Of a stretch of 64,000 nt of DNA, positions 1-64,000 are shown in pieces. The position numbers were made by a program, and so were the translations under genes. The DNA is from an uncultured Isosphaeraceae bacterium (GTDB taxonomy: Bacteria > Planctomycetota > Planctomycetia > Isosphaerales > Isosphaeraceae): NCBI GenBank assembly GCA_945957605.1, contig CAMFLR010000011.1:124001-188000 (forward strand), in the 5' to 3' direction. The notes beneath the pieces are model-generated. The model worked only from the letters and a program-made list of their open reading frames with translations. It had not been told where the DNA came from and searched no databases. Position 1 is the stretch's first letter; each line of letters begins with the position of its first letter.

Positions 1-1637
1 GCATCAGCCACACCCGCTGGGCGACGCACGGCCCCGCCACCGACTCTAATGCGCACCCGCACATCGGCGGCGAAGGCCCCGACCAGGTTGCGGTCGTTCA
101 CAACGGCGTCATCGAAAATTACGCAGCGCTCCGTCGCGGGCTCGAGGCCGAGGGGATCGTCTTTCGCAGCCAGACCGACACCGAGGTCATTGCCCACCTG
201 ATCGCCCGCGAACTCGGCGACAGCAGCGATCTCTTCGGCGCGGTACAGCGAGTTCTGCCGAAGCTCGAAGGGACTTACGGGCTCGCGGTAATTAGCCCGC
301 GCTGCCCGGGTGAGATCGTCGGTGCACGACTGGGCAGCCCGCTCGTCGTCGGGCTCGGTGAAGGTGAACATCTCCTCGCTAGCGACCCGTCGGCCATAGC
401 CCCTCACACCCAGCGTGTGGCGTTCTTGCAGGATGGCGAGGTGGTACGGCTGACGCCGGAAGATTTCCAGATCTTCCATCGCGAGGCCGGCTCGATCACA
501 CCGCGCATCGACCGGATCGACTGGCACCCCGACGCCGCCGAGCTCGGAAACAACGCACACTACATGATCAAGGAGATCAAAGAGCAGGCGAACACCGTGC
601 GTGACGCCTGCCGCGGACGTCTTCGCAAAAGCGAAGGGACCGCGCATTTCGGCGGACTCAATCTTTCGCCTCGCAAGTTGCGGCAGGTGAAGCGGGTGAT
701 TTTCGCTGCGTGCGGCACAAGCTGGCATGCGGCCCTTACGGGCGAGTATCTCATCGAGCGGCTGGCGCATTTGCCGGTTGAAGTCGAATACGCGGGCGAA
801 TTCCGCTATCGCAATGCGCCGCTCGACAATTCAACGCTCGTCTTTGTAATCAGCCAGTCGGGCGAAACGGCCGACACCCTCGGTGCCCTCCGTGAAGCAA
901 AGCGTCAGGGTCATCCCACGCTGGCGATTTGTAACGTCGTTGGCTCGACGATCGCTCGCGAGGCGGATGGCGGTATTTACCTTCACGCCGGTCCCGAAAT
1001 TGGTGTCGCCAGCACGAAGGCCTTCACCGCGCAGGTGACGGTACTCACAATGCTCGCAGTGCACTTGGGCCGGATTCGCCACCTCTCGTTCCCTGACGGC
1101 CTGAAAGTTGTGGAAGCACTTGAAGCGATTCCCGAGAAGATCGAGGAAGTCTTCAAGATTGAACCGCTGATCATCAAGGCGGCGGAAAAGCTCGCCGAGG
1201 CGAAGAGCGCACTCTTCATGGGTCGCGACTTGCACTTCCCGGTCGCGCTCGAAGGTGCCTTGAAGCTCAAGGAAATCAGCTATCTCCACGCCGAAGGGTA
1301 CCCGACGGCCGAGATGAAGCACGGCCCGCTCGCACTCATCGATCCCGAAACGCCGAGCATTTTCGTTGCGCCGCGTGGGTCGTTGCATGCGAAAACGCTG
1401 GGGAATATCGAGGAAGTTCGCGCCAGGCGCGGGCCGGTCATCTCGATCGGCACCGAAGGCGACCAGGATTTGATGCGGCTTTCGGACTACTTCCTGCCGA
1501 TTCCCGACATGCCCGAAGTCGTTCAGCCGCTGCTTGCGGTGATTCCGCTGCAGCTTCTGGCCTATCACGTCGCGCGGCTTCGAGGGTGTGATATTGATAA
1601 GCCGCGCAATCTGGCGAAGAGTGTGACGGTCGAATAA
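1..1637 (+). CDS. glmS: Glutamine--fructose-6-phosphate aminotransferase (isomerizing), 5'-truncated by the window
   Basis: Makes glucosamine-6-phosphate from fructose-6-phosphate and glutamine, the first step toward UDP-GlcNAc. The frame is open from base 3 with no start in the window; about 545 residues are present, so roughly the first 65-70 of a usual ~610 are missing, including the catalytic N-terminal cysteine. Visible are the rest of the class II glutaminase domain (SHTRWATHG, then a VVHNGVIENY strand), two SIS sugar-isomerase domains (SQSGETADT in the first; an EISYLHAEGYPTAEMKHGP stretch in the second) and the family-typical end NLAKSVTVE. It converges on trpF, with a double hairpin between the two stops. 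The identification is firm. Confidence 0.97.
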   Translation, partial: ISHTRWATHGPATDSNAHPHIGGEGPDQVAVVHNGVIENYAALRRGLEAEGIVFRSQTDTEVIAHLIARELGDSSDLFGAVQRVLPKLEGTYGLAVISPRCPGEIVGARLGSPLVVGLGEGEHLLASDPSAIAPHTQRVAFLQDGEVVRLTPEDFQIFHREAGSITPRIDRIDWHPDAAELGNNAHYMIKEIKEQANTVRDACRGRLRKSEGTAHFGGLNLSPRKLRQVKRVIFAACGTSWHAALTGEYLIERLAHLPVEVEYAGEFRYRNAPLDNSTLVFVISQSGETADTLGALREAKRQGHPTLAICNVVGSTIAREADGGIYLHAGPEIGVASTKAFTAQVTVLTMLAVHLGRIRHLSFPDGLKVVEALEAIPEKIEEVFKIEPLIIKAAEKLAEAKSALFMGRDLHFPVALEGALKLKEISYLHAEGYPTAEMKHGPLALIDPETPSIFVAPRGSLHAKTLGNIEEVRARRGPVISIGTEGDQDLMRLSDYFLPIPDMPEVVQPLLAVIPLQLLAYHVARLRGCDIDKPRNLAKSVTVE

Positions 1638-1666
1638 TCGCAATCGGGCTGTTGCAACCAAGACTT

Positions 1667-1732
1667 GGGTGCCACTGGCTAAAGCCAGTGCTTTACAATG
1701 CAAAAACAGCACTGGCAAAGCCAGTGGCACCC
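1667..1732. repeat. Double-palindrome (REPIN-like) element between convergent glmS and trpF
   Basis: A 66-base imperfect palindrome whose arms start GGGTGCCACTGGC and end GCCAGTGGCACCC. Each arm is itself a small hairpin (CACTGGCTAAAGCCAGTG on the left, CACTGGCAAAGCCAGTG on the right), so the element is two inverted REP-like units around an A/T-rich spacer. This is the architecture of REPIN elements. It may also act as a bidirectional transcription stop; there is no clear U-tract. No RAYT transposase is visible in the window. Confidence 0.7.
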
Positions 1733-1741
1733 GACAGAAGT

Positions 1742-2380
1742 TCAACGCGACCGAGCCGCCGCAACGAATGCTTCGATCATCGAGGCTGACTTGCGGCCAG
1801 GCTCGGACTCGACGCCGCTTGCCACGTCGACCATCCAGGGGCTCGATTTTTGGAGCCGATCGGCGACGTTCGTCGGGGTTAATCCGCCTGCCAAAATGAG
1901 TCGCTCGTGCCCAGGCAAGGCACGAAGCAGGTCGTCACCAATTGCGACGCCTGTTCCCCCCTCGACGCCCGGGACATAAGCGTCAACAAGAACGGCGTAG
2001 GGCGCGCAGCCGAGCGATTCGCAGCGGTCAAGATAAGCGAGCATAGCGTCGATCGACGCCTGATCGCCAACGCGAAACGCCTTGATTACGCGTAAGCGTT
2101 CAAGTGCGCATAAACTTTCCGGCGTCTCGGCGCCGTGAAGTTGGACGATTCCGAGGCCCGCCTCGTCTGCAATCTGCAGAACGTCGGCGGGATCGCGATT
2201 CACGAAGAGACCAACGCCCTCGACCTTGCCGTCGAGGGCGTTGTTGATGTCTCGTGCTATGTGCGGGTCAACGTAGCGGACCGATTTGGGGTGAAAATTG
2301 AACCCAACCCAGTCGACCCCCGCCGAGACGCATGCTGCCGCATCGGCCACGGTCTTCAATCCGCAAACTTTGACACGCAA
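1742..2380 (-). CDS. trpF: Phosphoribosylanthranilate isomerase
   Basis: Catalyses the Amadori rearrangement of phosphoribosylanthranilate to CdRP in tryptophan synthesis. The 212-residue length is normal for the (beta/alpha)8 enzyme. Visible are MRVKVCGLK with the catalytic Cys6, FNFHPKSVRYV, the VQLHG strand, Asp133 in VLVDAY (general acid), the GGTG phosphate loop at 141-144, LAGGLTPTNV and a final VDVASGVES phosphate-binding stretch. It lies 29 bases downstream of trxA on the same strand and probably shares its transcript. No other trp gene is nearby, so tryptophan genes are dispersed here. Confidence 0.95.
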   Translation of the reverse strand: MRVKVCGLKTVADAAACVSAGVDWVGFNFHPKSVRYVDPHIARDINNALDGKVEGVGLFVNRDPADVLQIADEAGLGIVQLHGAETPESLCALERLRVIKAFRVGDQASIDAMLAYLDRCESLGCAPYAVLVDAYVPGVEGGTGVAIGDDLLRALPGHERLILAGGLTPTNVADRLQKSSPWMVDVASGVESEPGRKSASMIEAFVAAARSR

Positions 2381-2409
2381 TGGAATTAAGTCCTTGGCTC
2401 AAGCGGAGT

Positions 2410-2742
2410 TCAGGAAACTCCCAGCTTGGCGAACGACTGCTTGAACTTTGCTTCGGTGTTGACGCCGACGAGACGGTCAACTTCCTTGCCGCCGCTGAAG
2501 ATGAGAACCGTCGGAATCGCCGAGATGCGGAGACCGCCCGGGGTTTCCTGGTTCTCGTCGGTGTTCATCTTGCCAATCTTGACCTTGCCGGCAAACTCAC
2601 CCGCGAGCTTTTCGATCGTGGGGGCGAGAGCGCGGCAAGGACCGCACCAAGGTGCCCAGAAGTCGACGACGACGGGAACCGGCGAGCTCAACACTTCCGC
2701 CTGCCAGTTGTTGTCGGTAAACTCAACCACGTTGTCGGCCAT
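2410..2742 (-). CDS. trxA: Thioredoxin
   Basis: Small cytoplasmic disulfide reductase of 110 residues, full length for the family. The active site is WCGPC (Trp32, Cys33, Cys36) and the cis-proline is Pro77 in SAIPTV. The ATG start is preceded by AGAGG at about 8 bases. It leads a probable two-gene operon with trpF and is transcribed divergently from the cation/proton antiporter. Confidence 0.97.
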   Translation of the reverse strand: MADNVVEFTDNNWQAEVLSSPVPVVVDFWAPWCGPCRALAPTIEKLAGEFAGKVKIGKMNTDENQETPGGLRISAIPTVLIFSGGKEVDRLVGVNTEAKFKQSFAKLGVS

Positions 2743-2848
2743 CAGAATGCCTCTCGAATCGCTCTAAACCGTTGAGAAATCGCCTCTAATCACGCACGCA
2801 AACTACTGCGGCAGTTGAGGCGAATGCGTTCCTTGGAGATATTATCTC

Positions 2849-4015
2849 TTGGTGCGAAACAGAGTCAACCGACCGGCCGATCCCGCCCCGCTTTGGAACC
2901 TGCTCAACCCGAAGGACTGGGAATGGGAAACGTGGTTCCTCATCATGGTTCCCGTCGCTGTGGCCGCGGCAATCTTTCACGCGCCGGCAGTGGTCTGCTT
3001 TGCCGCCTCAGGCCTGGCGATCATTCCCCTCGCTGGCCTCATGGGCCGAGGAACTGAGGCTCTGGCCGAAAAGCTCGGCCCCGGGATCGGCGGATTGCTC
3101 AACGCTACCTTCGGGAACGCCGCAGAATTGATCCTGGCACTGTTTGCGCTCGCACGCGGGCTCGACGAGGTCGTCAAGGCGTCGCTCACCGGCAGCATCA
3201 TCGGCAACTTGCTACTCGTCTTCGGGGCCAGCCTTCTCGCCGGCGGCATCAAATATCCGGTTCAACGGTTCAATCGTACCGTCGCGGGTAGCAGTTCGAC
3301 GCTCATGGTGCTGGCGTCGGTCGGCATGCTCATCCCCGCGCTCTTTCATGGCGTCCATGGCGACCGCCATCCGGGACTCGAACACAAACTGAGTCTCTCC
3401 GTAAGCATTGTCCTAATTTGCACTTACGGACTGAGCCTTTTGTTCAGCCTGGTCACACACCGCGCTCTTTTCTGCGGTGGCGACGAGAACCCGCCGGATC
3501 ATGATGAGTCGAAGGAGGAGGAGGAAGGCTGGTCGACTCGCAAGGCGACGATCGTCCTTCTCAGCGCGACGATTTTTGTTGCCTGGATGAGCGAGATCCT
3601 CGTTGGTGCGGTGGAGGAGGCGTCGCACTCGCTGGGGGTCAATCAGGTGTTCATGGGCGTGATCGTCGTGGCGATTGTCGGCAACGCCGCCGAGCACTCC
3701 ACGGCGATTCTCATGGCGCTCAAGAACAAGATGGATCTTGCGGTGGGAATCGCCATCGGCTCTGCACTTCAGGTGGCGCTCTTCGTCGCGCCTGTGCTCG
3801 TCTTCGCGAGCTATCTCCGCTCCAAGGGCGGGCCGATGGACCTGCTCTTCTCGACGTTCGAGGTCGTGGCGATGATCATCGCGGCGATCGTCGCACGCAT
3901 GGCGGCGGAGGACGGTGAGTCGAACTGGCTCGAAGGAGCCATGTTGCTCATGCTTTACGTGATTCTGGCGATCGCGTTTTTCCTCGTCCCGCACCCCGCC
4001 GCTGCAACGGGTTGA
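2849..4015 (+). CDS. Calcium/proton antiporter, CAX family
   Basis: Inner-membrane exchanger of about 388 residues with two Na_Ca_ex repeats. The characteristic helices are [16 protein letters not shown] near residue 90 and [17 protein letters not shown] near residue 277; these GNAAE motifs carry the ion-coordinating glutamates. An acidic cytoplasmic loop ([13 protein letters not shown]) separates the halves, as in CAX/ChaA proteins. The start is TTG at 2849 or the adjacent GTG at 2852; no good Shine-Dalgarno decides. It converges with the zinc-ribbon gene across a strong hairpin. Substrate (Ca2+ versus Na+/K+) is inferred from the family. Confidence 0.9.
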
Positions 4016-4046
4016 TTTGGGGCGAATACAAACGCCAGCGCGCTAT

Positions 4047-4083
4047 CGCCCCTGACTGCCAGCCAATGGCGGCATCAGGGGCG
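4047..4083. terminator. Bidirectional hairpin between convergent genes
   Basis: CGCCCCTGA pairs with TCAGGGGCG, and TGCC/GGCA extends the stem across one bulged base. It sits 31 bases after the antiporter stop and 17 bases past the stop of the opposing gene. Neither side has a clear T-run, so the terminator role is inferred from position and stem strength. Confidence 0.55.
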
Positions 4084-4100
4084 ACGATTCGACCTATGGT

Positions 4101-4832
4101 TCAACGGCGGCGTGTGTTGGGAATGTCTTCCTCGGCCAGGTAGAGGATGCAGCCGCAGGTAAGGCAGAACGTGATGTCCGCCTTGCTGACCAACTGGGTC
4201 ATCATCTGCGGCGTCACCGAGACGAAGCAGGACGAGCACGCGCCTGACTCGATCTGGGCGAGCGCATCGGGCCCTTTTTGCTTCACGGTTCGCTTGTAGC
4301 GTTCGCGGTGATCCTCAGGGATCACAGCTTCCGCATCGACGATCGCCGCTTCGAGGCTCGCGAGCTGGGCCTTCTGCTCTTCAGACTGCGACTCAATTTG
4401 CTGCTTGTTGGCGGCGACTTCCTTGACCAGCTTGGCGACGTCCTCTTCGAGCTTCTTCACCTCTCCAGCCTGCTGCTCGACGGCACCCATCGATTCGAGG
4501 ATCTCGTCCTCGATCTTGGTGATCGACGCCTTGTCGTGGGCGATCTGATTCTGGATCGCCTTGTACTCTTCGTTCTTTTTGACCGTGTTCAGCTTGACCT
4601 TGAGGTCATCGATTTTGCTGTTGTGTGATTGAACCTGCGTTTCGCGGGTCTTGATCTTGATCCTCGCATCCTGCAAGGCCTTCTTCGCTGCTTCGAGTTC
4701 GGTCTGCCGCTTGGTTACCGCCACTTCGCGCGCCGCCAGAGTTTTGGGGGCCGAAATGAGACGATCACGAAGCGCCTTGGCTCGTTGATGAAGCGCGTGG
4801 AGGTCGCTGAGAGACGAGGCGGTCGCGGCCAT
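4101..4832 (-). CDS. Coiled-coil protein with C-terminal C4 zinc ribbon
   Basis: A 243-residue protein: a long heptad-rich, Lys/Glu-rich coiled coil over roughly residues 10-175, then a C4 zinc ribbon with CSSC and CLTCGC pairs. This is the layout of the CT398/HP0958-type zinc-ribbon family, whose founder binds sigma-54 and RNA in epsilonproteobacteria; the role here is unknown. The reading frame opens upstream to 4946, but AAGGAG lies 10 bases before the ATG at 4832 and only 1 base before an ATG at 4841, so 4832 is preferred. It lies downstream of rpoD on the same strand, separated by a terminator-like gap on the other side. Confidence 0.85.
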   Translation of the reverse strand: MAATASSLSDLHALHQRAKALRDRLISAPKTLAAREVAVTKRQTELEAAKKALQDARIKIKTRETQVQSHNSKIDDLKVKLNTVKKNEEYKAIQNQIAHDKASITKIEDEILESMGAVEQQAGEVKKLEEDVAKLVKEVAANKQQIESQSEEQKAQLASLEAAIVDAEAVIPEDHRERYKRTVKQKGPDALAQIESGACSSCFVSVTPQMMTQLVSKADITFCLTCGCILYLAEEDIPNTRRR

Positions 4833-4984
4833 GAATTCCATGCTCCTTGAAGGGTCTTTCACCGAGCCGGCGATGATTGAGAAATTCGGCCCGGGAGAGG
4901 ATGTTGCAACGTCCGTTTGTGGTGTTGCCAGAAGTGAAGCGACCAAGCTGTTCTGGATTGTTGCGAGTCGGACGACGCGTTACC

Positions 4985-5026
4985 AACAAAAAACCGCCGG
5001 TCGCCCGAAGGCGCCGGCGGTTTGTT
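4985..5026 (-). terminator. Rho-independent terminator of dnaG-rpoD
   Basis: Read on the minus strand, AAACCGCCGG...CCGGCGGTTT forms a GC-rich stem with a short loop, followed by TTTTTTGTT. It begins 8 bases past the rpoD stop. Confidence 0.88.
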
Positions 5027-5034
5027 AAACCCGG

Positions 5035-6711
5035 TCAACCGGTACTCTCAAGGAAACCCTCGAGTTGCCGGCTACGGACTGGATGTTGAAGTTTCCTGAC
5101 CGCCTTGGCTTCAATTTGTCGCACGCGTTCGCGTGTGACCTTGAAGATGCGGCCGACTTCTTCGAGCGTGTAGGTGTAACCGTCGCCCAGACCGTAGCGA
5201 AGCTTGATAATCTCGCGTTCGCGGTAGGTCAGAGTCTTGAGAACGCTGTCGATCTTCTCCTTGAGCATTTCCTGCGTGGCGGCGTTGATCGGGCTCTCGG
5301 CCGCTTCATCCTCGATGAAGTCGCCGAAGTAGCTGTCTTCGCTTTCGCCCACGGGACGGTCGAGCGAGATCGGGTGCCGGCTGATCTTCATCACCCGGCG
5401 CGTCTCTTCGATCGAGATGTTCGCGGCCTTCGCCGTTTCTTCGATAGTTGGCTCGCGACCCTTTTCCTGCAGCAGTTTCTTCGAGACGTTGCGAAGCTTC
5501 GACATCGTCTCGATCATGTGGACCGGAATACGAATCGTGCGGGCCTGGTCGGCGATCGCGCGGGTGATCGCCTGACGAATCCACCACGTTGCATACGTGC
5601 TGAACTTGTAGCCGCGGCGATACTCGTACTTGTCGACCGCTCGCATCAGGCCGGTGTTGCCTTCCTGGATCAGGTCGAGGAAGGAGAGGCCGCGGTTGCG
5701 GTACTTCTTGGCGATCGACACGACGAGTCGGAGGTTACCGCCCGAAAGCTCGCGCTTGGCTTGCTCGTATTCCTTGAAGCGGGAGTTCATGGCCTCGACG
5801 CGGAGTCGGAGCGACTCGGGCGTTTCGAGGGTCATGAGCATCAGGTCCTTGAGCTCTTTCTCAAGGTTGGCGCGCTCTTCCTTGCCATTGCCGATACCGG
5901 CCGTGTCGTCGGCCAGGAGGCTGTTCAGCTCGATCATGCGGGCCGAGACCTGCTCGAGCCGCTTCATGAGCGGCTGCACCTTTTGGGTGCGGATCGAGAG
6001 TTCCTCAACGAGCGTGACCGCCTTGTGCCGACGAACCTTCAAGCTCTGGCGCAGGGTGCGGCGGGTGGCCTTGTCACCCTTGGCGCGAAGGAAGTTGCGG
6101 AAGTCGAGAATGTTGCAGGCCATCAAGTGATCGAGCGTCACCAGGTTCAACGGCATGCGGCCAAGAATCTGGTCTTTCTCGAGATTCTCGGTGACCGAGA
6201 CCTTCACCGTGCGGTCGAACGGCAACTCGCCGTCGTTGACCTTACGAAGGACGTCGACCACGAGCTTGAGCGCGAAATCGCACTCGAGCACCTTGCGACG
6301 GAAACGCTTGCGGGTAATTTCGATCTTCTTGGCGAGACCGATTTCCTGGTCACGCGTCAGAAGGGGGATCTCGCCCATCTGGGTGAGATACATGCGGACG
6401 GGGTCATCAATCCGGCGCGAAATCTCGTCGAGGTCTTCGGGAGTGAGTTCACCCTCATCGTCGTCCATCGGTTCGTCGACGAGTTCATCGGGCTCATCAT
6501 CCGACTCGCCCGACGCCATCAAACGCGCTTCAGCTTCGTCCTCGTTGATGAGTTCGATGCCGAGTTCGTCGAGTGACTCAAGCAAGCCGTGGATCTTGTC
6601 GGGGCTGCTGGCCTCATCCGGGAGGTAATCATTGACCTGGTCGAAGGTGAGAAATCCCCTTCGTTTACCCAGGTCGAGGAGCGTCTTGAGGCCCTCGTCC
6701 AACTTATCCAT
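5035..6711 (-). CDS. rpoD: Primary RNA polymerase sigma factor (sigma-70)
   Basis: Housekeeping sigma factor of 558 residues. In order: region 1.1 ([20 protein letters not shown]), an acidic linker rich in Asp/Glu, region 1.2 ([17 protein letters not shown]), a non-conserved stretch of about 200 residues, region 2 ([20 protein letters not shown]; then [13 protein letters not shown] for -10 recognition and melting), region 3 (IPVHMIETM...) and region 4 ([16 protein letters not shown]...[13 protein letters not shown]) for -35 recognition. The frame opens at a TTG at 6726, but GGGAG sits 8 bases before the ATG at 6711, giving MDKLDEGLK. It follows dnaG by 25 bases; the pair is the core of the classical macromolecular-synthesis operon, here without rpsU. 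Confidence 0.97.
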
Positions 6712-6736
6712 CCACATATCTCCCAAGGGGCGCGGG

Positions 6737-8608
6737 TCAGGACGCGGATTGTCGCTTGGTGTCCGGACGCAGTTGAGATTGACTTAGAAGCTCAATCGTT
6801 AGAGCTCTATACTCTTCAGGACTAGAATCTCGGTCGACTTCTTTCAGAGCCTCGCGAAGGTCGCGGATTCGTTCGAGCCTTTGTCGCTCGGACAACTTCT
6901 GTAACGTAATTGCCAGGCGAACCTCGACAGGCGCCTGCTGAAATCCCGACTTGATCGGAGCCGGGTCGATTGGTGCGAGTTGGCCTGCGGCGAAATCTCG
7001 AAGAGCGGGATCCTCGAGTCGGGACGCGATCAGGTCGAACGTAGGCGTCTCGCCATCGGCTCGCAGGTCGTAACAAACCTGCAAAATCGCTTGCAGTGGC
7101 AGGTCTCGCAGAGAAGAAACCGTCACTCGCGTGACCAACTGGTGCACGACCGACGGTTGATTCAATAGAATTCTTATGAGTTCTAGATCGACTGGGTCAA
7201 GTGAAGTCGCCAGAATTGGCCGAGATTTTGGCGATTTTTCGCCCAGATCTATTGTCTGACGCCGTGCCTGTACCGCAAGTTCGCGCCAACGACGCTGGAG
7301 AATTGCTACCGGCACGCGAATCCGCTGTGACAGCGTATCGAGCGCTTTGGCCAACTTCACGTCGAGTCCCGCGCGGCTCGTGCTCGGCACGCGAGAGAGT
7401 GTTGCCAGCACGCGCTCCGACATCAGCCGCGACCCTTCGGCCGAATCGAGGTCATAAAGCGAGGCAGCGCGATCGAGAGTGAACGTCAGTGGATCAACAG
7501 CGCGATCGACCATCGCCTGGAACGGCTCCGCGCCATGTTCGAGCAGGAACTCGCAGGGGTCGAGCTCTTCGGGAAGCGTGAGCACCCGAACGTCGACCTC
7601 ATGCCCCAGGAACAACTCTAGGCTACGATCGGCCGCTTTCTGGCCTGCTTCGTCGCCGTCGAACACGAGCACGACACGATCGGCGAGGCTGCGCAGAGCA
7701 CGAACATGATCGTCAGTCAAAGCCGTTCCGAGCGTGCCCACGATGTTCGCGAGGCCTGCCTGATGTGCGGCGATAACGTCGGTATAGCCTTCGACCACTC
7801 CCACCCAGCCGGCGGCTCGCGTCGAAAGGCGGGCGTGATCGATTCCGTAAAGGTTGCGGCTCTTCTTGAAGAGACGGGTCTCGGGCGAGTTGAGATACTT
7901 CGCAACCCCCTTCCCTTCCTCCTTCATCCGAGCTTCGAGATCGGGCATGATTCGACCGCCGAAGGCGACCGTCCGCCCGCGGGCGTCGTGAATCGGGAAA
8001 ATCAACCGGCCGCGAAATCGCTCGCGAACGATCTGCTGATTCTCCTGAGCACGAGAAACCAATCCCGCTTCCTCGAGTAACTCGATCGAGAAGCCTGCGC
8101 GGCGGGCACGTGTGACCAGCCAGTCGCGTGACTCGGGAGCATAGCCGAGGCGGAATTGGCGGATCATCTCCTTGCTAATTCCGCGCGACTCAACATAAGC
8201 TCTGGCTTCATCTACGAGGCCAAGCCCCGCGACGAACTCCGACTCGGCCCAGGCGTTGACTGCAAACAGGTCGGTCTTCGACGGCCCCGCCGGTTCTGGA
8301 CCGGCAGTTGGCTGTTCGAGAGTGATACCGGCCCGGTCCGCCAACATGCGAAGTGCCTCAGGGAAGTCGACTCGTTCAAATTCTTGAACGAATGTGAAAA
8401 TGTCACCGCCAGCGCCGCAACTCCAGCACTTATACGACTGCCGTTCTGGATTGAGTTCGAGGGATGGGTTGTGATCGTCGTGAAACGGACACAACACTTT
8501 CAACTTCGAGCCGGAGCGGTGGGCGGGAAGACCATAGTCGGCGAGTAGGGAAACGATATCGACTGAATTCTTGATCGCGGCTTTGGTTGCTTCGTTGTAC
8601 CGGGCCAC
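6737..8608 (-). CDS. dnaG: DNA primase
   Basis: Synthesises RNA primers at the replication fork. The 623 residues show the N-terminal CHC2 zinc-binding domain (Cys40, His43, Cys61, Cys64), the RNA-polymerase core ([17 protein letters not shown]), the Toprim fold ([15 protein letters not shown] and the metal-binding [11 protein letters not shown]) and a helical C-terminus of the size expected for the DnaB-interaction domain. GTG start with AGGAG 6 bases upstream. It has a strong sigma-70-type promoter about 120 bases upstream and is followed by rpoD. Confidence 0.97.
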
Positions 8609-9046
8609 GGGCGACTCCTGGATATTGGGGTCAGACCCGGTAACTTAGCGTGCGCGGCTGACAAAAAAGAGGCGTCATCACCTCTGTTTCTGGCACCCGG
8701 GAACCTAGCTCTGCGTGCGATCGTGACACCAAAATATACTCCTCATCAGAATTCAGTCAAGTTTTTCAAGCGATCTCACGCACGTTGGCAAAACGTGTAA
8801 ATCGGCACAAAATTAGCAGTTACGCAAACACTCCCTCCCAAGGCACCCCTGCACGCCAGTGAACGGCGTTCCTCGGGGTCCAGCAGGGGGTTGACATCGA
8901 CTTTGATGCCGTTCTCAGGCAATTACCGTTCAAAACGGCTGCGAAACGTCGGAAACCGTGCATCGTTGCACAGCTTCCGAATGTCTCGCAAACCAAGTGT
9001 CCAAGTCAAGAGTTTTTGTGACTGATCGGTGAAGCCACCGATTTGG
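8609..9046. other. Intergenic region upstream of dnaG
   Basis: 438 bases between the htrA stop and the dnaG start, both on the minus strand. It contains the dnaG promoter (8733-8760). At 8664-8684 there is a weak minus-strand hairpin followed by TTTTTT (5-bp stem). A loose CCCTGC/GCAGGG pairing lies near 8846-8888. No convincing gene was seen. Confidence 0.6.
8733..8760 (-). promoter_or_regulatory. Sigma-70-type promoter of dnaG-rpoD
   Basis: On the minus strand TTGACT (8760-8755) and TATATT (8738-8733) are separated by 16 bases. Transcription would begin near 8725, giving a leader of about 115 bases before the dnaG GTG. Confidence 0.75.
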
Positions 9047-10507
9047 TCACGGACGCGGGATGCCGATTGTGCTGATGTTGACGAACTGGACACCACCGTT
9101 CGGGGTAAGAACCCCGACCGGCACGCCTTGAATCGGGTCAAAACGTCCGAGCGCGGCATCGAACTCCGCGCGGGTTCGCACCGGCGTTCGGCCGATCATC
9201 ACCACGCGCATTCCTGGCTTTATACTCGCCCGCTGTGCGGCAGAATCCGCCGCAACGCGCGAAATAACCAGCCCGCCTCCCTCCTTCTGCCCCAGCTCAA
9301 CCACGTCGATCCCAAGACTCTGTCGTTGCCCAGTGAGTCGATCCGGCATGGCGTCAACGGTAACTGTGGCAGTCTGGCGAGACTTGTCACGATAGAACGC
9401 AATGGGGACCTGTGAGCCAACGGGCAAGATAAACGTACGCGTGCGCAGTTCTTTGGGATCCGAGACCGGTTTGTTGTCGATCTCCACGATGATGTCACCC
9501 GGCTTCAATCCTGCCTTTGCAGCAGGACTTTCGGGCCAAACCGCGCCGACGAACACCCCTTCCGTCCCGTCGGGCAAACCGCTGTCGCGTGCCAGCGCAG
9601 GAATGAGCACTTCGCCCAGAATGCCGACGTACGCGCGATTCACCTTACCGTTCTCAATGATCTGCTCGACAACCTTGTGCGCGACCTCAGCCGACATCGC
9701 CATGCCGATCCCTTGCCCCTCGCGTGTGGGGTTGAGAATCGCCGTGTTGATGCCGATGACCTCGCCCTTGAGATTGATCAGCGGACCACCCGAATTACCG
9801 GGGTTAATCGCAGCGTCGGTCTGGATGTAGTCCTCATAGGTGTCGGATTGAACCAAGCTGTGCCGGCCCATCGCCGAGATGATCCCGGCCGTAACCGTGC
9901 GATCGAGCGCAAAGGGGCTGCCGATCGCGAGGACCCAATCGCCGACGTCGACCTTCGTGGGATCACCCCACGTGGCCTGAACGCCAAGCGGCCCCTTAAT
10001 ACGAATTACTGCGAGGTCGGTCCGTTCGTCGACACCGACAAGCTGCCCTTCAACCGGACTGGCTCGGCCGATCCGCACGATGATTTGCGCCGAATTATGA
10101 ATGACGTGCTCGTTCGTGACGATGTAGCCGTTCTGGCGGTCGATCACGAAACCGGAGCCGATTTCTTCTGAGCCGGGATTCACAGCCGAGAACGAGCGAA
10201 TGTTAACGACCGCGGGACTGATCACGTCAGTCGCCTGGCGAAAGAGCGCGGACGAAAGCGGAATGATGCCCGACTTGTCGAGCTTCGCGAGCGCCTCAGC
10301 AGACGCGCGGGCACGGCCAGCTTCCCAGGCGTACCCAGCGCGATCGATCATGTACGGCACGCCGTAAGCGAGCGACGTGATGATCATGAGCGCAGCGAGA
10401 ACGCGGAGAAATCCCCGACGAACCGGCGGCGTGGTCGGACGAGGCGGCGGCAGGTCGGTATCGATCACCGGTTGGTTCAAGTCGGTCTCAGGGTCGAGCG
10501 ACGCCAT
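9047..10507 (-). CDS. Membrane-anchored HtrA/Deg serine protease with two PDZ domains
   Basis: Envelope quality-control protease of 486 residues. A proline-rich cytoplasmic N-terminus precedes one transmembrane anchor (about residues 33-50), as in DegS-like topology. The trypsin-like domain has His134 (IVTNEHVIHN), Asp164 (DERTDLAVIRI) and Ser239 (INPGNSGGPL). PDZ1 covers about residues 300-395 (AAKAGLKPGDIIVEIDN) and PDZ2 about 400-480 (AQRASIKPGMRVVMIG). The frame opens at a TTG at 10528 that overlaps the ribosome-binding site; GAGGAG lies about 10 bases before the ATG at 10507, so that start is chosen. Neighbouring genes give no substrate. Confidence 0.93.
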   Translation of the reverse strand: MASLDPETDLNQPVIDTDLPPPRPTTPPVRRGFLRVLAALMIITSLAYGVPYMIDRAGYAWEAGRARASAEALAKLDKSGIIPLSSALFRQATDVISPAVVNIRSFSAVNPGSEEIGSGFVIDRQNGYIVTNEHVIHNSAQIIVRIGRASPVEGQLVGVDERTDLAVIRIKGPLGVQATWGDPTKVDVGDWVLAIGSPFALDRTVTAGIISAMGRHSLVQSDTYEDYIQTDAAINPGNSGGPLINLKGEVIGINTAILNPTREGQGIGMAMSAEVAHKVVEQIIENGKVNRAYVGILGEVLIPALARDSGLPDGTEGVFVGAVWPESPAAKAGLKPGDIIVEIDNKPVSDPKELRTRTFILPVGSQVPIAFYRDKSRQTATVTVDAMPDRLTGQRQSLGIDVVELGQKEGGGLVISRVAADSAAQRASIKPGMRVVMIGRTPVRTRAEFDAALGRFDPIQGVPVGVLTPNGGVQFVNISTIGIPRP

Positions 10508-10858
10508 GGGCGGTCGGCTCCTCGGCAAGTCGAAAAAGGTGGCAACTCAATGATGCGATGCAACTAAGACTCGCGAACCCTGCCGTGCGACGTCGGTTCT
10601 CGGCGAGCAATGTAAGCAGTGTAGTGTACTCCCTGGAACCGTCGACGGAGACGCGCGTTCCGAAGATTTCGCACGGCACGTGCCGAATCGTCGCGAAATC
10701 TGATCAGTATGGAAACGCTCGCAGCCGCAGGACTGTTCGCCGGTTTCTTCATTGATTACGCTTGAATCATTGGGCATACCGCGAAGTCTTCCGCCTTTGG
10801 TGGTAAATCCCAGAATCTGACGATCACCTCACGCACCTGGCCCGATTCGACCAACTCT
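10508..10858. other. Divergent intergenic region htrA/asnB
   Basis: 351 bases between divergent genes; it must hold promoters for both, but no -35/-10 pair or operator is convincing. Short ORFs here have no recognisable protein features. Confidence 0.5.
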
Positions 10859-12733
10859 ATGTGCGGAATTGCCGGATATGTGAACGGTGGCGGCCGCCCG
10901 GCGGACCACGAGATCGTGTCGACCATGACGTCGACGATCACCCATCGCGGCCCCGACGGTTCGGGATATTACGTGAGCGGGCCGGTCGCGCTGGGACATC
11001 GCCGGCTGTCGATCATCGACATTGGTGGCGGTGCGCAGCCGATGTCGAACGAGGATGACTCGATCTGGGTCACGTTCAATGGCGAGATCTACAACGACCT
11101 CGACCTTCGCGCCGAACTTCATCGCGCCGGACACCAGTTCAAGAACGCGTCCGACACCGAAGGGTTAGTGCACCTCTACGAGCAAGAGGGTGAGTCGTTC
11201 CCCGCGCGACTGAACGGAATGTTCGCCCTGGCGATCTGGGACGCGCCGAACCAGCGGCTCATCCTCACGCGCGATCGCATGGGCCAAAAGCCGCTCTTCT
11301 ACGCCGAGCTGCCCGGCGGCGGGCTCGCCTTTGGCTCCGAAGCGAAGGCAGTGCTCGCACACCCCGAGGTGGGTCGGCGGCTCGACCCACGCGGACTCGC
11401 GCGTTATCTCTTTTATGAATATGTTCCAGCGCCTAATTCGATCTGGCTCGGCCTGAAGAAGTTACCGCCCGCTCACACATTGATCTGGCAAGACGGCAAG
11501 ATTCGGATCGAGCGTTACTGGACGGCTCCCGATCCGGTCGAGACTGGCGAGCCGTTCGAGAACGCCGCAAAGCAATTCTGGACCGACTTCGTCGCGGCGG
11601 TCGGGCGCCACACCCGCTCGGACGTCCCGCTCGGCGTGTTTCTCTCAGGAGGCGTCGACTCCTCGAGCGTCGCCGCGGCGATGTGCGAGTGGTCGGCCGC
11701 CGACCAGATTCGCACCTTCTCCATCGGCTTCGACGACCCCAGCTTTGACGAAAGCCCGCACTCGCGGCTCGTTGCGAGTCAACTTGGCACAAATCATCAC
11801 GAACGCAAATTCTCGGCCGATGATGTGTTGCGACTGCTGCCCGAAGTCGCGAACTGGCTCGACGAACCGTTCGGCGACGCTTCGATTTTGCCGACGCACC
11901 TACTGAGTCGTTTCGCACGCGAGCAGGTGACCGTCGCGCTCGGTGGAGATGGGGCCGACGAATTGCTTGCGGGCTACCCGACATTCAAAGCTGAGCGTGC
12001 CGCGCGATTTTATGCCCGCTTACCAAAACCGGCGAGGAGCGTCGCACGAGCAGCCGTTGCGCGATTGCCGGTAGACCATCGCAACATGAGTTTCGACTTC
12101 AAGCTCAAGCAGTTTTTGCGCGGCGCCGACGAGCCAATCGCTCTCGCGCATCAGCGCTGGATGGGCTCGTTCTCGGGCCGTGAACTCTCCAGTCTGCTCG
12201 TCAACAGCGACCTATTCGATGTCGAGCGCGAGCATCTGGAACGCTCTGAGGGGCTCGCCCCGGCTCTTGATCCATTGAGCCGATCGTTGCGACTTTATCA
12301 GGACACATACCTACCTGATGATATTCTTTCGAAGGTCGATCGCGCGAGCATGGCGTGTAGTCTCGAGGTCCGTGCGCCGTTTCTCGATGCGGATCTGGTC
12401 GACTCTATTCAGGCGCTGCCCGCCGTGTTTAAATATGGCAATGGTCAGACAAAGCGGCTGCTGAAGCAGGCAGCGCGTGGCCGGTTGCCGGCGACGATTT
12501 TGGACCGCCCGAAGAAGGGGTTCGGAATTCCGGTGGCACGCTGGCTTCGCGGTCCGCTCGCCCCTTTGCTTGACGACCTGCTAGGGCAAGAACGCATCAA
12601 CCGACAGGGATTATTCCGGGGAGACGTCGTCAGGCGCCTGGTCGTCGAACACCAGGCGGGGACGCACGATCACCGCAAACCCCTTTGGACGCTGCTTGTG
12701 TTCCAGCTTTGGCACGATCGCTGGCTGGGCTAA
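10859..12733 (+). CDS. asnB: Asparagine synthase (glutamine-hydrolysing)
   Basis: Transfers glutamine amide nitrogen to aspartate using ATP. The 624 residues start exactly with MCGIAGYVN, so Cys2 becomes the N-terminal nucleophile of the class II amidotransferase domain after Met removal. The synthetase domain has the PP-loop SGGVDSSSVAAA near residue 262, and a conserved GGDGADELLAGYPTF stretch. Paralogues of this length often amidate other carboxylates in polysaccharide or peptide pathways, so asparagine as product is likely but not certain. It leads a probable four-gene operon with the phosphoesterase (64-base gap), MFS transporter and PlsC protein. Confidence 0.93.
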   Translation: MCGIAGYVNGGGRPADHEIVSTMTSTITHRGPDGSGYYVSGPVALGHRRLSIIDIGGGAQPMSNEDDSIWVTFNGEIYNDLDLRAELHRAGHQFKNASDTEGLVHLYEQEGESFPARLNGMFALAIWDAPNQRLILTRDRMGQKPLFYAELPGGGLAFGSEAKAVLAHPEVGRRLDPRGLARYLFYEYVPAPNSIWLGLKKLPPAHTLIWQDGKIRIERYWTAPDPVETGEPFENAAKQFWTDFVAAVGRHTRSDVPLGVFLSGGVDSSSVAAAMCEWSAADQIRTFSIGFDDPSFDESPHSRLVASQLGTNHHERKFSADDVLRLLPEVANWLDEPFGDASILPTHLLSRFAREQVTVALGGDGADELLAGYPTFKAERAARFYARLPKPARSVARAAVARLPVDHRNMSFDFKLKQFLRGADEPIALAHQRWMGSFSGRELSSLLVNSDLFDVEREHLERSEGLAPALDPLSRSLRLYQDTYLPDDILSKVDRASMACSLEVRAPFLDADLVDSIQALPAVFKYGNGQTKRLLKQAARGRLPATILDRPKKGFGIPVARWLRGPLAPLLDDLLGQERINRQGLFRGDVVRRLVVEHQAGTHDHRKPLWTLLVFQLWHDRWLG

Positions 12734-12797
12734 TCGCCTGGCCGCATCTCCCTTGCCGTCGTGCTCGTCTCGATCGCCGCGCCTCGGAATCTGTCGG

Positions 12798-13517
12798 ATG
12801 AGAATTCTCGTCGTCTCAGACATTCACGCCAACTGGCCGGCTCTGGCGGCGATCAACGAGCGCTATGACATTTGCCTGTGCCTGGGCGACCTGGTCGACT
12901 ACGGCCCCGATCCCGCCCCATGCGTGCGCTGGGCGATGGCAAACGTGAAATACGGCATCCGCGGCAATCACGACCACGGTGTCGCGCAAGGTGTGCCCGT
13001 CGTCGGCGACGCCGGCTATCGTTACCTTACTCGTGTCACGCGACCGCTGATGTGGGAAGCGCTCGGCCCCGAAGAACGCCGCTATCTGCTTCGTTTGCCT
13101 TTGACCCGCCGATTCACGATCGACGGCAAGAAATTCTTACTTGTTCATGGCACTCCGCGTGATCCGCTTGACGAATACGTCATGAAGGATCCCGAAACCT
13201 GGGCCAAGCGGCTTCAGGATGTCGACGCCGATTATGTTTGTGTCGGTCATACGCATGTTCAATTTCATCTCAAAATCAACAATACAATCGTCTTGAACCC
13301 TGGAAGCGTTGGACAGCCGCGCGACGGCGATCCTCGCGCCGCTTATGCGATCATCGACGGCGACCGTATCGAGTTGAAACGCATCGACTATCCCATCGCC
13401 GATACCCTCGCCCACATCGACAGCCTGCGTCTGCCCGATCGTGCAAAAGAGATGTTTCGCGCATCGTACACGCAAGGGCGGTTGCGACCGCACGACAAGC
13501 TGGAGCAGCCCGCATGA
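12798..13517 (+). CDS. Metallophosphoesterase, YfcE/MJ0936-like
   Basis: A 239-residue calcineurin-fold phosphoesterase. The metal ligands are in DIHAN (Asp8, His10), CLGDLVDYGP, GNHDHG and the final GHTHVQF. The MRILVVSDIH start is chosen because the motif must lie at the N-terminus; the frame itself is open further upstream into asnB. It ends in a 4-base ATGA overlap with the MFS gene, so the two are translationally coupled. The substrate is unknown; relatives act on phosphodiesters or serve as phosphatases. Confidence 0.88.
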   Translation: MRILVVSDIHANWPALAAINERYDICLCLGDLVDYGPDPAPCVRWAMANVKYGIRGNHDHGVAQGVPVVGDAGYRYLTRVTRPLMWEALGPEERRYLLRLPLTRRFTIDGKKFLLVHGTPRDPLDEYVMKDPETWAKRLQDVDADYVCVGHTHVQFHLKINNTIVLNPGSVGQPRDGDPRAAYAIIDGDRIELKRIDYPIADTLAHIDSLRLPDRAKEMFRASYTQGRLRPHDKLEQPA

Positions 13518-14731
13518 AGACGCCGGGGTCAATCCACCCCGCGCGCCTCGGACTTGCACTCGCCCTGTACGCCCTGCAGGGCGTCGTCGTTGCGTATCTC
13601 GTCAACTTCAACAAAAGTTACATGGTCGGCGGTGGCGTGAATGAGGTCGTCGCCGGCCGCGTGCAAACAGCGGTACTGCTCACTCTCGTCTTCAAGTTCT
13701 TGCTCGGGCCATTGTCCGATCGCTTCAACCCATTCGGCCTCGGGCATCGTCGACCGTTCATCGTGCTGGGCGTACTGGCGCAAAGCGTGGGGTTGGTCGG
13801 TCTCTCACTCTTTCCGCCTGGAACTTCGCTCGGCAGCTTCGTCGCGATGGCATTCCTCGCCGTGATCGGCCTCTGCCTTTACGACACTTGCTGCGACGGC
13901 ATGGTCGTCGACGCCACCCCGCCCGACGACCGCACGCGGGTCCAGGGATTCATGCAGGTCTCGCGATTTCTGGCGACGATGGTCTTCACATGGGGGTTCG
14001 GCCAGTGGTTGCACAGGACTGGCGCAGGGCCTGGCAAGAGTGAGGGAATTCTCTGGACCTGCGCGGCGATGGGCCTACCAGTTCTCATCTTTGCCGCGAT
14101 GCTTCGCGATGCTCGTCCGCACGGCGATCGCGAGTTGTTCGACTGGCGGGCGATGCGGTCGCTCGGCCGCGCGAAAGCTTTGCTCGCCTTTGGTGCGCTC
14201 TACGGCATTATCGGCGTGGGTGTCGAATTCAATCTCACGCGGTATTATGAGCACCTGGGTTTCGACTACAGCCAGATCGGCCAGTTCGACGCCGTTCGCT
14301 ACGCCGGCCGCGCCGCTGGAGCCGCTTGTCTCCCGTTGTTCAACGCCAAGCTGGGCCGGCGCGGTGAGTTGATCGTCGCGCTTCTCGGGTTGAGTTGTGC
14401 GACGGCGGGACAGATGCTGGTTCACGGGCCGACATCGGCGACGATCTGGGCGTTTCTGGTCGGCGTGTCATACGGTTGGATCGATGCCCTTTTCTGCGTG
14501 ATGGCCATGGACGCCGCCGACCCGCGAATGGCCGCCTCAACTTTCGCCGTCTTCATGGCTGTGTCGAACCTGAGTGTGCTGGGCGACTCGCTTTTCGTTG
14601 AAGCGGTTCACCTCACGCAGCAAGCCTATCGTATCGTCCTCGGATTCGCCGCCCTGCTCTCCGTCGGTCTGTTCGCGATGATCCCCGCGCTGACGCGGCG
14701 CACCTCGAAAGAAGCTCTCGACGATGCCTGA
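13514..14731 (+). CDS. Major facilitator superfamily transporter
   Basis: A 405-residue polytopic inner-membrane protein with about 11-12 hydrophobic helices. The loop between helices 2 and 3 has the MFS signature in the form GPLSDRFNPFGLGHRRPF. It overlaps the phosphoesterase stop by 4 bases and the PlsC start by 8 bases, so all three are one translational unit. The MFS-then-PlsC order recalls LplT-Aas lysophospholipid import and reacylation, which makes a lipid substrate possible; this is inference from neighbourhood only. Confidence 0.85.
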   Translation: MKTPGSIHPARLGLALALYALQGVVVAYLVNFNKSYMVGGGVNEVVAGRVQTAVLLTLVFKFLLGPLSDRFNPFGLGHRRPFIVLGVLAQSVGLVGLSLFPPGTSLGSFVAMAFLAVIGLCLYDTCCDGMVVDATPPDDRTRVQGFMQVSRFLATMVFTWGFGQWLHRTGAGPGKSEGILWTCAAMGLPVLIFAAMLRDARPHGDRELFDWRAMRSLGRAKALLAFGALYGIIGVGVEFNLTRYYEHLGFDYSQIGQFDAVRYAGRAAGAACLPLFNAKLGRRGELIVALLGLSCATAGQMLVHGPTSATIWAFLVGVSYGWIDALFCVMAMDAADPRMAASTFAVFMAVSNLSVLGDSLFVEAVHLTQQAYRIVLGFAALLSVGLFAMIPALTRRTSKEALDDA

Positions 14732-15734
14732 GTATTCCTGGTTACTGATCCTCCTCGCGGCCGTCGTGGTCGCCGCGATTCTCTTCGTCATTTTCGTCCG
14801 CTGGTTGATCGCCCCGATGCTGCGGCTGATCTTCCTTCCACGATACAGCTTTCGCGTCATCGGCAAGGAAAACATCCCGAAATCGGGAGCCGCGGTGCTC
14901 GCCGCGAATCACGTCACGTGGATTGACGCGCTCTTTCTCGCCGCGTCATGTCCGCGACCAGGCCATGTTCTCGCCAACGCCGACTTCTTTCGCTGGAAGC
15001 CGCTGGCCGCACTCGTCAGGCGCGCGGGAATGATTCCTGTGCCGTTTACCGGTCCCAAGGCGCAGCGTGCGGCGATTGTAGCCGTGCGCGAGGCCCTCGA
15101 CCGTGGCGAGTTGGTCGCGATCTTCCCTGAAGGTCAACTCACGCGCAATGGATTTCTGGGGCCGTTCTACCGCGGTCTTGAAGTCATCCTCAAAGGTCGC
15201 GACGAAATTCCCGTCGTGCCGGTTTATATCGACAACCTCTGGGGCAGCATTTTCAGCTTCCAGGGCGGGCGAGCGTTTGGCAAACGCCCTCTCGGCATGC
15301 GAAGAGTGATCAATATCGCATATGGCGAGCCGATGACCGGCCCGAGCCTGTATGACGTTCGCACCGGCATTCTGGCCGCGAGTGTGGATGCGGTCGCGAA
15401 ACGGCGGAAGCCACCTGCTCTTCCCGACACCGTCGATCCCGATCTTCCTGCATTCGATCATCCGGCCACGAACCAGCCGCTGACTCGGTCCGCAGCCAAT
15501 TACGACAAGAATGGAGCGGTTCAGCCGGGGAACCGCGAAGGGTCGATCGGCCTGCCAATACCGGGTGTCGGTATTCGAGTCGTTGAACAGGATGGAGCAA
15601 CGGTTCATACCGAAGACGCGATCGGCACCCTCGAGTGCCGCTTTCCCGGCGATCCAGCCTTTGCTGCCGTCGGGCGGAACGGTCGGATCGACCGCGATGG
15701 GTTCGTCTGGCTTGCCGACGGCGAGAACGCGTAG
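14724..15734 (+). CDS. 1-acyl-sn-glycerol-3-phosphate acyltransferase-like (PlsC) protein with AMP-ligase remnant tail
   Basis: 336 residues. An N-terminal membrane helix (about 5-28) is followed by the PlsC acyltransferase fold with the HX4D motif (His63, Asp68 in NHVTWID) and the FPEGQLTRNG substrate loop near residue 138. From about residue 265 the C-terminal ~70 residues resemble the end of an acyl-CoA/ACP-synthetase domain (GSIGLPIPGVGIRVVEQDG, then NGRIDRDGFVWLADG) but lack the ATP-binding P-loop region of that family. Aas-type proteins fuse PlsC to a complete ligase, so this looks like a decayed or trimmed fusion. Acyltransferase function is likely; what is acylated is not clear. Confidence 0.87.
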   Translation: MPEYSWLLILLAAVVVAAILFVIFVRWLIAPMLRLIFLPRYSFRVIGKENIPKSGAAVLAANHVTWIDALFLAASCPRPGHVLANADFFRWKPLAALVRRAGMIPVPFTGPKAQRAAIVAVREALDRGELVAIFPEGQLTRNGFLGPFYRGLEVILKGRDEIPVVPVYIDNLWGSIFSFQGGRAFGKRPLGMRRVINIAYGEPMTGPSLYDVRTGILAASVDAVAKRRKPPALPDTVDPDLPAFDHPATNQPLTRSAANYDKNGAVQPGNREGSIGLPIPGVGIRVVEQDGATVHTEDAIGTLECRFPGDPAFAAVGRNGRIDRDGFVWLADGENA

Positions 15735-15850
15735 CGACTTGCTGTCACGCAGGACATCAGTTTGGGTGGCCGACGGCTGGATTGAGCGAAGCGAGGGAAG
15801 CTCCAAAGCTTGGGGTTCGCTCTCCGCCCCAAATGCGTGACGCCTGTTTG
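15735..15850. repeat. Possible diverged copy of the dispersed palindromic element
   Basis: Contains GTCACGCAGGACATC...GGGTGGCC on the left and CAAATGCGTGACGCC on the right, matching the terminal sequences of the elements near 63.4 kb and 26.6 kb; the middle differs. It covers the gap after the PlsC gene. Weaker than the other copies. Confidence 0.35.
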
Positions 15851-15882
15851 CCGCTATTCCGACTTTGTGCCCATTCGAAATA

Positions 15883-15912
15883 GAAACGGCCGCCCGAGAA
15901 GGCAGCCGTTTC
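15883..15912 (-). terminator. Hairpin downstream of the Cys-rich gene
   Basis: GAAACGGC pairs with GCCGTTTC around a short loop, with further partial pairing inside. It lies about 30 bases past the stop of the minus-strand gene; the downstream T-run is poor (TATTTC). Confidence 0.5.
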
Positions 15913-15941
15913 GAGATGAACCCCATACGGGTTCGTCGAAA

Positions 15942-16250
15942 TCAATGCTGGGCCGAAGGCCACTGGGCCGACGGGGCAACCGGAGCTTCGTAAACAACGG
16001 TTTCGCACGGGGCCGGGGCGCAAGCGGCCTTCTTGTGGCACTTGAAGAGGCCACCGAGCTTGAGACCACCGCACTTCTTGCGGGGGGCGCACTCGGGAGC
16101 GGGGGCGCACTCAACAACCGGGGCGCACGGGGCCGGGGCGCAAGCAACCGGCTGGGCACAACGGTTCTTCTTGTGACAGGCCGAGGCATCCGAGGCGGCG
16201 AAGCTGCTGAACGCGAGAACGGCAGCGACGGTGAGAACGATACGACGCAT
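15942..16250 (-). CDS. Small exported Cys/Pro/Ala-rich protein
   Basis: A 102-residue protein with a clear signal peptide (MRRIVLTVAAVLAFSSFAAS, likely cut near ASA). The mature part has about 13 cysteines, largely in repeats of the form CAPAPC/CAPxxEC, with basic patches (CHKK twice). An identical 20-base repeat in the coding DNA underlies two of the motifs. The ATG at 16250 is chosen because GGAG lies 6 bases upstream. I do not recognise the family; Cys-rich repetitive exported proteins could be cross-linked cell-surface components or metal binders, which is speculation. Confidence 0.75.
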   Translation of the reverse strand: MRRIVLTVAAVLAFSSFAASDASACHKKNRCAQPVACAPAPCAPVVECAPAPECAPRKKCGGLKLGGLFKCHKKAACAPAPCETVVYEAPVAPSAQWPSAQH

Positions 16251-16349
16251 GATCATCTCCAATAGGTGCACGTCGTGAAGCGAAACAACCTACAAGTAAA
16301 ACTTTGCCGGTCGCTAAGATCAGGCAAATTACTTGTTACTCCAACGAAT

Positions 16350-16377
16350 AGGATAAATGAGCAGAGTCGTAATGCAA
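16350..16377 (-). promoter_or_regulatory. Candidate promoter for the Cys-rich exported protein
   Basis: Minus-strand TTGCAT (16377-16372), 16-base spacer, TATCCT (16355-16350). Predicted start near 16343, about 90 bases before the ATG. Both hexamers are imperfect. Confidence 0.35.
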
Positions 16378-16655
16378 GTCTTTTCGTACTGAATTGCCCG
16401 ACCTTTCCGGCCGATTTTTCGCGTAAGTATCAGACATAAAACCAGGTTATGACGGTTATTACGTTCGTATTGATTGCAGCGGCATTTTGACCTGAGTTCA
16501 GCACGGATGCTCATGAAATGTCATGCAGATCCCGCGCAAATCAACCGCGAAAAAAAGCCAACTGAGCACATGGCCGTTTCCTACCAGGTGCGCGGTTCGT
16601 CGGCCAGGGTGGTCACGGGCGCACGTCGTATTGTAACAGCAGGTCAAATGACGAA

Positions 16656-16701
16656 CGCTCGCCGCTTAACCTCTTGCACTGCAATCGGTTAAGGGCGAGC
16701 G
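16656..16701. terminator. Long hairpin downstream of the acyltransferase gene
   Basis: CGCTCGCCGCTTAACC pairs with GGTTAAGGGCGAGCG with one bulge around a 15-base loop. It lies about 30 bases past the stop of the minus-strand gene. There is no clear T-run, so it may stabilise an mRNA end rather than terminate. Confidence 0.45.
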
Positions 16702-16729
16702 GCTATGTGAGGATTTTAGGCTGATTACG

Positions 16730-17950
16730 TCAAAGTTTGACGTAAATTGATTGTTTCTCGAGATATCGGACGAATGTGTAGGTGATCAGGAAGAAGACAG
16801 CAAGTCCGACGAGGCAGAACCAGAGCGGCGAATCCTTGGGGACGAGCTTGAGAACGCTCACCTCGACCATGTGGTGCAGCATATAGGCTGCGAGAGCGTT
16901 CGTGCCGAACGTCCGGAACAAGCCAACTCGCGCTGAGCCGATGTCGCACGCGATGATGAACAGACCGTAAAGCGTGGCCGAGAAACCCATTGAGAAGAAG
17001 AAGAACGGCCAGCTCACGATCTTCTTGTGCATCTGCCAGAAGTTGTGAGGCCGAATCTTGGAGTCGGGAACACCGTAAAACGGTGGCTCTGCGAGCAGTT
17101 TCGAGAAGGGCTGCCCGCTCGCTTTCTCCATCGGCGGAATGACTGGCGAGGCGGCAACCTGCCCCTTCGGCATCGCCGGGGCACCGTCGTAAAGCACCGA
17201 GAGGCACGAGAGCGCATAGCCAAGCAGCATCATGCCGATCCCCGGCAAGATCATCCGTCGCGCCCCTTGAGCCGGACTGGCGTTGACGACCCCGTCGTAC
17301 GTCAGCGAGCCGACGAGCATCATTGAGCCCCAAACGAGTAGCCCAAAAACGCCGCCGTCCCACGCGGTCGACCCTTCTGTATTGAGAAGCCGATCGAGCG
17401 GATTCGAATTGCCATAGATGAAGGCGATGTTGAATGTCTGGCAGAGAATCAAATGTAAGAGGAGAAATCCGGCAATCGTCAGCAACCGCACGCGCCAGCT
17501 CTTTGCGATCACAGGCATGATCAAAAGCTGGGCGACGCCGATGATTCCCAGCGTTTCCCAAAGGTCGGCCTTCACGAGTCTGACCAGGAACTGCCAGATG
17601 CTCGTAGGGCTGTACTCTTCGAAATGTTTGAAGTCGTGCCCGAAGCCGTACATCATCAGCGAAACAAGGACGAGCCCGAACGACCGCGCGACAAACCGCC
17701 AGCGCGTCGCCGCGAGTCCCGCCACGTCCATGCGCCGGAGAAACGATAGCCGATACGAAAAGCCGCACGCGAACATGAAGCTCGGCATGATCGAGTCGGC
17801 ATAACTGTAATAGTTGTTATTGTGCTTGAGCACGGCGGGAATCGCCGCGAGTCCACCGACGAAGTTGACGATGCACATTCCCGCGACCGTGTAGCCGCGA
17901 AACTGGTCCATCGACACGATTCTGCCCGGGATTCCGGGTGCTTTTTCCAT
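16730..17950 (-). CDS. Polytopic membrane acyltransferase, HGSNAT/COG4299-like
   Basis: A 406-residue membrane protein with about 10 hydrophobic helices. The N-terminus reads [20 protein letters not shown], matching the 'D-x-(F/L)-RG' entry of the heparan-alpha-glucosaminide N-acetyltransferase-like family (related to YeiB/DUF1624 and DUF5009), which moves acetyl groups across membranes onto sugars. The ending [16 protein letters not shown] is the usual last helix plus short tail. The ATG at 17950 is kept as the only good start before the first helix. The acceptor is unknown; surface polysaccharide modification is a reasonable guess. Confidence 0.82.
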
Positions 17951-18209
17951 GAGAGATCATCCTGATTCCCGGCAACGTGTGGTGGCAACTCAAGAAGATT
18001 TGGCGAGCGAACTGATTCGCACGATGCTGAGTTGGCAAGACCTTACCCCGACGTGAGCCGTCCTACAAGTGACTATTTCTAGGCCGCGGCACGGGGCTTC
18101 TTCGAATCATCACGATACGAGAGGAGATACTATTGTGCGAAAATGTTGCGGCAAATCATCAAGGGCTTTCTCGCGCAAACCGCCATCCATTTAACATCGT
18201 TCTCACGGC

Positions 18210-18238
18210 TTGATTCTTCTTTTGCACTATGATAAGAA
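18210..18238 (+). promoter_or_regulatory. Candidate promoter upstream of the tandem repeat
   Basis: TTGATT, 17-base spacer, TAAGAA. Transcription would start near 18245 and run through both repeat units into the lipoprotein/DUF1559 genes. Imperfect hexamers. Confidence 0.35.
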
Positions 18239-18291
18239 ATATCTGACAAATCAATATTCGACAAATCTCTTCTTGCAATCAGTCGCCTCTA

Positions 18292-18442
18292 AAACTGATC
18301 GCAAGTGTCGTGCTTTCTAGGCTGCTTAGTTTCGCTGCCTGCGCCGCTTTGTTGCGGACAACCGTTCAAACTGATCGCAAGAGCCTTGCTTCTTTAGGCT
18401 GCTTAGCTTCGCTGCATGCGCGGCCTTGTCGCGGACAACGTT
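18292..18442 (+). repeat. Two tandem copies of a ~75-base unit
   Basis: Copy 1 is 18292-18366 and copy 2 is 18368-18442 (76-base period). Both begin AAACTGATCGCAAG, share AGGCTGCTTAG(T/C)TTCGCTGC in the centre and end GCGGACAAC(C)GTT; I see roughly ten differences, mostly substitutions. The unit is non-coding by inspection and lies in the leader of the next gene. Confidence 0.8.
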
Positions 18443-18503
18443 CGTTGTGCCGCGTCTGTTCGTCAGATCGTCACTTGAAGCAGGTTCAATCAGGGAGTGA
18501 TCC

Positions 18504-18767
18504 ATGATCTCTCGAGGTGTTCGGTCACCGTTGCTCCGCTCGATGATTGTCGGGAGCATCGGGTGCGCGATGTCGCTCATGCTGTCAGGATGCAGTGGCG
18601 GCGACGCCCCAAGTGCCAACGCGAGTAGTGGCCAGAAGTCTGAGAAGCCGGCGGAATCAGCGGCCCCCGCGCAGCCACCGAAGGTCGCTCCCCGCAAGGC
18701 CAGCCCCAAAGATAGGAACGACCTTAGCCCGCGCGAACGTCGCGAGCAGGCTCAGGGCAATCCGTGA
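18504..18767 (+). CDS. Small lipoprotein
   Basis: An 87-residue protein with an N-terminal basic patch, hydrophobic segment and lipobox ending LMLSGC, followed by Ser/Gly then Pro/Ala/Lys-rich low-complexity sequence and a charged end ([15 protein letters not shown]). GGGAG sits 7 bases before the ATG. It lies 83 bases before the DUF1559 gene. Such short lipoproteins commonly precede DUF1559 genes in planctomycetes; function unknown. Confidence 0.8.
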
Positions 18768-18850
18768 ACCCGTGCACCGAGTCGTTTCCCTTTCCCCCGT
18801 GTAAGGTTGCCTCATCTTCTGTTCTGAGATCGCACAGGAGCCAGAGAACC

Positions 18851-19915
18851 ATGATGATTCCGGTTCGCATGGAGCGTCGCGTTCGCGCGTTCACCCTCAT
18901 TGAGTTGCTGGTGGTCATCGCGATTATCGCCGTCCTCATCGCATTGCTTCTTCCCGCCGTGCAGGCGGCTCGCGAAGCTGCCCGCCGTGCCCAGTGCACC
19001 AACAACCTCAAGCAACTCGGCCTCGCGCTCCACAATTACATTTCGGTCAACGAATCCTTGCCGATGGGCGACTTCATGGGCCGCAGTAGCGCCAATGTCG
19101 CCAACATGATCCGTCAGAATTTCGGACCGTGGACCGCGCTGTGCCAGTTCTACGAGCAGGGCACGGTTTGGAACACGCTGAACACCAGCATCTCGATCTG
19201 GGAAGCAGAAAACTCGACGACTCAGGGAGCCGCCCTGTCGGTTCTCTGGTGCCCCAGCGACGGCGACATCGTTAACCAGCGCGGTCAGAACGACACCTGG
19301 GATAACTCGCCCGACCCGACCTTTGCCGTGACTTACGCGAGCTACGCCACCAGCCACGGCCCGCTGTATTACTACGCCAAGGGCGACTGTGCCTACCCGC
19401 TTCTCGGTTCAAACAACGGTGCCGTGTATCACGTCGGCAGCGCGGTTCCGGGTTGCACAGCGACCGCACCCGTGCGGCTTGCTTCGATCACCGACGGTAC
19501 CAGCAACACGATTTTCGCCGGTGAACACGCCTGGAGCCTTCAGAAGAGCCAAGGTCTGCAGCTTTGGTTCTCGGGCGACGGCGGCGACACCACCGCAACC
19601 ACGACGTTCCCGCCGAACTACTTCAAGAACCCCGCCATCAACTTCCCCACGTCGCTGCAGAACGACCAGGGCAACATCGAAAACACGTTTAGCAGCCGTC
19701 ACCCCGGCGGTGTCAACGTGGGCTTCTGCGACGGTTCGGTGCGCTTCATTAAAGACTCGATCAGCTCGTGGAGCCCGAGCTGTATCGTGAACAACGGCCG
19801 TACTGCTCTCTACACCGGCTCGTGCACCGGTGCTCCGGCCCTCCCGCAGTACGGCGTCTGGCAGGCCCTGTCGACCCGTAACGGCGGCGAAGTTATCAGC
19901 GCCGACGCCTTCTAA
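18851..19915 (+). CDS. DUF1559 prepilin-like protein
   Basis: 354 residues. A short basic leader and [20 protein letters not shown] form a type IV pilin/pseudopilin N-terminus with the conserved Glu after the cleavage point, then [19 protein letters not shown]. The body is the Sec-exported DUF1559 (SBP_bac_10-like) domain, ending in the H-x9-DG motif ([17 protein letters not shown]). The frame is open upstream to 18764, but the leader must begin at or near the ATG at 18851 (AGGAG upstream). These proteins are massively expanded in planctomycetes; surface or pilus-like assembly is inferred from the N-terminus only. Confidence 0.93.
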
Positions 19916-20276
19916 ACTGCTCGACAAGCTAACAACGGTTAGCCGGTCAATATCATGGCTCGGGACTTCTGCAATCTGCGGAGGTCTCGGGCCATAGTTT
20001 TTTGATTGAGAGGCGTTTGGGGCCAGCTCCCTGTATTGCCGAATAGAGCTCGATCCTCGAAGTGGACAAGGGAACTCAAGCTCAATGCGCACCGCAAGAA
20101 CGCACGGGTAAACACCAATGGCGCGAGCGCAACCGTAACGAAATCAATGCGAATGCGTTATGCCAAGCTCGTCAGTTTATGAATGAAAACACAAGTTAAA
20201 AGCGTGCTTATAACAGACTAAGCTACTAAGCTTATGAAAAGAACTTTGCGAACTTGGTTGCCAAAAGAAAAGTAAG
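19916..20276. other. Intergenic region between DUF1559 and tRNA-His
   Basis: 361 bases holding a strong terminator for the DUF1559 gene (19955-20003). The remainder, including an A/T-rich stretch at about 20160-20275, shows no gene. Confidence 0.6.
19955..20003 (+). terminator. Strong rho-independent terminator after DUF1559
   Basis: An 18-bp stem (ATGGCTCGGGAC... pairing with ...GTCTCGGGCCAT, a few G-U pairs) with a 5-base loop AATCT, followed by AGTTTTTTG. Confidence 0.92.
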
Positions 20277-20350
20277 GGTGGCTGACGGGATTCGAACCCG
20301 CGATATCCAGATCCACAATCTGGTGCCTTAACCGCTAGGCCACAGCCACC
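20277..20350 (-). tRNA. tRNA-His (anticodon GTG)
   Basis: Minus-strand cloverleaf. The acceptor stem begins GGTGGCTG and pairs to CAGCCACC, which includes the G(-1):C73 pair diagnostic of tRNA-His. The anticodon arm CCAGA-TTGTGGA-TCTGG gives anticodon GTG. The T-arm contains GGTTCGAATCC. The 3' CCA is not encoded; TTACTTTTCTTTT follows and may terminate transcription. Confidence 0.96.
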
Positions 20351-20367
20351 ATCGATTCGCAGGATGC

Positions 20368-20396
20368 ATGATAATCCCCGCCTGCTCCTCAGTCAA
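20368..20396 (-). promoter_or_regulatory. Promoter of tRNA-His
   Basis: Minus-strand TTGACT (20396-20391), 17-base spacer, TATCAT (20373-20368). Start expected near 20361, about 11 bases before the tRNA. Confidence 0.78.
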
Positions 20397-20555
20397 GCGA
20401 CCGCCGCCAAAGCGAGTCTCTTGTCGATCAAACGAACTCCCCACAAAATCCAGTTCTGACCGCTTGACGTAAGCCTTGCCGCTTGTTGGGATAAAACCGC
20501 CCTGGGTGACCGGGGGATCAGGGGGAATTCGTCGACTCAATTGGGAAGTGCGGAC

Positions 20556-21551
20556 ATGAGCGACCTGCGTGTCGGGATTATCGGCTGCGGCCACGCGGCG
20601 CGTGTCCATGTAGCACGTCTTTGCGCGCTTCCGGACGTGCAAATCGTCGGGGTCGCCGATCCCGACGAGCCAAGCGCCCGCGACTTGACCGCCATCGTTT
20701 CCGCAGGCGGTAAAGACAGCGAAATCCGCTCGTTTGGCGATCACGTCGCGCTTCTCAAGCACACCACGCCCGACGCGATCGCCGTTTTTACCCCTCACCT
20801 CTTCCACTACCGGCCCGTGATCGACGCGTTACAGGCCGGTTGCCACGTTTTCGTCGAGAAACCGCTCTCGACCAACGTTCAAGAGGCCGTCGATATTGTA
20901 AATGTCGCGCGTGCGCGCGGGCGACTTGTGGGCGTCGGCCACCAATTCCGGCTCCTGCCCAGTCTTGTCGAGGCCCGCAACAGGCTGAACCAGAATGCGA
21001 TCGGTGCGCTCAAGATGGTCACGGCGACGCTGGCACAGCCCTGGCTGGCCGATCACCAGGGGGCCGAGCACGACTGGCGGTTCGATCCACGCGTCTCTGG
21101 CGGCGGCGTTCTGGCCGACGCAGGCGATCATTTGATCGATGCGCTGCTGTGGAGTGTCCACCAGGTGGCAGTCGAGGCGTCGGCATTCCAGAAGAAGATC
21201 GAGTCGGGGATCGACGTGGTCACGGCGGCGTCGATTCGCCTGGCGGATGGCACTCCGGTCGCGCTGGGGCTTTGTGGCGATTCTCCCGGTTCTCTGTTTG
21301 AGTTGACCTACTTTGGAGAAAAGGGACGAATCCGTGTGACCGAAGACCGCTTGATCCAGGAAACTTTGGGCGGGTCTGCTGAAGTTGTGCCCCTGGTTGC
21401 TCCGATCGAAAGCATCGACGGCAACTTCGCGTCGGCGATTCGGCAGGGTACTCCCCTCTGCTGTCCTGCCGACCAGGCCCTCGACACCGTCCGACTTCTG
21501 GAGGCGATTGGCCGTTCGGCGGCCATCGGCCAGACGGTTCGGCTCGGCTGA
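20556..21551 (+). CDS. Gfo/Idh/MocA family oxidoreductase
   Basis: A 331-residue NAD(P)-dependent sugar or inositol-type dehydrogenase. The Rossmann fingerprint is LRVGIIGCGHAARVHVARL at residues 3-21; the family HxFVEKPLS motif and the GHQFRLLPS helix follow, then a C-terminal alpha/beta domain with GGGVLADAGDHLIDALLW where the Asp and His correspond to the usual catalytic positions. The frame opens at TTG 20541, but MSDLRVGIIG at 20556 places the fingerprint at the usual distance, with GGGAAG about 9 bases before. Single gene; the substrate cannot be inferred. Confidence 0.88.
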   Translation: MSDLRVGIIGCGHAARVHVARLCALPDVQIVGVADPDEPSARDLTAIVSAGGKDSEIRSFGDHVALLKHTTPDAIAVFTPHLFHYRPVIDALQAGCHVFVEKPLSTNVQEAVDIVNVARARGRLVGVGHQFRLLPSLVEARNRLNQNAIGALKMVTATLAQPWLADHQGAEHDWRFDPRVSGGGVLADAGDHLIDALLWSVHQVAVEASAFQKKIESGIDVVTAASIRLADGTPVALGLCGDSPGSLFELTYFGEKGRIRVTEDRLIQETLGGSAEVVPLVAPIESIDGNFASAIRQGTPLCCPADQALDTVRLLEAIGRSAAIGQTVRLG

Positions 21552-21597
21552 TTGGGCCTGGGAATCGACTTCTCGAAGAATCATGCCATGAGGCTGC

Positions 21598-21626
21598 TTG
21601 ACAATCGCGTATCCCTTTCCTACCAA
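21598..21626 (+). promoter_or_regulatory. Candidate promoter for the Asp-rich protein
   Basis: Perfect -35 TTGACA, 17-base spacer, weak -10 TACCAA. Start would be near 21633, about 105 bases before the ATG at 21740. Confidence 0.45.
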
Positions 21627-21739
21627 TAAGTCTCCGCATTCGAGAATGGCGGAGATTCCTACTGGCCCGCAGGCCGACTCAGATCCGATGGAGAGGGGGC
21701 CTAGCCCCCCATGACCCCTTGTCCCGAGGACCGAAATTT

Positions 21740-22105
21740 ATGTCGGACCGACAGGAGATGCCCGTGCTTCTCGAGGAACTAGAATCCGACCTTTTCGCCG
21801 GATCTTACAGCACCGTCGTTCCCGTTCTCGATCGGCACCCCGGCGACGAAGAGGACTTTGACGACGAAGAGGATCTCGACGACGAAGATGGCGACGAGGA
21901 TCTCGATGACGACGTCGATGACGATATCGACGACGACGACGATGACCTCGACGACGATCTCGACGACGAAGACCTCGACGATGAAGACCTCGACGAAATC
22001 GACGAGATCGACATCGACGATGACGACGACGACTTTGATGATGACGATGACGACGACCTCGACGACCTCGACGAAGACGAGGAAGAAGACGCCGACATCG
22101 ACTAA
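21740..22105 (+). CDS. Extremely acidic Asp-rich protein
   Basis: A 121-residue protein. The first ~35 residues (MSDRQEMPVLLEELESDLFA...) look like a normal amphipathic segment; from about residue 38 to the end nearly every residue is Asp or Glu, in quasi-repeats of DDEDLDD/DDDIDDD/DEIDEID with regular Leu or Ile spacers. No signal peptide. ATG at 21740 is chosen over a TTG at 21719; GAGGA lies upstream. The minus-strand shadow reads as poly-Ser/Arg. A strong terminator follows directly, so it is a single-gene unit. Function unknown; candidates are a Ca2+/cation buffer, histone-chaperone-like or DNA-mimic protein. Confidence 0.8.
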   Translation: MSDRQEMPVLLEELESDLFAGSYSTVVPVLDRHPGDEEDFDDEEDLDDEDGDEDLDDDVDDDIDDDDDDLDDDLDDEDLDDEDLDEIDEIDIDDDDDDFDDDDDDDLDDLDEDEEEDADID

Positions 22106-22145
22106 TGTCTCCGCTCCGATTGGAGCCGGTCGACAATGAATCACC

Positions 22146-22183
22146 GAAGCGGGGACCGCGTTCGCGCGCCCCGCTTTCTTTTT
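22146..22183 (+). terminator. Rho-independent terminator after the Asp-rich gene
   Basis: AAGCGGGG pairs with CCCCGCTT around a GC-rich loop, followed by TCTTTTT. Confidence 0.9.
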
Positions 22184-22359
22184 CATTAGGAGCGGTCGCG
22201 TCGATTTTCCCCACCGACTGCTGCGAATTTCTTTCGTAATAGTTGGTATTGAAAGGGGAAATCGTCTATCTTGGTGCGATTGCTGTTTGGGGACTTGCCC
22301 ACCTTGGGCCACCTCTTGAGTTGCCGCATTTGACCGGCCGGGAAGGGAGCGTCTCAGCC

Positions 22360-22788
22360 ATGGCCGTGCCTCAGCGTCCCGATGAACCCTATTCCGAAGG
22401 GCCGTCGCCCGAAAAACTTACAACCAAGCGCCTGCGCGAACAAAGCCAGCTCGAATTCGAGCTCGAATTCCTCGGCGGCATCCTCGAACGCGACCCGCTC
22501 AACGCCGACGTGCTCAAAGCCCACGCCGCAAACCTTTCGGCGAAAGGGATTTACAATCGAGCACTTCAGGCCGACTTGCAGCTCGTCCGCCTTCGCCCCG
22601 AGCAGCCGATCGTCTGGTACAACCTCGCCTGTTCCTACGCGCTTTTGGGAATGGCCGACAAGGCGTTCGCAGCGCTCGAGCGGTCGATTCGGCTCGGCTA
22701 TGCCTACTTCGAACACATCAAGCGCGACCCGGATTTGAAGTCGCTCCGATCCGACCCGCGCTTCGATCAAATTTTCGACCGCCGTTGA
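22360..22788 (+). CDS. TPR-like protein
   Basis: A 142-residue soluble protein with about two and a half TPR-like helix pairs: ILERDPLNADVLKAHAANLS, GIYNRALQADLQLVRLRPEQ and VWYNLACSYALLGMADKAFA, ending with the frequent 'DPDLKSLRSDPRFDQIF' C-cap seen in bacterial TPR proteins. GGGAG lies about 10 bases before the ATG at 22360; the frame is open to 22243 but the extra residues look non-coding. Probably a protein-interaction adaptor; partner unknown. Confidence 0.8.
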   Translation: MAVPQRPDEPYSEGPSPEKLTTKRLREQSQLEFELEFLGGILERDPLNADVLKAHAANLSAKGIYNRALQADLQLVRLRPEQPIVWYNLACSYALLGMADKAFAALERSIRLGYAYFEHIKRDPDLKSLRSDPRFDQIFDRR

Positions 22789-22913
22789 TGCTCTAGCTAG
22801 CGCGGTAGTCGCCTCATTACCGGGCGGGCACTTCGGTCGGCAATCTGCCCGCCGACGGCCCCCCGGTTTCGCGTTTTCGAGCCGTATCTTAGTCCTTCAT
22901 CGAGTGTTACGGG

Positions 22914-23750
22914 ATGCAGTTTCACGCCTGGTCCGACGTCGAGGAAGCGCTGCAAGTCGTGCGTTCGCGCTGGTCGGGCCGCCCCACGGTCGGCATCGTC
23001 CTAGGAACGGGGCTCGGTGCGCTCGCGGAAGAAATCGAGGCCGAAGCGACGATCCCCTACACCGAAATCCCACACTTCCCTCGCTCGACCGTCGAGGCGC
23101 ACAAAGGACAGCTTGTTTGTGGGACACTCGCCGGCCAGCCCGTCATCGCAATGGAAGGCCGGTTCCACCTCTACGAAGGCTACACCGCCGCGCAGGTTAC
23201 CTTTCCGATCCGCGTGATGAAGGAAATGGGCTGCCAGATTCTGGTGGTCTCGAACGCGGCGGGCGGACTTAACCCCTTGCACCGTAAGGGCGACGTCGTC
23301 GTGATCGACGACCACATCAACTTCATGGGCGTGAACCCGCTGATCGGCCGCAACGACGACCGGCTCGGCCCGCGGTTCCCTGACATGATCGAGCCTTACG
23401 ACAAAACGCTTCAAGAACTCGCGCTGAAGATCGCCCTTGAAGAGCGAGTTTCAGCGCATCGCGGCGTCTACATCGGCGTGACAGGTCCGAACCTGGAGAC
23501 CCGCGCCGAGTATCGGTTTATGAGAGCGATGGGCGCCGACGTCGTCGGTATGTCGACGGTTCCCGAGGTCATCGTTGCAGTCCACGCTGGCCTGCGCGTC
23601 CTTGGGTTCTCGATCGTCACCGACCTCTGCCTCCCCGACGCTCTCGAGCCCGTGAAGATCGAAGAAATCCTCGCGGTTGCCCGCGCTGCTGAATTCAAAC
23701 TCAGGACGATCGTCAAACGCGTCCTTGGTGAACTATCCCAGGCCCAATGA
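22914..23750 (+). CDS. punA: Purine-nucleoside phosphorylase, trimeric (PNP-II/MTAP) family
   Basis: Phosphorolysis of purine nucleosides to base and (deoxy)ribose-1-phosphate. The 278 residues are typical for the trimeric class. Motifs: VGIVLGTGLGALA (phosphate loop), the HFPRSTVEAHKG loop, GRFHLYEGY, VVSNAAGGLNP, GVYIGVTGPNLETRAEYR and MSTVPEVIVAVHAGL, with the Asn in the SIVTDLCLPD region occupied by Asp, which affects base specificity in this family. It precedes ileS by 21 bases, suggesting one transcript. Confidence 0.94.
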   Translation: MQFHAWSDVEEALQVVRSRWSGRPTVGIVLGTGLGALAEEIEAEATIPYTEIPHFPRSTVEAHKGQLVCGTLAGQPVIAMEGRFHLYEGYTAAQVTFPIRVMKEMGCQILVVSNAAGGLNPLHRKGDVVVIDDHINFMGVNPLIGRNDDRLGPRFPDMIEPYDKTLQELALKIALEERVSAHRGVYIGVTGPNLETRAEYRFMRAMGADVVGMSTVPEVIVAVHAGLRVLGFSIVTDLCLPDALEPVKIEEILAVARAAEFKLRTIVKRVLGELSQAQ

Positions 23751-23771
23751 CCTTGTGAACGACTGACCGCC

Positions 23772-26588
23772 ATGTCGACCGAGCCCAAGCCCTACAAAGA
23801 CACGCTGAATCTTCCTGTAACCGCCTTCGACATGAAGGCCAACCTCACCGTCCGCGAGCCCAAAATGCAGGCCCGCTGGAAGGAAGAGGATCTCTACGGC
23901 CAGATTCGCAAGGCCCGCGCAGGACGCGACCGCAAGGTGCTGCACGACGGTCCTCCGTACGCCAACGGCGAAATTCATATGGGCCACCTCTTGAACAAGG
24001 TGCTCAAGGATTTCGTCGTGCGTTCGCTCACCATGCGCGGATTCGACAGCCCGTACGTCCCCGGCTGGGACTGCCACGGCCTGCCGATCGAGCACAAGGT
24101 CGTCAAGGATCTCGGCTCGAAAGCCGCGAAGCTTACCCAAAGCGAAGTCCGCGAGCTCTGTCACACCGAAGCGATGAAGTGGGTCGGCATCCAGCGCGAC
24201 CAGTTCCGCCGCCTCGGCGTAGATGGTGATTGGGAAAACCCATACCTCACGCTCGACCCGCGCTACGAAGCCGGCATCATGGACGTTCTGGCCGACCTGG
24301 TCGAAGGCGGTTACGTCTTCCGCCAGCTCAAGCCGATCCACTGGGACATGCACGACCGCACCGCCCTCGCGGAAGCGGAACTCGAATACCAAGACGTGAC
24401 TTCGCCAACGGTCTACGTCAACTTCCCGCTCACCTCGGGAACGCCCGCCAGCCTGACCGCCAACGGCGCGAACGACTGGCACGCGATGATCTGGACGACA
24501 ACTCCCTGGACGCTTCCCGCGAACGTCGCGATCGCCGCCAGCCCGACGCTCGACTACGCCGGTATCCGCTACACAGAGCCCGAAACCGGTCGAGTCGTGC
24601 ACACCATCCTCGCCAGCGACCTCGTCGCCAAGGTGACTGGTCTCAAGGGACTGACGGACGTCGACATCGTTGCGCGGTTCAAAGGTCAAGAACTCGAAAA
24701 CGCGACATATCGTCACGTTTTCCTGCCACGCGACGGCCGCTTCGTACTCGCCGACTACGTGAGCGCTGAAGATGGCACCGGCCTCGTGCACACCGCGCCT
24801 GGACACGGTACCGAAGACTATCAAACCGGCCAGAAATACGGCCTGCCGACGCTGAGCCCCGTCGACGAATACGGCAAGTTCACATCGGAAGTCCCCGAAC
24901 GCCTTGCGGGCAAGAACGTCTTCGTGGCGAATCCCGAAGTTGTGACGATCCTCAAGGAAGTAGGAGCGCTCTTCCACGAGTTGCCGATCAGGCACAGCTA
25001 CCCGCACGGCTGGCGCAGCAAGAAGCCGGTGATCTTCCGCGCGACGTATCAGTGGTTCATCGGCGTCGATCGCAACAACCTGAGGCAAAACACGCTCGAC
25101 GCCATCATGAACGTGCGCTGGCTGCCGAGTTGGGGCAAATCGCGCATCGACGCGATGGTCGGCGGCCGTCCCGACTGGTGCATCTCCCGTCAGCGTGCCT
25201 GGGGCGTGCCGATCCCCGTCCTCTCGTGCGAAAAGACGGGCTATCACCACCTGACAGCCGAATCGGTGCGGTTCTATCGCGACCTCTTCCGCAAGGAAGG
25301 AACCAATGCCTGGTTCCGCAGATCGGTCGAAGAACTGATCCCTCCCGACCTCGACACGACCAAGTATTCCGTCGAGTCGCTCCGCAAAGGAACCGACATT
25401 CTCGATGTCTGGTTCGAATCAGGATCGAGCCATCGTTCGGTTCTGCGCGAGCCAAGCTACAACGTCGGCCCCTACCCTGCGTTCATGTATCTCGAAGGCT
25501 CCGACCAGCACCGCGGCTGGTTCCAGTCGTCGATCCTCACGGCAGTCGGTACGACAGGCAAAGCGCCGTTTGAAACCGTGCTCACGCATGGATTCATCGT
25601 CGACGAGCAGGGCCACAAGATGGCCAAGTCGGGCGGTAACGCAGTTTCGGCCGTCAAAGCGACCGAGCAATACGGCGCCGACGTGCTGCGGCTCTACGTG
25701 GCCAGTCTCGACTACGCCGACGATATCCGCATGTCCGAGCGCGGCATCAAGGAAACATCCGAGGCGTATCGCAAGATCCGCAACACGTTCCGTTATTTGC
25801 TGGGCAATCTCGAAGATTACGCCAAGTTCGATCCCAGCACGTTCGACAAGTCGAGCCTGCACGCGATCGACGTCTGGGCCTTGGCGAAGCTTAACGGTGT
25901 GATCCGCGACGTGACCGCCGCGTTCGACAAGTTCGAGTTCTACAAGGCGTATCAGCGGATCTACCAGTTCTGCTCTGTGGATTTGTCGAGCTTCTATCTC
26001 GACGTGCTCAAGGACCGCCTCTACGCCGAGTCGCCCGACGGTACCGATCGCCGCGCCGCGCAGTTTGTGCTTGCGCAATTGCATAGCGTGCTCGTACGGT
26101 TGCTCGCGCCGCTGATGCCGCACACGGCCGAAGAAATCTGGGACGTGCTGCCCGAACGTGCCGGCCGAACTGGTAGCGTTCACCTTACCGACTGGCCGAC
26201 GGAAAACGCGTCGTGGAACGGCACCGACGCGGAGTCGCTCGTGGACAAACTGCGAGAAGTCCGCGAACTCGCGTTCGTGGCGATCGAAGGAATGCGGAAG
26301 GAAAAGCAGATCGGCAGCGGTCAGGAAGCCGCTCTGACGATCACGAGCAATCCCGAACAGGCGGCCTTCCTCACACAGAATCGCGACCTGTTGACGACGC
26401 TTTGCAATGTCTCCAAGATTGAAATTGAAGCAAAGCCCGACCAGGCTGAGCCGTCAGTGAAGGCCAGCAAATCGACGAACGCCAAGTGCGAGCGTTGCTG
26501 GAATTTGCGAGACGCGGTTGGACAGGCCAGCGATCATCCCACGCTATGTGAGCGGTGTACGAAGGTGATTCGTGAGTTGAATTCCTGA
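23772..26588 (+). CDS. ileS: Isoleucine--tRNA ligase
   Basis: Class I synthetase of 938 residues, normal for the bacterial type. HIGH motif as HMGH (about residues 69-72, in PPYANGEIHMGHLLN), KMSKS motif as KMAKS near residue 616, an intact CP1 editing domain between them (WTTTPWTLPANVAIA), the anticodon-binding domain, and a C-terminal zinc finger with CERCWN and CERC pairs. Downstream the dispersed palindromic element begins within about 25 bases of the stop. Confidence 0.98.
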   Translation: MSTEPKPYKDTLNLPVTAFDMKANLTVREPKMQARWKEEDLYGQIRKARAGRDRKVLHDGPPYANGEIHMGHLLNKVLKDFVVRSLTMRGFDSPYVPGWDCHGLPIEHKVVKDLGSKAAKLTQSEVRELCHTEAMKWVGIQRDQFRRLGVDGDWENPYLTLDPRYEAGIMDVLADLVEGGYVFRQLKPIHWDMHDRTALAEAELEYQDVTSPTVYVNFPLTSGTPASLTANGANDWHAMIWTTTPWTLPANVAIAASPTLDYAGIRYTEPETGRVVHTILASDLVAKVTGLKGLTDVDIVARFKGQELENATYRHVFLPRDGRFVLADYVSAEDGTGLVHTAPGHGTEDYQTGQKYGLPTLSPVDEYGKFTSEVPERLAGKNVFVANPEVVTILKEVGALFHELPIRHSYPHGWRSKKPVIFRATYQWFIGVDRNNLRQNTLDAIMNVRWLPSWGKSRIDAMVGGRPDWCISRQRAWGVPIPVLSCEKTGYHHLTAESVRFYRDLFRKEGTNAWFRRSVEELIPPDLDTTKYSVESLRKGTDILDVWFESGSSHRSVLREPSYNVGPYPAFMYLEGSDQHRGWFQSSILTAVGTTGKAPFETVLTHGFIVDEQGHKMAKSGGNAVSAVKATEQYGADVLRLYVASLDYADDIRMSERGIKETSEAYRKIRNTFRYLLGNLEDYAKFDPSTFDKSSLHAIDVWALAKLNGVIRDVTAAFDKFEFYKAYQRIYQFCSVDLSSFYLDVLKDRLYAESPDGTDRRAAQFVLAQLHSVLVRLLAPLMPHTAEEIWDVLPERAGRTGSVHLTDWPTENASWNGTDAESLVDKLREVRELAFVAIEGMRKEKQIGSGQEAALTITSNPEQAAFLTQNRDLLTTLCNVSKIEIEAKPDQAEPSVKASKSTNAKCERCWNLRDAVGQASDHPTLCERCTKVIRELNS

Positions 26589-26612
26589 TGTTTTGAGGCG
26601 TCGTGGGGAAGG

Positions 26613-26806
26613 AAGGACCTACGCTGTTGGGACAAAGCGATAGATAGGTGTGGGTGGCCTGGACAACTCGTTGTCTAGGTGGCGCAGCCACAAGAGGCCA
26701 AGGCGGGAAAGTTTACGACATCCTCTTATCGGCGCGCGACCGAGACAGCAAATCTGCTCCGGCTACCCAATACCTGCTTATGTCCCAACTAAATGCGTAG
26801 CTCCTA
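26613..26806. repeat. Dispersed imperfect-palindrome element, copy A
   Basis: About 195 bases filling the gap between ileS and the Uma2 gene. The left end AAGGACCTACGC...GTTGGGACA is the inverse of the right end (TGTCCCAACTAAATGCGTAGCTCCTAA), and the match continues inward through GGGTGGCC/GGCTACCC. The centre shares GTGGCCTGGACAACT and GTCTAGGTGGCGCAGC with copy C at 63.4 kb. No ORF of note inside. MITE-like architecture. Confidence 0.75.
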
Positions 26807-26821
26807 ATGGAGTTGCTAATC

Positions 26822-27376
26822 ATGGCAATCGCCACCGAAAAGCTCCTGACAGCCGAGGAATTCGCCGCGATGCCCGACCCGGGTTATCCCGTCGAGTTGG
26901 TCCGCGGAAAGGTGATCGAAATGAGCCCCCCCGGCTTTCTCCACGGACGGATCTGTGTTCGAATTGGCCGCCTCGTGGACGCTTTTGCTGAAGAGCAAAA
27001 GCTTGGACAGGCGGCCTCCAACGACTCTGGGGTGATCACCGAACGCGGTCCTGATTCAGTGCGAGGGCCGGAAGTCGCGTTCTACAGCTTCGAACGTCTT
27101 CCGTTGGGGGCATCTCCAGTTGGGTACCCCAGCGTTCCACCGGACCTCGTCTTCGAGGTGAAATCGCCGAGTGATCGCTGGTCGCTCATTCAAGGCAAGG
27201 TCGCTGAATATCTCCGTGCGGGCGTTCGCGTCGTCTGCATCGTCGATCCTGACTCAAGTCGAATCCATATCCATCGGGATTTGGTTGGTCCCGAGGTCCT
27301 TAACCTCAACGACACATTTACCGTTCCCGAAGTCCTCCCAGGCTTCTCCGTTCCCGTACGCCGCATCTTCGAGTAA
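26822..27376 (+). CDS. Uma2 family (DUF820) PD-(D/E)XK nuclease-fold protein
   Basis: A 184-residue protein of the Uma2/DUF820 family, which is expanded in cyanobacteria and planctomycetes and adopts a restriction-endonuclease-like fold. Family landmarks: TAEEFAAMPD, then VELVRGKVIEMSPPG, the core RGPEVAFYS (Asp/Glu of the PD motif replaced by RGPEVA), PDLVFEVKSPSDR (ExK) and GVRVVCIVDPDSSRIHI. TGGAG lies 9 bases before the ATG at 26822; an ATG at 26807 overlaps that site. The gene begins right at the edge of the palindromic element. Endonuclease activity is not established for this protein. Confidence 0.88.
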   Translation: MAIATEKLLTAEEFAAMPDPGYPVELVRGKVIEMSPPGFLHGRICVRIGRLVDAFAEEQKLGQAASNDSGVITERGPDSVRGPEVAFYSFERLPLGASPVGYPSVPPDLVFEVKSPSDRWSLIQGKVAEYLRAGVRVVCIVDPDSSRIHIHRDLVGPEVLNLNDTFTVPEVLPGFSVPVRRIFE

Positions 27377-27383
27377 CCCGCCC

Positions 27384-28046
27384 ATGCCCGACCGCGTGAA
27401 ACCCATTCGTCTCGCCGTTTGTGCTTCGGGCGGCGGTACGACACTGCAGAACCTCATCGACCGTGTTGCGGATGGCCGGCTCAACGCGGAAATCGTGCAG
27501 GTTATCGCTAGCCGGCCGGGGATTCAGGCCATCGCTCGCGCCGAACGTGCCGGGCTGCCAGTTCAAGTTGTCGTACGCAAAGGGAAGTCGCTCGAAGAAT
27601 TCAGTACGGCCGTTTTCGAGCCAATTCGCAACCAGGCGGCGGAGCTCGTCTTGCTCGCAGGATTTCTCTCGCTCGTCGACATTCCCGACGATTACCACCA
27701 GCGCGTGTTGAATATTCACCCCTCGCTGATCCCCGCGTTTTGCGGCAAGGGATATCACGGCCACGCCGTGCATCAGGCCGTGATCGACTACGGCGCCAAG
27801 ATTTCCGGCTGCACCGTTCATTTTGCCGATGCCACCTACGACACCGGCCCGATCGTGATCCAACGCACCGTTCCCGTGCTCGAAGGTGACGACGCCGACA
27901 CTCTTCAGGCCCGCGTCTTCAAAGCCGAGTGCGACGCTCTCGCCGACGCCGTCATGCTCTACGCCGAAGGGCGGCTCGATATCCGCGGACGGCAGGTACA
28001 TATTCTGCCGCCAGCGACCCGTCCTGATGCAACCAGGGAAGCTTGA
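27384..28046 (+). CDS. purN: Phosphoribosylglycinamide formyltransferase
   Basis: Third step of de novo purine synthesis, formylating GAR with 10-formyl-THF. 220 residues. N-terminal PRPP/phosphate loop CASGGGTTLQNLID, catalytic Asn and His in VLNIHPSLIPAF and catalytic Asp in TYDTGPIVIQ; the HPSLIPAF(x)GKGYHGHAVH stretch is unmistakable. The start is the ATG 8 bases after the Uma2 stop, giving MPDRVKPIRLAVCASG; the frame is open further upstream but inside the preceding gene. Confidence 0.94.
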   Translation: MPDRVKPIRLAVCASGGGTTLQNLIDRVADGRLNAEIVQVIASRPGIQAIARAERAGLPVQVVVRKGKSLEEFSTAVFEPIRNQAAELVLLAGFLSLVDIPDDYHQRVLNIHPSLIPAFCGKGYHGHAVHQAVIDYGAKISGCTVHFADATYDTGPIVIQRTVPVLEGDDADTLQARVFKAECDALADAVMLYAEGRLDIRGRQVHILPPATRPDATREA

Positions 28047-28222
28047 CACTTGCGCACGCATGTATCAGACTGGCCCTCCCCGATCGGTAAGCACTCCGGT
28101 CGTAACGTGCGTGCATCGAGACAATCGCCGCCGAACAAATCAAGTCGTCGAATCTTCAGACGAACACATAGTTTTACTCTCATCTTCCACGAACTTTCAC
28201 CAACGAATTCGAGTACACTCTG

Positions 28223-29521
28223 ATGGCTGACATTCGCCCGTTCCGCGGCGTTCGCTACGACCTCGCTCGCGTGGGCGCACTCTCCGACGTGGTTGCGCCC
28301 CCGTACGACGTGATCGGCCCAGAGCTTCAGGATCAGCTCTACGCAGCCAGCCCGCACAACATCATTCGGCTCGAACTGAACAAGGAAGAAGCGAGCGACT
28401 CGGCCGAATCGAACCGTTACACCCGCGCTGCCAAGTTCCTCAAGGATTGGCAACGCGACGGCGCCCTCGCGACCGATCCCCACCCCGCTTTCTACGTCTA
28501 CCACCAGATTTACGAAGTCGACGGAAAGCAGCACACTCGCAAGGGCTTCTTCGCTCGCGTGCGGCTCGAAGCGTTCGGTGAAGGGAAAATCTACCCGCAT
28601 GAGCAAACGCTCTCGGGTCCCAAGGCCGACCGCCTCAATCTGTTCACCGCCACGAAGTTCAACCTCAGCCCCGTTTTCGGCCTTTATCCCGACGAGGCCG
28701 AGGAAGTTCTCAAAGCGGCCGAAGCCGGAATCAAAGACAAAACTCCGCTCGAAGCGCGCGACCACCTCGGCGTACTCAACCGCATCTGGCCCGTGCTCGA
28801 CCAGGCGACGCACACGGCCGTTCAGGGCTTGATGGCGTCGAAGCCGATCTTCATTGCCGACGGTCACCACCGCTACGAAACGGGCGTGAACTACCGCAAC
28901 GCCCTCAAAGAAGCCGGCCAGCTTTCCGGCCCCGACGATCCAGCGAACTTCACGATGATGATGCTCGTGGGCATGAGCGACCCTGGCCTGCTCATTCTCC
29001 CCACGCACCGGCTCGTCAGCGGTTTCCCTGGCCTTACCTCAGCCGAGTTGGTCGAAGCGCTCGCGAGCGACTTCGAGGTCAAGGTGATTGGCAAGGGCGC
29101 TGAAGCTGCCAAGACGGCCTGGGAAGAAATCGAGCTGACCGGCGATCAGGATATCCTCGGCTTCGGCACCGTGGCCGACGACACCTGGGTCACCGCCCGC
29201 CTTCGTTCCGACGCCCGGATGGACGAACTCGTCCCCGAGCATTCCCCCGAGTGGCGCAACCTCGGCGTGAGCATCCTGCACGAACTCGTGCTCAAGGCGA
29301 TTCTCGGCAAGCGAGGCAACGCGGCTTGTACCTATGTGCATTTGCTCGACGAAGTGCTCGATAGCGTCGCGAGCAAAGGATGCGACCTCGCGTGCCTCGT
29401 CCCGCCCGCCGGCATGGAGCACGTGGAGTCGATCGCCTCCAACCTCGAAAAGATGCCGCCCAAGAGCACGTACTTCTATCCCAAACTACTCAGCGGTTTG
29501 GTTTTGAACCCGATTCATTGA
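28223..29521 (+). CDS. DUF1015 family protein
   Basis: A 432-residue cytoplasmic protein matching DUF1015 (COG4198) from end to end: MADIRPFRGVRYD, VVAPPYDVIGPELQ, the HNIIRLEL strand, YVYHQIYEVDGKQHTRKGFF, an HEQTLSGPKADRLNL motif, FIADGHHRYETGVNYRN and a C-terminal LVPPAGMEHVESIA region. The His/Asp-rich ADGHHRYET motif is conserved and suggests a metal or nucleotide site. Members are sometimes annotated as kinase-like or linked to serine metabolism, without clear assignment. A strong terminator follows. Confidence 0.9.
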   Translation: MADIRPFRGVRYDLARVGALSDVVAPPYDVIGPELQDQLYAASPHNIIRLELNKEEASDSAESNRYTRAAKFLKDWQRDGALATDPHPAFYVYHQIYEVDGKQHTRKGFFARVRLEAFGEGKIYPHEQTLSGPKADRLNLFTATKFNLSPVFGLYPDEAEEVLKAAEAGIKDKTPLEARDHLGVLNRIWPVLDQATHTAVQGLMASKPIFIADGHHRYETGVNYRNALKEAGQLSGPDDPANFTMMMLVGMSDPGLLILPTHRLVSGFPGLTSAELVEALASDFEVKVIGKGAEAAKTAWEEIELTGDQDILGFGTVADDTWVTARLRSDARMDELVPEHSPEWRNLGVSILHELVLKAILGKRGNAACTYVHLLDEVLDSVASKGCDLACLVPPAGMEHVESIASNLEKMPPKSTYFYPKLLSGLVLNPIH

Positions 29522-29544
29522 TCAGTTGAGATCAATTGAAACAG

Positions 29545-29588
29545 CCGTCCGGACCTCGTTCACAGAGGCTTCCGGACGGTCTCGTTTT
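29545..29588 (+). terminator. Rho-independent terminator after the DUF1015 gene
   Basis: CCGTCCGGA pairs with TCCGGACGG, followed by TCTCGTTTTT. Its right arm overlaps the 3' end of the convergent DUF502 gene. Confidence 0.85.
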
Positions 29589-30315
29589 TCGAAACCGCGT
29601 GGTAACGCACGTTGTCCGGAAGTGTCAGCCCGCCCGAAAGCACCCCTTGCATCGTGTCGTTCACGCTCCAGCCAATATCAATCACGTCTTCCTCGGGCAC
29701 GAGCAGCAAAAAGCCCGAGGTCGGCACGGGTGAGAACGGCACGAAGATCGACAGGATCGTCCGCCCCGTTTGCACGTCGCGCATCGACTTCATCACGAAG
29801 CCCGGCACGCGCACCGATTCCGACGGATACGGCACAGACACCACGCGTTTGAACTTGCTTCCGCCGCCCGCACCGCCAGCAAGTGATTGAAACACCTTGC
29901 GTACGGCCTGGTAAATCGTGGTGACGAACGGCAGGCGCGTCATGATCCAGTCGAGCGCGCGTGCCAGGCTCGTACTAACGAGTAATCCCAGGAAATAAAG
30001 CAACACAAGAACACATGAAATGGCGACAAACGGCGCGACAATGTCTTGCCACCAGCCCGGCAGATCTTTCAAATTCTCCGGACCGACGATGTGGCGAATA
30101 ATCCAGGTGACGGGCTGAATCACCAGGCTTTGCAACGTCAGATAGAGTTGCAGAACGATCCACCACGTAATCGCGATCGGCAGCGCGAGGATGAGACCGC
30201 CGATGATTCGCGTGCGTATCGAATGTTGAAATCGCGAAATCAACCCGACACGAGCCGGCTTCGGCGGAATCTTGCTGTCGACCTGCTCGGTCGGCGAAGG
30301 TTCGGCGGGATCCAT
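29560..30315 (-). CDS. DUF502 family membrane protein
   Basis: 251 residues with two transmembrane segments (about 35-60 and 88-112) and a C-terminal soluble domain. Family landmarks are RIIGGLILALPIAITWWIV, FLGLLVSTSLARALDWI, PFVTTIYQAVRKVFQSL, PYPSESVRVPGFVMKSM and a late LLLVPEEDVIDIGWSVNDTM. DUF502 proteins occur in bacteria and plants (LIKE COV); their molecular role is not settled. Convergent with DUF1015. Confidence 0.9.
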   Translation of the reverse strand: MDPAEPSPTEQVDSKIPPKPARVGLISRFQHSIRTRIIGGLILALPIAITWWIVLQLYLTLQSLVIQPVTWIIRHIVGPENLKDLPGWWQDIVAPFVAISCVLVLLYFLGLLVSTSLARALDWIMTRLPFVTTIYQAVRKVFQSLAGGAGGGSKFKRVVSVPYPSESVRVPGFVMKSMRDVQTGRTILSIFVPFSPVPTSGFLLLVPEEDVIDIGWSVNDTMQGVLSGGLTLPDNVRYHAVSKNETVRKPL

Positions 30316-30504
30316 CGGCGAACATCTCCAGGCAATTCAGGCAAACTCGCGAGCGCGACGGGTCATCCAGGTTACTCGCCCTTCGCCATGGTCGCAACGC
30401 TCGCGAACGGCTGCAAAACTCGGTAACATAAAAGCCAATGGCTTCACAGCCGAGCCTCGCGCACACAGAAGGCTCGCACCGGTTTCCGAGGGATTCGCGA
30501 CCAC

Positions 30505-31488
30505 ATGGCCAGCCCCAAAGCCTCAACTGTCGAAATCGGCGGCATCACTCTTCACCTCAGCGTGCCCGACGCCACCGACCAAAGCTGGATCGGCCAGGAC
30601 GCAATTCTTCACCAACTGCTCGCCTGCTGGCTCGTCGTCGACCCAACCGACCGTCCGCTCTCGCCACGCATCATCGGCCAGCCTGGCATCGGCAAAACCA
30701 CGCTCGCGATGGCCGCGGCTCGCCTTCGCAAGCAAGCCCTCTACATCAACCAGTGCACAGCCGACACGCGGCCCGAAGACCTGCTCGTCACCCCCGTGCT
30801 CGCCGAGTCGGGAAAAATTGCCTACCACGCCTCGCCGCTCGTCTCGGCGATGATCACCGGCTCGGTCTGCGTGCTCGACGAAGGCAACCGCATGAACGAG
30901 AAGTCGTGGGCCAGTCTCGCCCCCCTGCTCGACCATCGCCGTTACGTCGAAAGCGTCGTCGCCGGCGTGACGATTCACGCTCATCCCGAATTCCGCTGCT
31001 GCGTGACGATGAACGAGGACGAGAGCACTTACGAAGTGCCCGACTACATCCTTTCACGTCTGCAACCGACGCTCACGCTCGGCTTTCCCGATCGCGACGA
31101 CGAACTGGCGATTCTGCGATATCACCTGCCATTCGCATCGGCCGACCTCCTCGCTCTGACCGTCGAATTCCTCCAAAAAGCCCACGAACTCAAGCTTGAC
31201 TTCTCTCCGCGCGATGGCATCAACATCCTACGTTTTGCAATCAAACGCATGTCGCAAGATTCAAAACATCCGCTTTCTCGCGACGACGCCTGGCGCGAAG
31301 CGCTCCTCTGCGTGCTCGGCGAAGAGGCGGTTGACCTAGAAAATCTCGCCCGTCGCAAGCGACGCGCAATGGGCGGCCAGCACGCGCCGATGGGCCTGGG
31401 AGATCTGTTTTTCACGCCTGGCGATCCGCTTCATCCTGATGCCGACGATTACGACGACGAGGATGAGGACGAAGACGACGAGCTATGA
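30505..31488 (+). CDS. MoxR-type AAA+ ATPase
   Basis: 327 residues. Walker [10 protein letters not shown] at 58-66, Walker [13 protein letters not shown] with Asp125/Glu126, sensor 1 in [10 protein letters not shown], and an Arg-containing ILSRLQPTL segment consistent with an arginine finger; the layout is that of AAA_5/MoxR ATPases. The C-terminus is an acidic tail of Asp/Glu (last ~15 residues). It overlaps the following 623-residue gene by ATGA (4 bases), so they are translationally coupled. MoxR ATPases act as chaperones for metal-dependent or VWA partners; here the partner is DUF5682-like rather than a visible VWA protein. Confidence 0.88.
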
Positions 31489-33356
31489 GCACCCCCGGGC
31501 CGAAGCCAACCGCCGAGGATTTCCTGCGGATCAGCCCCAAAATCCGGGCGCTGCCGATCATCCACGGCTCGGGCGATTTCGCGATCCGCGTTCGCGAAGA
31601 AATCCTCTCGCGGCCCTACGACTGTATCGCGGTCCCGCTGCCGCCGTCATTTCAAGACGATGTCGAAGACGCAATCGACCGCCTGCCGCAGATTTCCGTC
31701 GTCACGCAACTCGACATCGACGACGATTCGAATGCACCGGCGTTCAGCTACGTTCCCATCGACCCATGCCAGGGCGTCATCGCCGCGCTTCGCACAGCGC
31801 GAGGCGAGCGGATCGCCCGCGCATTCATCGATCTTGAAACTCCGAAGTTCGAGAAGTCATCGGCCGTCTATCCCGACCCTTACGCCCTGAAACGTGTGAG
31901 CCCGGCCGGATTCGCCGCGGCGGTGCTGCCCGATATCCTGCCGCCCGAATCGCAACAACATGCCGACCGTATCGTCCACATGGCCGAGCGGTTGCGGTCG
32001 CTCGAAGAACGGTACAAATCGATCCTGCTCGTCTGCTCGCTCATGGACTGGCCGTGGATTCGCGACGCCTACATGCGCAAGCTCGAAAGCCCCGAGGTCG
32101 ATCCATTCTTCACACCGATGGAGACGTTTGGCGTCGACTCGAATTCCCTCATTTTCATGCTCGGCGAATTGCCCTACCTTACCGGCCTTTATGAGCGAGG
32201 TCGGCGCGAACTGACGCCCGACGATAACCTCTCGGTCGATGGCGTCAAGGAAATGGTGCTCTACGCGCGCGACCAGCTTCGGCTCAAGCTGCCGAAAGTC
32301 GCGAAGCGAGTGACGCCGCAACTTCTCTCGGTCTATTTCCGCTATGTGCGCAATCTGGCGTTAATTGAACGCCGGCTCACGCCCGACCTCTATTCGCTCG
32401 TCGTCGCCGCGCAGCAAACCGCCGGTGATGACTTCGCGCTCGCCGTTGCCGAAGCTGCCCGAACCTACCACTACGCCAGCGACGTTTATGACGCCGACCT
32501 GCGCAAGGTGACGATGGGCATCGACCGTGCCGAGGTGCCGAACTGGGGCATGGCGAACATGATTAGCCGCCTGCCTGGTCAGTCGCTCACCTGGCGCAAT
32601 TGTGAGCTTCGCCCCAAGCCAGCCGAACGCGACAAGAAGCAGTGGAAGCAAAAGTGGGATCCCTACGGGATGTGCTCTTGGCCACCCGAGGACGACCGCA
32701 TCGAGAGCTTTCATCGCCACGTCCGCGACCAGGCCAAGGCGATCATCGGTGCCGATCTCGCGCGCTCCGAAAAGTTCACGTCGAGCGTGATGGACGGCCT
32801 CGACATGCGGGAAACCCTGCGTAACTGGCACAAGGGCGACCTTTACGTCAAGGTCTTCCCGCCCAGCCGCGGCTCGGTCGAAGTCGTCGTCTTTCTCTTC
32901 GATGTTCCGGCCGATCCCGAGATTTATCTCAACCGGGCGACCTGGTACGCCGAGCATTCCGAGGAATCGACGCTCGCCTTCTACGCGACCGATCCGATGA
33001 GCAACCTGATCGGCCCAGGCATCGCCCAAGCCGATTACGGCGGCGCAATGTTCCTGTTCCCACCGCGCCCCGTGCCCGATGTCTGGTCCGACCCACGGCT
33101 CGACTTCGCGCCTGGTCTCGAAGAGCGCTTACTCGCCGCCGCGTTCCTGCACAGCCGAGAACGCCACGTTGCCGTCGTCAGTCCGCGTCCTCCGCTCGGC
33201 TCGTGGCGCAGGCTGGCGTCGAAATACGGCAAGAAAATCGTGCCGATTCCGCTCAATCGATTCGGCAGCCAGATGATCGAACGGCTCAGGCGGTTCCACG
33301 TTCTCAACGGCAAGCACGTGCGATCGTATGCCTCAGACTTCATTCGTGATATGTGA
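31485..33356 (+). CDS. Large MoxR-coupled protein, DUF5682/TraB-like
   Basis: 623 residues, cytoplasmic, no signal peptide or membrane segment. The N-terminus ([19 protein letters not shown], then [20 protein letters not shown] and [19 protein letters not shown]) resembles DUF5682 proteins and the wider TraB/EreA-like group, in which a His-rich N-terminal strand and acidic pairs line a pocket. The middle is helical; the C-terminal third (about 440-620) is a beta-rich region with [22 protein letters not shown]5682 proteins are known neighbours of MoxR ATPases, which supports the match. The family assignment is by eye; activity unknown. No VWA MIDAS (DxSxS) was found. Confidence 0.75.
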
Positions 33357-33365
33357 GCGTTCCCA

Positions 33366-34391
33366 ATGATCTTCACTCTCGCACTCGTCATCGGTCTGCT
33401 CGACAACCCGCCCGCCGCGGCGAACACTAAACCCGCCACCCAGCCGTTCGTTTCGGCGAAGTATGGAGTCAAAATCGAGCTACCGGCGTCGTGGGAGCTG
33501 GCGGTGCGTGAGGAAGATGACCGCGTATTCGTCGCCGTGATTCCGCAAAAAGATCCAGCTCGGCCGGGTGTGCTCGCGTGCGAACTCGGTCTTGCGCCGG
33601 AAACTCTCGACGAATATCGCACCCGTCTCGATGCCAACGCCAAACGTAAAGGGCCGAACGGCGGTACGCTTGTTAAGAATGAAGTCGTGAAAACAGCCGC
33701 CGGTGAGCAACTTGAAACCTTGCGCGAATTTCGGCCGGCATTCGGCGGACTCTGGCGAGAGTTGGCGGTGCGCCGCGTTGCCAATCGGCAGCTTTATACA
33801 TTCACGCTCAACGTAGACGAAGAAACATACAAGACTACGCGGCCGATCGTCGACGATTTACTTTCGCGACTGAGTTTCACACAGCCAAATACCGGCACCG
33901 ACAAGAGCGGCCCCACACGCTGGACTCAGCGTGAGTTTCGCTTCGCGCTCGACCTGCCTGAAGGATGGTCGCCCGTGCTAGCACCGAGCGAAGTGGCCCT
34001 GTTTTACGCCAACGCTCCAGCAAAAGGAATTTGGTCCGATAACGTGCTGGTGATTGCCCACCCCCACCGCAAACTCGACCTGCACCAACTCGCCACCACG
34101 CTTCCCGACGCCCTCCGCCAGGCCGAGCCCGATTGCGAGGTGCTCGACTGCAAGATTGTCAAACAAGGCGGTGCCGATGCTCTGGAAACGATCGTGCGCA
34201 CGAAGCGCGGACCGTTTTCGATGACGATTCTCGAACGCCGGTTCAAGGGCGAGCGTTTCGACTACGAGGTGAAATACACCGTTGAGTCGAAACGATTCGA
34301 CGAGCTCTTTCCCAAAATACGGAAGAGCCTCGATAGCTTTTCGGAGTTGCCCGGCGAGGTTCCTCGCGGTGGAAAAACCAAATCGGCGTGA
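33366..34391 (+). CDS. Exported two-repeat protein (PsbP/DcrB-like)
   Basis: A 341-residue protein 9 bases after the previous gene. The N-terminus (MIFTLALVIGLL) is a short signal-like segment. Two homologous halves begin KYGVKIELPASWELAV (about residue 35) and EFRFALDLPEGWSPVL (about residue 195), each followed by an extended beta pattern ending with a helical segment; this is the pattern of PsbP/DcrB (DUF1795)-like folds. Function unknown. Position suggests co-transcription with the MoxR pair, but the envelope location differs from their predicted cytoplasmic site. Confidence 0.72.
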   Translation: MIFTLALVIGLLDNPPAAANTKPATQPFVSAKYGVKIELPASWELAVREEDDRVFVAVIPQKDPARPGVLACELGLAPETLDEYRTRLDANAKRKGPNGGTLVKNEVVKTAAGEQLETLREFRPAFGGLWRELAVRRVANRQLYTFTLNVDEETYKTTRPIVDDLLSRLSFTQPNTGTDKSGPTRWTQREFRFALDLPEGWSPVLAPSEVALFYANAPAKGIWSDNVLVIAHPHRKLDLHQLATTLPDALRQAEPDCEVLDCKIVKQGGADALETIVRTKRGPFSMTILERRFKGERFDYEVKYTVESKRFDELFPKIRKSLDSFSELPGEVPRGGKTKSA

Positions 34392-34479
34392 CATTTTGTG
34401 CGCCTATTGGTAATCTGCATGAACGCTTGTCGATCGAATTCCGCCCGCTCGGATGCACCACCAAGACGAACGGATGCAC

Positions 34480-37047
34480 ATGTCGTCTGTGCCCACACTC
34501 ACAGGGCCCGTGCGCGACTGGTTTCAGTCGGCCTACCCCGATGGCCCAACTGAAGCTCAGCGGCTGGCGTGGCCAAACATCGCGGCCGATCGCCACACGC
34601 TGCTCGTTTCGCCGACGGGAACCGGCAAAACACTCGCCGCGTTCCTGAGCATCATTGATCGCCTGTATGATCAGCATTTAGCAAACAAGCTTACGCCGAC
34701 ACTCCGATGCGTTTATGTCTCACCGTTGCGCAGTCTTGGTTACGACATTGAGCGTAATCTCAACGCGCCGCTCGACGCGATTCGTGCTCAGCTTGAACTC
34801 GAATCAAGCCCGATTCGCATAGGGGTGCGCACCGGCGATACCTCGGCATCGCTCCGGCGCAAACTCCGCGACAATCCGCCACACATCCTCATCACCACGC
34901 CCGAAAGCCTCTCGCTGCTCTTGAGCCAACCGGTCTGGCGCTCGCATTGGAATTCGTTGACTCACTTGATTGTCGATGAAATCCACGCCCTCGTTCCGAC
35001 CAAGCGAGGCGCCGATCTCAGCGTCTCGCTCGAACGCCTTGCCAGCCTTTCAGCAAATGATCCAACGCGCATCGGACTCTCAGCGACCTGCAATCCCACG
35101 GCGCCCGTCGCTGAGTATCTCGTCGGTCCAACCAGAAAATGCGACGTGCTGGAAGCGAGCCGCACTGGTTCGCAGGGACCGTCGATCGACGTGCAGTCAC
35201 TCATCGCTCATGATGAAGAACCCTACCGCGGATTAACATACCGGCGATTGCTTACGCGACTAAAAACGGCAATCGGCCAGAATCGGACGACGGTCGTCTT
35301 CGCGAACACTCGTGCGTTCACCGAAAAGATCACGCACGACCTGCGCGCCGAAAACCCATTAAATCCCGAGTCAATTGCCGCGCACCACTCATCGCTTGAT
35401 GCCACGCGGCGGCGAACCGTCGAAGCCGCTCTGAAGGAAGGCGCGATTCGCGCCGTTGTCACCAGCACAAGTCTGGAGCTTGGTGTTGATATTGGCCAGG
35501 CCGACCTTTCCGTGCTCGTCGGCCTTCCCGGAAGCGTGGCGCGTTGCCTTCAACGCGTCGGGCGAGCCGGTCATCAACCGGGACAATCGCCGCGCGGGCT
35601 TTTGCTCGCTGCAAGTCCGGCTGAGCTTGTCGGTGCGATTGTCACTGCGCACGCGGCACAGGCAGGTGCCGTCGAACCATTGCGTCCCATTTGTAACCCG
35701 CTCGACGTGCTCGCCCAGCAATTGATTGGCATGGCATGCGCCGGAGAGTGTTCAAGCGACGATGTTTTCGCGCTCTTGCGCAAATCGGGATCGATGGCAA
35801 CTTTGAGTCGCGCCGATTTCGATTCCGTGCTCGATTTCCTCGCCGGCGATCTCTCCGCACCATCCGGAGCGCACGAGCCGGAACCGGGCGCGGCACCGCA
35901 GTGGACCTCTCCGCGCATCTGGAAAATCAAGGGACGCTGGGGTGTCCGCTCGACTCGCGTCATCCGATGGTTCCGCGCGAACGTCGGCACAATTACGTCG
36001 GAAGAATCATGCCGGGTGATTGCGGGCGGACGATGTGTTGGCATGCTCGAGTCGGCATACGCCGATCGTTTAATGCCGGGCGATCGCTTCGTCCTCGACG
36101 GCCATTCGTTCGAATTTCGCCGGCTCGATGGGCCCATCGTTCATGCCAATGCTTCTGGCGGCGAGCCCGCCCTGCCGCGGTGGTCGAGCGATCGTCAGGG
36201 GCTTTCGGCCGAGCTTGCACGAGACGTCGCACATTTTCGTGTCGCCGCTGCAGAACAGCTTTCTCAAGGATCTGCAGCTCTTACATACTGGCTTCGTCAT
36301 ACATTTGGAATCGATTCTGTAGCATCCAACGTTGTTCGCGCTCTCATCGAAGCGCAGGAACGCGAAAGCGAGATTCCCACCCACGATGTGCTGCTAGTGG
36401 AGGAGTCGCCATCGGGCGAATTCGGCCGGTTGATATATGCGTTTCACGCGCCTCTCGGTCGTGCAGCGATCGAAGCTTTGGCACGTGCAACATCTGCGCG
36501 GCTCGGCCGCAAGTTCGGACGTGATATCGAAGTCGCCATTGCCGACCTTGGTTGGGCACTCACGATGCCCGAAGGCGTCCGGCTTTCGCGCGAAGATCTC
36601 GCGGTTGCTTGCGAACCCAGTTCGCTAATGGGAGACGTGCTCGACGGCATCGATCGCGGCGAGTTGCCCGCGCGTCGCTTCCGCCACATTGCCGCGACTG
36701 CCCTGATGGTTCTGCGCAATCCCGAGGGTGGCCGAAAACGCGTGGGCGGTATGCACTGGGTAAGCCGTCGCTTGTATCCGCTTGTGAAGGCCGCGTGCCC
36801 CAGCCATCCACTGCTCCGCGAAACCGAGCGTGAAGTGCTCGAAGATTGCCTCGACACTCGCTCCGCTCATGCCTGGCTCGAGACCGCGCCCGAGATTCGA
36901 TTGCGATCGCTGCATGAACCCTCGCCGTTCGCGGTCGCGTGGATCTTGGCGAGCGAGGCCGAGCCAATTCGTTTTGAATCGGCCGATAGCGCTCTCGAAC
37001 GACTTCATGCCCGGCTCGTCGGCGCAGTCGAACGGCGGCCCGCATGA
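34480..37047 (+). CDS. Lhr-like DEAD/DEAH helicase (ligase-associated type)
   Basis: About 855 residues. Helicase motifs: Q-motif region PTEAQRLAWPNIA, Walker A SPTGTGKT, motif Ia YVSPLRSLGYDIERNL, DEIH box VDEIHAL, SAT (GLSATCNP), and motifs IV-VI ending VGLPGSVARCLQRVGRAGH. A winged-helix and beta-barrel domain and a C-terminal Lhr domain follow. The length and C-terminal pattern fit the Lhr-core/'ligase-associated' class. The start is set at the ATG of MSSVPTLTGPVRDWF (34480); ATGs at 34453 and 34474 are possible. It overlaps the PdeM-like gene by 4 bases, a pairing typical of the ligase-associated DNA-repair locus; no ligase or exonuclease lies nearby. Confidence 0.9.
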   Translation: MSSVPTLTGPVRDWFQSAYPDGPTEAQRLAWPNIAADRHTLLVSPTGTGKTLAAFLSIIDRLYDQHLANKLTPTLRCVYVSPLRSLGYDIERNLNAPLDAIRAQLELESSPIRIGVRTGDTSASLRRKLRDNPPHILITTPESLSLLLSQPVWRSHWNSLTHLIVDEIHALVPTKRGADLSVSLERLASLSANDPTRIGLSATCNPTAPVAEYLVGPTRKCDVLEASRTGSQGPSIDVQSLIAHDEEPYRGLTYRRLLTRLKTAIGQNRTTVVFANTRAFTEKITHDLRAENPLNPESIAAHHSSLDATRRRTVEAALKEGAIRAVVTSTSLELGVDIGQADLSVLVGLPGSVARCLQRVGRAGHQPGQSPRGLLLAASPAELVGAIVTAHAAQAGAVEPLRPICNPLDVLAQQLIGMACAGECSSDDVFALLRKSGSMATLSRADFDSVLDFLAGDLSAPSGAHEPEPGAAPQWTSPRIWKIKGRWGVRSTRVIRWFRANVGTITSEESCRVIAGGRCVGMLESAYADRLMPGDRFVLDGHSFEFRRLDGPIVHANASGGEPALPRWSSDRQGLSAELARDVAHFRVAAAEQLSQGSAALTYWLRHTFGIDSVASNVVRALIEAQERESEIPTHDVLLVEESPSGEFGRLIYAFHAPLGRAAIEALARATSARLGRKFGRDIEVAIADLGWALTMPEGVRLSREDLAVACEPSSLMGDVLDGIDRGELPARRFRHIAATALMVLRNPEGGRKRVGGMHWVSRRLYPLVKAACPSHPLLRETEREVLEDCLDTRSAHAWLETAPEIRLRSLHEPSPFAVAWILASEAEPIRFESADSALERLHARLVGAVERRPA

Positions 37048-37820
37048 GCGATCAACAATCTCTTGCACCAGGCCCTGACGGCTGGCTGCTCGCCCCTGCT
37101 GGAGCCATCATTCATCGCGAAGCCCGCGTCGCCGTGATTGCTGACGTTCATCTCGGTTACGAATGGTCGCGCGGGCATAGCGGCGACATAGTTCCTGCGC
37201 ATTCGCTGCGAGAAACTTTGGCTGGGCTCGAGGGCCTCACTTCACTCGGCTGCTTCCACCAACTTATGGTCGCGGGCGATCTCGTCGAATCGCCACTACC
37301 TTGCCGCAAAACCGAGCACGATGTTGCCGCGTTTGAACAATGGCTCGATTCTCGCGGGATTCGCCTCCGCAGGGTGCTGGGCAACCACGACGGCACGCGT
37401 GGCGAAAAGGCGATCGTCGTTGCCGGGTGGACCATCGTCCACGGCCACGTTAAACATCGTGCATCGAAATTAATTACAGGGCACGACCACCCGGTTTTAT
37501 CGATCGCAGGCGTACGGTCGCGCTGCATTCTCGCAGGACCAAGCCGGATCATTCTGCCAGCATTCACGTCCAACGCGGCAGGTCGAAACGTTGCCGAGGC
37601 GACGTTGCCGAAGCACTGGCGCAATCACGACCTCGAATGCTGGGCCGCGACGGGCAATCGCATGCTCAATTTTGGACGAGTCGATTCGCTGCACGAGCGA
37701 CTTGCCGGGGCGGCTATTGCTGGCGCACCGGCAGTTCCAGGACGATCGTCGAACTCTGGCCCGACTCGATCTCGAATCGTGCTGCGCCGCCAAGGCGCTC
37801 GCAAATCGTCGCAGCCATAG
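37044..37820 (+). CDS. pdeM: PdeM-like metallophosphoesterase (ligase-associated DNA repair)
   Basis: 258 residues of the COG1407 calcineurin-like family. Metal ligands in VIADVHLGYEW, MVAGDLVES, RVLGNHDG, IVHGHVKH and TGHDHP. Starts within the helicase stop (ATGA overlap). COG1407 proteins (PdeM) accompany Lhr-type helicases in a bacterial DNA-damage module, so the pair supports both annotations. The last ~35 residues (from about 223) are Ser/Arg-rich and lie antisense to the end of the convergent histidine-kinase gene; the family is usually shorter, so this tail may be an extension created by loss of an earlier stop. Confidence 0.85.
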   Translation: MSDQQSLAPGPDGWLLAPAGAIIHREARVAVIADVHLGYEWSRGHSGDIVPAHSLRETLAGLEGLTSLGCFHQLMVAGDLVESPLPCRKTEHDVAAFEQWLDSRGIRLRRVLGNHDGTRGEKAIVVAGWTIVHGHVKHRASKLITGHDHPVLSIAGVRSRCILAGPSRIILPAFTSNAAGRNVAEATLPKHWRNHDLECWAATGNRMLNFGRVDSLHERLAGAAIAGAPAVPGRSSNSGPTRSRIVLRRQGARKSSQP

Positions 37821-38565
37821 CGAGGTCAAGCCCACGCCGCTCCGAAACCGAGGCAACAAGCCGCTCGTAGCGTTCAAGGTTGTCGCACTGCGACTTCACG
37901 GACGGCGGCGAAGGCTGCTCGACGGTGATTTCGACAATCCAGCTCTGCTCCGTTCCCCGCGACACGATTCGGATCGGCTTGCTCGACGCGAGCGCGGCAT
38001 TGCCGATCGCGTGCACGAGCGCGAAACGCGTCAGCGTCGGATTAAGCGTGACTGCTCCCGGAGTTGAGGGATCGAGCTCAAACTTTGCCGGAAACGCCTT
38101 TTCGAGCGATTTCGGTCCCCGCTCGCTCATCACGTCTTCAAGGAATCGGCCGGGATCGAACTCCTGCGGACGATTTCCCTGCGTCGAGTCGTGTAGACGC
38201 GAGAAGTCGCTCAACAGCGTGAGAATCCGCTCGATTTGCGTGAAATTCTCACGGAGAAAATCCAGATCTTCTTGAATCGGCGACTTAACCGACGGTGGCA
38301 TCTGCTCGATGACCCGCAACGTAAGTCCAATCACGTTGAGCGGGTTGCGAATATCGTGCACCACGGTCGTCAGCAAGCGTGCGTCAATCGGAATCGACGA
38401 TCCGCTCGTTTCACGCGAGGTTTCCACCACTTGACTTGTGCGCCCGTTGCCAGTCGCGACATCGCGCGTCACCGAATCGGCATCGGACAAACTCACCGGC
38501 GTCACAACCGCCGCCAACGCCGGATTGCCGAGCGAAGAACCGACGTCTGTTTTTCCGGCGCTCAT
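37714..38565 (-). CDS. Sensor histidine kinase without transmembrane region
   Basis: 283 residues. About 60 residues of low-complexity leader, then a DHp helix with His70 in VVHDIRNPLNVIG, and a HATPase_c domain: N-box near FALVHAIGNAALAS (Asn), and a G1/G2-like RRGLDLAMAATICERLGGAA...STIVLELP. No membrane segment, PAS or GAF domain is visible, so input must come from a partner or the leader. It is divergent from a sigma-54 response regulator 427 bases away, its likely partner, and its 3' end overlaps the convergent PdeM gene by 107 bases. Confidence 0.87.
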   Translation of the reverse strand: MSAGKTDVGSSLGNPALAAVVTPVSLSDADSVTRDVATGNGRTSQVVETSRETSGSSIPIDARLLTTVVHDIRNPLNVIGLTLRVIEQMPPSVKSPIQEDLDFLRENFTQIERILTLLSDFSRLHDSTQGNRPQEFDPGRFLEDVMSERGPKSLEKAFPAKFELDPSTPGAVTLNPTLTRFALVHAIGNAALASSKPIRIVSRGTEQSWIVEITVEQPSPPSVKSQCDNLERYERLVASVSERRGLDLAMAATICERLGGAARFEIESGQSSTIVLELPVRQQ

Positions 38566-38992
38566 CGGCTCGACTCCGCTGGCTTAATCATTCACTCACC
38601 CCTTCCGAACAGCTTACTTAAAACAAAACTGTCCATAAAAAGGGCGACGCGTGGACTACAGGCATCGAATCGCACACACTGGGAAAGGCGTTGCACAATC
38701 TCTTTCGTACACTAAGCGAGAAATCCCGATTTTCTCGCAAAGTAATGCGCGCAACCAGACCCATTCGCGGACTTGCTGTTATGTCAGCAATCATTGTGCC
38801 AACGAAAAACTGACCGGATGAACAGGATGTAACCGGCAGTTTGGTTCCTTTTGCGAACGGATTTGCCGATGCGACACTTGAATCGGAGCGCGTGATGTTG
38901 AAGAATCAACTATCGGCGTCCAGTCGCGCAAAGGTTCGTGCGATTTCCCCCCGGAAGCGACGCGTAGCCCACGCAAGCTGTCAAAGAGAAAC
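38566..38992. other. Divergent intergenic region between kinase and response regulator
   Basis: 427 bases with a good -24/-12 match at 38679-38695 reading toward the regulator. No other gene or repeat was recognised. Confidence 0.6.
38679..38695 (+). promoter_or_regulatory. Sigma-54-type promoter ahead of the response regulator
   Basis: CTGGGAAAGGCGTTGCA: GG and GC dinucleotides are exactly 10 bases apart as in the -24/-12 consensus, with intact TTGCA. Start would be near 38706, leaving a leader of about 285 bases. Confidence 0.55.
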
Positions 38993-40387
38993 ATGCGCCG
39001 AAACGTTTTGCTTGTCGATGACGATCCGTACAGTACGACACAACTTCGCAAACTCCTCGAATCCGAGGCGATCAGGGTTGATACGGTCTCGAACGGCCAG
39101 GAAGCGCTCTCTGCGCTTTCGATCAAGGACTACAGCGTTCTGATCACCGACCTGCGCATGCCCGGAATGGGCGGCATGGATCTGATTCGCGAGATCGCCA
39201 ACCGCCGGCTGCTGGTCACGCCGATCGTCACCACGGCGTTCGGCTCGATCGATCGAGTCGTCGAGGCGATGCGTCTGGGTGCCTACGACTTCCTGACCAA
39301 GCCAATCGACCCCACCAACCTGCAAATCGTCATCGATCGCGCGCTCAAGAAACGCGAACTGCAAGACGAAGTCATTCAATTACGTCAACAATTAAAAGAA
39401 AATTACAGTTTTCATAGCATTCTTAGCAAAAACCCCAGGATGCATTCAATCTTTGAATTGGTGCGTCATGTGGGTGGTACGAAAAGCACCGTACTCATCG
39501 AGGGTGAAACTGGTACGGGCAAAGAGTTGATCGCAAAAGCGGTGCATTTTTCGAGCGAGGATCGGCAAGGAAATCTGATCGCAATCAACTGCGCATCGCT
39601 GCCAGAAAGCCTGCTCGAATCTGAACTCTTCGGCCATGAAAAAGGTGCGTTCACCTCGGCCGACGCCAGGCGCAAGGGACGCTTCGAACTCGCCGACAAG
39701 GGAACGATTTTCCTCGACGAAATTGGCGACATTTCCGCTGCGATGCAGGCCAAACTGCTTCGCGTATTGCAGGAACGCAGGTTCGAACGAGTAGGTGGTC
39801 ACGAGAGCCTCGAGGTTGATATTCGCGTCGTCGCAGCGACGAACAAGAGCCTCGAAAATATGGTGAAGGAAGGAAAATTCCGCGAGGATCTGTATTATCG
39901 CCTCAACGTCATCAAGATCGACGTTCCCCCATTGCGCGAGCGTCCCGAAGACATTCCGCTGTTAGTCACGCACTTCCTCAACAAATACGCGCGGTTCGGC
40001 GAACCGGCCAAGCGCGTTGCTCCCGAAACGATGGAACGGCTGCTCGCCTATCGCTGGCCCGGGAACATTCGCGAGCTCGAAAACGCGATTGAGCGTGCGG
40101 CCGTGACAACCGTCGGCGACACGATTCTTCCCGACTATCTCCCGCCGCGCGTGACGGGGATGGCTCACGAGGAAAAGCCACGATTTGAAATCGACCTGAA
40201 GCACCCGCTGCCTTTTTACCTCCAAAAGGCGACCGAGCAAATCGAACGAGAGTACATCACGAAGGCATTGGAAAAGACGCACGGGAACGTCGGTCGATGC
40301 GCTGAGCTTTGCGGTCTGTCGCGGAGGTCGATCTCAGGTAAGATCAGTCAATATGAGATTAATAAGTATCCGTTCAAGGCAAGGTAG
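38993..40387 (+). CDS. Sigma-54-dependent response regulator, NtrC family
   Basis: 464 residues. REC domain with Asp10/Asp11 and phosphoacceptor Asp53 (VLITDLRMPG), Thr/Lys switch residues (LTKP), then an AAA+ sigma-54 activator domain: Walker A GETGTGKE at 171-178, the sigma-54-contact loop as GAFTSA at 218-223 (the usual form is GAFTGA), Walker B TIFLDEIGDI, arginine finger region FREDLYYRLNVI, and a C-terminal Fis-type HTH (VGRCAELCGLSRRSISGKI). It is divergent from the histidine kinase. A Ser at the fifth loop position is known in some activators and usually remains functional. Confidence 0.94.
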   Translation: MRRNVLLVDDDPYSTTQLRKLLESEAIRVDTVSNGQEALSALSIKDYSVLITDLRMPGMGGMDLIREIANRRLLVTPIVTTAFGSIDRVVEAMRLGAYDFLTKPIDPTNLQIVIDRALKKRELQDEVIQLRQQLKENYSFHSILSKNPRMHSIFELVRHVGGTKSTVLIEGETGTGKELIAKAVHFSSEDRQGNLIAINCASLPESLLESELFGHEKGAFTSADARRKGRFELADKGTIFLDEIGDISAAMQAKLLRVLQERRFERVGGHESLEVDIRVVAATNKSLENMVKEGKFREDLYYRLNVIKIDVPPLRERPEDIPLLVTHFLNKYARFGEPAKRVAPETMERLLAYRWPGNIRELENAIERAAVTTVGDTILPDYLPPRVTGMAHEEKPRFEIDLKHPLPFYLQKATEQIEREYITKALEKTHGNVGRCAELCGLSRRSISGKISQYEINKYPFKAR

Positions 40388-40452
40388 CCGTCTTATCATC
40401 GCTCCGCCGCGCCCGAGTCACGTCGCGAGCGCGGACGAACATCGGAGGCCGA

Positions 40453-40932
40453 GTGGACATTCTCGAACGATTGGAACTCGCCGGGTGGTCTCTTGAGAGA
40501 CGCGACGGCCAGCCGTTGCGATTGCCGCCCGAGCTAATCGCTCGTCATCCCGCAATACCCGCAAGTTTGCTTTGGTTTCTCGATCGCGTTTCGTCGTGTA
40601 TCAACGCTAAACAGACCGCATGGTTCCTCTGCGAAGCCGATTTTTGCGGAACGAGCGACTCAGCCTTTCGGTGGGATGAGTGGGAGCAACTCTCACTCGA
40701 ATCCGTCGGCGACGATGCTGAATGGGCATCCAGCGTGCGGGCGTTCTGGGATGTACACCTTCCGTTTCTACTTTCGGTCGAAGATGGCTATGCGTATCAC
40801 GCGATCGCCACGTCGGGCGATAACCTTGGCAAAGTAGTATTCGGCAGGGAGCCCGAATTTGAAGAGGCCGACGTCGTGGCCGAATCGTTCGAAGAGTTTT
40901 TGGGACAGCTCGCGAACCGACCTGCGAACTAA
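40453..40932 (+). CDS. SUKH (SMI1/KNR4) superfamily protein
   Basis: 159 residues with a GTG start and GGAGG just upstream. The pattern LPPELIARHPAIPASLLWFL, then FCGTSDSAFRWDEWEQLSLE, FWDVHLPFLLSVEDGYAYHAIA and VVFGREPEFEEADVVAESFEEFL is the SMI1/KNR4 fold used mostly as immunity proteins to secreted nuclease toxins. No cognate toxin is visible in the window. It opens a run of small + strand genes. Confidence 0.83.
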   Translation: MDILERLELAGWSLERRDGQPLRLPPELIARHPAIPASLLWFLDRVSSCINAKQTAWFLCEADFCGTSDSAFRWDEWEQLSLESVGDDAEWASSVRAFWDVHLPFLLSVEDGYAYHAIATSGDNLGKVVFGREPEFEEADVVAESFEEFLGQLANRPAN

Positions 40933-40978
40933 CGGATTGCGGATTGTCTGCCGGCAGCTTCGCTCGTAGGCTTTCCCC

Positions 40979-41248
40979 ATGAATTCAGGTCTTCTCACAG
41001 CCTACTGGATCGAATCGCCCAACCGCGGTGGCCCGCTCGGCTTCGGAGTTACAGCGCATAGCATCGACGACGCCCTGGGCATCATTCGCTTTTTTGGTTA
41101 CACGAACTACTTGCCGGCGGATCTCGCGTCGCTCAAGATCATCGAAGGCGTTCGATACCACGACCTGGAAGCGAACCACATTCGCCCGAATATGGGACCA
41201 ATCGTGGTGCGGGGAATGTGGTATCCATTCGTCCGACTCGGGATGTGA
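40979..41248 (+). CDS. Small conserved-looking protein, function unknown
   Basis: 89 residues, 46 bases after the SUKH gene. Soluble, with a regular alpha/beta pattern (LTAYWIESPNRGGPLGFGVT, DDALGIIRFFGYTNYLPADL, NMGPIVVRGMWYPFVRLGM). It resembles small planctomycete hypotheticals ending in 'GPIVVRGMWYPF'; this recall is unverified. The coupling with SUKH suggests an accessory immunity-like role at best. Confidence 0.7.
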   Translation: MNSGLLTAYWIESPNRGGPLGFGVTAHSIDDALGIIRFFGYTNYLPADLASLKIIEGVRYHDLEANHIRPNMGPIVVRGMWYPFVRLGM

Positions 41249-41342
41249 CGCACCGCTCTACGAGCCCCTGGCGCCGCGTTTCAGATCACCAGGAACGGCT
41301 CCGCTACCAGTTTGCCGCCATCTGTTTTGGAGGGCTTTGAAC

Positions 41343-41783
41343 ATGCGGCGACGTGGTTTGGTCAAAATACTGGTCGTTCTATGCTTCGCCGGTTGCGCAG
41401 ACAAGCCTCAAGCTCGGCAACCCGCGGCGGCAGCTAAACCTGCGACGAAGGGAGCCGTACTCACCAAGCCGATCGGCATTGCGACGGTTCAAGGTGCGTT
41501 CACGCCGCTCATCAATGCTGGCCAGCCCCTTCCATTCACGTTCTCTGATACGTTCACAAATAAAACCAATGGTGGTCCCGAGATTCTTGTCCATCTCATG
41601 CAAAAGGACGAAACAGGTACTGAAACGATCGCCTCACTGATCATTGCGATCCCACCTGTCGCAGATAATGCGTTGCAAGTTACGGTCACACTAAAAATCG
41701 CGTCCGATAGGAAAATGACGGTCAAAACAACCGTTGCTCAAACTGCGAAAGTTCAGGAGTTCGGCCCGTTTCCTGTGGACTGA
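41343..41783 (+). CDS. Lipoprotein with isolated Hsp70 substrate-binding-domain-like module
   Basis: 146 residues. Signal peptide with lipobox LCFAGC (Cys18), then an Ala/Pro/Lys linker to about residue 40. Residues 42-135 follow the beta-sandwich substrate-binding domain of DnaK: PIGIATVQGAFTPLINAGQP matches the start of that domain (DnaK: LSLGIETxGGxMTxLI), then a beta-rich LVHLMQKDE segment, SLIIAIPPV (DnaK SLGxFxLxGIPPA) and LQVTVTLKIASDRKMTVKTT (DnaK IEVTFDIDADGILxVSA). There is no ATPase domain and no helical lid. The comparison is by eye. The frame is open upstream to 41028 but only the ATG at 41343 gives a signal peptide. Confidence 0.78.
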   Translation: MRRRGLVKILVVLCFAGCADKPQARQPAAAAKPATKGAVLTKPIGIATVQGAFTPLINAGQPLPFTFSDTFTNKTNGGPEILVHLMQKDETGTETIASLIIAIPPVADNALQVTVTLKIASDRKMTVKTTVAQTAKVQEFGPFPVD

Positions 41784-41855
41784 TACATCGCTCCGACTTC
41801 GAAAACCGTTGCGGTTTCTGCAGAACTTCTCATGAGGTCGACGATCGGAAGTATC

Positions 41856-42032
41856 ATGATTCGACTTCGGATCCGATTGGGCGTTTTCATGTTGCTGATC
41901 GCGATCATGGCCCTGTACATGGTTGTGCTCATCGAGCGGCATCGCAACATCGCACTGCTCGATGAAGTACAACGGCACCAGTCCAAGTTGACGCTGCCGA
42001 AGCCCGAACCACCCACCTATCACCGAACTTGA
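41856..42032 (+). CDS. Small single-span membrane protein
   Basis: 58 residues from the ATG at 41856 (an ATG at 41832 would add 8). Sequence MIRLRIRLGVFMLLIAIMAL then a Pro-rich tail; one transmembrane helix. Basic N-terminus followed by a helix recalls short planctomycete proteins that begin 'RFSLRTLLLLIAVVAL'. GGAAG lies 4 bases before the chosen ATG. Function unknown. Confidence 0.6.
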   Translation: MIRLRIRLGVFMLLIAIMALYMVVLIERHRNIALLDEVQRHQSKLTLPKPEPPTYHRT

Positions 42033-42139
42033 TCCAACAGCGGCGTGTCTCAGTACGCGTGCAGCCGTCTGTCGATCGTTGATAAGACTGCGCTTGGACG
42101 GCGTCGGTCGAGCAAATTTGAAACGCGGCGGAGGTCGCC

Positions 42140-42706
42140 GTGCACCGGTTCTGCCAGTACATATTAATCGCGTCGACGCTCGTTGGCTCGTGGCTTGGCA
42201 TGCAAGCTATCCACGAGTTGGGCCACGTGCTTGCCGCAATGCTAAGCGGAGGACGCGTTGCCCGCGTGGTCTTGCACCCGGTCGCCATTTCTCGGACCGA
42301 TTTCTCCTACAATCCGCATCCGCTTTTCGTTGCTTGGTCTGGACCCATATTCGGGATCTTACTGCCGCTAACCTTGTATGCAATTGCGGAATGGCGTCGG
42401 CTGCCGGGTGCGTTCGTGCTCCGATTCTTCGCTGGTTTCTGCCTCCTCGCCAACGGAGCGTATCTTGCATTCGGGTCGATCGATCGCGTCGGCGATGCCG
42501 GAGAGTTGATCCGTCTCGGCGCACCGGTCTGGACATTGTGGCTCTTGGGCGCAGTCTCCTGCCCGGCGGGATTGTGGCTCTGGCATCGGCAAGGACGTTA
42601 CTTTGGGTTGAGTAACCCGAGATGTGAAGTCTCGTGCGGTGTCGCTTTTTCCAGCATGGCTGTGTGTCTGCTGCTGGTTGTTGTCGGGCTTTGCTTGGGC
42701 GGATGA
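42140..42706 (+). CDS. Mini site-2-protease-like (M50) membrane protein
   Basis: 188 residues, GTG start with GGAGG 5 bases upstream. Four or five hydrophobic segments. The first carries HELGH (His25, Glu26, His29: IHELGHVLAAMLSGG), the HExxH zinc motif of membrane-embedded M50 proteases, and GPIFGILLPL echoes the 'GP' region after it. The usual second metal ligand (Asp in an LDG motif) is not evident, so activity is uncertain. Together with the next gene the pair overlaps no domain known to me. Confidence 0.68.
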   Translation: MHRFCQYILIASTLVGSWLGMQAIHELGHVLAAMLSGGRVARVVLHPVAISRTDFSYNPHPLFVAWSGPIFGILLPLTLYAIAEWRRLPGAFVLRFFAGFCLLANGAYLAFGSIDRVGDAGELIRLGAPVWTLWLLGAVSCPAGLWLWHRQGRYFGLSNPRCEVSCGVAFSSMAVCLLLVVVGLCLGG

Positions 42707-42725
42707 GATTCAGAGGAGGCTTGCT

Positions 42726-43478
42726 ATGTCATCTAACGATGAGCCACGGTTGCTCTATAATTTGTGGGCCAAGGAGGCCGCGGTGAACTCGCTGCCGCGC
42801 CCTCTCTGCAATTGCCTCGATCCTCAGTACGCCAAAAAGAAGTGGTCTGAATTGAAACTTCATGCCGAGGTACAAGACACCGATTGCTCTGGATGGCTCC
42901 GGTTACTCGAACTCATTGATGAGGCGGCAAGTGACCGACGCGAGGAGTTTTCGCCCGGTCGTCACATGACTCCTGAACAGTGGGCTCAAATCACGACACT
43001 GCCAGCCAGTATTGCCAAGCTCAAGGCGGTGAAACACTTCATTCTCTACGGTAGCAGTCTTGTCCGTATTCCTCCCGAAATCGGTGAAATGTCGTGCCTG
43101 GAACAATTCACTCCTTACACGTCCTATCGACTGCACTGGTTTCCTTATGAGATTACTCGATGCAAGAATCTTAAAAGGAGCACGGTAAGCACTCGCGCAC
43201 TTTATGGAAACCACAAATACCGGCCACCATTTCCGAGGCTGCCCCAACTTCTCGATGCATGCACAACAGGTAACTGCAGCGTCTGTGGGTCTCCGTTCGG
43301 CGATTCGCGGCCCATGCAATACTGGGTTTCGCTTCGAGTCGCTGCGGATGTGCTCCCATTACTGGTTTATACGTGTTCTATCGAATGTCGATCAAAAATT
43401 CCCAAGCCGCCTGAAAACTACGTTCCGTTGCCTCATCACGGTGGAATGAATTTGAATCAACCCAAAGCCAGTTGGTAG
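42726..43478 (+). CDS. Leucine-rich-repeat protein with C-terminal Cys pairs
   Basis: 250 residues with AGGAGG 7 bases before the ATG. An N-terminal helical part, then about three LRR-like repeats (LPASIAKLKAVKHFILYGSS, LVRIPPEIGEMSCLEQF, FPYEITRCKNLKRS) and a C-terminal CSVCGSPFG...YTCSIEC pattern with four cysteines, likely a metal-binding knuckle. Short LRR/zinc proteins of this sort accompany immunity-gene arrays; the function is unknown. Codons here are visibly more A/T-rich than in the housekeeping genes. The frame opens at 42624 inside the previous gene, but the ribosome site favours 42726. Confidence 0.7.
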   Translation: MSSNDEPRLLYNLWAKEAAVNSLPRPLCNCLDPQYAKKKWSELKLHAEVQDTDCSGWLRLLELIDEAASDRREEFSPGRHMTPEQWAQITTLPASIAKLKAVKHFILYGSSLVRIPPEIGEMSCLEQFTPYTSYRLHWFPYEITRCKNLKRSTVSTRALYGNHKYRPPFPRLPQLLDACTTGNCSVCGSPFGDSRPMQYWVSLRVAADVLPLLVYTCSIECRSKIPKPPENYVPLPHHGGMNLNQPKASW

Positions 43479-43499
43479 GTCTGCCAAAGGAGGAAAACC

Positions 43500-43716
43500 T
43501 TGATCCCCTACGAAGTGGTACGTCTCATCAGAATCGGCCCGGTGCGACTTGGAATACCGAGCCGAAATCCCAAGAGCGATGCCCGCGCTTCGCGAATCGT
43601 TTCGCAAAACTCGCGATGACAAACATGAAACCGACAACTTTTACGACCGTGGATATTTCGACTCGATTGCCGAAGGGAGGCGAACTACTTCGCAGAATTG
43701 GCCTTTCGCAAAATGA
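43500..43716 (+). pseudogene. Small gene interrupted by an apparent frameshift
   Basis: AAAGGAGG sits 6-7 bases before a TTG at 43500 that starts MIPYEVVRL..., but this frame runs into TGA after about 39 codons. In the +1 frame a coherent protein runs from about 43510 (KWYVSSESARCDLEYRAEIP) through RAMPALRESFRKTRDDKHET to DSIAEGRRTTSQNWPFAK and stops with a TGA that forms an ATGA overlap with the next gene. That coupling argues the +1 frame is the ancestral one, so a single-base change or sequencing error near 43512 likely split the gene. Alternatively it starts at a TTG at 43549. Confidence 0.5.
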
Positions 43717-44000
43717 GTGAAAATCGCGTCTACACAGTGAATGATCTGGTCCACTCGATCGAAGAGTTACACGGCCGGACTCTTCAGATTGCCTGCGTGC
43801 TGCATTTGGAATCCGAGGGCAATTTGATCTGGCACTTACCGGCGAGCGAACGCCACCCCAATTATCGCTCAAGCCTTTGGGCCCATTTCGATGAAGGGAC
43901 ACCGGAAAGGAGCGCGATCCAACCTGAAGCTTTCCGGTCGCGTCATGCTATTGTAACGGCAACTGTCGACAAGTATTTCACCGGTCATATGGGCTTGTGA
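43713..44000 (+). CDS. Small OB-fold-like protein, function unknown
   Basis: 95 residues starting MSENRVYTVNDLVHSIEEL, overlapping the stop of the broken gene by 4 bases. A mostly beta pattern (GRTLQIACVLHLES, HAIVTATVDKYFTGHMGL) suggests a small OB-like barrel. Homologous patterns occur in short proteins next to SUKH genes; I do not recognise a named family. Confidence 0.6.
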   Translation: MSENRVYTVNDLVHSIEELHGRTLQIACVLHLESEGNLIWHLPASERHPNYRSSLWAHFDEGTPERSAIQPEAFRSRHAIVTATVDKYFTGHMGL

Positions 44001-44134
44001 CCGGGGGCGGTTATTATCCACTCGATTGCGAAACACAAAAGAAACTGACCCAGATCACTAGGCCGCAACGAGGCGTTCATCAGAAAGTATGAGCAGGAAT
44101 CTCATCAAGAGATCTGAGCCAATGGAGGCATCAC

Positions 44135-44539
44135 ATGAATCGAGAGGCGATGAGCACGCTCAGCTCCTTTGGAGTGGGCATTCTCTGTATCGTCGTCGGC
44201 ATCATGGTCTTGACGGTGTTCTTCAAACTGCTAAACAGGCTGAGTCGCGAAGTGAAGCCAACGGCAATCACTCTAAGAGGCGTTCTCAAGAAGGATACCT
44301 GGGCCACGGTCCATATGACAGGACATACGACGTTTGAACATGTACGATTTATCGGTTTCACGAGTAACGAAAACTTCAAGACAGTTCTTCCCTTCGAGCT
44401 TCACGGAATGGTTATTCTCGAAGATAAGGAAGGGCGTCAATCGCTCGTTCGTGCAAAAGACATTCGCATGATTGTGATTGCTCCCCAGCACGAGAAAACG
44501 ATCGGCGAACCGGAGACGTTGCCTGATCCAGACATTTGA
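44135..44539 (+). CDS. Membrane-anchored small protein
   Basis: 134 residues; TGGAGG lies 6 bases before the ATG. One transmembrane helix (about 10-33, FGVGILCIVVGIMVLTVFF) then a soluble part with beta-rich VKPTAITLRGVLKKDTW and LPFELHGMVILEDKEGRQSL. Function unknown. Confidence 0.6.
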   Translation: MNREAMSTLSSFGVGILCIVVGIMVLTVFFKLLNRLSREVKPTAITLRGVLKKDTWATVHMTGHTTFEHVRFIGFTSNENFKTVLPFELHGMVILEDKEGRQSLVRAKDIRMIVIAPQHEKTIGEPETLPDPDI

Positions 44540-44581
44540 AGCGTGGGATTAGACCAGAGCACATAATTTACAACGGTAATC

Positions 44582-44992
44582 ATGGTCAATTTATTTGCAT
44601 GTAGCGGTCCCGGGGCGCACGCCACAATAGGCTTTAATATCATCGTGTCGTTCTTGGAAGCTGTAATTGTTGGGTTGCTTGTGAGAGCATCGCTTAGCCT
44701 CCGCCACAGGTTTATCCGGCGAATCGGGGGCTTGCCGCCCCATGGATTTGGCTTGCTGGTTCTGCATCCGGCCTGGTGGATCAGCGCACTCTTTCCCGCC
44801 CTCTGCTTCGGACTATTTGTTCTGCATCCTGCGTGGTGGATCAGTGCCGTTAACGGAGACTGTGGCCACTTCAAGATTCTCGCGTCCACGATCATCACGA
44901 TCGCGGCCGTCGTCCTCGTCTCAATTCAGGCGACAATCGATATCGCGACCAAACGCAGAACTACCAGCACCCATAAGTCGCCGACTCAGTAA
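44582..44992 (+). CDS. Doubtful membrane ORF containing a 20-residue repeat
   Basis: 136 residues with four or five hydrophobic stretches. Two adjacent copies of GFGLLVLHPAWWISALFPAL / CFGLFVLHPAWWISAVNGDC arise from a 60-base period in the DNA. No good ribosome site. The repeats and the preceding segment (44690-44860) look like a dispersed planctomycete intergenic repeat that happens to be open, so the ORF may not be a real gene. Confidence 0.3.
   Translation: MVNLFACSGPGAHATIGFNIIVSFLEAVIVGLLVRASLSLRHRFIRRIGGLPPHGFGLLVLHPAWWISALFPALCFGLFVLHPAWWISAVNGDCGHFKILASTIITIAAVVLVSIQATIDIATKRRTTSTHKSPTQ
44690..44860. repeat. Possible dispersed repeat, 60-base period inside
   Basis: TCTGCATCCGGCCTGGTGGA at 44761 and TCTGCATCCTGCGTGGTGGA at 44821 are near-identical. 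The flank GGTTTATCCGGCGAATCGGG is of a type I associate with planctomycete intergenic repeats; unverified. Confidence 0.4.
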
Positions 44993-45013
44993 TCCTTGCC
45001 TAAAACTCGACAC

Positions 45014-46516
45014 TCAAACATGCGTTTTTTCTTGCGGTTCGTGCTTTGGTGCGCTGGGCCGGCGGATGTTTTGGAACAACCATTTTCCAGTGTCAGAAAC
45101 TTGTCGCGCAAGACGGCCGATCTTGGATCGTTGTGAGAGCCGGTGTAGGTGGCGAATGATCGACGCACGTTTGGCGCGAGGATATTGAATCGCCAGGGCG
45201 GGTAGGAGCACTTGCAGGCGCTCGGGCCAGGTCTGCGGCCTGGGGTCGATTGCGACAATTTCCGTGACGATCGGCGGCATCACTGCGCGAGCGGCGTCGA
45301 GTCGGGGGCGGTCGACTGCGAGCATTGCCACCAGGAGCGGCGGGCGTTCGAGCGAGGGATGTTCCACGTACCAGCGGTCCCATTCGGCCGCGAATGCTGC
45401 ATCGGCAGCGAGGGTGCCTTTCCGGTCGTCAACCCAGAGCAAAACCAGGTCGGCCTCGACGGCTTTTTCCACCGCGTGGCGTCTGGCCGATTTGTCGCGC
45501 GAGGACTCGTTTTCTATGGTCGCATGGTATGCCGGAGCGGCAACCCAATTGGCATCGATGAGATTTTCGAGCAAATCTTCACTGAGCCCCGTCCCGCGGA
45601 GCCGCGCGATGAACATGTCTCTGTCGTCGCGCCGGATCGTTTCAATCGCATCGACGAGTTCCTCATGACCCGATTCGCGTGTGCCAACCACGGCGATGGT
45701 GAGCGGCCCTGCCTCGCTCGTCGACTCGACTGGCTCGCCTCCCATCTTGCGCGATAATGCGCGGTATTGCTCGGCACCGATCACAAGCCGGCCGCTATAT
45801 AGCTCGATCAGGTGGATTCCCAGACGGTTGACGTATGCTTCGTAGAACCAGAGAAACAGGTTCTGCTGCATCGTTTTCCACGCAGGCTTGATCATCAAAT
45901 GCTGCGACGCGAGCCGGGAAATGCCTGTCAGTGGGTTGAACAATGGGAGAATGTAGCTATAGAGACTATTCGCCTTGTTGATGTATCCTGCCGCCTGCAC
46001 TGCGGTTTTCCAGTGACCAGCAGTGACGATATCACCACCGGGAATCTGGCGGCAGAGACGGTTCAAATCTTCGGCCGCAAGCTCGAGCGCGGTGAGAAGT
46101 TCAATAATCGGCACATCATGAAGCGGCTCTTCGCTGAGCGGATGATAGTGCTTCGCCAGCCGGCGCGCCAGACGCTTGCCCGTATCGATGTAAAGGTCGG
46201 CGTTTTGAAGCGCCTCAACGGTGACGATTTGCGCCTTCTCTGTTTCTTCTTCGACAATCTCCCACGCCTGGCGATCGATCGGTGCGAATGTCGAGGGAGC
46301 GTCCCAGTTGATCGGCGGGAGAATCGGGCGTTCGGTTTTGGTCCACTTCGCCGCGAGGTAATAAAACACCGCGCCCGCTACTAAACCGGCGAGACCTGCG
46401 AGTGTCGCGGGAATCCAGCCTTTTTGAAACAGCCAGAGAAAACCAAGGCCAACATAGACCGCGTACGGGCCGATGAGCAACGTGACAAGGACCCACGTTT
46501 TCCACGACTTCAGCAC
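45014..46516 (-). CDS. GTPase-related membrane protein with degenerate P-loop
   Basis: 500 residues, GTG start. Two N-terminal transmembrane helices (about 8-30 and 36-56) and a long helical region to about residue 255 precede a Ras-like G domain beginning LTIAVVGTRESGHEEL at 272-287. The position corresponds to the Walker A of Era/YeeP-type membrane GTPases, but the GKS/T lysine is absent. A DLVLLWVDDR strand is the probable remnant of the Walker B/NKxD region. It therefore looks like a pseudo-GTPase. It is alone on the minus strand. Confidence 0.72.
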   Translation of the reverse strand: MLKSWKTWVLVTLLIGPYAVYVGLGFLWLFQKGWIPATLAGLAGLVAGAVFYYLAAKWTKTERPILPPINWDAPSTFAPIDRQAWEIVEEETEKAQIVTVEALQNADLYIDTGKRLARRLAKHYHPLSEEPLHDVPIIELLTALELAAEDLNRLCRQIPGGDIVTAGHWKTAVQAAGYINKANSLYSYILPLFNPLTGISRLASQHLMIKPAWKTMQQNLFLWFYEAYVNRLGIHLIELYSGRLVIGAEQYRALSRKMGGEPVESTSEAGPLTIAVVGTRESGHEELVDAIETIRRDDRDMFIARLRGTGLSEDLLENLIDANWVAAPAYHATIENESSRDKSARRHAVEKAVEADLVLLWVDDRKGTLAADAAFAAEWDRWYVEHPSLERPPLLVAMLAVDRPRLDAARAVMPPIVTEIVAIDPRPQTWPERLQVLLPALAIQYPRAKRASIIRHLHRLSQRSKIGRLARQVSDTGKWLFQNIRRPSAPKHEPQEKTHV

Positions 46517-46607
46517 TGGCCACCACCTGTTGATCGCAACGTGAAATCCCAGCCCTTGAAACCGACTCCGCTACTTCCAAGTTCGGAAAACCGCGCGATT
46601 GCTTGGG

Positions 46608-47837
46608 TCAGGGCCATTCGGAATCGCCAACGAGCGACTGCCTGAGTCCGCCGGGAAGCGTCGATCCGGCCGGCGTAATCAATTTTGCATAAACCGTGCC
46701 ATCAATCGTGTCGCTGATGAATCTCATGCTGCCGTCGCACATCAGCACATTCACGCCGCCCTTGTGATAACTGTTTGGGTACGGAAGTTCACTTTCGAGC
46801 CCGAGATCGAACCCGCCGTTGATTCCTTCAAGCTTATACTTCGATTTGCTCGAAGGTTTCGCATTCGCCCAGGCGGGCGCGTCGGATTGCGTGTTCGCTC
46901 GAAGCGCCGAGCAATCGCCATCGGGGCAAACCTTGTCGGAGGCAATGAAGCCAACCACGTTGGGGTGTGGTGTCGCCCAGTTGATCGCGTTCCTGGGTCC
47001 AAACGGAAGGCGCGGGCTGTAACCGGCGTTGACGTTCTCAGTCGCGAGAATCGTTTGGCTCGCACCGTCGACGATCGAGTTGGGCGTGGTTTTGCGATCC
47101 CAGGGAAACTTACCGGTGGAGGTTCCCAGAAACATCACGCCGGTTTGTGCGGCGATGTCGATATTCGCGATTGGATCTCGCAAGCCCTTGCCGGTCCAGT
47201 CGGGCCCTTGGGTTGTGGAAAGTTGCGTCGAGCCGAGCGCGGTGTAGCCGAGGTTGGTGTCAGCCACCCAGCGTGAAAAGCCAAGATTGACGACGTAGGA
47301 CAGGTTTCCCTGGCCGGGCGCATACGTTAAGTCTTCAGGACAAAAAAGAATGCCGATCGCCCTGCTGGCCACAAGGAAGTTTCCGGTATTGCCATTTGCC
47401 GGAACCGGAGAGCACCAGGCTCTGTCGAAGTTCCAGGCATTCGCGAGTTCCACGGAATCGATATAGGGCAGAACGTCGACGACCCAGCTATGCATCGCGC
47501 CGTAATCGCGTGGGACTGCTGTGGAATTCACTCCCACGCCGAACTGGCCGTTAAACGCCGAGTAGATGGACGATTCGGAAAGTTTGGTGGGAATTTTCGT
47601 ACCGTTCTGACCGTCGCCCTCGTAAAACGTCGCGGCGTTGGGATACCAGCCTTTGGTGGTTTGAAAGGCGTTCAGTCCGAGTCCGACTTGCCGTAGGTTG
47701 CTGGCGCACTGCATCCGGCGGCCGGAACCATGACGCGGAGGTTGCAGTGCAGGGATAACCAGCCCCGTGAACACACCGATCATGGAAATAATCACAAGCA
47801 AATCAACAAGCGTTATGCGATGTCGCGAAGTATCCAT
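46608..47837 (-). CDS. DUF1559 prepilin-like protein, divergent
   Basis: 409 residues. The N-terminus MDTSRHRITLVDLLVIISMIGVFTG is a prepilin-type helix in which Asp (LVDLL) replaces the usual Glu after the cleavage site. It then follows the DUF1559 pattern: CASNLRQVGLGLNAFQTTKG, a middle with ILFCPEDLTY, and the end HKGGVNVLMCDGSMRFISDTI (H-x9-DG). ATG at 47837 is chosen with AAGGA 7-8 bases upstream; the frame is open to 47975. A divergent copy, so processing may be altered. Confidence 0.88.
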   Translation of the reverse strand: MDTSRHRITLVDLLVIISMIGVFTGLVIPALQPPRHGSGRRMQCASNLRQVGLGLNAFQTTKGWYPNAATFYEGDGQNGTKIPTKLSESSIYSAFNGQFGVGVNSTAVPRDYGAMHSWVVDVLPYIDSVELANAWNFDRAWCSPVPANGNTGNFLVASRAIGILFCPEDLTYAPGQGNLSYVVNLGFSRWVADTNLGYTALGSTQLSTTQGPDWTGKGLRDPIANIDIAAQTGVMFLGTSTGKFPWDRKTTPNSIVDGASQTILATENVNAGYSPRLPFGPRNAINWATPHPNVVGFIASDKVCPDGDCSALRANTQSDAPAWANAKPSSKSKYKLEGINGGFDLGLESELPYPNSYHKGGVNVLMCDGSMRFISDTIDGTVYAKLITPAGSTLPGGLRQSLVGDSEWP

Positions 47838-47970
47838 AATGCATTCCTTGGGAGGGCGGAAGCACCGGTGGTCTCTTCTCAATCTATTAGACGCGATCGC
47901 GGTCGATTTCGCCAACGGATGGCAGTTATCTTGCCATTCGCTCACGAATTCATCGGACCAATTCAATAAA

Positions 47971-48000
47971 ACCATACTTAAAACATGTCACGATATTCAA
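47971..48000 (-). promoter_or_regulatory. Candidate promoter for the second DUF1559 gene
   Basis: Minus-strand TTGAAT (48000-47995), 18-base spacer, TATGGT (47976-47971). Start near 47964, about 125 bases before the ATG. Confidence 0.45.
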
Positions 48001-48249
48001 TTAAGTTCTTATTCATGATGGGTTTCTGGAACACCACCCGGAGACGAATTGGCTCCTCGCCCTGGCGGGGAACGACGGGCCCTGGAGAGCGAGAACCAAT
48101 CTGAGAAGTCCGTCTTTTTGGCACTGGGGCCATTTGCCCCAGCCACCCCCTGCACTTCCTTGCAGATCGCAAATGACCACAGAGCGACCGAATCTGCGTG
48201 GCGACGCAGAGCATCGACACGAGAGCTATTTGTTTTCGATGAAGCAAAC

Positions 48250-48383
48250 CTGGCGGTGCATCTGCAAAAGGTCAAAGCGGAAGTGGCTGTGATATCCTCT
48301 TGTCGCGTCGCGACCGGGACGACGAGTCGTCCCGGCCACCCTGTTCCTTTTCGCACCCAATACCAAATGCGCAACTCTTCACG
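48250..48383. repeat. Dispersed palindromic element, copy B (partial)
   Basis: Shares TCCTCTTGTCGC...GCGACCGGGAC and GTCCCGGCCACCC with copy C, and CCCAATACCAAATGCGCAACT with the right end of copy A. The left third is diverged or missing. Confidence 0.65.
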
Positions 48384-48398
48384 CATTTGAACCGCCGC

Positions 48399-49316
48399 TT
48401 ACAAACTTTCCGCACCCGAGTCATCCGCGGGATCAAAGCCAAGAAACTCCGACGCTTCGGTCAGATCCCAGCGCATTCCGCGATTGTTCGACATCCCATT
48501 CGCAACCAGGAATTTCTTGTCACCAAGATCGGCTTCGATCGCGCATTCGAAGAGATTCACGAGGTCTTCGTTCGACAGCCACATCAAGCGTGCCCATTCA
48601 TGCGGCAAGGTCTCGGGGCGATTTTCGCCGCTCTGAATCCAGCCGAGCCGCAGGGCGATGAAGGTGATGTCGAACGCGTCGGCGAGGCTCTTGCCCAGGC
48701 GCTCGCCCATGAGCTTGGTGCCGCCATATGGGCTATCAGGCTTGGGAGCAAGGTCGACCGTGATCGGCATCTCGCCGATTTCGCGATAATCGCCCATCGC
48801 GTGATTCGAACTGGCGAACACGATCCGCTCGACGCCACCGTAAGCGGCAGCGTTGAGCACGTTCGCCAGCGCGTCCATGTTTGCGTTGACCAGTTCTTCC
48901 CAGGGCGAGAACTCGTTGGGGTTGCCGGCGAGGTGGATGACGGTGTCAACGTCGGTGAAGTGCGCGACCCAATCCATGTCCCACTCGCTCAGGTCGGCGA
49001 CGATCATTTCGTCGTCGTCGGGCGCGGCCGAGCGGTCGATCAGCACGAGGTCGTAGACGTCGGCAAACGCCGCGCGAAGCTTGCGGCCGAGGTTGCCGTT
49101 CGCGCCTGTGATCAGGACCGTGCGAGGGCTATCCTCGAAGTCGTCGTAATCCTCTTCCTCTTCGAGATCGTCTTCATTGAGCACGCGAAGACCCGACGTC
49201 AGGTCGATCACCGACGAGCCGGGATCCTCACGCGCGAGGGGATCGGTTGGCGTATCCTCGACCGGCGTGGCATCGGGATCGGACGATTCTTCGAGACGCG
49301 GATCGACGGTCGGCAT
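48399..49316 (-). CDS. NAD-dependent epimerase/dehydratase (extended SDR, uronate-dehydrogenase-like)
   Basis: 305 residues. Residues 1-65 form an acidic Asp/Glu/Pro-rich extension (EDDLEEEEDYDDFEDSP). The Rossmann domain starts VLITGANGNLGRKLRAAF, with DVDTVIHLAGNPNEF, the catalytic YxxxK as YGGTKLMGE preceded by SSNHAMGDY. This pattern is that of uronate dehydrogenase-like SDRs. It lies 128 bases downstream of the GH88 gene; together they could oxidise unsaturated or free uronic acids released from a polysaccharide. Confidence 0.82.
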   Translation of the reverse strand: MPTVDPRLEESSDPDATPVEDTPTDPLAREDPGSSVIDLTSGLRVLNEDDLEEEEDYDDFEDSPRTVLITGANGNLGRKLRAAFADVYDLVLIDRSAAPDDDEMIVADLSEWDMDWVAHFTDVDTVIHLAGNPNEFSPWEELVNANMDALANVLNAAAYGGVERIVFASSNHAMGDYREIGEMPITVDLAPKPDSPYGGTKLMGERLGKSLADAFDITFIALRLGWIQSGENRPETLPHEWARLMWLSNEDLVNLFECAIEADLGDKKFLVANGMSNNRGMRWDLTEASEFLGFDPADDSGAESL

Positions 49317-49444
49317 GAGGTCTTCCTTCGTGCTGGGCGCAATTCGATTCCGGAAGCATCGTCGATCGCCGCGCGTAACGCAAGCTCACGCCTCGCAAAC
49401 GACCGCGGCGATTCGATCCACACTCATTCCCGTTTATGCTCGAG

Positions 49445-50548
49445 TCAGCTTTCAACCGTACGAAGCGCTTTGGTCACCGCTTCGAGGAAGTAGTAATCGC
49501 CCCAGATGGTCGATTCATCCACGCCGAGTTTCTTGTGCACGTGATAGACGCCATGCAGCAGCACGCCTTCCCAGTCGGGCGTGGACCACGCCATGTACTG
49601 GTCGGTGCAGAGCGTGTCGAGCAGCGCGATTGCTGCGGTGCGATAGCGCGAGGATTGGGGATCGTCGGTGAGTTCGGCAAGATTCAGCAGTGCCGAAGCA
49701 GCGATTGCGCCGGCGGAGCTGTCGACAAACCGCTCGGGACCTTGCGGAACGTTGAAATCCCAGGGAGGAACTTCGCCTGGCGCGGTTTGCGAGAGATAGA
49801 AATTCGCACAACGTTCGGCCACTTCGAGGAATTGCGGGTCGCTCGTTAGCGTGTAAACGCTCGCGAAGCCGGAAATCGCCCAGGTCAATCCTCGGGCCCA
49901 CACAGACGTCTGGGCGTAGCCCTGTTGAGTGCTGTGACGCAGGAACGCGCCGGTGTTGGGATCGATGATCGCTTCCTGAGGCGTATCGCCGCCGGGCCGG
50001 ACGAGAATCTTCGCCGTCGTTTCACAGTGGGCGATAGCCTGGTCGTATAGCACCTGGTCGCCTGACGCGATCGCCGCGTGGAAGACGAGCGGGACGTTCA
50101 TCATGACGTCAATCAGCAAGCTATCGGCGCCGACGTGCGAGCGAAGGAATTTTCCCTTCGCGTTATACTGCGCGGCGAGTGACCGACCGGCGTTGGCGAC
50201 GACATCGAGAATCGCCGGATCTTGCGTGAGGCGATACCAGGGCAAATAGGCCGAAAGAAAGATGAAGCCGAGGTCGTGGGCCGAGCGATCGTGTTGCTTG
50301 CGCTGGAGGAGTCGCGAGTAATGTTCGGCCGAGGCACGCCAGTCGGGCGATTTCGTGTGTTCGGCGATGCGCCAGATCATTCCGGGGAAGAAGCCGGAGG
50401 TCCAGTCGGTCCAGACGTCGCCTCCGTGTTTCCAGCGCCCCTCTCGCGTGTAGCTGGGAATGTAGTCGGGAGTGCGTTCGATCGTCGCCTTGACTTGACT
50501 TGCGGCGAAATCGAAGGCTCGGCCGAGACGGAGGCGAAGGTCGCTCAT
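49445..50548 (-). CDS. Glycoside hydrolase family 88, unsaturated glucuronyl hydrolase
   Basis: 367 residues, predicted cytoplasmic because no signal peptide is visible. The (alpha/alpha)6 barrel pattern of GH88 is clear: WTDWTSGFFPGMIWRIAEHT, an Asp in a SAHDLGFIF loop (position of the catalytic Asp), SVWARGLTWAISGFA, then FVDSSAGAIAASAL and WGDYYFLEAV. UGL removes 4,5-unsaturated uronate from oligosaccharides made by polysaccharide lyases. GGGAG is 7 bases before the ATG at 50548; the frame is open to 50587. Adjacent to the SDR gene in the same direction. Confidence 0.9.
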   Translation of the reverse strand: MSDLRLRLGRAFDFAASQVKATIERTPDYIPSYTREGRWKHGGDVWTDWTSGFFPGMIWRIAEHTKSPDWRASAEHYSRLLQRKQHDRSAHDLGFIFLSAYLPWYRLTQDPAILDVVANAGRSLAAQYNAKGKFLRSHVGADSLLIDVMMNVPLVFHAAIASGDQVLYDQAIAHCETTAKILVRPGGDTPQEAIIDPNTGAFLRHSTQQGYAQTSVWARGLTWAISGFASVYTLTSDPQFLEVAERCANFYLSQTAPGEVPPWDFNVPQGPERFVDSSAGAIAASALLNLAELTDDPQSSRYRTAAIALLDTLCTDQYMAWSTPDWEGVLLHGVYHVHKKLGVDESTIWGDYYFLEAVTKALRTVES

Positions 50549-50700
50549 GCGCGGGCTCCCGAGAGGAAAGTGGGGGTCCGATTGCATCCGGGCGCGCGGG
50601 AGCGTGTCCCAACGCGCGAGATGCCGCTTCCGGGCTCGTATCTACTGCCGAATTGCATCGTAACTGCACATTTCTGTGCGTTTTGATGCGGAAAGAATGC

Positions 50701-51771
50701 TCAACCGATACCGCAAAGCACCCGCGCGTTGCGAATGTCGCGTGCGAACGGCTGCCAGTAATCGCCGCCGTTCAACGTCATCCACAACTCGCCAGACGCG
50801 AACGCAGCGGCCGCGAGGCTCGGCTGCGCGGGGTCGAAGCGAATATCGACGATCGCATCTTGATGCATGTTTTCGGGGAAACTTCGCAAAACGCGGGCCC
50901 AAGTCTTGCCGGAATCCTTACTTTCGTACAGCCCATATCCTTCAGTCGGCAACTGCGATTCGCCGCCGGAGCCGATGGGTGCAGCGCCGGCGAGCAGGAA
51001 GCTCGGCTCGTCTGGGCAAACTTCGATGGCGCGGACGAACGGTGCGGCTTCGAGCCCTTTGCTGCGATCTTCCCAAGTTTTGCCGGCGTCGCTCGAGAAC
51101 TTCACGCCCTGAGAGGTCGCCGCGTAAATCTGATCGGCCTTACCCGGAACTGCACGGACGGCAAGGACCTGCGACGAGAGCCCGTCGCAATGCGTCCAGG
51201 TCGCTCCCTCGTCGCCGCTGCGGAACAGTCCTTCACCGGCGACCGAGCAAAACCATGCCGATCCGCAGGCAGCCAGCGCGCGAACCTGCGGCGAGCCGGT
51301 AACCTTGACGGTGCCAAGCTTCGTCCAGCCATTGAGTTGCGGCGTGCGCTTCGAGGCCGAGACCGCGGTTGTCGCGGCCGGTTTCGATTTGGAAGCGAGC
51401 GACATCACCTTGCTCACGACGACGGGCGACACCTGACGCACAATGTCGAGAGCCGACGCATTGCGCGGATTCGAGCCCATCATCCGGCGGAAAAGACCGG
51501 CGTTCACGCCTGCGAGCAGGATCGACGCGGGGGTGCCGCCGACTGCCAGGGCCGACGGCTTGCCGGCCGGGTCGGGCAAGGTTACTTCTCGCCAGGTTTG
51601 GCCGTTGTTGCCGCTTTCCCAGATTCGGCCCGCACCGTCGAGTGCGGCCAGGAACCCAGCGCCGGGGGACGCAAGCCCAAGAACCGGAAGGTCTTGCAGG
51701 CTATGGAACACCGGCCAGCTATTGCCTTCAGCCCAGCGGTAGATTCCTTGGTCGGTCCCGATCAGCAGCAT
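50701..51771 (-). CDS. Asp-box (BNR) beta-propeller protein
   Basis: 356 residues, no signal peptide. At least five Asp-box-type motifs: ESGNNGQTW, RSGDEGATW, FSSDAGKTW, ESKDSGKTW and MTLNGGDYW, spaced by about 45-85 residues, so a propeller of roughly six blades (VPS10/sialidase-like or photosystem-stability-like). One Ala/Ser-rich insertion lies at about residues 115-150. Sialidase activity is not supported because the catalytic Arg/Tyr/Glu set cannot be identified. Its position next to the GH88 gene is suggestive only. Confidence 0.75.
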   Translation of the reverse strand: MLLIGTDQGIYRWAEGNSWPVFHSLQDLPVLGLASPGAGFLAALDGAGRIWESGNNGQTWREVTLPDPAGKPSALAVGGTPASILLAGVNAGLFRRMMGSNPRNASALDIVRQVSPVVVSKVMSLASKSKPAATTAVSASKRTPQLNGWTKLGTVKVTGSPQVRALAACGSAWFCSVAGEGLFRSGDEGATWTHCDGLSSQVLAVRAVPGKADQIYAATSQGVKFSSDAGKTWEDRSKGLEAAPFVRAIEVCPDEPSFLLAGAAPIGSGGESQLPTEGYGLYESKDSGKTWARVLRSFPENMHQDAIVDIRFDPAQPSLAAAAFASGELWMTLNGGDYWQPFARDIRNARVLCGIG

Positions 51772-52138
51772 GATTCTTCATTCCTAGCGGAGGATGAGCA
51801 GCGGCCTGCGTGGCGATCGAATGCATGCAAACAAATCGTCGCGTCGCCGGCATTCCCTTGGCCCCAACAGAATACCCTGTATGTATGGACTGGGCAAGGC
51901 GTCGATTGATACAAGCCGTGGCGGAAACGACGTGCGTCGCACTGGTTCGGAACGATGGTATCGACGTTCCGCCTGCTTGACATCGCTGAATCGTTGCTCT
52001 AAATTGATCGTCTTAATCCAGGTTCGAGGCGGGGACAGTCCGCGCGCAGCATACGGACTTCCAATCGTCGATTTGCGGGCGGGACGGCTCCGCCGCATCT
52101 AGCTGTCGCCGTTTCTTAATCCTCAGGTGCACCTTCTC
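51772..52138. other. Divergent intergenic region ahead of tex
   Basis: 367 bases containing a strong sigma-70 promoter for tex (51977-52005). No gene seen. Confidence 0.6.
51977..52005 (+). promoter_or_regulatory. Sigma-70-type promoter of tex
   Basis: Perfect TTGACA, 17-base spacer, TAAATT. Start near 52012, giving a leader of about 127 bases. Confidence 0.82.
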
Positions 52139-55100
52139 ATGGACAACCCGATTCAGGTCGACCTGGGCCGGATCGCGCAGGACCTTCAAATCCGGCGCGT
52201 TCAGGTTGAAAGCGTCGTCCAGTTGCTCGACGAGGGGAACACGGTTCCGTTCATTACGCGCTATCGTAAGGAACGAACCGGCGGGTTGAACGAGGTGGTG
52301 ATCCGGGAAATCCAGATCCGCGTGGGCCGCCTGCGCGAACTGGCCGAGCGGAAAGAAACGATCCTCAAGTCGATCGAGGCCCAGGGCAAGCTGACCGAAG
52401 AACTCGCCACCGCAATCCGCGGCGCCGAGAATCCCAAGCGCCTGGAAGACCTGTACTTACCGTACAAGCCCAAGAAGAAGACCAAGGCGTCCGACGCCCG
52501 CGAAAAGGGCCTCGAACCGCTCGCTCTCCGGATCTGGAATCGCGACGAGGCGCTGACCGATCTCAACGCCGCCGCAGCCGAATTCATCAATCCGGAAAAG
52601 GAAATCGAGACCGCCGAGAAGGTGCTCGAAGGCGTCGGCTTTATTTTGGCCGAGGCGATCAGCGAACTTGCCAACATTCGCGACGCAGTGCGCCGGGTGG
52701 TCTGGAAGACGGGCAAGATCGTCACCACGAAGTCGGATATTCCCGAGGGCGAAGGGCTCGAATACCGCGACTACTTCGCATATTCCGAGCCGATTTCGCA
52801 CATTCCGCCCCACCGGGTGCTGGCGATCAATCGTGGCGACAAGGAAGGCCCGCTTAAGGTCAAACTGGAAGTTGCCCGTCCCGAGCTGGAACAGGCGACG
52901 TTCGGTCAATTGCCGCTCGAAGGTCATCCCCAGGGCGACTTCTTCCGCAACGCGGCGAACGACGCTCTCGACCGTCTGCTCCTCCCGAGCATGGAGCGTG
53001 AAGTTCGTCGCGACCTAACAGAAGCGGCGGAACGTCATGCGGTGGATGTCTTTGCGCGAAATCTCCGCAGCCTGCTGCTCCAGCCGCCGATTCCGAAGCA
53101 AGTCGTGCTGGCGATCGATCCAGGCTTGAAGTCAGGTTGCAAGGTCGCGGTGCTCGACGGTTACGGAACGCTGCTCGAACATGGCGTGATCCATCCGCAT
53201 GCCCCCCAGAACCGCCGCCACGAGGCCAAGATCTACCTCAAGGATCTCGTCGGTAAGTTCAATGTGGGTGTGGTGGCGATCGGCAACGGCACCGCCTGCC
53301 GCGAAACCGAAGAGTTGATCGCCGAGATCATCTCCGAAGGAACCTATTTCCACACCAATCCCGGCGTGGAAACGATGGAAGGCCCTGGCGCACCTCCGGC
53401 CGCGCCTGCCCCTTCGGAGGAGACCCCGGCAGCAGAACCTGAAGCCGCCGCGCCGGCTGAAGCCCCGGCCGCAAGTGAAGAATTACCACCGGTTTCTGGT
53501 GGTTCGCAGGAAGCCGATTCGCAAGCCGAACCTCCTGCCGCTGAAGCATCGGCGGAGCAAGAGAGCCCGCCGGAACCGGTTGCCGCCGAACCCGAACCCG
53601 AAGCCGCTCCTGCCGCTGAGGAACCGGCCGCGCCGAGTGCGGAGTCGACCGAAGAAGCTCCTGCCGCGGAATCGACCGACGCTCCCGCGGCGGCAGAGTC
53701 GACCGAAACGCCGGCTGCCGCGAGTGGTGAAGCTCCTGCCCAACAGAAGAAGGAAGGCCGGCCACCCAAGCAGAAGGGTGAGCCGCGGCCGCCCAAGCCC
53801 AAGCTGCCCCCGCCGCCGCCCAAGCCTCACACCGCCGACGGCCAGCTTGCCCAGCTTGCGTACGTTATCGTAAACGAAGCCGGCGCGAGCGTCTATTCGA
53901 CGAGCACAATCGGCCGTGAAGAGTTCCCGGACTTCGACGCGACCCTCCGTGGTACGGTCTCAATTGGCCGTCGCCTGCAGGATCCGCTCGCGGAACTGGT
54001 CAAGATCGAGCCGCAGAACATCGGCGTCGGCCTTTACCAGCACGACGTGAATCCCAAGCAACTCAAGGAATCGCTCGAAGCAGTGATTTCGAGTTGCGTG
54101 AACTTCGTCGGCGTCGATCTTAACACCGCAAGCATTCCTCTCTTGCGGCACGTGTCGGGTCTCAATCAATTGACGGCGCGACGGATTGTCGATCGCCGCA
54201 AGGAAAAGGGCCCGTTCACCAAGCGCGAAGAGCTGACGGAAATCGAAGGTGTCGGCCCGGTTACGTACACACAGGCGGCGGGCTTCCTGAAGCTTCCCGG
54301 CGGTGAGAATACGTTCGACCGCACCTGGGTGCACCCCGAAAGCTATGGCATCGCGGCGGCTGCGCTCGAGAAGATGGGCTTCGCGCCCGACATCATCAAT
54401 CAGCGTGACCGGTTGCCCGAACTGCACGAGAAGATGAACGCGGTCGACCTGCCCGCGCTCGCTCGCGAGCTCGAAGTCGGCGAGCCGACGCTGCACGACA
54501 TCTTCGAGGCTCTCGCCCGTCCCGATCGCGACCCGCGCGATGACTTGCCCAAGCCGATCTTCAAGAAGGGCGTGCTCAAGCTTGAAGACCTCAGCGCGGG
54601 CATGGAGCTGAAGGGAACGGTCCTGAACGTCGTCGATTTCGGTGCGTTCATCGACATCGGCCTCAAGGATTCCGGCCTGGTCCACATCAGCCAGCTCGCG
54701 AATCGCTACATCAAGAGCCCGCACGATGTGGTGAGCGTCGGCGACGTTGTGACTGCCTGGGTCATCGGTGTCGATAACGAGCGTAAGCGCGTGTCGCTAA
54801 CGATGGTTCGGCCTGGTACCGAGCGCCCTCGCACCGAGCGTGGTCCGAGCGGCGGCCGCGGCCGTGGACCTGGCGGCCCGCAGCAGGGCGACCGTCGCGG
54901 TGGTCAGCAAGGTCAGGGTCGCTCATCCCGTCCCAGCGTTCCCCCGTCACCGCAGTTGCAGGCACCTCCGGCAGGATCGCTTCCGGCTGGACAGGGACAT
55001 GGTCCCGGTGACGGTCCTTCACACCGTCCGAGTGGCGATCGTGGTCCCGGCGGTCCGAATCGCGGGCCTGGCGGTGGCCGTGGTCCCGGAGGTCGTGGTC

Positions 55101-55357
55101 CTGGCGGTCCCGGTGGCGGTCGGTTCGAGCGATCGACGCCTCCCCCGCGTCCGCCCGTCACGCCCAAGCCATCGAAGCCCGCGCCCCCGCCGCCCCCTCT
55201 TTCCAAGGATGCGCTTTCGGGTAGCGTGCCGCTTCGTAGCTTCGGTCAGTTGAAGCAACTCTGGCAGGCCAAGACCGAGGAGCCGGGCGAAGCTGGGCAA
55301 ACGCCTCCCGCCGAGCCGACGCCTGAAGCGCCGACCGAGGCTCCGAACGAGTCGTAA
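52139..55357 (+). CDS. tex: Tex-family S1 RNA-binding protein with disordered insertion and tail
   Basis: 1072 residues; usual Tex is ~750-780. N-terminal helical region (VPFITRYRKERTGGLNE), YqgF/RNaseH-like domain (VVLAIDPGLKSGCKVAVLDG), (HhH)2 domain (LNQLTARRIVDRRKEKGPF), and an S1 domain at about 817-890 (GTVLNVVDFGAFIDIGLKDS). Between about residues 412 and 565, inside the YqgF fold right before YVIVNEAGASVYS, lies a ~150-residue Ala/Pro/Glu-rich insertion. After S1 comes a ~180-residue Gly/Arg/Pro tail with RGRGPGG-type repeats and a final helical segment. ATG at 52139 is used; a GTG lies at 52127. Core function in RNA binding and transcription is likely conserved. Confidence 0.92.
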   Translation: MDNPIQVDLGRIAQDLQIRRVQVESVVQLLDEGNTVPFITRYRKERTGGLNEVVIREIQIRVGRLRELAERKETILKSIEAQGKLTEELATAIRGAENPKRLEDLYLPYKPKKKTKASDAREKGLEPLALRIWNRDEALTDLNAAAAEFINPEKEIETAEKVLEGVGFILAEAISELANIRDAVRRVVWKTGKIVTTKSDIPEGEGLEYRDYFAYSEPISHIPPHRVLAINRGDKEGPLKVKLEVARPELEQATFGQLPLEGHPQGDFFRNAANDALDRLLLPSMEREVRRDLTEAAERHAVDVFARNLRSLLLQPPIPKQVVLAIDPGLKSGCKVAVLDGYGTLLEHGVIHPHAPQNRRHEAKIYLKDLVGKFNVGVVAIGNGTACRETEELIAEIISEGTYFHTNPGVETMEGPGAPPAAPAPSEETPAAEPEAAAPAEAPAASEELPPVSGGSQEADSQAEPPAAEASAEQESPPEPVAAEPEPEAAPAAEEPAAPSAESTEEAPAAESTDAPAAAESTETPAAASGEAPAQQKKEGRPPKQKGEPRPPKPKLPPPPPKPHTADGQLAQLAYVIVNEAGASVYSTSTIGREEFPDFDATLRGTVSIGRRLQDPLAELVKIEPQNIGVGLYQHDVNPKQLKESLEAVISSCVNFVGVDLNTASIPLLRHVSGLNQLTARRIVDRRKEKGPFTKREELTEIEGVGPVTYTQAAGFLKLPGGENTFDRTWVHPESYGIAAAALEKMGFAPDIINQRDRLPELHEKMNAVDLPALARELEVGEPTLHDIFEALARPDRDPRDDLPKPIFKKGVLKLEDLSAGMELKGTVLNVVDFGAFIDIGLKDSGLVHISQLANRYIKSPHDVVSVGDVVTAWVIGVDNERKRVSLTMVRPGTERPRTERGPSGGRGRGPGGPQQGDRRGGQQGQGRSSRPSVPPSPQLQAPPAGSLPAGQGHGPGDGPSHRPSGDRGPGGPNRGPGGGRGPGGRGPGGPGGGRFERSTPPPRPPVTPKPSKPAPPPPPLSKDALSGSVPLRSFGQLKQLWQAKTEEPGEAGQTPPAEPTPEAPTEAPNES

Positions 55358-55386
55358 GAGTAAGCAGACCATTGATTTCGATCGAC

Positions 55387-55430
55387 GCGACCCATCGCCC
55401 CAATCCGGGGTGGATGGGTCGCGCCTTTAT
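55387..55430 (+). terminator. Hairpin terminator after tex
   Basis: GCGACCCATC pairs with GATGGGTCGC, with inner CCCC/GGGG pairing, followed by GCCTTTAT. Good stem, modest T-tract; 30 bases past the stop. Confidence 0.7.
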
Positions 55431-55653
55431 GAGAATGCGGTTAGGTTCGGGCGATGCGCGCGTCCGTTTTTGGAAGGAATTCGCGGAATCATTGGGCTTG
55501 ACCCCCCTTTTGAGCCGATCCCCTTTCTGTGGCGGAATCCGGATCATCGCGCCAACCGGCGTGAGATGACCGAGCCGTCTTAGACTCAGGGAAAGCTCCC
55601 GACGGTGGTCGAGAGGATTCGACCGCCGCGTTCAACCAAGGAGGGTGGAACCG

Positions 55654-56112
55654 ATGCTGTCCCCTCGCGCGGGATCGCCGCGGCGGTCCGATCGCCGAAA
55701 ATGGTCACTTCTGGCGGGCGCGGCCGTACTTAGCCTCGCGCCGCTTACCGGTTGCCAGGTCGAATACGCCGGCATGACTCTGCCTTCCGGCAAATACATG
55801 CACGACGACGTCCAGTACTTCTCGGAAGGCCCCGCCTTCCCCTGGGCGAACACGCAGGCCGCCACCCAGCGCGCCCGTATGTCGGCGATGGGCATGACTC
55901 CGCCGCCGCCGCCGAGCACCTCGCCGAACTCCGAGGCTAACCCGGCCACGCTGCTGCCGACCAAGGCCCCGGCGCCTCCGGGTGCTGACGCCGCCGCGCC
56001 CGTGCTCGACATCAATCCGCCTGCGGCCCCCGCCCCGGGTGCAGCCGCTCCGGCCGCCCCCCGGCCCAAGCCCGTTCCGCCGCCCGCCGGCGCCGAACCC
56101 GGCCCGCAGTAA
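55654..56112 (+). CDS. Lipoprotein with Pro/Ala-rich tail
   Basis: 152 residues. Basic N-terminus, hydrophobic stretch and lipobox LAPLTGC, then a short conserved-looking block (LPSGKYMHDDVQYFSEGPAF) and FPWANTQAATQRARMSAMG, followed by about 70 residues of Pro/Ala low complexity. Such planctomycete lipoproteins share the 'GMTLPSGKYMxDDVQYFxxGPxF' block; unverified recall. AAGGAGG favours the ATG at 55654 rather than a GTG at 55645 that touches it. Confidence 0.78.
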   Translation: MLSPRAGSPRRSDRRKWSLLAGAAVLSLAPLTGCQVEYAGMTLPSGKYMHDDVQYFSEGPAFPWANTQAATQRARMSAMGMTPPPPPSTSPNSEANPATLLPTKAPAPPGADAAAPVLDINPPAAPAPGAAAPAAPRPKPVPPPAGAEPGPQ

Positions 56113-56250
56113 GCGAATCCGTCCAGAAGGCCAACTCGCATCGCGAGCATTGGGACCCTTCCACAGGCCCCGCACCGACCGAACCCGGTCTGCGCAGGGC
56201 CTGTCTTCGTTTCCGCTTCCCCCTCGACAACGACTCAGCAAGATCGCATA

Positions 56251-56973
56251 ATGTCGCCCGATACTGAACAAAAGTCACCTGGAAATCCCCCCATGATCGC
56301 GCAAGAGCATTTGTCAGTGGAGGCCGGATACTCGCTCTGGGCTTCATGTTACGATGAAGATGGTAATCCGCTCATCGCGATCGAAGAACCGGCGATGCAC
56401 GCACTCTATGAGGCGATCGCCGGGCGAAACGTGCTCGATCTTGGCTGCGGCACCGGTCGGCATACGGCTGCACTCGCCGGCAGAGGCGCAAGCGTTACTG
56501 CCTGCGATCTCACGACGGCGATGCTCATCCGTGCGCGGACAAAAGTCGGGCGTGGTGTAACGGGCTGGCTCCGCGTCGCACTTCCGGGCCCATTACCGTT
56601 TGCCGATGACAGCTTTGCTCTCGCAGTGATGGGATTGGTGATCGAACACATCGCGCCGCTTGAAGCGACCCTGCGCGAAGTGAGACGCGTGCTGGAACCG
56701 GGGGGGCGTTGTCTCATTTCCGCGCTTCATCCCGACCTCACCCGGCAGGGACAAACAGCCCGATTCATCGACCCGGTCACTGGTGTCCGCCAACCAATCA
56801 TCACGCTTCACCGCGAAGTCGATGACATGATCGCGATCGCCCGATCCGCGGGCCTTGCGCTCGAATCTGAGCAGACACTCGTCGTCCCGGAAGCACTCGC
56901 CGACCAACTCCCGCGAGCGCGACCGTATATCGGCACAAACCTTGGGTGGGTCTCTGCGTTCGCCAAGCGTTGA
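56251..56973 (+). CDS. Class I SAM-dependent methyltransferase
   Basis: 240 residues. Motif I NVLDLGCGTGRHTAALAGRG (residue ~66), motif II Asp in ACDLTTAML, then PFADDSFALAVMGLVIEHI and LREVRRVLEPGGRCLISALH, a standard Methyltransf_11 pattern. The first ATG at 56251 is within 20 bases of no clear Shine-Dalgarno; an ATG at 56293 (MIAQEHLSVEAGYSLW) is an alternative. Substrate unknown. Confidence 0.88.
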   Translation: MSPDTEQKSPGNPPMIAQEHLSVEAGYSLWASCYDEDGNPLIAIEEPAMHALYEAIAGRNVLDLGCGTGRHTAALAGRGASVTACDLTTAMLIRARTKVGRGVTGWLRVALPGPLPFADDSFALAVMGLVIEHIAPLEATLREVRRVLEPGGRCLISALHPDLTRQGQTARFIDPVTGVRQPIITLHREVDDMIAIARSAGLALESEQTLVVPEALADQLPRARPYIGTNLGWVSAFAKR

Positions 56974-57159
56974 GGATCGAACTCAGCGGCCAGCAACGCA
57001 TGCAATCATCAACACGCAAGTTTTCCCGTGCTGTGATCGCCTGATCGCGCGGGGTGATTGCTGCTCTGTTATGATGAAAATTGGTACGCCGGGCGCGGCC
57101 TTGCGCCAAACGGGCCGCAAGGGCCTAGTCTTTCTCATAGAGTCGGAGTCGGTAGAGTC

Positions 57160-57483
57160 ATGGGGCCAACAACCGTCGCGGTGATTTTGGGGGTTTATGC
57201 GCTGCTGCTCATCGCGGGAGGCGCGATGGGTTACGTCAAGGCGCGGAGTAAACCGTCGCTCATCGCCGGCACGATCAGCGGAATTGTCGGCCTGATCGCC
57301 GCCGTGCTGGCAACGACTGTTGGCCCCAAGCTCGGCGTGCAGGTTGGCCTCGGGCTCTCCGCGCTCATGATTCTCTTTTTCGGGCCGCGGTTCCTGCGTT
57401 CCAAGAAGTTCATGCCGGCCGGCTTGATGGCGATTCTCAGCATCCTCGTGGCGATTTGCATGATCGTTGCACTCCTTCCCTGA
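57160..57483 (+). CDS. TMEM14 family membrane protein
   Basis: 107 residues with four transmembrane helices. Pattern GGAMGYVKARSKPSLIAGTISGIVG then FGPRFLRSKKFMPAGLMAI is diagnostic of the TMEM14 (Tmemb_14/UPF0136) family shared by eukaryotes and bacteria. Starts at the ATG at 57160; the ORF opens at 57058 but the added residues are not membrane-like. Function unclear in bacteria. Confidence 0.88.
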   Translation: MGPTTVAVILGVYALLLIAGGAMGYVKARSKPSLIAGTISGIVGLIAAVLATTVGPKLGVQVGLGLSALMILFFGPRFLRSKKFMPAGLMAILSILVAICMIVALLP

Positions 57484-57608
57484 GACGAAAGCACCGGGGC
57501 GGGTTTTCGCGAAACTCGACGGCGGGGCTGGTGTTGAATCTCACATGCAGGCGGCGCGTTGCGATCGCGTCGCCGCCGATCCGGTTTCACGCAAGTGGGA
57601 TCACGCAC

Positions 57609-59540
57609 ATGACCTTGAGATTCGCCCCCCTTTCCGCCTGGTCGCGAACCGCCCACGCGGGTTTTGCCTTCCTGCCGCTCTTCGCCCTCATGCTCGGCGC
57701 CGACGCCCCCACCGCGAAACCGGCGGCGAAGGCGAAAGCCAAGCTCGTCGCCGACCAGACCAAGGTGAACCCGACCGAAGTCGCCAAGCCTGACGCCGAG
57801 AAGGGCAAAAAGGCCCTCGCCGCACTCAAGGAATTGAAAGCCGCGGTGGATAAGCCCGAGAGCGGCAATAGCGCTTCGAGCACCGCCGCACTTGCCAGCC
57901 GCCCCAAGAAGTCGATCACCCCGCCGACGATGACGGCGGCAACGATTGACGACATGCTCAATAAATCACTCAAGGATTCCAAAGCGGTCGTCTCGCCCCA
58001 GACGAGCGACGAGGAATTCGTGCGCCGGATCTATCTCGACGTGACCGGCCGCGTGCCGTCGATCGACGAAATGCGGGCGTTCCTCCACTCGCGCGACAAG
58101 GATAAGCGGGCCAAACTGATCGACTCGCTGCTCAAGTCGCACGCGTTCGCGACCAATCAGGCCCGCTACTGGCGCGACGTAATTTCTTACCGCGCTCCCA
58201 ACGAAACGCCTCAGCAAATCAATTACCCATCGTTCGAGTCATGGCTGTCGGATGAATTCGCCAAGAATAAGCCGTGGGACGAGGTCGTCCACGAAATTTT
58301 GACTGCGAAAGGTGCCAATACAGAGAACGGCGCCACCGCGTTCAGCCTTGCCCAGATGGGTCAACCTGTCGAGCTCGCGGGCGAAGTCTCCCGCGTCTTC
58401 ATGGGGATTCAAATTCAATGCGCCCAGTGCCACGATCACCCCAGCGATAAGTGGAAGCGTGAACAATTCCACGAGTTCGCCGCGTTCTTCGCGGGTGTTC
58501 GCCAGGCGCAGATCGTCAAACGCGATCCAGCAAACAAACAACCAGCGGTCTTCGGGATCATCGCCGTCAAGGGCGCCCAGCGCTACACGATGCCGGACAA
58601 GAAAGATCCGACCGTGCAGATCCCGATGAACCCCAAATTCTTCGTCGGCGAACACAGCCCCAGTCACGTCGGCCTCAAAACCGACGACCGCCGCGAGCTG
58701 CTTGCGTCCTACGTGACCGGGCAGGACAACCCCTGGTTCGCCAAGGCGTTCGTGAACCGGGTGTGGGGTTCGCTGATGGGCGAAGGGTTTTATAACCCCG
58801 TCGACGACATGGGCCCGACGAAGGAATCACACAACACCGAAGTTCTCGACGCGATCGCGAGCCAGTGGCAAAAGGGCGGTTATGACGTTGCCTGGCTGTA
58901 TCGCACAATCCTGAATACGCACGCCTATCAGCGTGAGTCGCGTTCGACGAACAGCGCCGCTGGTCGCACCCGCTTCGCGGCCAACTGCCCGAGCCGTCTC
59001 CGCGCCGATCAAATCTTCGACTCACTCGCCCAGGCGCTTGGCCTACCTGTCGAAACCTTCGCCCGCCCGAACGCTAACGCCGCTCGAATGGCCATGGCCA
59101 AGAAACTCGAAAAGGGCAAGGAAAAGGCGGGCGAGAAGGACAAGGACGTGTCGGTCGCACAGGCGGCGGCTATGCAGACGAATCGAGCGCAGAACGGTCC
59201 TCGTGGCAAGTTCAACAAGACGTTCGGCGTCGATCCTTCGACTCCCAACGACGATGTGATGGGCACGATCCCGCAGGCGCTCTACTTGATGAACAGCCAG
59301 GCGGTGAACAACAACCTCCGCGCCACGCCAAACTCAATGCTTGGCGAGTTGCTCAAGTCGACGGCCGATAACCGCGTCGTGCTCGAAACACTTTATGTCC
59401 GCGTGCTGGCCCGACGCCCCAGCGCGAAGGAAATACAGGTTTGCGGCCATTACCTCGAGCAGGTTGGCAATCGCGTTGAAGGATTTGAAGACATCCTTTG
59501 GAGCTTGTTGAACTCGACCGAGTTCATCAGCCGCCGCTAA
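57609..59540 (+). CDS. DUF1549/DUF1553 protein, planctomycete cytochrome-linked type
   Basis: 643 residues with an N-terminal signal peptide (residues ~1-30, ending near LGADA), a Lys/Ala-rich linker, then DUF1549 (DEEFVRRIYLDVTGRVPS...KRAKLIDSLLKSHAFATNQA, GIQIQCAQCHDHPSDKWKR) and DUF1553 (NPWFAKAFVNRVWGSLMGEG, ending FEDILWSLLNSTEFISRR). A CAQCH sequence occurs near residue 270, matching a haem-attachment CxxCH, although in this family it may bind metal instead. It is followed by a DUF1501 gene, the usual partner. Confidence 0.93.
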   Translation: MTLRFAPLSAWSRTAHAGFAFLPLFALMLGADAPTAKPAAKAKAKLVADQTKVNPTEVAKPDAEKGKKALAALKELKAAVDKPESGNSASSTAALASRPKKSITPPTMTAATIDDMLNKSLKDSKAVVSPQTSDEEFVRRIYLDVTGRVPSIDEMRAFLHSRDKDKRAKLIDSLLKSHAFATNQARYWRDVISYRAPNETPQQINYPSFESWLSDEFAKNKPWDEVVHEILTAKGANTENGATAFSLAQMGQPVELAGEVSRVFMGIQIQCAQCHDHPSDKWKREQFHEFAAFFAGVRQAQIVKRDPANKQPAVFGIIAVKGAQRYTMPDKKDPTVQIPMNPKFFVGEHSPSHVGLKTDDRRELLASYVTGQDNPWFAKAFVNRVWGSLMGEGFYNPVDDMGPTKESHNTEVLDAIASQWQKGGYDVAWLYRTILNTHAYQRESRSTNSAAGRTRFAANCPSRLRADQIFDSLAQALGLPVETFARPNANAARMAMAKKLEKGKEKAGEKDKDVSVAQAAAMQTNRAQNGPRGKFNKTFGVDPSTPNDDVMGTIPQALYLMNSQAVNNNLRATPNSMLGELLKSTADNRVVLETLYVRVLARRPSAKEIQVCGHYLEQVGNRVEGFEDILWSLLNSTEFISRR

Positions 59541-59635
59541 ACGCGTATCGACTCGAAACCGCTTTTCAACCGCGTGGGGAGAACTGTTTCTCCCCGCCGG
59601 CCCCGCCTATTCACTTCTTTCCAGGACGCGCCGCG

Positions 59636-60931
59636 ATGCCCGAGAAAACCATCGTTAACGTGCGGATGAACGGCGACGGCGTGATCAGCCGTCGAGGGTT
59701 TGTTCAGTCGGTCGGCCTGGGTGTCGCTGGGCTGGCGGCAGCGAGCTTCACCGACCTCGTCGCGCTTCAGGCTGAAGAGCTGCGCAAGAAGCAAATGGCC
59801 TGCATCCTCCTGTGGATGAGCGGCGGCCCGAGCCAGATGGACACGTTCGACCCCAAGCCGGGCACGACGAACGGCGGCACGATTCAGTCGATTGACACGG
59901 CAGTTCCCGGAATCAAGATTGCGCAATACTGGCCGGAAACGGCCAAGATGATGAAGGACATCGCGATCATCCGGTCGATGACGAACAAGGAAGGCAACCA
60001 CCAGCGTGCGACGTATCAGCTTCACACAGGTTACGCTCCCTCGGGCACGGTGAAGCACCCCGCGTTCGGTTGTGTGGCCGCCGCCGAGCTGGGTGATCCC
60101 AAGTTCGACCTGCCGCACATTGTCAGCGTGGGTGGTGCGGGTGGAACGGTCGGTGCGGGGATGCTCGGCGTTTCGTACGAGCCGTTCCAGGTCGCGAATC
60201 CGCTGCAACTTCCGGAAAACGTCGCGACACCTGTGCCAACGCATCGCTTCACCCGCCGGCTCGGCCTGCTGCAATCGTTGGAAAACTCGGGCTTCGCCGC
60301 GACTGGCGGCGCCGACCGCGTTCGCGAGCACCACAGCGTCTACAAGCAAACCGCCGGCATGGTGCTATCGCCGCGGATGAAGTCGTTCGACGTCTCGTCC
60401 GAAGATCCCAAGCTTCGTGCAGCTTATGGTCAAAATGCGTTCGGCCAGGGCTGCTTGCTGGCTCGTCGGCTCGTTCAGGCGGGCGTGACGTTCGTCGAAG
60501 TGCGGCTGGGCGGCTGGGATATGCACCAGACGATCAATGACAAGATGACCACGACGGCCGGCCAGTGTGACGCCGCTTATGCGACGCTGCTGGCCGATCT
60601 CAAGAAGCACGGCATGCTCGACCACACGCTCGTCATCTGGATGGGCGAGTTCGGCCGCACGCCGAAGATCAACCCCAACGCCGGCCGCGACCACTTCCCG
60701 CGTGCGTTCAACGTCGCACTCGCCGGCGGCGGCATCAAAGGTGGCCAGGTGATTGGCAGCACGGTCGAGTCGGGCAATGAGGTCAAGGACCGCCCGGTGC
60801 AGATCGTCGACCTGCTCGCAAGCTGCTGCAAGTCGCTCAAGATCGACCCGAAGAAGGAAAACATGAGCCCGCTGGGCCGGCCGATCAAGGTTGTCGACGG
60901 CGGGACCGTTGTTCCCGAACTGTTCGCCTGA
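59636..60931 (+). CDS. DUF1501 protein with Tat signal
   Basis: 431 residues. Starts MPEKTIVNVRMNGDGVISRR with the twin-arginine motif SRRGFVQS at residues ~16-23 followed by a hydrophobic stretch, so it is exported folded. The alkaline-phosphatase-like DUF1501 core shows ILLWMSGGPSQMDTFDPKPG, MTNKEGNHQRATYQLHTGY, FVEVRLGGWDMHQT and VIWMGEFGRTPKIN...GRDHFPRAF, which supply metal-binding Asp/His residues. Paired with the preceding gene. A strong terminator follows. Confidence 0.93.
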   Translation: MPEKTIVNVRMNGDGVISRRGFVQSVGLGVAGLAAASFTDLVALQAEELRKKQMACILLWMSGGPSQMDTFDPKPGTTNGGTIQSIDTAVPGIKIAQYWPETAKMMKDIAIIRSMTNKEGNHQRATYQLHTGYAPSGTVKHPAFGCVAAAELGDPKFDLPHIVSVGGAGGTVGAGMLGVSYEPFQVANPLQLPENVATPVPTHRFTRRLGLLQSLENSGFAATGGADRVREHHSVYKQTAGMVLSPRMKSFDVSSEDPKLRAAYGQNAFGQGCLLARRLVQAGVTFVEVRLGGWDMHQTINDKMTTTAGQCDAAYATLLADLKKHGMLDHTLVIWMGEFGRTPKINPNAGRDHFPRAFNVALAGGGIKGGQVIGSTVESGNEVKDRPVQIVDLLASCCKSLKIDPKKENMSPLGRPIKVVDGGTVVPELFA

Positions 60932-60959
60932 TCGACATTGCCTCCGAATTCAATACGCG

Positions 60960-60997
60960 AACCCCGTAAGCTCATGCTTGCGGGGTTTGTTGTTTTT
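60960..60997 (+). terminator. Rho-independent terminator after DUF1501
   Basis: AACCCCGTAAGC pairs with GCTTGCGGGGTT (one G-U) around a short loop, followed by TGTTGTTTTT. Confidence 0.9.
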
Positions 60998-61062
60998 GGA
61001 TTTGATGTGTTTGGTTAACTGGGGAACGTCGAAGAATCCATCCCCTGCAAATGGGGAGAACC

Positions 61063-61827
61063 ATGGACGAAATACAATCAACAGCGCCCTCTGATGGCGT
61101 TCGTGCCCAAGTACTCATCTCAACAGAAACCCGCCGCACACGTTTGTTCAGGCTTTTGGAGTCGATCTGCTGGCTAGTTCCAGCCGTTGCGATGACAGTC
61201 GGCATGCGACTATCGAATCGACCGCTTGAAATGCCGATGGTCGCTTGCCTCATCTCGCTCGACATTGTCTTTCTTTTCGTGTGTTTGCTGACCCTCTGGT
61301 ACAAGTCTTGGGGAACTTGGGTCATTGACTCGCGCCATGTCGAATTCCATCCCATCGGCGCGAAGTCTCCTCGGCGAGTCGAATGGAAGAGCGTAGAACT
61401 GGTTTACTGGAGTCCGACCGAAGCAGGCTTTCGCGAAGGCTCGTTGGTGATCAAGATCCCTTGGCGTTTTCTACCGCGTCGAGAGGTTGCGGTCGCTCGA
61501 GCGATGATCGAAGAAGCATTACAAAACCAGTTTGACTTAACGCAATACCCACGATCGCGTGGCTCGATCAAAAGCGTGCTCGCCCTACGACGATTCGCTC
61601 AACTCGTCGGGATCGCGATCGCGTCACTCGTCGTCTGGCTCGGAACTGGCTACTGGATTAAAAGCCATGTGAGCTTTTGGGGGCGTCCGCGGGAATACAT
61701 ATTCGCTGATTGGTCCCTGTTTCTCCTGTATGGCGCTTTTCTCATTGTCGGCTGGCACGACCGGCTGGTATATCTCAGATCTCTCAAAGACATTCATCGC
61801 AACTGGCCTTGGAGGGCCAGGCGGTGA
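61063..61827 (+). CDS. Four-helix membrane protein with PH-like core
   Basis: 254 residues. Two N-terminal transmembrane helices (about 33-52 and 60-83), a soluble beta-rich core (WVIDSRHVEFHPI, RRVEWKSVELVYW, SLVIKIPWRFLPRREV) similar in pattern to bacterial PH-like (YdbT/DUF304-type) domains, and two C-terminal helices (about 185-205 and 218-240). ATG at 61063 has GGGGAG before it. Function unknown. Confidence 0.72.
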   Translation: MDEIQSTAPSDGVRAQVLISTETRRTRLFRLLESICWLVPAVAMTVGMRLSNRPLEMPMVACLISLDIVFLFVCLLTLWYKSWGTWVIDSRHVEFHPIGAKSPRRVEWKSVELVYWSPTEAGFREGSLVIKIPWRFLPRREVAVARAMIEEALQNQFDLTQYPRSRGSIKSVLALRRFAQLVGIAIASLVVWLGTGYWIKSHVSFWGRPREYIFADWSLFLLYGAFLIVGWHDRLVYLRSLKDIHRNWPWRARR

Positions 61828-61890
61828 GACTCACCCGAGCTAGCCTGAGCATTTGTTCTCATCGCGTTCTTCTCACCCCGAGTTCCATCC

Positions 61891-62955
61891 ATGAAATTGC
61901 TCCGCTGCTTTTCCGCCTCGCTTGCACTCCTCGTCCCGCCGCTCATCCACGCAGAAGAGCCCGTCAGCACGTCGGTCGAATCCTCTCTCAAAACCGACTC
62001 CGGCCACATTCGCCAGTTCGTCTTCGACGGGGATCCCGGCACTTTTTTCCGCTCGACCGAAACACCCAAGGCGACCGATCACCTCACAATCCGGTTCGAT
62101 CGTGAAATTGACCTCAAAGGACTGAAGTTCACCACGGGTGCTCCCGACACGAAAGACGGTCATCTCGCCGCAAACATCGAAATCTCCCGCGACGGCTCGA
62201 AGTTCGAGCCTGCTGGATCGCTCAAGGGTGATACCGCGACCTGGGATAAGCCGGAAATCGGCAAGGTGAAGGCGGTTCGCATCACACCCAAGGGCGAACA
62301 GAAGTCGCCGATGATCGTCCGCGAAGTCGCCATCGAGTCGACGCCGGCCCTCCACCCCTTCCGCTATCCCGTCGAGATCGAGACTGATACGACCAAAGCG
62401 CCCGAGTTGAAGGAATGGGCGGAGAAAGTCGCCAAGCTCTGCGAAAAGTGGTATCCCCGCATCAACGAAGAGTTCGCCTCGGAAGGTTTCAAGCCGACGA
62501 CGTCGATCAAAATGATCATCACACCCGACTATAACGGCGTGGCGATGGCCGGCGGCAACCGGATCACTGGCGCAACGAAGTGGTTCAAAGCTCACCCCGA
62601 AGACCTCGGCGCGATGATTCACGAAACCACGCACATCGTTCAGCGCTATCGCGGGCGCGGTAACCCGGGCTGGCTCGTCGAAGGCGTGGCCGACTATTTC
62701 CGCTTTTTCATCTACGAGCCCGGCAAGATCGGCCGGATCGCTCGCGACCCGCACTACAACCAGGCCTATCGCACCACCGCCGCATTCCTGAAATTCGTGA
62801 CCGACAAGTACGACAAAGATCTGGTCAAAAAGCTGAACAAGGCGATGCGCGAAGGGACGTACAAGGACCAGATGTTCAAGGATCTCACCGGCAAGACGTT
62901 GCCCGAACTCGACGAAGAGTGGCGTACCTCGCTGGGGATCAAGAAGGCGGCCTGA
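61891..62955 (+). CDS. Secreted basic-secretory-protein-like metallopeptidase with discoidin-like domain
   Basis: 354 residues. Signal peptide (MKLLRCFSASLALLVPPLIH, cut after AEE). Residues ~30-150 form an F5/8-type-C (discoidin)-like beta domain (GHIRQFVFDGDPGTFFRSTE...HLTIRFDREIDLKGLKF). The catalytic part has MIHETTHIVQRYRGRGNPGW with HExxH near residue 244 and a downstream GWLVEGVADYFRFF glutamate, as in plant basic secretory proteins (PBSP, BSP family). Probably exported and zinc-dependent. Confidence 0.88.
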   Translation: MKLLRCFSASLALLVPPLIHAEEPVSTSVESSLKTDSGHIRQFVFDGDPGTFFRSTETPKATDHLTIRFDREIDLKGLKFTTGAPDTKDGHLAANIEISRDGSKFEPAGSLKGDTATWDKPEIGKVKAVRITPKGEQKSPMIVREVAIESTPALHPFRYPVEIETDTTKAPELKEWAEKVAKLCEKWYPRINEEFASEGFKPTTSIKMIITPDYNGVAMAGGNRITGATKWFKAHPEDLGAMIHETTHIVQRYRGRGNPGWLVEGVADYFRFFIYEPGKIGRIARDPHYNQAYRTTAAFLKFVTDKYDKDLVKKLNKAMREGTYKDQMFKDLTGKTLPELDEEWRTSLGIKKAA

Positions 62956-63002
62956 TCGCGGCGGGTCTGTCGGATCTTGACTCAAAACGGTACGATAGCT
63001 CA

Positions 63003-63037
63003 CAGGCGTTCCTGCGTTTCGTGCGTGGGAACGCCTG
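63003..63037 (+). terminator. Hairpin after the metallopeptidase gene
   Basis: CAGGCGTTCC pairs with GGAACGCCTG, a perfect 10-bp stem with a 15-base loop that partly pairs. No T-run follows. Confidence 0.45.
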
Positions 63038-63071
63038 AGTCGTTGCGCGAGCCGCTGGAGCGACGCGTTCC

Positions 63072-63377
63072 ATGCATAGCCATCGCCCCGCCCTCCGCAC
63101 CGTCGACCGCCTGGCCTGGATCACGTTCAAGCTTGGCGTCATCGGCATTTTCTGGGTCACTCTCAGAGCCATGCTCTCAGAAAGCGACGGCGATTTTCGC
63201 ACCTGGAGCCGGATTCGCCAGGATGTGTGGCTTTTCTGGTGCGTCGCGATGCTCACGGCGGTTGGACCGATTGCGGCGACGGTCATGGGAATTCGCGAGC
63301 GGCTGAGAGACAACTTCGATCATCGCGTTGACGGATATTCTCGCGAAGATACAAGCAGGTCGTTTGATAGAACTTAG
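63072..63377 (+). CDS. Small two-span membrane protein
   Basis: 101 residues with two hydrophobic helices (about 15-35 and 55-75) and a basic/acidic C-terminal tail. The first helix is LAWITFKLGVIGIFWVTL. Sequence family not recognised. It ends right where the dispersed palindrome begins, so the last codons overlap the repeat. Confidence 0.55.
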   Translation: MHSHRPALRTVDRLAWITFKLGVIGIFWVTLRAMLSESDGDFRTWSRIRQDVWLFWCVAMLTAVGPIAATVMGIRERLRDNFDHRVDGYSREDTSRSFDRT

Positions 63378-63570
63378 GAGCTACGCGGTTAGGATATCGC
63401 AAGCGAGAGGAAGCGGTGGCCTGGACAACTTTGCTGTCTAGGTGGCGCAGCTACAGTAGGGCAAAGCCGTAAAGTTCGCGAACTCCTCTTGTCGCTTCGC
63501 GACCGGGACAACGAGTTGTCCCGGCCACCCACTTGGGCTTGTGCCCGAATCCAGGTGCGTGACTTCTAAA
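63374..63570. repeat. Dispersed imperfect-palindrome element, copy C
   Basis: About 197 bases. The left end TTAGGAGCTACGC equals the inverse of the right end of copy A; the right half GGGACAACGAGTTGTCCCGG is itself a perfect palindrome, and GTGGCCTGGACAACTTTG at left mirrors the inverse of CCCGGCCACCC at right. Same length as copy A. Confidence 0.75.
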
Positions 63571-63598
63571 GACTTTTGCAAATGGGAATAAATTGATC

Positions 63599-64000
63599 GT
63601 GGCAAGCGTTGATGATTTGGTTGTAAATCCTGTTTCCAAGCCTCCGCTGCAGCGGCCCGAACTGCTCGCGCCGGCCGGCGATCGCACATGCCTTATCGCC
63701 GCGATCGAAAACGGGGCCGACGCCGTCTATTTCGGCCTTCAGGGCCACAACGCCCGCGCTCGCGCTTCCAATTTCGACGCTACCGAACTCGTCGACACGA
63801 TGAGCACGCTTCACGCTCGCGGCGTGAAGGGTTACGTCACGCTAAACACGCTGGTCTTTCCCGACGAACTCGAAGACGTGGAAGCCCTCATTCGCAAAGT
63901 CGCCGCCGCGGGCGTTGATGCGGTGATAGTCCAGGACGTCGGTCTTGCGCGATTGATTCGCGCGACCTGCCCCGACCTCGAAATTCACGCTTCGACCCAG
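63599..64000 (+). CDS. Peptidase U32-family protein, 3'-truncated by the window
   Basis: 134 codons are visible to the window edge, with no stop. After a short leader comes RPELLAPAGDRTCLIAAIEN, then GADAVYFGLQGHNARARASN, KGYVTLNTLVFPDELEDVEA and VIVQDVGLARLIRATCPDLE, the N-terminal (beta/alpha) pattern of U32 proteins (YegQ/RlhA/TrhP), which use an Fe-S cluster in RNA hydroxylation. GTG at 63599 or TTG at 63593 starts it. The Cys ligands lie beyond the window. Confidence 0.88.
   Translation, partial: MASVDDLVVNPVSKPPLQRPELLAPAGDRTCLIAAIENGADAVYFGLQGHNARARASNFDATELVDTMSTLHARGVKGYVTLNTLVFPDELEDVEALIRKVAAAGVDAVIVQDVGLARLIRATCPDLEIHASTQ

Follow-up and report, generated by a model that had tools for sequence, protein, structure and literature searches.

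A MoxR-clade ATPase and a putative TraB-fold protein form a nearly obligate pair in Planctomycetota

MoxR ATPases are commonly understood through their VWA partner. With the help of this adaptor, they remodel their clients (PMC7159879). In the window (the whole stretch of 64,000 nucleotides analysed here, from an uncultured Isosphaeraceae bacterium), a MoxR-type ATPase gene is joined to the gene of a 623-residue protein, which we named g623, and no YehP-type VWA gene was found with them. This locus raises the question of whether the pair is the remainder of a larger, already described system or a machine in its own right.

Both open reading frames lie on the forward strand, the ATPase (327 amino acids) at 30505-31488 and g623 at 31485-33356. 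As an earlier note on this DNA had described, they overlap by four bases: the sequence ATGA at 31485-31488 is common to the stop of the first frame and the start of the second, which suggests translational coupling. When gene starts were picked by script in 42 wider g623 loci (L002, L003 and L060-L099), a gap of -4 between the two genes was also computed in seven of them. The surrounding genes are unrelated to the pair according to Pfam, with a DUF502 gene on the minus strand upstream and a putative exported protein, then an Lhr-type helicase, downstream. The exported protein (33366-34391, forward strand) starts 9 bases past the end of g623, carries a signal-peptide-like stretch at its N-terminal start and shows a sub-threshold Pfam similarity to PsbP. 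It had been suggested as an added component; since it follows g623 only in the window's own family (f1), it is better regarded as an accessory neighbour outside the core pair. The Lhr-type helicase (34453-37820) has a 4-base overlap with a metallophosphoesterase-like gene. In three related loci, a Uma2-like sequence was observed just upstream of g623 (L002, 6963-7277; L020, 445-759; L023, 3433-3753), and it sits between MoxR and g623 where both genes are in view (L002 and L023).

The ATPase matched the Pfam profiles AAA_5 (E value 1.7e-19, 70.7 bits for a cut-off of 22) and AAA_3 (1.2e-7, 32.1 bits for a cut-off of 27). Its Walker A motif GQPGIGKT (residues 58-65, 30676-30699, forward strand) retains G58, P60, G61, G63, K64 and T65 in at least 95% of 55 orthologues, as does the Walker B core L124-D125-E126 (30874-30882, forward strand). 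By profile and Walker motifs, the protein can be assigned to the MoxR-clade AAA+ ATPases, in line with the identity first proposed for it. Identity reaches 78-89% in near relatives, and the best relatives by PDB sequence are midasin, CbbQ and NorQ.

The window's g623, on the other hand, found no match in Pfam, NCBIfam, PADLOC or PHROGs, and a single chain among PDB sequences was retrieved at chance level. Homologues are nevertheless present, nearly full length, in most same-family relatives (64-78% identity) and further out in the phylum (33-61% identity), so that the frame is, as judged from its conservation, a real gene and the founder of a conserved family. It was detected in 40 of 59 relatives and in 59 of 392 genomes sampled from the phylum as a whole, with one copy per genome as far as the matches show.

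In the 392-genome sample, an orthologous MoxR was present in all 59 genomes with g623 and in 2 of the 333 without it (phi 0.98, Fisher p 2.5e-68, the units being genomes counted, which are not independent). Orthologues were defined by a score of at least 228 bits, while other MoxRs reached at most about 50 in a search of 26 genomes. The two genomes with MoxR only are G058 (99% complete) and G064 (66%), and a profile search did not find g623 in them either; MoxR may thus serve another role there, or g623 may have been lost in G058. The genes are also close together: the orthologous MoxR lies upstream, on the same strand and within 3 kb, in 29 of the 42 wider loci, and within about 60 bases or overlapping in 20 of these. 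In the remaining 13 loci, it is found elsewhere in the same genome, and no neighbours common to MoxR and g623 were seen in these unlinked cases. As the unlinked genes still occur in the same genome, the pairing does not hinge on a single operon. Across 47 pairs, the evolutionary distances of MoxR and g623 were correlated at r 0.96, and at 0.95 in 12 pairs that are unlinked; part of this correlation reflects shared species history. A strong association between MoxR and its partner is thereby supported, and the pair is nearly obligate and single-copy.

IleRS (23772-26588 of the window) proved unusable as a control for vertical inheritance, since the IleRS of most genomes from other families is of a distant type. 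Its identity is 62-72% in most same-family relatives tested; other members of the phylum gave the distant type (~32%) or no match at 1e-100, with one exception at 47%, a pattern that suggests two types or a replacement. Neither gene of the pair is named in the main text of the essentiality literature on Planctopirus limnophila.

The pair was also found outside the phylum. Plasmid pS13 of Neochlamydia sp. S13 (Chlamydiota) carries a g623 copy with its own adjacent ATPase (L218, 7102-9815). Compared with the window, identity is 53% for the ATPase and 30% for g623 over 96% of its length. This location suggests transfer or plasmid capture. On pS13, the pair lies near recombinase and group II intron genes.

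To which proteins, then, is g623 related? A profile built from 81 members was aligned by hhalign with DUF5682 over residues 9-313 (probability 97, E value 1.2e-10), and the N-terminal domain alone gave 1.5e-11, while ten column-shuffled profiles and one reversed profile gave 0.04 or worse. At the sequence level, the N-terminal domain of g623 is thus remotely homologous to the DUF5682 N-terminus. In the AlphaFold model (mean pLDDT 90.8), residues 1-201 adopt a TraB/ChaN/TIKI fold, and we place the domain at residues 10-201 (31512-32087, forward strand). When the model was compared with BFVD, one viral TraB family protein was retrieved (E value 3.8e-4, probability 1.00). Other structural matches were ChaN (Z 7.5), HopBA1 (Z 7.1) and a Tetrahymena complex IV chain (Z 9.7), most single Z scores being below 8. 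As Foldseek against the PDB alone gave nothing below 0.001, the case for this fold is made by the agreement of profile, fold and motif, which together indicate that the modelled N-terminal domain has the TIKI/TraB/ChaN core. The TraB profile PF01963 matched nothing above its cut-off in 40 relatives, which therefore yielded no TraB profile. Kinship with the erythromycin-esterase family was not supported (profile E value 0.5).

Enzymes of the TIKI superfamily have a 2His/2Glu centre, and a member without the motif, PMT, is known (PMC6254334). At the corresponding columns, DUF5682 shows RHHxP, EGP and GAxH. In g623, His27, Glu51 and the GxxHis188 motif are all kept in 13 of the 14 deep-branching members with data at those columns, and in the Neochlamydia copy, whose long branch falls on the keeping side of the g623 tree. 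In the window's clade, a few members vary, and the pattern is as follows: the first motif histidine H27 (PxxH here, 31563-31565), retained in most members, is kept; proline 51 (31635-31637) stands at the position of the catalytic-type glutamate; and S185-L-M-D188 (32037-32048) replaces the second GxxH motif, all on the forward strand. Losing and keeping members are split by one branch with a support of 100/100. The glutamate and the second histidine were therefore lost once, on the branch leading to the window's clade, and catalysis was presumably lost with them. Asp188 is conserved in 59 of the 81 sequences, so that the pocket may have acquired a new role; likewise, the retention of H27, D116 and E118 in the window's copy means that some chemistry could remain.

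The rest of g623 is less easily placed. A helical segment (residues 248-333, 32226-32483, forward strand) resembles AAA+ lid helices over residues 250-333 (Mg-chelatase 6l8d, Z 6.2; dynein 7mi6, Z 5.3), and this likeness in the model is only a lead. The helical middle of a DUF5682 protein (L100, residues about 280-380) likewise aligned, if weakly, with the C-terminal lid of its own YehL-type MoxR partner, at a profile probability of 68 (E value 4.9e-5). The C-terminal domain (residues 336-623, 32490-33353, forward strand) concentrates most of the invariant residues of g623, many of them acidic, His, Arg and Trp. When its profile was run through the 392 genomes, it was present only in g623 proteins, and searches against Pfam, PDB sequences and PDB folds gave chance or weak matches only. 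Modelled alone (pLDDT 85), it had no firm fold match. RNase-H-like folds recurred (Argonaute PIWI, integrase, uS11, CoaA); with a best Z of 4.3 and an E value of 0.06, the RNase-H likeness is no more than a lead. The fold matches listed include no VWA and the strands seem to be ordered differently, although the domain might conceal one.

The earlier note had seen in g623 a resemblance to DUF5682 and TraB proteins and in the pair a minimal form of the DUF5682 module. The resemblance holds for the N-terminal third. Membership does not: the window's protein has no match to DUF5682 (PF18934, cut-off 26 bits) in the Pfam search that the note had proposed, and even some deep-branching members and the Neochlamydia copy score 12-15 bits, with a maximum of 15.0. 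A system of the YehLMPQ type that had lost its VWA and SWIM proteins could explain this remote N-terminal homology, as well as the gene order, MoxR then partner, which is like that of YehL-YehM. However, the C-terminal half of g623 is unmatched in DUF5682 by profile comparison (hhalign probability 0.4%, E value 0.14), and the ATPases belong to separate clades. In the MoxR tree, whose root is not known and whose stems are long, the g623 MoxRs form one clade (99/94), the DUF5682 (YehL-type) MoxRs another (100/100) and other MoxRs stand apart (99/98). The g623-MoxR profile scored 138 against other MoxR and 53 against YehL-type. Moreover, the window's own genome contains two true DUF5682 proteins elsewhere, in full systems (L143, G000:C4:145000-162000; L144, G000:C1:1228000-1247000), one of them MoxR-DUF5682-VWA and the other MoxR-DUF5682-VWA-SWIM like E. 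coli yehLMPQ. In two relatives, DUF5682 and VWA are apparently fused, in frames of 1212 and 1613 amino acids (L152, 6251-9886, minus strand; L153, 7072-11913, plus strand). As noticed before, no VWA or SWIM companion of the pair was seen: profiles of the YehP-type VWA and the YehQ-type SWIM found none in the 42 wider loci, the window, the Neochlamydia locus or the loci of the solo MoxRs, and matched 19 and 5, respectively, of 20 DUF5682 loci. For VWA, this absence concerns the YehP type near the genes. Reduction of a DUF5682 system is accordingly very unlikely; given the separate VWA-bearing systems in the same genome and the MoxR clade of its own, the g623 pair is, by its sequences, a separate sister module.

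If the pair served in conflict or phage defence, MoxR would gate a TraB-type effector; this proposal must be weighed against the distribution of the two genes. MoxR-centred ternary conflict systems with vWA are described in planctomycetes (PMC7159879), one copy of the pair resides on the Neochlamydia plasmid, and deep members keep a TIKI-type centre, all of which would suit such a role. In the window's clade, though, the effector centre is degenerate, and the VWA partner, a defining part of the described ternary systems, was not found near the genes. The pair was unmatched by the PADLOC anti-phage profiles, the ATPase giving only a chance-level P-loop match; no match was found in phages or viral contigs, and no recurrent variable neighbours were seen around g623 loci. 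These results, together with the single copies and lineage-wide presence, make a conflict role less likely; we found no evidence for the candidate conflict system of the earlier note and consider it improbable.

We favour instead, with a probability of roughly 0.5, the reading that the pair is a dedicated two-component MoxR remodelling machine which works independently of VWA, and whose partner has turned into a pseudo-enzyme adaptor in the window's clade. A hexameric ring is expected in the MoxR family, and the ATPase would form one. As g623 is the only constant partner, it is most likely this single obligate protein that fills the place of the VWA co-chaperone. Its TraB-fold and helical lid-like parts would dock on the ATPase ring, and its private, strongly conserved C-terminal domain would probably bind the client to be remodelled. 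The TraB domain may have remained a hydrolase in lineages that branched off early. As the catalytic positions were lost once in the window's clade, g623 is there most likely an adaptor or a substrate-binding pseudo-enzyme, serving a housekeeping process. More tentatively, one may propose a VWA-free class of MoxR systems, in which a TIKI/TraB-fold partner brings its own AAA-lid-like docking segment, a presumably active hydrolase became a pseudo-enzyme adaptor within one phylum, and the working end shifted to the otherwise unknown C-terminal domain, which may be RNase-H-like.

The partner could also still be an enzyme, by way of its C-terminal domain or of a rebuilt TraB pocket with SxxD for GxxH. 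CbbQ and NorQ load a cofactor into their targets or activate them, and MoxR might treat g623 likewise. The invariant residues of the C-terminal domain, among them many acidic, His, Arg and Trp, the retained H27, D116 and E118 and the CbbQ and NorQ structures among the ATPase matches speak for this possibility; against it, the searches brought up neither a solved structure nor a protein family related to the C-terminal domain, and we regard it as rather doubtful.

With a partner whose old enzyme fold has a decayed active centre in this branch and whose C-terminal domain was met in no other protein, the pair is a real but uncharacterised machine, not a trimmed version of something known. That whole planctomycete lineages and a chlamydial relative carry a near-obligate, VWA-free pair points to a core process of these bacteria that has so far gone unrecognised. 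Since the TraB centre was lost a single time and both states exist, nature provides a before-and-after comparison of a MoxR partner passing from enzyme to adaptor, and the private C-terminal domain clearly invites structure determination.

Four known systems are instructive in comparison. In the YehL-YehM-YehP-YehQ systems, too, a MoxR gene precedes one whose product has a homologous N-terminal domain of the TraB fold; the g623 pair differs in its MoxR clade, its unmatched C-terminal half and the absence of VWA and SWIM nearby, and the window's g623 differs from DUF5682 in the loss of Glu and of the GxxH histidine and in missing the Pfam cut-off. The MoxR-vWA ternary systems (VMAP, iSTAND, FtsH, beta-propeller) also combine MoxR with a large dedicated partner and occur in planctomycetes, whereas the g623 pair was found without vWA and without variable effectors and is distributed like the core genome. 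Besides midasin, the closest named sequence matches of the window's ATPase are of the CbbQ/NorQ/GvpN type, but its 33.6 bits fall far short of the 266.8 required for the GvpN equivalog, and no CbbO/NorD-like VWA partner was found near it. With the TIKI/TraB/ChaN/Ere superfamily, finally, g623 has the fold of its N-terminal domain in common, and the His, Glu and second-His positions persist in its deep members, whereas the window's clade replaces the Glu and second His, and g623 adds its lid-like and private C-terminal domains.
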